DNA of 10,106 nucleotides, taken from Clostridiales bacterium. GTDB lineage: Bacteria; Bacillota; Clostridia; Saccharofermentanales; Saccharofermentanaceae. The notes below the pieces were generated by a model. The model was not told where the DNA came from. It saw only the letters and a list, made by a program, of their open reading frames with translations, and made no database searches. Position 1 is the first letter of the stretch, and each line of letters begins with the position of its first letter. Location of the stretch: positions 1-10,106 of the forward strand of contig JAGAFH010000004.1 in the NCBI GenBank assembly GCA_017612755.1, written 5' to 3'. Shown here one piece after another: positions 1-10,106 of the stretch. The position numbers and the translations under genes are program-made.

Positions 1-1161
1 GCTATCTCTGACGATAACCTGGAAGCCATAGAGGCCAGAGATGAATATCTTCAGTACAACGGAAAGATCTTCCTTGATATAGACAGCAGCGCAGAAAGCC
101 TTCAGAGTGTCTTCTTTATGGATGAAAATAACAGGGTATGCTACTTCGACCATATGCCCGGCGCATTTGGGGTAGATCCTTCTGATACAGTCTTCTCTGT
201 ATATATGTGGAATTCCTGCTGGGATCCTTCAAATCCTTATGAGACCCCTGAAGGGGAGGCATGGGAAAGCTGGTCAGCGCCCTCTGCTCCTGAACCTGAT
301 TTCCAGTTCGACCCCTATAGCATCGAGCGTGTCGTTTTCTATTATCAGTTTGAATCTCCTCTGGACTACCATAGAGAAAAAGGATTTTTCGTCACTAACC
401 ACTATAATGTCTATTATTACGAAAACGAGATCTGGGACAACACTGCCGACCGGCCCATAGACAGGTTTGATCTGATATATGAAAACATGGAGCCCTTTAC
501 CACCATAGATCCTGATTACTTCAACAGTCTTTATGCTGAAGCCGCCTGCCTGGATCCCTCCGGGACTTATCCCATAAGTCTGGTACTGGATAACGGAAAT
601 GAAGGCTACGCATACTATATAGATGAGGACGGCAACATGATCCAGTATGCCACCTACGGATCTTATACCGGAAGTATGGATTCGGCTTCCTATGCTATGG
701 TCAACATGTGGGATACCCTCTATGATCTGGGAATGGATTCTATTGATTATGATGGATATTTCAGCTGTTACACCGGCCTGGATATTCCTTTCTACAGCTT
801 TGGAGTAGATGTGGATGCCCCCTGCGGCTGCTATACCTTCTCTTCCACATCCGACCTTCTTACCTACCTGGAATCTGTAGGGATAGAATTAACTGATGAT
901 GTTATAGAGGCCATTGAGGCTGAAGATCAGACACTGGGATACGGAATGACCATTTTCCTTGAGATTGCAGACCTGGAAACAGCTTTTCCCAGAAATGCCA
1001 TCTTCATCAACAACGTAACAGGAGAGACATTCTTCGGCGGCTACAGTACAGATGAAAGCAACGGAGGCTGCATAAGGAGCGTATCCATCGCCATTGCGCC
1101 TGATGCCTTCGAGACCGGCACATATCTGACTCCTGACGGGTCCGAATGGATCAGTCAGTAA
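1..1161 (+). CDS. Acidic, aromatic-rich protein of unknown function with a duplicated domain (5' end missing)
   Basis: The frame is open from base 1, so the gene starts before the window; 386 residues and the TAA stop are visible. I do not recognise the family. The protein is rich in Asp, Glu, Tyr, Phe and Trp with few Lys. That composition suits an exported or surface protein, but any signal peptide would lie outside the window. Visible residues about 2-97 and 297-386 look like two copies of one domain. The first copy has SDDNLEAIEARDE, a KIFLDI strand and YETPEGEAWESW; the second has TDDVIEAIEAEDQ, TIFLEI and YLTPDGSEWIS. About 200 residues of Tyr-rich sequence separate them, including a DAPCGCY cysteine cluster just before copy two. 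An internal ATG at 118 falls inside the first domain copy and is not a plausible start. The last 11 bases overlap the 3' end of the convergent LysR gene and no terminator is evident. Coding is confident; function is unknown. Confidence 0.85.
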   Translation, partial: AISDDNLEAIEARDEYLQYNGKIFLDIDSSAESLQSVFFMDENNRVCYFDHMPGAFGVDPSDTVFSVYMWNSCWDPSNPYETPEGEAWESWSAPSAPEPDFQFDPYSIERVVFYYQFESPLDYHREKGFFVTNHYNVYYYENEIWDNTADRPIDRFDLIYENMEPFTTIDPDYFNSLYAEAACLDPSGTYPISLVLDNGNEGYAYYIDEDGNMIQYATYGSYTGSMDSASYAMVNMWDTLYDLGMDSIDYDGYFSCYTGLDIPFYSFGVDVDAPCGCYTFSSTSDLLTYLESVGIELTDDVIEAIEAEDQTLGYGMTIFLEIADLETAFPRNAIFINNVTGETFFGGYSTDESNGGCIRSVSIAIAPDAFETGTYLTPDGSEWISQ

Positions 1162-2050
1162 AGCGCCTGAGCATTTCGATATATTCTTCCGTCAGGGCCG
1201 AAGGATGGATCTGTGACGGAAGGATATATCCGATCTGCATATAGTCGTCCACCTTCAGGGGCTTGGCGATGATGTTGGGGCCATTCAGCTCCTCGCTGAT
1301 GACGCCGCTGCAGATGGTATAGCCGTTAAGTCCTATAAGAAGATTAAAAAGAGTAGCCCTGTCCCTTACGATAAGCTCCTTATCGCAATCGACAGTACTG
1401 AGTATCTCCTCCGAAAAATAAAAAGAGTTATGGCTTCCCTGCTCATATGAGAGTCTGGGATAGGGCTTTAAGTCCTCTAAGGTCAGGCTCTTTTTATTTG
1501 CCAGTGGGGAACCCTTCCCGATAAAGACATGGGGCTTCGCCTTAAAAAGCGGATGGAAGGTCAGGTTATTGTCCCTTAAGGTCTTCCTGATGACCGTCTC
1601 ATTGAATTCATTTAAATATAGGATGCCGATCTCGCTTCGAAGATGGGCCACGTCGTCTATGATGTCATAGGTCTCCGTTTCACGCATATGAAATTCGTAC
1701 TTTTCCGACCCGGTCTTTTTCAGAAGTTCTACAAAAGCCTCCACCGCAAAGGAGTAGTGCTGGGAGGAAACGCAGAACCTCAGCTTACCCCTTGTCTTTC
1801 CGGTATATCTCTCATCTATAAGATCAGTCTGCTCCAGCACCTGCCTTGCATATCCCAGGAATTCCTCACCTTCCGTGGTGACTTCGATTCCCTTGTTGCT
1901 CCTGGAAAAGATGGGTATATCAAATTCCTTCTCCAGTTCGTTGATGGCGGAGGTCAGACTGGGCCGGGCGATAAAGAGCCGCCTTGCCGCCTCAGTCATA
2001 TTGCCGGTATCCGCTACTGTTACTACATATCTAAGCTGTTTTAATGTCAT
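1151..2050 (-). CDS. LysR-family transcriptional regulator, probable regulator of metE-metF
   Basis: The product is 299 residues, typical for LysR regulators. Residues 1-60 form the winged helix-turn-helix (MTLKQLRYVVTVADTGN, then MTEAARRLFIARPSLTSAI and a NELEKEFDIPIFSR segment ending in TTEGE). Residues 90-299 match the periplasmic-binding-protein-like effector domain. I chose the ATG at 2050 because AGAGGGA lies about six bases upstream and because MTLKQLR is the normal family N terminus. The in-frame ATG at 2101 has no ribosome binding site and lies inside a palindromic operator candidate. The gene is divergent from metE, as metR is in Escherichia coli, and two LysR-type palindromes lie between them. 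I infer a methionine or one-carbon regulator that probably also controls itself, since one palindrome overlaps its own TATAAA-like -10 region. Whether it is an orthologue of MetR, MtaR or another LysR regulator cannot be decided from sequence alone. The ligand is unknown; homocysteine is a reasonable guess from MetR. Confidence 0.9.
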   Translation of the reverse strand: MTLKQLRYVVTVADTGNMTEAARRLFIARPSLTSAINELEKEFDIPIFSRSNKGIEVTTEGEEFLGYARQVLEQTDLIDERYTGKTRGKLRFCVSSQHYSFAVEAFVELLKKTGSEKYEFHMRETETYDIIDDVAHLRSEIGILYLNEFNETVIRKTLRDNNLTFHPLFKAKPHVFIGKGSPLANKKSLTLEDLKPYPRLSYEQGSHNSFYFSEEILSTVDCDKELIVRDRATLFNLLIGLNGYTICSGVISEELNGPNIIAKPLKVDDYMQIGYILPSQIHPSALTEEYIEMLRRFTD

Positions 2051-2069
2051 ATATATTCCCTCTAATTTT

Positions 2070-2083
2070 ATAGATTTTTCTAT
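2070..2083. promoter_or_regulatory. LysR-type binding site candidate, upstream box
   Basis: The sequence reads ATAGA, four bases, TCTAT, a perfect 5-bp inverted repeat. It lies about 20 bases before the LysR start and overlaps that gene's likely -10 region (TATAAA on the minus strand). It is centred near -70 from the predicted metE transcription start. That is where LysR proteins usually have their recruitment site, and binding here would also suit autorepression. Confidence 0.5.
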
Positions 2084-2098
2084 GATATTACCACTTAT

Positions 2099-2115
2099 CA
2101 TAGATTTTATCTATG
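2099..2115. promoter_or_regulatory. LysR-type binding site candidate, downstream box (perfect 17-bp palindrome)
   Basis: CATAGAT, TTT, ATCTATG is a perfect inverted repeat with 7-bp arms, and it contains the LysR T-N11-A signature (TAGAT-TTT-ATCTA). It is centred about 30 bp, or three helical turns, from the upstream box and near -40 from the predicted metE start, which is the usual activation site. The ATAG...CTAT half sites resemble, from memory, the palindromes described for streptococcal methionine LysR regulators. They differ from the enterobacterial MetR box TGAA-N5-TTCA. Confidence 0.6.
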
Positions 2116-2134
2116 GCCACATCCACAAAAGATG

Positions 2135-2140
2135 TATTAT
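2135..2140 (+). promoter_or_regulatory. Candidate -10 element of the metE-metF promoter
   Basis: TATTAT at 2135-2140 predicts a transcription start near 2147 and a leader of about 50 bases. No good -35 element lies 16-18 bases upstream; the position is taken by the end of the LysR palindrome. That fits a promoter needing an activator. No S-box, T-box or cobalamin riboswitch pattern can be recognised in the short leader. Confidence 0.4.
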
Positions 2141-2197
2141 ACCTACCTTTCCTATAGGTTTATACTCCACTCATCAAAAACAGCAAGGAGAACAGAT

Positions 2198-4453
2198 ATG
2201 AAAACATCAGTAGCAGGATTTCCCAGGATCGGAAGGAACAGGGAATTAAAGTTTGCCTCCGAGAAGTATTTCAGGGGTGAGATAACCGAAAAGGAACTTC
2301 AGGAAACCGCTAAGGCACAAAGAGAGTTCGGCTTTAAGGCCCAGAAGGATGCAGGCATCAGCCTTATCCCCGTAAATGACTTCTCTTTCTACGACAATGT
2401 ACTTGATACTGCATTCCTTTTTAATGTGGTTCCTGCAAGATATAAGGAGCTGGGTCTTTCCCCTCTGGATACATATTTTGCAGCAGCAAGAGGATATCAG
2501 GGCGAAAAGGGCAACGTTAAGGCCCTGGCCATGAAGAAGTGGTTCAATACAAACTACCACTACATCGTTCCCGAGTTTGAAGATGAAACGGTCATCTCCC
2601 TTTCAGGAACAAAGCCCGTCGATGAACTCTCTGAAGCAAAAGCTCTCGGCATAGATGCCAAGGTCCAGATCACAGGCCCCTTCACCTTCTTAAAGCTCTT
2701 AAGGTTCACCGGATCCAAAAGAGCAGCTGATATCCGGGAAGCTCTTTCAAATGAATATATAAAACTCATATCAGAGATCTCTGCAGCCGGAGGCACTTTC
2801 CTCCAGCTGGATGAGCCCTGGCTGGTCAAAGATCTTTCAAATGAAGATATAGAACTCTTCAAGAGCATCTACCATAAGATCCTTTCTGACAAAAAAGGCC
2901 TTAAGATCCTCCTTCAGACCTACTTTGGAGACATCAGGGACGCATTTAACACTGTTACATCCTTGAATCTTGATGCCATCGGCCTGGACTTTGTGGAAGG
3001 CAGAAAGACCCTGGAGCTTATAAAGACCAATGGTTTCCCTGAAGATAAGATCTTAGTTGCAGGTATCGTAAACGGAAAGAATATCTGGAAGAATGACTAC
3101 TCAAAGTCAAAGGCTGTTCTTGACGAACTTAAGACTATCGTCCCTGAAGAAAATCTTTATATCGGCACATCCTGTTCTCTTCTTCACGTTCCGTACACAC
3201 TGAAGAGCGAGACAAAGCTCAAGGAAGAATACAAGGCCCACTTTGCTTTTGCAGAGGAGAAACTCAAAGAGCTCAAGGATCTGTCCTCCCTTAGTGATGA
3301 GATCGTATCTGCCAACAAAGAGCTTTTCGCAGGACGCCCGGATGTCTTTGATGCAGAAGTACAGGGCCGTGTTTCTTCCATTAAAGAGGAGGACTATACC
3401 CGCCTTCCCGTTTTCGAGGAGAGGATGGCCATCCAGAATGATATCTTAAAGCTTCCTCCCTTCCCTACCACCACTATCGGTTCCTTCCCCCAGACAGATG
3501 ATGTCAGAAAAAACCGCCGCGCTTTTAAGAACGGAGAGATCTCCGAAGCGCAGTATGTGGAGTTCAATAAGGGCAAGATCAAGGAGTGCATAGAGCTTCA
3601 GGAGAAGCTGGGCCTTGATGTGCTTGTCCACGGCGAGTATGAGAGAAACGACATGGTAGAGTACTTCGGCGAGCACCTTTCAGGCTACCTCTTCACGGAG
3701 AAGGCCTGGGTCCTTTCCTATGGTACAAGATGTGTTAAGCCCCCGATCATCTGGGGAGACGTCTCAAGAAAGACACCTATAACGGTAGAGTGGTCAAAGT
3801 ATGCCCAGAGCCTTACGGACAAGCCTGTCAAGGGAATGCTCACAGGTCCCGTTACTATCCTTAACTGGTCCTTCCCCAGAGAAGATATCTCCATCAAAGA
3901 GAGCATCCTTCAGATCGCCCTGGCTATCAGGGATGAGGTCCTGGATCTTGAAGCTAACGGTATCGGCATCATCCAGATCGACGAGGCAGCCCTCAGAGAG
4001 AAGCTTCCCCTCAGAAAGTCCGACTGGTACAGCGAATATCTGGACTTTGCAATCCCCGCCTTCAGGCTGGTCCACAGCGGAGTCAAGCCCCGGACCCAGA
4101 TCCATACCCATATGTGCTACAGCGAGTTCACGGATATCATCCCCGCCATCGATTCAATGGATGCGGATGTTATCACCTTCGAGGCCTCCCGTTCAGACCT
4201 GACCATCCTCGACTCCCTTAAGGAGAACAACTTCAAGACCCAGGTAGGTCCCGGCGTCTACGATATCCACAGCCCCCGTGTGCCTTCCACAGAGGAACTG
4301 GTAGGCCAGCTCACAAAGATCAGGACGAAGACTGAGGACAAAAAGCTCTGGGTAAATCCCGACTGCGGCCTTAAGACAAGAGGCACGGAAGAGACAGTGA
4401 AGAGCCTTGCCAACCTGGTAGAGGCAGCAAAGATCATAAGGCAGCAGGGATAA
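2198..4453 (+). CDS. metE: Cobalamin-independent methionine synthase (5-methyltetrahydropteroyltriglutamate-homocysteine methyltransferase)
   Basis: MetE transfers the methyl group of 5-methyl-tetrahydrofolate polyglutamate to homocysteine, the last step of methionine synthesis, in the cytoplasm and without vitamin B12. The product is 751 residues, close to the 753 of the E. coli enzyme. The N-terminal barrel begins with [15 protein letters not shown] (residues 4-18) and the C-terminal catalytic barrel with [10 protein letters not shown] (424-433). The zinc and homocysteine site appears intact: His638 and Cys640 in HTHMCYSEF, Glu662 in FEASRSD and Cys723 in NPDCGLKTR. The LQLDEPW (residues 202-208) and [11 protein letters not shown] (591-601) segments match the family. 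I chose ATG 2198 because AAGGAG lies seven bases upstream and the protein then begins at the normal N terminus; an ATG at 2132 would add 22 unrelated residues and sits in the promoter. The stop shares a base with the metF start. The LysR protein probably activates it. Confidence 0.97.
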
Positions 4454-5313
4454 TGAAGATAGCGGATATCTACAAAGGTAATAAGAAGACTCTGTCTTTT
4501 GAGATCTTCCCCCCGAAAAAGGATTCGGAACTTAAGTCCATCGACGAGACCCTGGAGGTACTGTGTGAGCTTAAGCCTGACTTCATAAGCGTCACCTTCG
4601 GCGCCGGGGGAGGATTAAACTCCAGCAGGACAGTTGAGATCGCAAAGACCATCAAGCACAGGTATAACGTGGAGCCGGTGGTCCATCTCACCTCCCTTCA
4701 CTACGACAGAAAAGAGATCGATTCCTTTGCGGAGGTCCTGGAGGCGGAAGGCATCGAAAACATCCTGGCCTTAAGAGGGGACAGATCTCCCCTCCTGGCC
4801 GAAAAGGATGATTTCCATCATGCCTCCGACCTTATATCCTACTTAAAGAAAGACCACGACTTCTGTTTCCTCGGGGCCTGCTACCCGGAATGCCACCCGG
4901 AGTCCCCGGACAGGATCAGCGACATGAAGGGACTTAAGGATAAGGTGGATGCGGGAGCTTCCGTTCTTGTTTCCCAGCTGTTTTTCGAGAACAGAAGGTT
5001 CTACGATATGTGCGAGAAGTCAAGGATCGCCGGCATCGATGTCCCCATCATCCCCGGGATCATGCCGGTCATAAATGCGGTGCAGATCAGGAAGATGATC
5101 TCCCTTTGTAATGCCACATTCCCGGACAGGTTCAAAAAGATAATCAGCAGATATGAAAATAAAAAGGAAGCCCTCTTTGATGCGGGCATGTCCTATGCCT
5201 TAAGCCAGATCGTAGATCTTCTGGCCGGCGACATCCCGGGGATCCATCTTTATACGATGAATAATCCTGCTGTTGCAAGACGCATATGTGAAGGTGTCAG
5301 AAATCTTGTCTGA
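4453..5313 (+). CDS. metF: Methylenetetrahydrofolate reductase (MetF)
   Basis: MetF reduces 5,10-methylene-tetrahydrofolate to 5-methyl-tetrahydrofolate using FAD, supplying the methyl donor for MetE encoded just upstream. The 286-residue product matches the single-domain bacterial enzyme. SFEIFPP (residues 15-21) carries the catalytic Glu17. LKPDFISVTFGAGG (40-53), ALRGD (106-110, Asp110 near the flavin), YPECHPES (144-151), KVDAGA (164-169), SQLFF (174-178, Gln175) and IIPGIMPV (199-206) all follow the family order. The ATG overlaps the metE stop by one base (TAATG) and there is an AGGGA just inside the end of metE, so translation is almost certainly coupled to metE. The TGA stop lies only six bases from the stop of the convergent lipase-like gene, and I see no strong terminator between them. 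In some clostridia an extra C-terminal domain or partner is used for electron supply; none is visible here. Confidence 0.95.
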   Translation: MKIADIYKGNKKTLSFEIFPPKKDSELKSIDETLEVLCELKPDFISVTFGAGGGLNSSRTVEIAKTIKHRYNVEPVVHLTSLHYDRKEIDSFAEVLEAEGIENILALRGDRSPLLAEKDDFHHASDLISYLKKDHDFCFLGACYPECHPESPDRISDMKGLKDKVDAGASVLVSQLFFENRRFYDMCEKSRIAGIDVPIIPGIMPVINAVQIRKMISLCNATFPDRFKKIISRYENKKEALFDAGMSYALSQIVDLLAGDIPGIHLYTMNNPAVARRICEGVRNLV

Positions 5314-5319
5314 GAAAGA

Positions 5320-6150
5320 TCAGAAGCCCATCTGTCCCAGTTCTTTCACGATCTCCCTGTAAAAGTCCGGGATATCTAAAGTCCTGTCCCCCAGATCCAC
5401 CATCAGGGGTCTTCTTCTTATATCAACTTCATCAGGATGGGAGACTCCCCGTCTTCCCACGCCCCTGAAGTGCCCCCTGAAGTTTGCCCACTTAACGGCC
5501 CTGGGAGTGAGAAGTCCGTCGTTCTCCCCTTCTATCAGCCGGACCACCAGGTTCGGGAACCACATGAGCATATCCCCGGTCACCTTCCTGCAGGTGAAGG
5601 CGTAACTCTGGTAATAGATATCAGGATCGTCAGGATTTGCCCTGTTGAACTCCTCGGCGCTGGAAGTCTTAAAGGCAGTGATGGCCTTATAAGTCTTGGG
5701 ATCCCCGTCCCCTAACACCTTAAACCAGAAATCCGTCATAAAGCATCCCAGCCTTACGAAAGCGGCAGGGATCTTAAGGAGCTTGTCAACAGTATAAGAT
5801 CCGTTGTGGGGGGTGTTGATGGTAGTCACCGAAGCGATCAGGTCGTTTATCCCCAGAGAAGAGATGGCATATCTGATATCAAGGCCCCCTTTACTGTGGG
5901 CGATCACATTGAACTTGGTGATATTATTCTCTGCTGCCAGGGACCTGATCCTTTCAGCCAGGAAAGCCCCGTTATCCTCGATGGAACCGTTACTGTCCTG
6001 ACCTCCATAGAAGATCTTAACCCCGTCAGCCTCCAAAGCCGCCGGGATCCTTCCCCAGTAGTTGAGCCTTCTTCTGTCGCGGAAACCCATTCCGTGCACC
6101 ATCAGCACCGGGTACCTTAATACACCATTATTATTACCTTCCCTATCCAT
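5320..6150 (-). CDS. Lipase-like alpha/beta hydrolase
   Basis: The 276-residue product resembles triacylglycerol or lactonizing lipases of the alpha/beta hydrolase fold and probably cleaves carboxylic esters; the substrate is unknown. YPVLMVHGMGF (residues 13-23) is the first strand and oxyanion loop. RRLNYWGRIPAALEADG is typical of the lipase class. The nucleophile elbow is AHSKGG with Ser86, followed by a TINTPHNGS segment. Asp211 in ENDGLLTPRAV and His238 in GVSHPDEVD complete a credible catalytic triad. No signal peptide or lipobox is visible, so a cytoplasmic enzyme is likely. I chose ATG 6150. It has no Shine-Dalgarno sequence, but a TTGGAA-N17-TATAAT promoter ends exactly six bases before it, predicting a leaderless transcript. 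A start at ATG 6102 would remove part of the first strand, and a TTG at 6264 would run through the promoter. The gene is convergent with metF. Confidence 0.85.
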   Translation of the reverse strand: MDREGNNNGVLRYPVLMVHGMGFRDRRRLNYWGRIPAALEADGVKIFYGGQDSNGSIEDNGAFLAERIRSLAAENNITKFNVIAHSKGGLDIRYAISSLGINDLIASVTTINTPHNGSYTVDKLLKIPAAFVRLGCFMTDFWFKVLGDGDPKTYKAITAFKTSSAEEFNRANPDDPDIYYQSYAFTCRKVTGDMLMWFPNLVVRLIEGENDGLLTPRAVKWANFRGHFRGVGRRGVSHPDEVDIRRRPLMVDLGDRTLDIPDFYREIVKELGQMGF

Positions 6151-6156
6151 AGCTGC

Positions 6157-6185
6157 ATTATATGCGAAAAGAGGCTGTTTTCCAA
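6157..6185 (-). promoter_or_regulatory. Sigma-70-type promoter of the lipase-like gene
   Basis: On the minus strand TTGGAA (6185-6180), a 17-base spacer and a perfect TATAAT (6162-6157) form a near-consensus promoter. Counting six bases after the -10 hexamer places +1 on the A of the ATG at 6150, so the mRNA would have no 5' leader. Confidence 0.7.
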
Positions 6186-6196
6186 AATACCAAGAG

Positions 6197-6222
6197 AATT
6201 TGATAGATTTTATCGTCAAATT
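6197..6222. promoter_or_regulatory. 26-bp inverted repeat, operator candidate between divergent promoters
   Basis: AATTTGA at 6197-6203 and TCAAATT at 6216-6222 are perfect 7-bp arms around a 12-base centre. The repeat lies between the lipase promoter and the promoter of the coiled-coil gene, centred near -60 of the first and -70 of the second. Within it, ATAGATTTTATC (6203-6214) is identical to 12 bases of the LysR palindrome upstream of metE. Confidence 0.45.
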
Positions 6223-6244
6223 GTGTATAAAATATGAAATATAC

Positions 6245-6272
6245 TTGAAATCTATTGGTAACAAAGTATAAT
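6245..6272 (+). promoter_or_regulatory. Sigma-70-type promoter of the coiled-coil gene
   Basis: TTGAAA (6245-6250), a 16-base spacer and a perfect TATAAT (6267-6272) predict transcription from about 6279. The leader would be about 40 bases and contains an AAGGTGGGGG ribosome binding site before the ATG at 6319. Confidence 0.75.
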
Positions 6273-6318
6273 TTAGTTATCAATAAGACTTTATTTTTTG
6301 AAGTAAGGTGGGGGAAAA

Positions 6319-7527
6319 ATGTCTGGTATATTAGATGTTTTTAAGGGGAAACCTGACGGAAGAGTCGGTACTCCCGCAGTCGGTTATTCTGTTTCCGGCG
6401 ACAGCGGAGCAAACAGCAAGAACACATCGTCCAAGGGCGATAATATCTCAACTATCGATAATCCTGCAGCCAACTACGCAAGAGAGCGCGCCGCAGCGGC
6501 TAAGGCCCAGATCGAGGCACGTAAGGCAATGGAAGAAGCCCGCAAGGCTGCAGCAGCCAAGAAAGAAGAACCTTCTAAAGATGTTAAGACGACGGATAAG
6601 CCCGCAGCGCCCACAAGGCCTGCAGCAGAGGCAAAGCCTCCCGTAGGGCTTAAGCCGCCCATCAAGAGACCCCCTTCTGCATCCATCAATCATGCAGCGG
6701 CAGTCGCAGCAGGCGCAGTAGCAGGTTCAACGCCCGGCCGTCCCGGTTCTATGCCCTCTTCTACCAAATCCGCTGCAACACTTGCCGCAGAGAAGGCTAA
6801 GCTGGAATACAACCAGGCTAAGATCCGCGAGGACCGCGCTGTAAAGCAGGCTGAAGAAGCCCAGGCTAAAGCTGATGAAGCAAGACAGGCTGTCGAGAAG
6901 GCAACACAGGTCCGTGAGGAAGCCTTAAAGTCCGAGGAAGAAGCCAAGAAGCTGGCTGAAACTGCAGACGAGGAATACTTCACAGCCCTTGCAGCTGCCG
7001 AAGATGCACAGGCTGAGGCGAACAAGCTGGAAGAAGCAGCCAAGATCGCTGCCGAGAAGGCTGCCGAGGCAATGAAGATCGTCCATCAGAAGAAGACTGA
7101 ACAGGAAGCAAGGCAGACAGCCATAAGAGCAGAAGAGAGAGCAAGAAAGGCTGCCGAGGAGTTCGAGGAAGAAGCCAAGAATGCGGCTACCCATGCTGAG
7201 GAGCTTGCTAAGAGCACTGCCGAAAAGGCTGAAGAAGCCAAGAAGGAAACTAAGACAGCTGAGGAAGCTTATTCCCTTGCAAATAAGAAGAAGGTCGAAG
7301 AGGACGGCAGGATCGCTGCCCAGAAGGCCGAAGAAGAAGCTCAGGCTGCAGCCGCCAAGGCCAGAGAGAAGGCTGAAGCTGCTGCCAAGAGAGCTGAGGA
7401 AGCCATGGCTGCCGCCAAGAAGGCTGAAGAAGAGGCAAGAGCAGCTGCCGCCGCTGCCGAGGAGGAAGCCCGCAGGGCTGCTGAGCTGGCCGAAGAGAAG
7501 GCTAAGCTGGCTTCTATGACTGAATAA
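6319..7527 (+). CDS. Ala/Glu/Lys-rich hendecad coiled-coil protein of unknown function
   Basis: The product is 402 residues with no Cys, no Trp and very few aromatics. Residues 1-50 are a Gly/Ser/Asn-rich head starting MSGILDVFKGKPDGR. Residues 51-83 are a short Ala-rich helix. Residues 84-150 are a Pro/Lys/Ala linker with an Ala-rich patch (125-135). Residues 153-400 are one long predicted helix. From residue 271 on, AEE-type triplets recur at 271, 282, 293, 304, 314, 326, 337, 348, 359, 369, 380 and 391, nearly always 11 residues apart, the hendecad signature of an almost straight or right-handed coiled coil. There is no signal peptide or membrane segment, so it is probably a cytoplasmic rod or filament protein. 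It looks superficially like the TolA middle domain but lacks the TolA ends. Start: ATG with a strong ribosome binding site and a consensus promoter. It is a single-gene transcript closed by a terminator. I infer a structural or scaffold role; I do not recognise a named family. Confidence 0.9.
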   Translation: MSGILDVFKGKPDGRVGTPAVGYSVSGDSGANSKNTSSKGDNISTIDNPAANYARERAAAAKAQIEARKAMEEARKAAAAKKEEPSKDVKTTDKPAAPTRPAAEAKPPVGLKPPIKRPPSASINHAAAVAAGAVAGSTPGRPGSMPSSTKSAATLAAEKAKLEYNQAKIREDRAVKQAEEAQAKADEARQAVEKATQVREEALKSEEEAKKLAETADEEYFTALAAAEDAQAEANKLEEAAKIAAEKAAEAMKIVHQKKTEQEARQTAIRAEERARKAAEEFEEEAKNAATHAEELAKSTAEKAEEAKKETKTAEEAYSLANKKKVEEDGRIAAQKAEEEAQAAAAKAREKAEAAAKRAEEAMAAAKKAEEEARAAAAAAEEEARRAAELAEEKAKLASMTE

Positions 7528-7558
7528 GTCACAACTTATACGATCTTAATGGTACTGA

Positions 7559-7587
7559 GCCGGTCTTAGGACCGGCCTTATCTTTTT
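7559..7587 (+). terminator. Rho-independent terminator of the coiled-coil gene
   Basis: GCCGGTC (7559-7565), loop TTAG and GACCGGC (7570-7576) form a perfect 7-bp GC-rich stem. It is followed by a T-rich tail ending in five Ts (7583-7587), 31 bases after the stop codon. Confidence 0.85.
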
Positions 7588-7643
7588 ACCACAGGTTTCT
7601 GCGGAAACAAGAACGGGTCTCCCCTCTTCTTTTCCGGGAACAA

Positions 7644-7649
7644 TATAAT
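7644..7649 (+). promoter_or_regulatory. Candidate -10 element of the purine permease gene
   Basis: TATAAT sits eight bases before the AAGGAGG of the permease gene, giving a leader of only about 12 bases. No convincing -35 element is seen 16-18 bases upstream. The 141-bp gap from the previous gene has no recognisable purine riboswitch. Confidence 0.4.
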
Positions 7650-7668
7650 TCATCCGAAGGAGGATCGT

Positions 7669-9093
7669 ATGGAAAAGTTCTTTCATCTAAAGGAAAACGG
7701 AACTACCGTCCGCACGGAGATCGTGGCAGGTCTTACCACCTTCATGACGATGGCTTACATCATCGCCTTAAACCCGAATCTCCTCACAGGTTTTGGAGCA
7801 GAGGGGCAGGACCTTTGGAACGGTGTTTTCCTTGCAACCTGTATCGCTTCGGCGATCGGTACCGTAGCCATGGCATTCATGGCAAACAAACCTTTTGCAA
7901 TGGCTCCCGGCATGGGACTTAACAGTTTCTTCGCCGTAGTCGTCGCAAACATCGCCGCCATGACCGGCATGACCTACCTTGAGGGTTTCAGAAGCGCCCT
8001 GTGCATCATCTTTATCGAGGGTATCATCTTCATAATCCTCTCCATTCTCAATGTACGTGAAAAGATAGTTCAGGCTATCCCCCTGGGAGTCCGTTTAGGT
8101 ATCGGACCCGCCATCGGTCTTATGCTCATGAACATCGGTTTCGGCTCCAACGTAAGCCTTTACTCTGAGGCCGGCGGTCCCTTCTATGCAATGAGGGACT
8201 TCTTCGGTTCCCTTACGGCTAAATTCGCAAAAGACACCATGGGCAGCGGATATTCCGTTATGGTACTTTCCGTTATCACCATGTTCGTGGGACTTTTCGT
8301 TATCATCGCCCTGGACCACAAGAAGATCAAGGGTTCTGTCCTTTACGGAATGCTGGTGGCTTCCGTAGTCTACTGGATCGGCGAGGCAGTCTGCTTTAAG
8401 ACAAATCCCTTCGAGAGCCTTAAGACAGCTTCCTTCGTTCCTCCCTTCCACGATATGGTGGAGACAACTCTCTTCAAGCTCAACTTCGAAGGCATCCTCC
8501 AGATCGGCTGGTTCACCATCATCACCCTCATCATCACCTTCTGCATCATCGACATGTTCGATACCATCGGAACACTGGTCGGTACCGCTTCCCGTGCCAA
8601 GATGCTGGATAAGGACGGCAATATGCCCAAGATGAAGCAGGCACTCCTTTCCGATGCTGTGGGTACTGTAACAGGTTCCCTTACAGGTACTTCAACTGTC
8701 ACCACATTCGTTGAGTCCGCATCAGGTGTTGAGGCAGGCGGACGTACAGGTCTCACGGCTCTTACAACGGGCATCATGTTCCTGCTTTGCATGTTCATCG
8801 CGCCCCTGGCAGCCATCATCCCTGCTCCCGCCACATCATCCGCACTGATCTATGTCGGTATCCTCATGTTCTGTAACCTTAAGGATATCGATTTCGAAGA
8901 TATGACCCAGCTGGTACCCGTAGCTGTCATGATCCTGGCAATGCCCATATCCGGTTCCATCGGACACGGTATCGGTCTTGCCCTCATAAGCTACACTCTC
9001 ATCAAGCTGGTCACAGGAAAAGCCAAGGATGTCTCAGTACTTACCTATGTACTGTCGGCCATCTTCCTGGTCAAGTTCTTCCTGGCGATCTGA
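7669..9093 (+). CDS. NCS2/AzgA-type purine (adenine, guanine or hypoxanthine) permease
   Basis: The 474-residue hydrophobic product belongs to the AzgA-like branch of the NCS2 nucleobase transporters, which import purine bases by cation symport in the cytoplasmic membrane. The N terminus (EIVAGLTTFMTMAYIIALNP, residues 17-36), the MAPGMGLNSFFA segment (78-89), GIGPAIGLMLMNIG (144-157), the FDTIGTLVG motif (297-305) and the GSLTGTSTVTTFVESASGVE region (336-355) followed by AGGRTGLTA are hallmarks. Glu349 in TFVESASG lies in the substrate-site helix of the family. Length and repeated hydrophobic helices fit the 14-helix fold. AAGGAGG five bases before the ATG fixes the start. Tandem stops TGA TAA are followed by a strong terminator, so the gene is monocistronic. 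Candidate names are PbuG, PbuO or AdeP-like; specificity between guanine/hypoxanthine and adenine cannot be set from sequence. It likely serves purine salvage. Confidence 0.94.
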   Translation: MEKFFHLKENGTTVRTEIVAGLTTFMTMAYIIALNPNLLTGFGAEGQDLWNGVFLATCIASAIGTVAMAFMANKPFAMAPGMGLNSFFAVVVANIAAMTGMTYLEGFRSALCIIFIEGIIFIILSILNVREKIVQAIPLGVRLGIGPAIGLMLMNIGFGSNVSLYSEAGGPFYAMRDFFGSLTAKFAKDTMGSGYSVMVLSVITMFVGLFVIIALDHKKIKGSVLYGMLVASVVYWIGEAVCFKTNPFESLKTASFVPPFHDMVETTLFKLNFEGILQIGWFTIITLIITFCIIDMFDTIGTLVGTASRAKMLDKDGNMPKMKQALLSDAVGTVTGSLTGTSTVTTFVESASGVEAGGRTGLTALTTGIMFLLCMFIAPLAAIIPAPATSSALIYVGILMFCNLKDIDFEDMTQLVPVAVMILAMPISGSIGHGIGLALISYTLIKLVTGKAKDVSVLTYVLSAIFLVKFFLAI

Positions 9094-9104
9094 TAAAAAG
9101 ACCC

Positions 9105-9134
9105 AAGGCCCGGACAAAGTTCCGGGCCTTTTTT
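9105..9134 (+). terminator. Rho-independent terminator of the permease gene
   Basis: AAGGCCCGGA (9105-9114), loop CAAAGT and TCCGGGCCTT (9121-9130) form a perfect 10-bp stem running into a T tract to 9134. It begins 11 bases after the first stop codon. Confidence 0.93.
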
Positions 9135-9136
9135 AA

Positions 9137-9145
9137 TGCTATAAT
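9137..9145 (+). promoter_or_regulatory. Extended -10 promoter of the 75-residue protein gene
   Basis: TGCTATAAT is a perfect extended -10 element (TG at 9137-9138, TATAAT at 9140-9145). No good -35 is present, which extended -10 promoters tolerate. Six bases follow before ATG 9152, so +1 falls on the start codon. The element abuts the T tract of the preceding terminator. Confidence 0.6.
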
Positions 9146-9151
9146 CTTCAC

Positions 9152-9379
9152 ATGAGCATCTTAATAAAAGACACAACTAAAGAAGAACGGGAACGGATCG
9201 TAGCTGAATCCATAGGGAACATAAACGGATCCTGCGACGGCTGTATGGCAGGCCTTGCCGAGATGTACCAGGACTATATCGACGGCAGGAAGGAGATCCG
9301 GGACATCAACATGGAGTTCAGGGCAAGCTACGAATCCGGTATCGACGGTCCCGAAAGATCAGACTGCGGCTATAAGTGA
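9152..9379 (+). CDS. Small 75-residue CxxC protein of unknown function
   Basis: The product starts MSILIKDTTKEERERIVAES, continues through GSCDGCMAG (CxxC at residues 28-31) and a MYQDYIDGRKEIRDINMEFR segment, and ends in CGYK. The mixed amphipathic composition, codon use like its neighbours and its own promoter support a real gene. It is soluble, without signal peptide or membrane segment. The two cysteines four residues apart plus Cys73 could bind metal or form a disulfide, which is inference. I have an unconfirmed recollection that similar short clostridial proteins carry purine-related product labels; the adjacent purine permease is the only local support, so I assign no function. There is no Shine-Dalgarno sequence before the ATG, and the promoter spacing predicts a leaderless mRNA. 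The next gene begins 68 bases downstream on the same strand with no terminator between, so cotranscription is possible. Confidence 0.75.
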   Translation: MSILIKDTTKEERERIVAESIGNINGSCDGCMAGLAEMYQDYIDGRKEIRDINMEFRASYESGIDGPERSDCGYK

Positions 9380-9417
9380 TCCCACGATGCGTAGGTACCA
9401 CAGCATAAGATCAGATG

Positions 9418-9443
9418 TTATCCTTACCCCATAAGGAGGATAA
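9418..9443 (+). promoter_or_regulatory. Hairpin sequestering the ribosome binding site of the XRE-desulfoferrodoxin gene
   Basis: TCCTTA (9421-9426) can pair with TAAGGA (9432-9437) across a five-base loop. Alternatively TTATCC (9418-9423) pairs with GGATAA (9438-9443), with TTA/TAA stacked inside. Either fold buries the AAGGAGG at 9433-9439 that serves the ATG at 9448. Translation might therefore be controlled by RNA folding. A weak extended -10 (TGTTATCCT, 9416-9424) overlaps the 5' arm; if that were the real promoter, the arm would not be transcribed. Confidence 0.45.
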
Positions 9444-9447
9444 ACCT

Positions 9448-10035
9448 ATGGACAGATATGTGACAGGCGCAGCCATAAAGCGCCTCAGGGAAAAGAAGAA
9501 CCTTACCCAGGAAGAGCTGGCCCGGAAGATCCACGTCAGCAGCAAGGCAGTGAGCAAATGGGAGACCGGCGCAGGTTTTCCCGACATAAGCCTCATCGAG
9601 CCCTTATCGGAAGCACTGGACATCTCAGTGATCGAGCTTCTCTCGGGAGAAGACATAACTAACAGGAACAGATCATCCAACATGCTAAAGGGCAACTTCT
9701 ACGTCTGCCCCGTCTGCGGCAACATCATCAGGACGACAGGAGATACAGTGATCTCCTGCTGCGGCATCACACTTCCCAAGGAAGAGGAAGAAGATGAAGA
9801 CGAAGACCACAAGATAACGGTAGAGAAAGTGGAAGACGAATACTACATCTCAGTTGACCATCCCATGTCCAAGGACCACTACATCTCTTTCCTGGCGGCC
9901 GTCTCGGACCACCGGGTCCAGATCGTAAAGCTCTATCCGGAAGGAGACGCTGCAGCCAGATTCAAGATCGACCGGGTCAAGAAGATCTACGCCTTCTGCA
10001 ACCACCACGGCCTATTCAGAAAGCTGAACCGATAA
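9448..10035 (+). CDS. XRE-family DNA-binding domain fused to a desulfoferrodoxin/superoxide-reductase-like domain
   Basis: The product is 195 residues. Residues 7-62 are an XRE (Cro/C1-type) helix-turn-helix: IKRLREKKNLTQEELARKI then SSKAVSKWETG. Residues 84-195 look like desulfoferrodoxin. FYVCPVCGNII (84-94) and VISCCGI (101-107) give the CxxC and CC cysteines of the desulforedoxin-type iron site (Cys87, 90, 104, 105). His121, His138 and His144 (DHPMSKDHYISF), with Cys184 and His187 (FCNHHGLF), match the His4Cys ligands of superoxide reductase. Glu119 matches the family Glu two before the first His, but the following Lys is Asp120 here. A ten-residue all-acidic run (EEEEDEDED after Lys111) replaces the usual spacer. 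I infer an iron-based redox or superoxide/oxygen sensor rather than an enzyme. ATG 9448 has AAGGAGG eight bases upstream; an ATG at 9415 lacks one. Tandem TAA TAA stops end it. No separate reductase or rubredoxin gene is in the window. Confidence 0.88.
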   Translation: MDRYVTGAAIKRLREKKNLTQEELARKIHVSSKAVSKWETGAGFPDISLIEPLSEALDISVIELLSGEDITNRNRSSNMLKGNFYVCPVCGNIIRTTGDTVISCCGITLPKEEEEDEDEDHKITVEKVEDEYYISVDHPMSKDHYISFLAAVSDHRVQIVKLYPEGDAAARFKIDRVKKIYAFCNHHGLFRKLNR

Positions 10036-10106
10036 TAATGGCCTAACCCGTGGCCTGTTAGGCCACTATCTTGGACATTTTCAGCCAAAAACCGCCAATA
10101 ATGGCC
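10034..10106. repeat. Nested inverted repeats and a 10-bp direct repeat at the window end
   Basis: AATAATGGCC occurs at 10034-10043 and again at 10097-10106, 63 bases apart, the second copy cut by the window edge. TGGCCTAAC (10039-10047) pairs with GTTAGGCCA (10057-10065). The competing hairpin GTGGCCT (10050-10056), loop GTT, AGGCCAC (10060-10066) uses the same 3' arm. No T tract follows, so an ordinary terminator is doubtful. It may be an intergenic repeat element or the edge of a tandem array. Confidence 0.5.

Follow-up and report, generated by a model that had tools for sequence, protein, structure and literature searches.

A desulfoferrodoxin module joined to an XRE helix-turn-helix domain: a candidate self-regulating redox- or metal-responsive regulator in Clostridia and other Bacillota

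The fusion gene, its surroundings and its relatives

The window, the whole stretch of 10,106 nucleotides that was analysed here, comes from a Clostridiales bacterium and carries near its end a gene in which an XRE helix-turn-helix (HTH) domain is followed by a desulforedoxin-like (Dx) site and a superoxide reductase (SOR)-like domain (Table 1). An initial sequence-only reading had described the XRE domain, the four desulforedoxin cysteines and the five SOR ligands, and the translation, profile searches, alignments with PDB sequences and a predicted model all bore this description out. Of the domain searches that it had proposed, HTH_3 was matched with 50.8 bits (curated cut-off 23) and Pfam Desulfoferrodox was matched as well. 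The NCBIfam equivalog TIGR00320 was reached with 52.3 bits, below its cut-off of 146.9. The CXXC...CC cysteines are present, as are the four histidines and one cysteine of centre II, which were assigned by alignment and not by distance. The motif E-K-H reads E-D-H, and alignment with the PDB sequences agreed with the earlier observation that the catalytic lysine is replaced by aspartate. Fold matches of the predicted model comprised the SOR fold, including the N. equitans SOR entry 6gq8, and the HTH fold. Matches of the protein in PADLOC were confined to the HTH.

Table 1. Features at the fusion locus, in window coordinates
Feature	Position	Strand	Basis or remark
Predicted operator CCACGATGCGTAGGT, exact copy of CYACGNNNCGTRGGT	9382..9396	+	66 bp before start codon, over the -35 place
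Probable -10 box TGTTAT	9416..9421	+	downstream of operator; by eye, with counterpart in relatives; weak by consensus
Ribosome-binding site AAGGAGG	9433..9439	+	sequence
HTH-Dx-SOR fusion gene	9448..10035	+	195 aa plus stop; translation, families, PDB sequences, predicted model
XRE helix-turn-helix (HTH_3)	9475..9639	+	residues 10-64
Desulforedoxin-like site	9694..9774	+	residues 83-109; Cys87, Cys90, Cys104, Cys105; TIGR00320, 2ji2 alignment
SOR-like beta domain	9784..10026	+	residues 113-193; Pfam Desulfoferrodox, PDB alignments, fold match
SOR ligand H121	9808-9810	+	aligned to 2ji2 and 1dfx
SOR ligand H138	9859-9861	+	aligned to 2ji2 and 1dfx
SOR ligand H144	9877-9879	+	aligned to 2ji2 and 1dfx
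SOR ligand C184	9997-9999	+	aligned to 2ji2 and 1dfx
SOR ligand H187	10006-10008	+	aligned to 2ji2 and 1dfx
Hairpin of nine pairs, possible transcript end	10039..10065	+	just after stop codon; no U run

A sigma-70 scan did not call the -10 box listed in Table 1. The hairpin behind the gene has a fold z-score of -2.1, with 4 of 200 shuffles folding equally well, and was not called by a terminator scan; no RNA family reached its gathering score in the window. Directly upstream of the operator lies a putative gene of 75 amino acids with a CDGC motif (9152-9379), which matched no family. Elsewhere in the window, metE (Meth_synt_1/2) and MTHFR genes stand in a row (2201-5313) beside a LysR regulator gene that runs divergently on the minus strand (1151-2101 in the list of open reading frames) and is probably a methionine regulator, and positions 6319-7527 encode a coiled-coil-like protein of 402 amino acids rich in Ala, Glu and Lys, without a Pfam match.

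The domain order of helix-turn-helix, desulforedoxin and SOR is that of the HTH-Dx-SOR class, named for 19 proteins in SORGOdb (2011, BMC Microbiol, PMC3116461), and it is on this order, with the HTH in front of the Dx-SOR module, and not on kinship to the 19 listed proteins, that the window protein is placed in the class. No function is given in the part of that article available to us (PMC3116461); the operator, targets, lysine loss and ligand erosion described below come from the present analysis. With desulfoferrodoxin, or 2Fe-SOR (1dfx, 2ji1-2ji3), the window protein shares both sets of metal ligands and the fold, but its catalytic lysine is replaced and an HTH is added. With Cro/C1-type (XRE) repressors such as P22 c2 and SinR it shares the HTH fold and, by prediction, a palindromic promoter operator, whereas its C-terminal part is a desulfoferrodoxin module.

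Similar fusions had been expected in other clostridia; they were found there and, beyond the clostridia, in Bacillales. Full-length relatives occur in 60 of 85 genomes of the genus, two of them split in two pieces, and, with G001, G002, G005, G007 and G092 added, in 65 of 115 genomes of the family. At E <= 1e-30, relatives were detected in 75 of 391 class genomes and 30 of 398 phylum genomes, a few of these matches being partial. Named records belong mostly to rumen and gut Clostridia, along with Oscillibacter, Bacillus marasmi and two bins called Treponema, and a protein database search with the Bacillus marasmi sequence returned Sporosarcina, Planococcus, Metabacillus, Neobacillus, Lysinibacillus and others; such Bacillales hosts are largely aerobes. 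Where sources name the members, they mostly call them helix-turn-helix or XRE proteins, and a few JGI names also mention desulfoferrodoxin. A relative with 52.6% identity over 98% of the protein is encoded in MT835563.1 (21715-22296), a Bacteriophage sp. sequence from human faeces, and may be either prophage cargo or host DNA. No gene was widely common to the neighbourhoods of 147 fusion loci. A flavodoxin/FMN-reductase-like gene adjoins the fusion on the same strand in 6 of these loci, and a transporter, which we take to be MATE-like, adjoins it in 6.

Metal-site residues in fusions and stand-alone desulfoferrodoxins

Residues were counted over 147 distinct fusions, and the lysine of the E-K-H motif also separately over 81 members. 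The first three desulforedoxin cysteines were present in all 147, and the fourth was Cys in 137 and His in 10, 8 of which also have Asp at position 187. All five SOR ligands were kept in 96 fusions (all nine residues in 95) and at least one was changed in 51; His138 was retained in 147, His144 and Cys184 in 139 each, His187 in 122 and His121 in 113. Lysine at the E-K-H place was found in 0 of the 81 members in the one count and in 5 of the 147 in the other.

Clades were compared using the 120 best database hits for each of three queries. The five SOR ligands were present in 117 of the 120 best hits of the window's own clade, where both metal sites look intact as far as their residues tell, and the lysine in none. 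In the Bacillales set, position 121 is mostly Glu and position 184 is Asp in most hits, with the Cys-His pair kept in 36 and lysine at the E-K-H place in 2 of 120. In the Oscillibacter-like set, position 121 is Glu or Asp in 111 of the 120 best hits, and all but one hit keep the remaining four ligands; lysine is not among the eight commonest residues at the E-K-H place (118 rows). The four Dx cysteines occur in every pattern listed for the three sets, two Bacillales rows lying outside the 14 commonest patterns. On a FastTree tree of 163 rows built after removal of the ligand columns, in which 65 of 160 inner branches are weakly supported, the fewest changes required were 6 for His121, 6 for Cys184 and 16 for His187.

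Judged by these residues, the metal site conserved throughout the family is the desulforedoxin one, and the SOR centre is the variable one, intact in the window's clade. The near-invariance of the desulforedoxin cysteines, set against the erosion of the SOR ligands, makes the Fe(Cys)4 site a stronger candidate for an obligatory switch than the SOR centre. The sequence-only reading had placed its weight on the SOR centre, the variable one of the two.

The window's genome also encodes a second, stand-alone desulfoferrodoxin on another contig (C76), and such proteins (E < 1e-9) were found in 52 of the 60 fusion-bearing genomes of the genus. Nine were compared (L001, that is G000:C76, and L100-L107), being the best-scoring of those listed and not a random sample, and all nine keep E-K-H and the five ligands and lack the full Cys4 site, with at least one Dx cysteine missing. 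K/R142, Y163-P164-E165 and R171, which are near-constant in the fusion family, read otherwise, by eye, in the stand-alone proteins of the genus. The suggestion that sensing has replaced turnover thus gains indirect support, from the near absence of the lysine in the fusions and from the stand-alone proteins that keep E-K-H without a full Cys4 site.

A shared operator at fusion genes, cluster heads and distant genes

The pattern CTCYACG-N3-CGTRGGT stands about 66 bp before the start codon in many of the 147 fusions and is followed by a -10-like box, the latter recognised by eye. An operator seed was matched at 11 of 11 positions in 62 of the 147 members and at 9 or more of 11 in 97, versus 36 of 735 shuffles. 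Palindromic Y/R covariation is weak: of 58 distinct sites, 50 fall into four Y/R classes (Fisher p 0.04, taking no account of kinship). For a held-out test, the window's clade, taken as the 81 members with an identity of 50% or more to the window protein, supplied 76 sites for a matrix, which was applied with a score threshold of > 8 to the members sharing no more than 46% identity. It placed a site before 34 of these 66 members, but in just 4 of 660 shuffles and before 6 of 625 other genes. Of those six genes, three head fusion-holding clusters with a GIY-YIG-like gene, a fourth encodes a transporter next to a cluster of this kind, and the remaining two adjoin the fusion, beside L053 and L126.

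The 85 genus genomes contain 42 exact copies of CYACGNNNCGTRGGT; of these, 36 stand 64-116 bp before a fusion gene. The backward-read pattern gave 31 copies in all in the same genomes. Six exact copies lie away from the fusion, one of them at G080:C101; of the other five, whose surroundings were inspected, four are inside open reading frames and one stands before an XRE paralogue (G033). In the window's genome, an assembly 70% complete, the copy before the fusion gene is the sole exact one, and in 8 close genomes, too, the sole exact operator is the protein's own. One-mismatch matches in these 8 genomes are rarer than for the backward-read pattern, and the 20 such places examined, of 44 rows listed, were all inside open reading frames and gave no second target; of two further one-mismatch places in the window's genome (L235, L237), one is in an open reading frame and the other at the edge of one. 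A search of the 391 class genomes for exact YCTACGNNNCGTRGRTTG returned 8 places, of which 6 belong to fusion clusters or fusion promoters; the backward-read pattern gave 3. One of the remaining two lies before the GIY-YIG-like cluster of G683. At the other (L292, G726:C60, site near 1501-1518), the operator precedes an XRE-GNAT acetyltransferase protein in a genome in which no fusion was detected, so that other XRE proteins appear to use the same site. Together with the XRE paralogue of G033 (L250), this suggests one type of HTH with its operator, combined with differing C-terminal parts.

Of the members on loci over 5 kb, 28 have no site at their own promoter; in these the operator heads the cluster that holds the fusion in 16, is at an odd distance in 3 (L039, L050, L211), where the start may be miscalled, and could not be placed in 9. 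The gene headed in this way is a small GIY-YIG-like one in 14 of the 16, a flavodoxin in L114 and another small gene in L221. The L114 flavodoxin is FMN-reductase-like (Pfam Flavodoxin_2, FMN_red) and overlaps the fusion by 4 bp. Every open reading frame called between operator and fusion is on the strand of the fusion in 15 of the 16, and in L221 one overlapping antisense frame was called there. The label GIY-YIG-like is based on two matches: an L221 relative resembles group I intron endonucleases, at 25.4 bits where the cut-off is 56, and a homing endonuclease model matches the L298 protein (E 3e-4); Pfam gave no match of this kind. The cluster often goes on with DUF6530 (PF20140) and an AAA_5 protein with a VWA-like end (21.6 bits, slightly short of the cut-off of 23.8).

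Of the 12 genomes with a GIY-YIG-like gene at E < 1e-20, 11 have the fusion, versus 75 of 391 overall (Fisher p 7e-8, taking no account of kinship). All 30 GIY-YIG-like loci were scored for the operator by match coordinates. All 11 close homologues in fusion genomes had a site, lying 61-64 nt ahead of the match start, with scores from 7.0 to 26.1; nine lie at 14.5 to 26.1, and the two weak ones, G837 (10.6) and G714 (7.0), are above the 95% level of shuffles, G837 being below the shuffle maximum. No GIY-YIG-like operator site was found in the 17 fusion-less genomes (the close homologue in G730 and 16 distant ones; best score -2.1), or before the distant homologues in the fusion genomes G833 and G650. 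Four of these 11 genes are separate from the fusion: those of G683, G714 and G760, and that of G775, where the fusion is on a different short contig. The gene of G760 has an internal stop. In G683 (L298, G683:C7, 1566-4435), the GIY-YIG-like, DUF6530 and AAA_5 (VWA-like end) cluster lies under the operator and no fusion follows.

Since the same control sequence stands before the genes of many relatives, the protein is most likely self-regulating, and its HTH is very likely what binds the operator, which goes with the fusion whether at the fusion's own promoter, at a cluster head or at a distant gene. A conserved cognate operator, as expected of an XRE regulator, is seen here at the level of sequence conservation. 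In the sequence-only reading the protein was a DNA-binding iron-centre sensor, and the DNA-binding regulator part of that proposal is well supported by the operator, conserved before the gene and at heads of gene clusters.

A candidate sensor and the alternatives

We consider it moderately likely that the fusion protein is a self-regulating redox- or metal-responsive regulator, that is, a one-component transcription factor. The domains, the fold, the operator, self-targeting in the genus and other targets in other lineages are well supported, and so, as a prediction from conserved sites, is control of DNA by the protein. Repression in preference to activation, the dimer, iron occupancy and the signal are what we infer beyond this. 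A dimer of XRE domains would bind the imperfect palindrome that covers the -35 region of the protein's own promoter, as conservation indicates, and would most likely repress that promoter, with the desulfoferrodoxin module as the putative sensor. Oxidation or loss of the mononuclear iron sites would alter the dimer and release the DNA, so that more fusion protein would be made and, in some lineages, partners would be induced as well, either the FMN-reductase-like flavodoxin or the cluster of GIY-YIG-like, DUF6530 and AAA/VWA-like genes. In the window's clade the -35 place under the operator is a poor one, and activation is thus also possible. Superoxide, oxygen or peroxide would be a more likely signal than iron supply.

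Only self-control is seen in the window's genus, which allows two readings of the protein there: a sensor whose induction would raise its own buffering or scavenging, or an enzyme that regulates its own synthesis. According to the latter, the protein would be a working superoxide reductase whose HTH merely tunes the amount of enzyme, which we think unlikely but of some weight. Turnover may persist in the window protein and in its clade, given the five ligands there, and some lysine-less SORs are active; the limitation of visible operators in the genus to the protein's own promoter, with no second target, would also suit such an enzyme. Against it stand the separate SOR in most fusion-bearing genomes of the genus, with E-K-H kept in the nine compared, the loss of the lysine from nearly all fusions, the change of at least one SOR ligand in about a third of the family and the aspartate at position 184 in most of the Bacillales set. 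On sequence grounds, lysine loss, the separate enzyme and the erosion of centre II favour a sensor over a self-regulated enzyme, while the window's clade, where the ligands are intact, keeps the enzyme alive as an explanation. A different matter is whether redox state or metal supply would be sensed, and the residues fit either. A regulator of iron or other metal supply, in which occupancy of the site and not its redox state controls DNA binding, has in our view a low probability. The carboxylate-for-His and Asp-for-Cys exchanges of the Bacillales and Oscillibacter-like sets could keep a divalent metal site without SOR chemistry, and the AAA proteins with a VWA-like end that adjoin some members recall metal-insertion chaperones. 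However, desulforedoxin-type Cys4 sites hold iron firmly, and no iron-uptake gene is prominent among the recurrent neighbour clusters listed for the 147 loci, which were inspected by eye and are unannotated.

The HTH-like domains of the iron enzymes HppE and MPnS are not known to be used on DNA, and the HTH of the fusion could likewise be a structural appendage; this is very improbable in view of an operator that is kept across clades at most 46% identical, at cluster heads and at genes apart from the fusion. An antitoxin of the MqsA or HipB type, to which weak HTH matches point, is extremely improbable, as the MqsA_antitoxin match (21.8 bits, cut-off 30) covers the HTH part only and no small partner recurs beside the gene in the clusters listed for the 147 loci.

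As to precedents for a redox- or metal-responsive regulator of this kind, PerR, of the Fur family, is described as a repressor of oxidative-stress genes (PMC3828012). If the proposed mechanism holds, the fusion protein would be alike in being an oxidant sensor with a mononuclear metal that represses its targets. PerR has an unrelated fold and uses other ligands. To our knowledge, little is known about how strict anaerobes sense superoxide and oxygen beyond PerR. The best literature lead, TrtA of Treponema denticola, was set aside; it is an XRE protein of 104 amino acids, the end of which, according to its authors, resembles no known functional protein. Neither a functional study nor a characterised HTH-Dx-SOR member was found in the open-access (PMC) literature, subscription papers lying outside this search; the domain order has been known since 2011, and the operator, the targets and the residue contrast appear to be unreported in the open-access literature. 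These three turn a domain curiosity into something that single experiments can test.

A broader idea, possible but on the doubtful side, is that these proteins are widespread Bacillota regulators that sense redox state through a rubredoxin-type Fe(Cys)4 site, with the SOR centre as an oxidant trigger in anaerobes and a carboxylate-His site in its place in Bacillales. If true, the family would represent a transcriptional iron sensor unlike PerR, SoxR, NorR and FNR, with a shared operator and lineage-specific targets. Within a single genus, the stand-alone enzymes compared keep the lysine and centre II without a full Cys4 site and the regulator keeps the Cys4 site without the lysine, and such a split would show the route by which an enzyme became a sensor.
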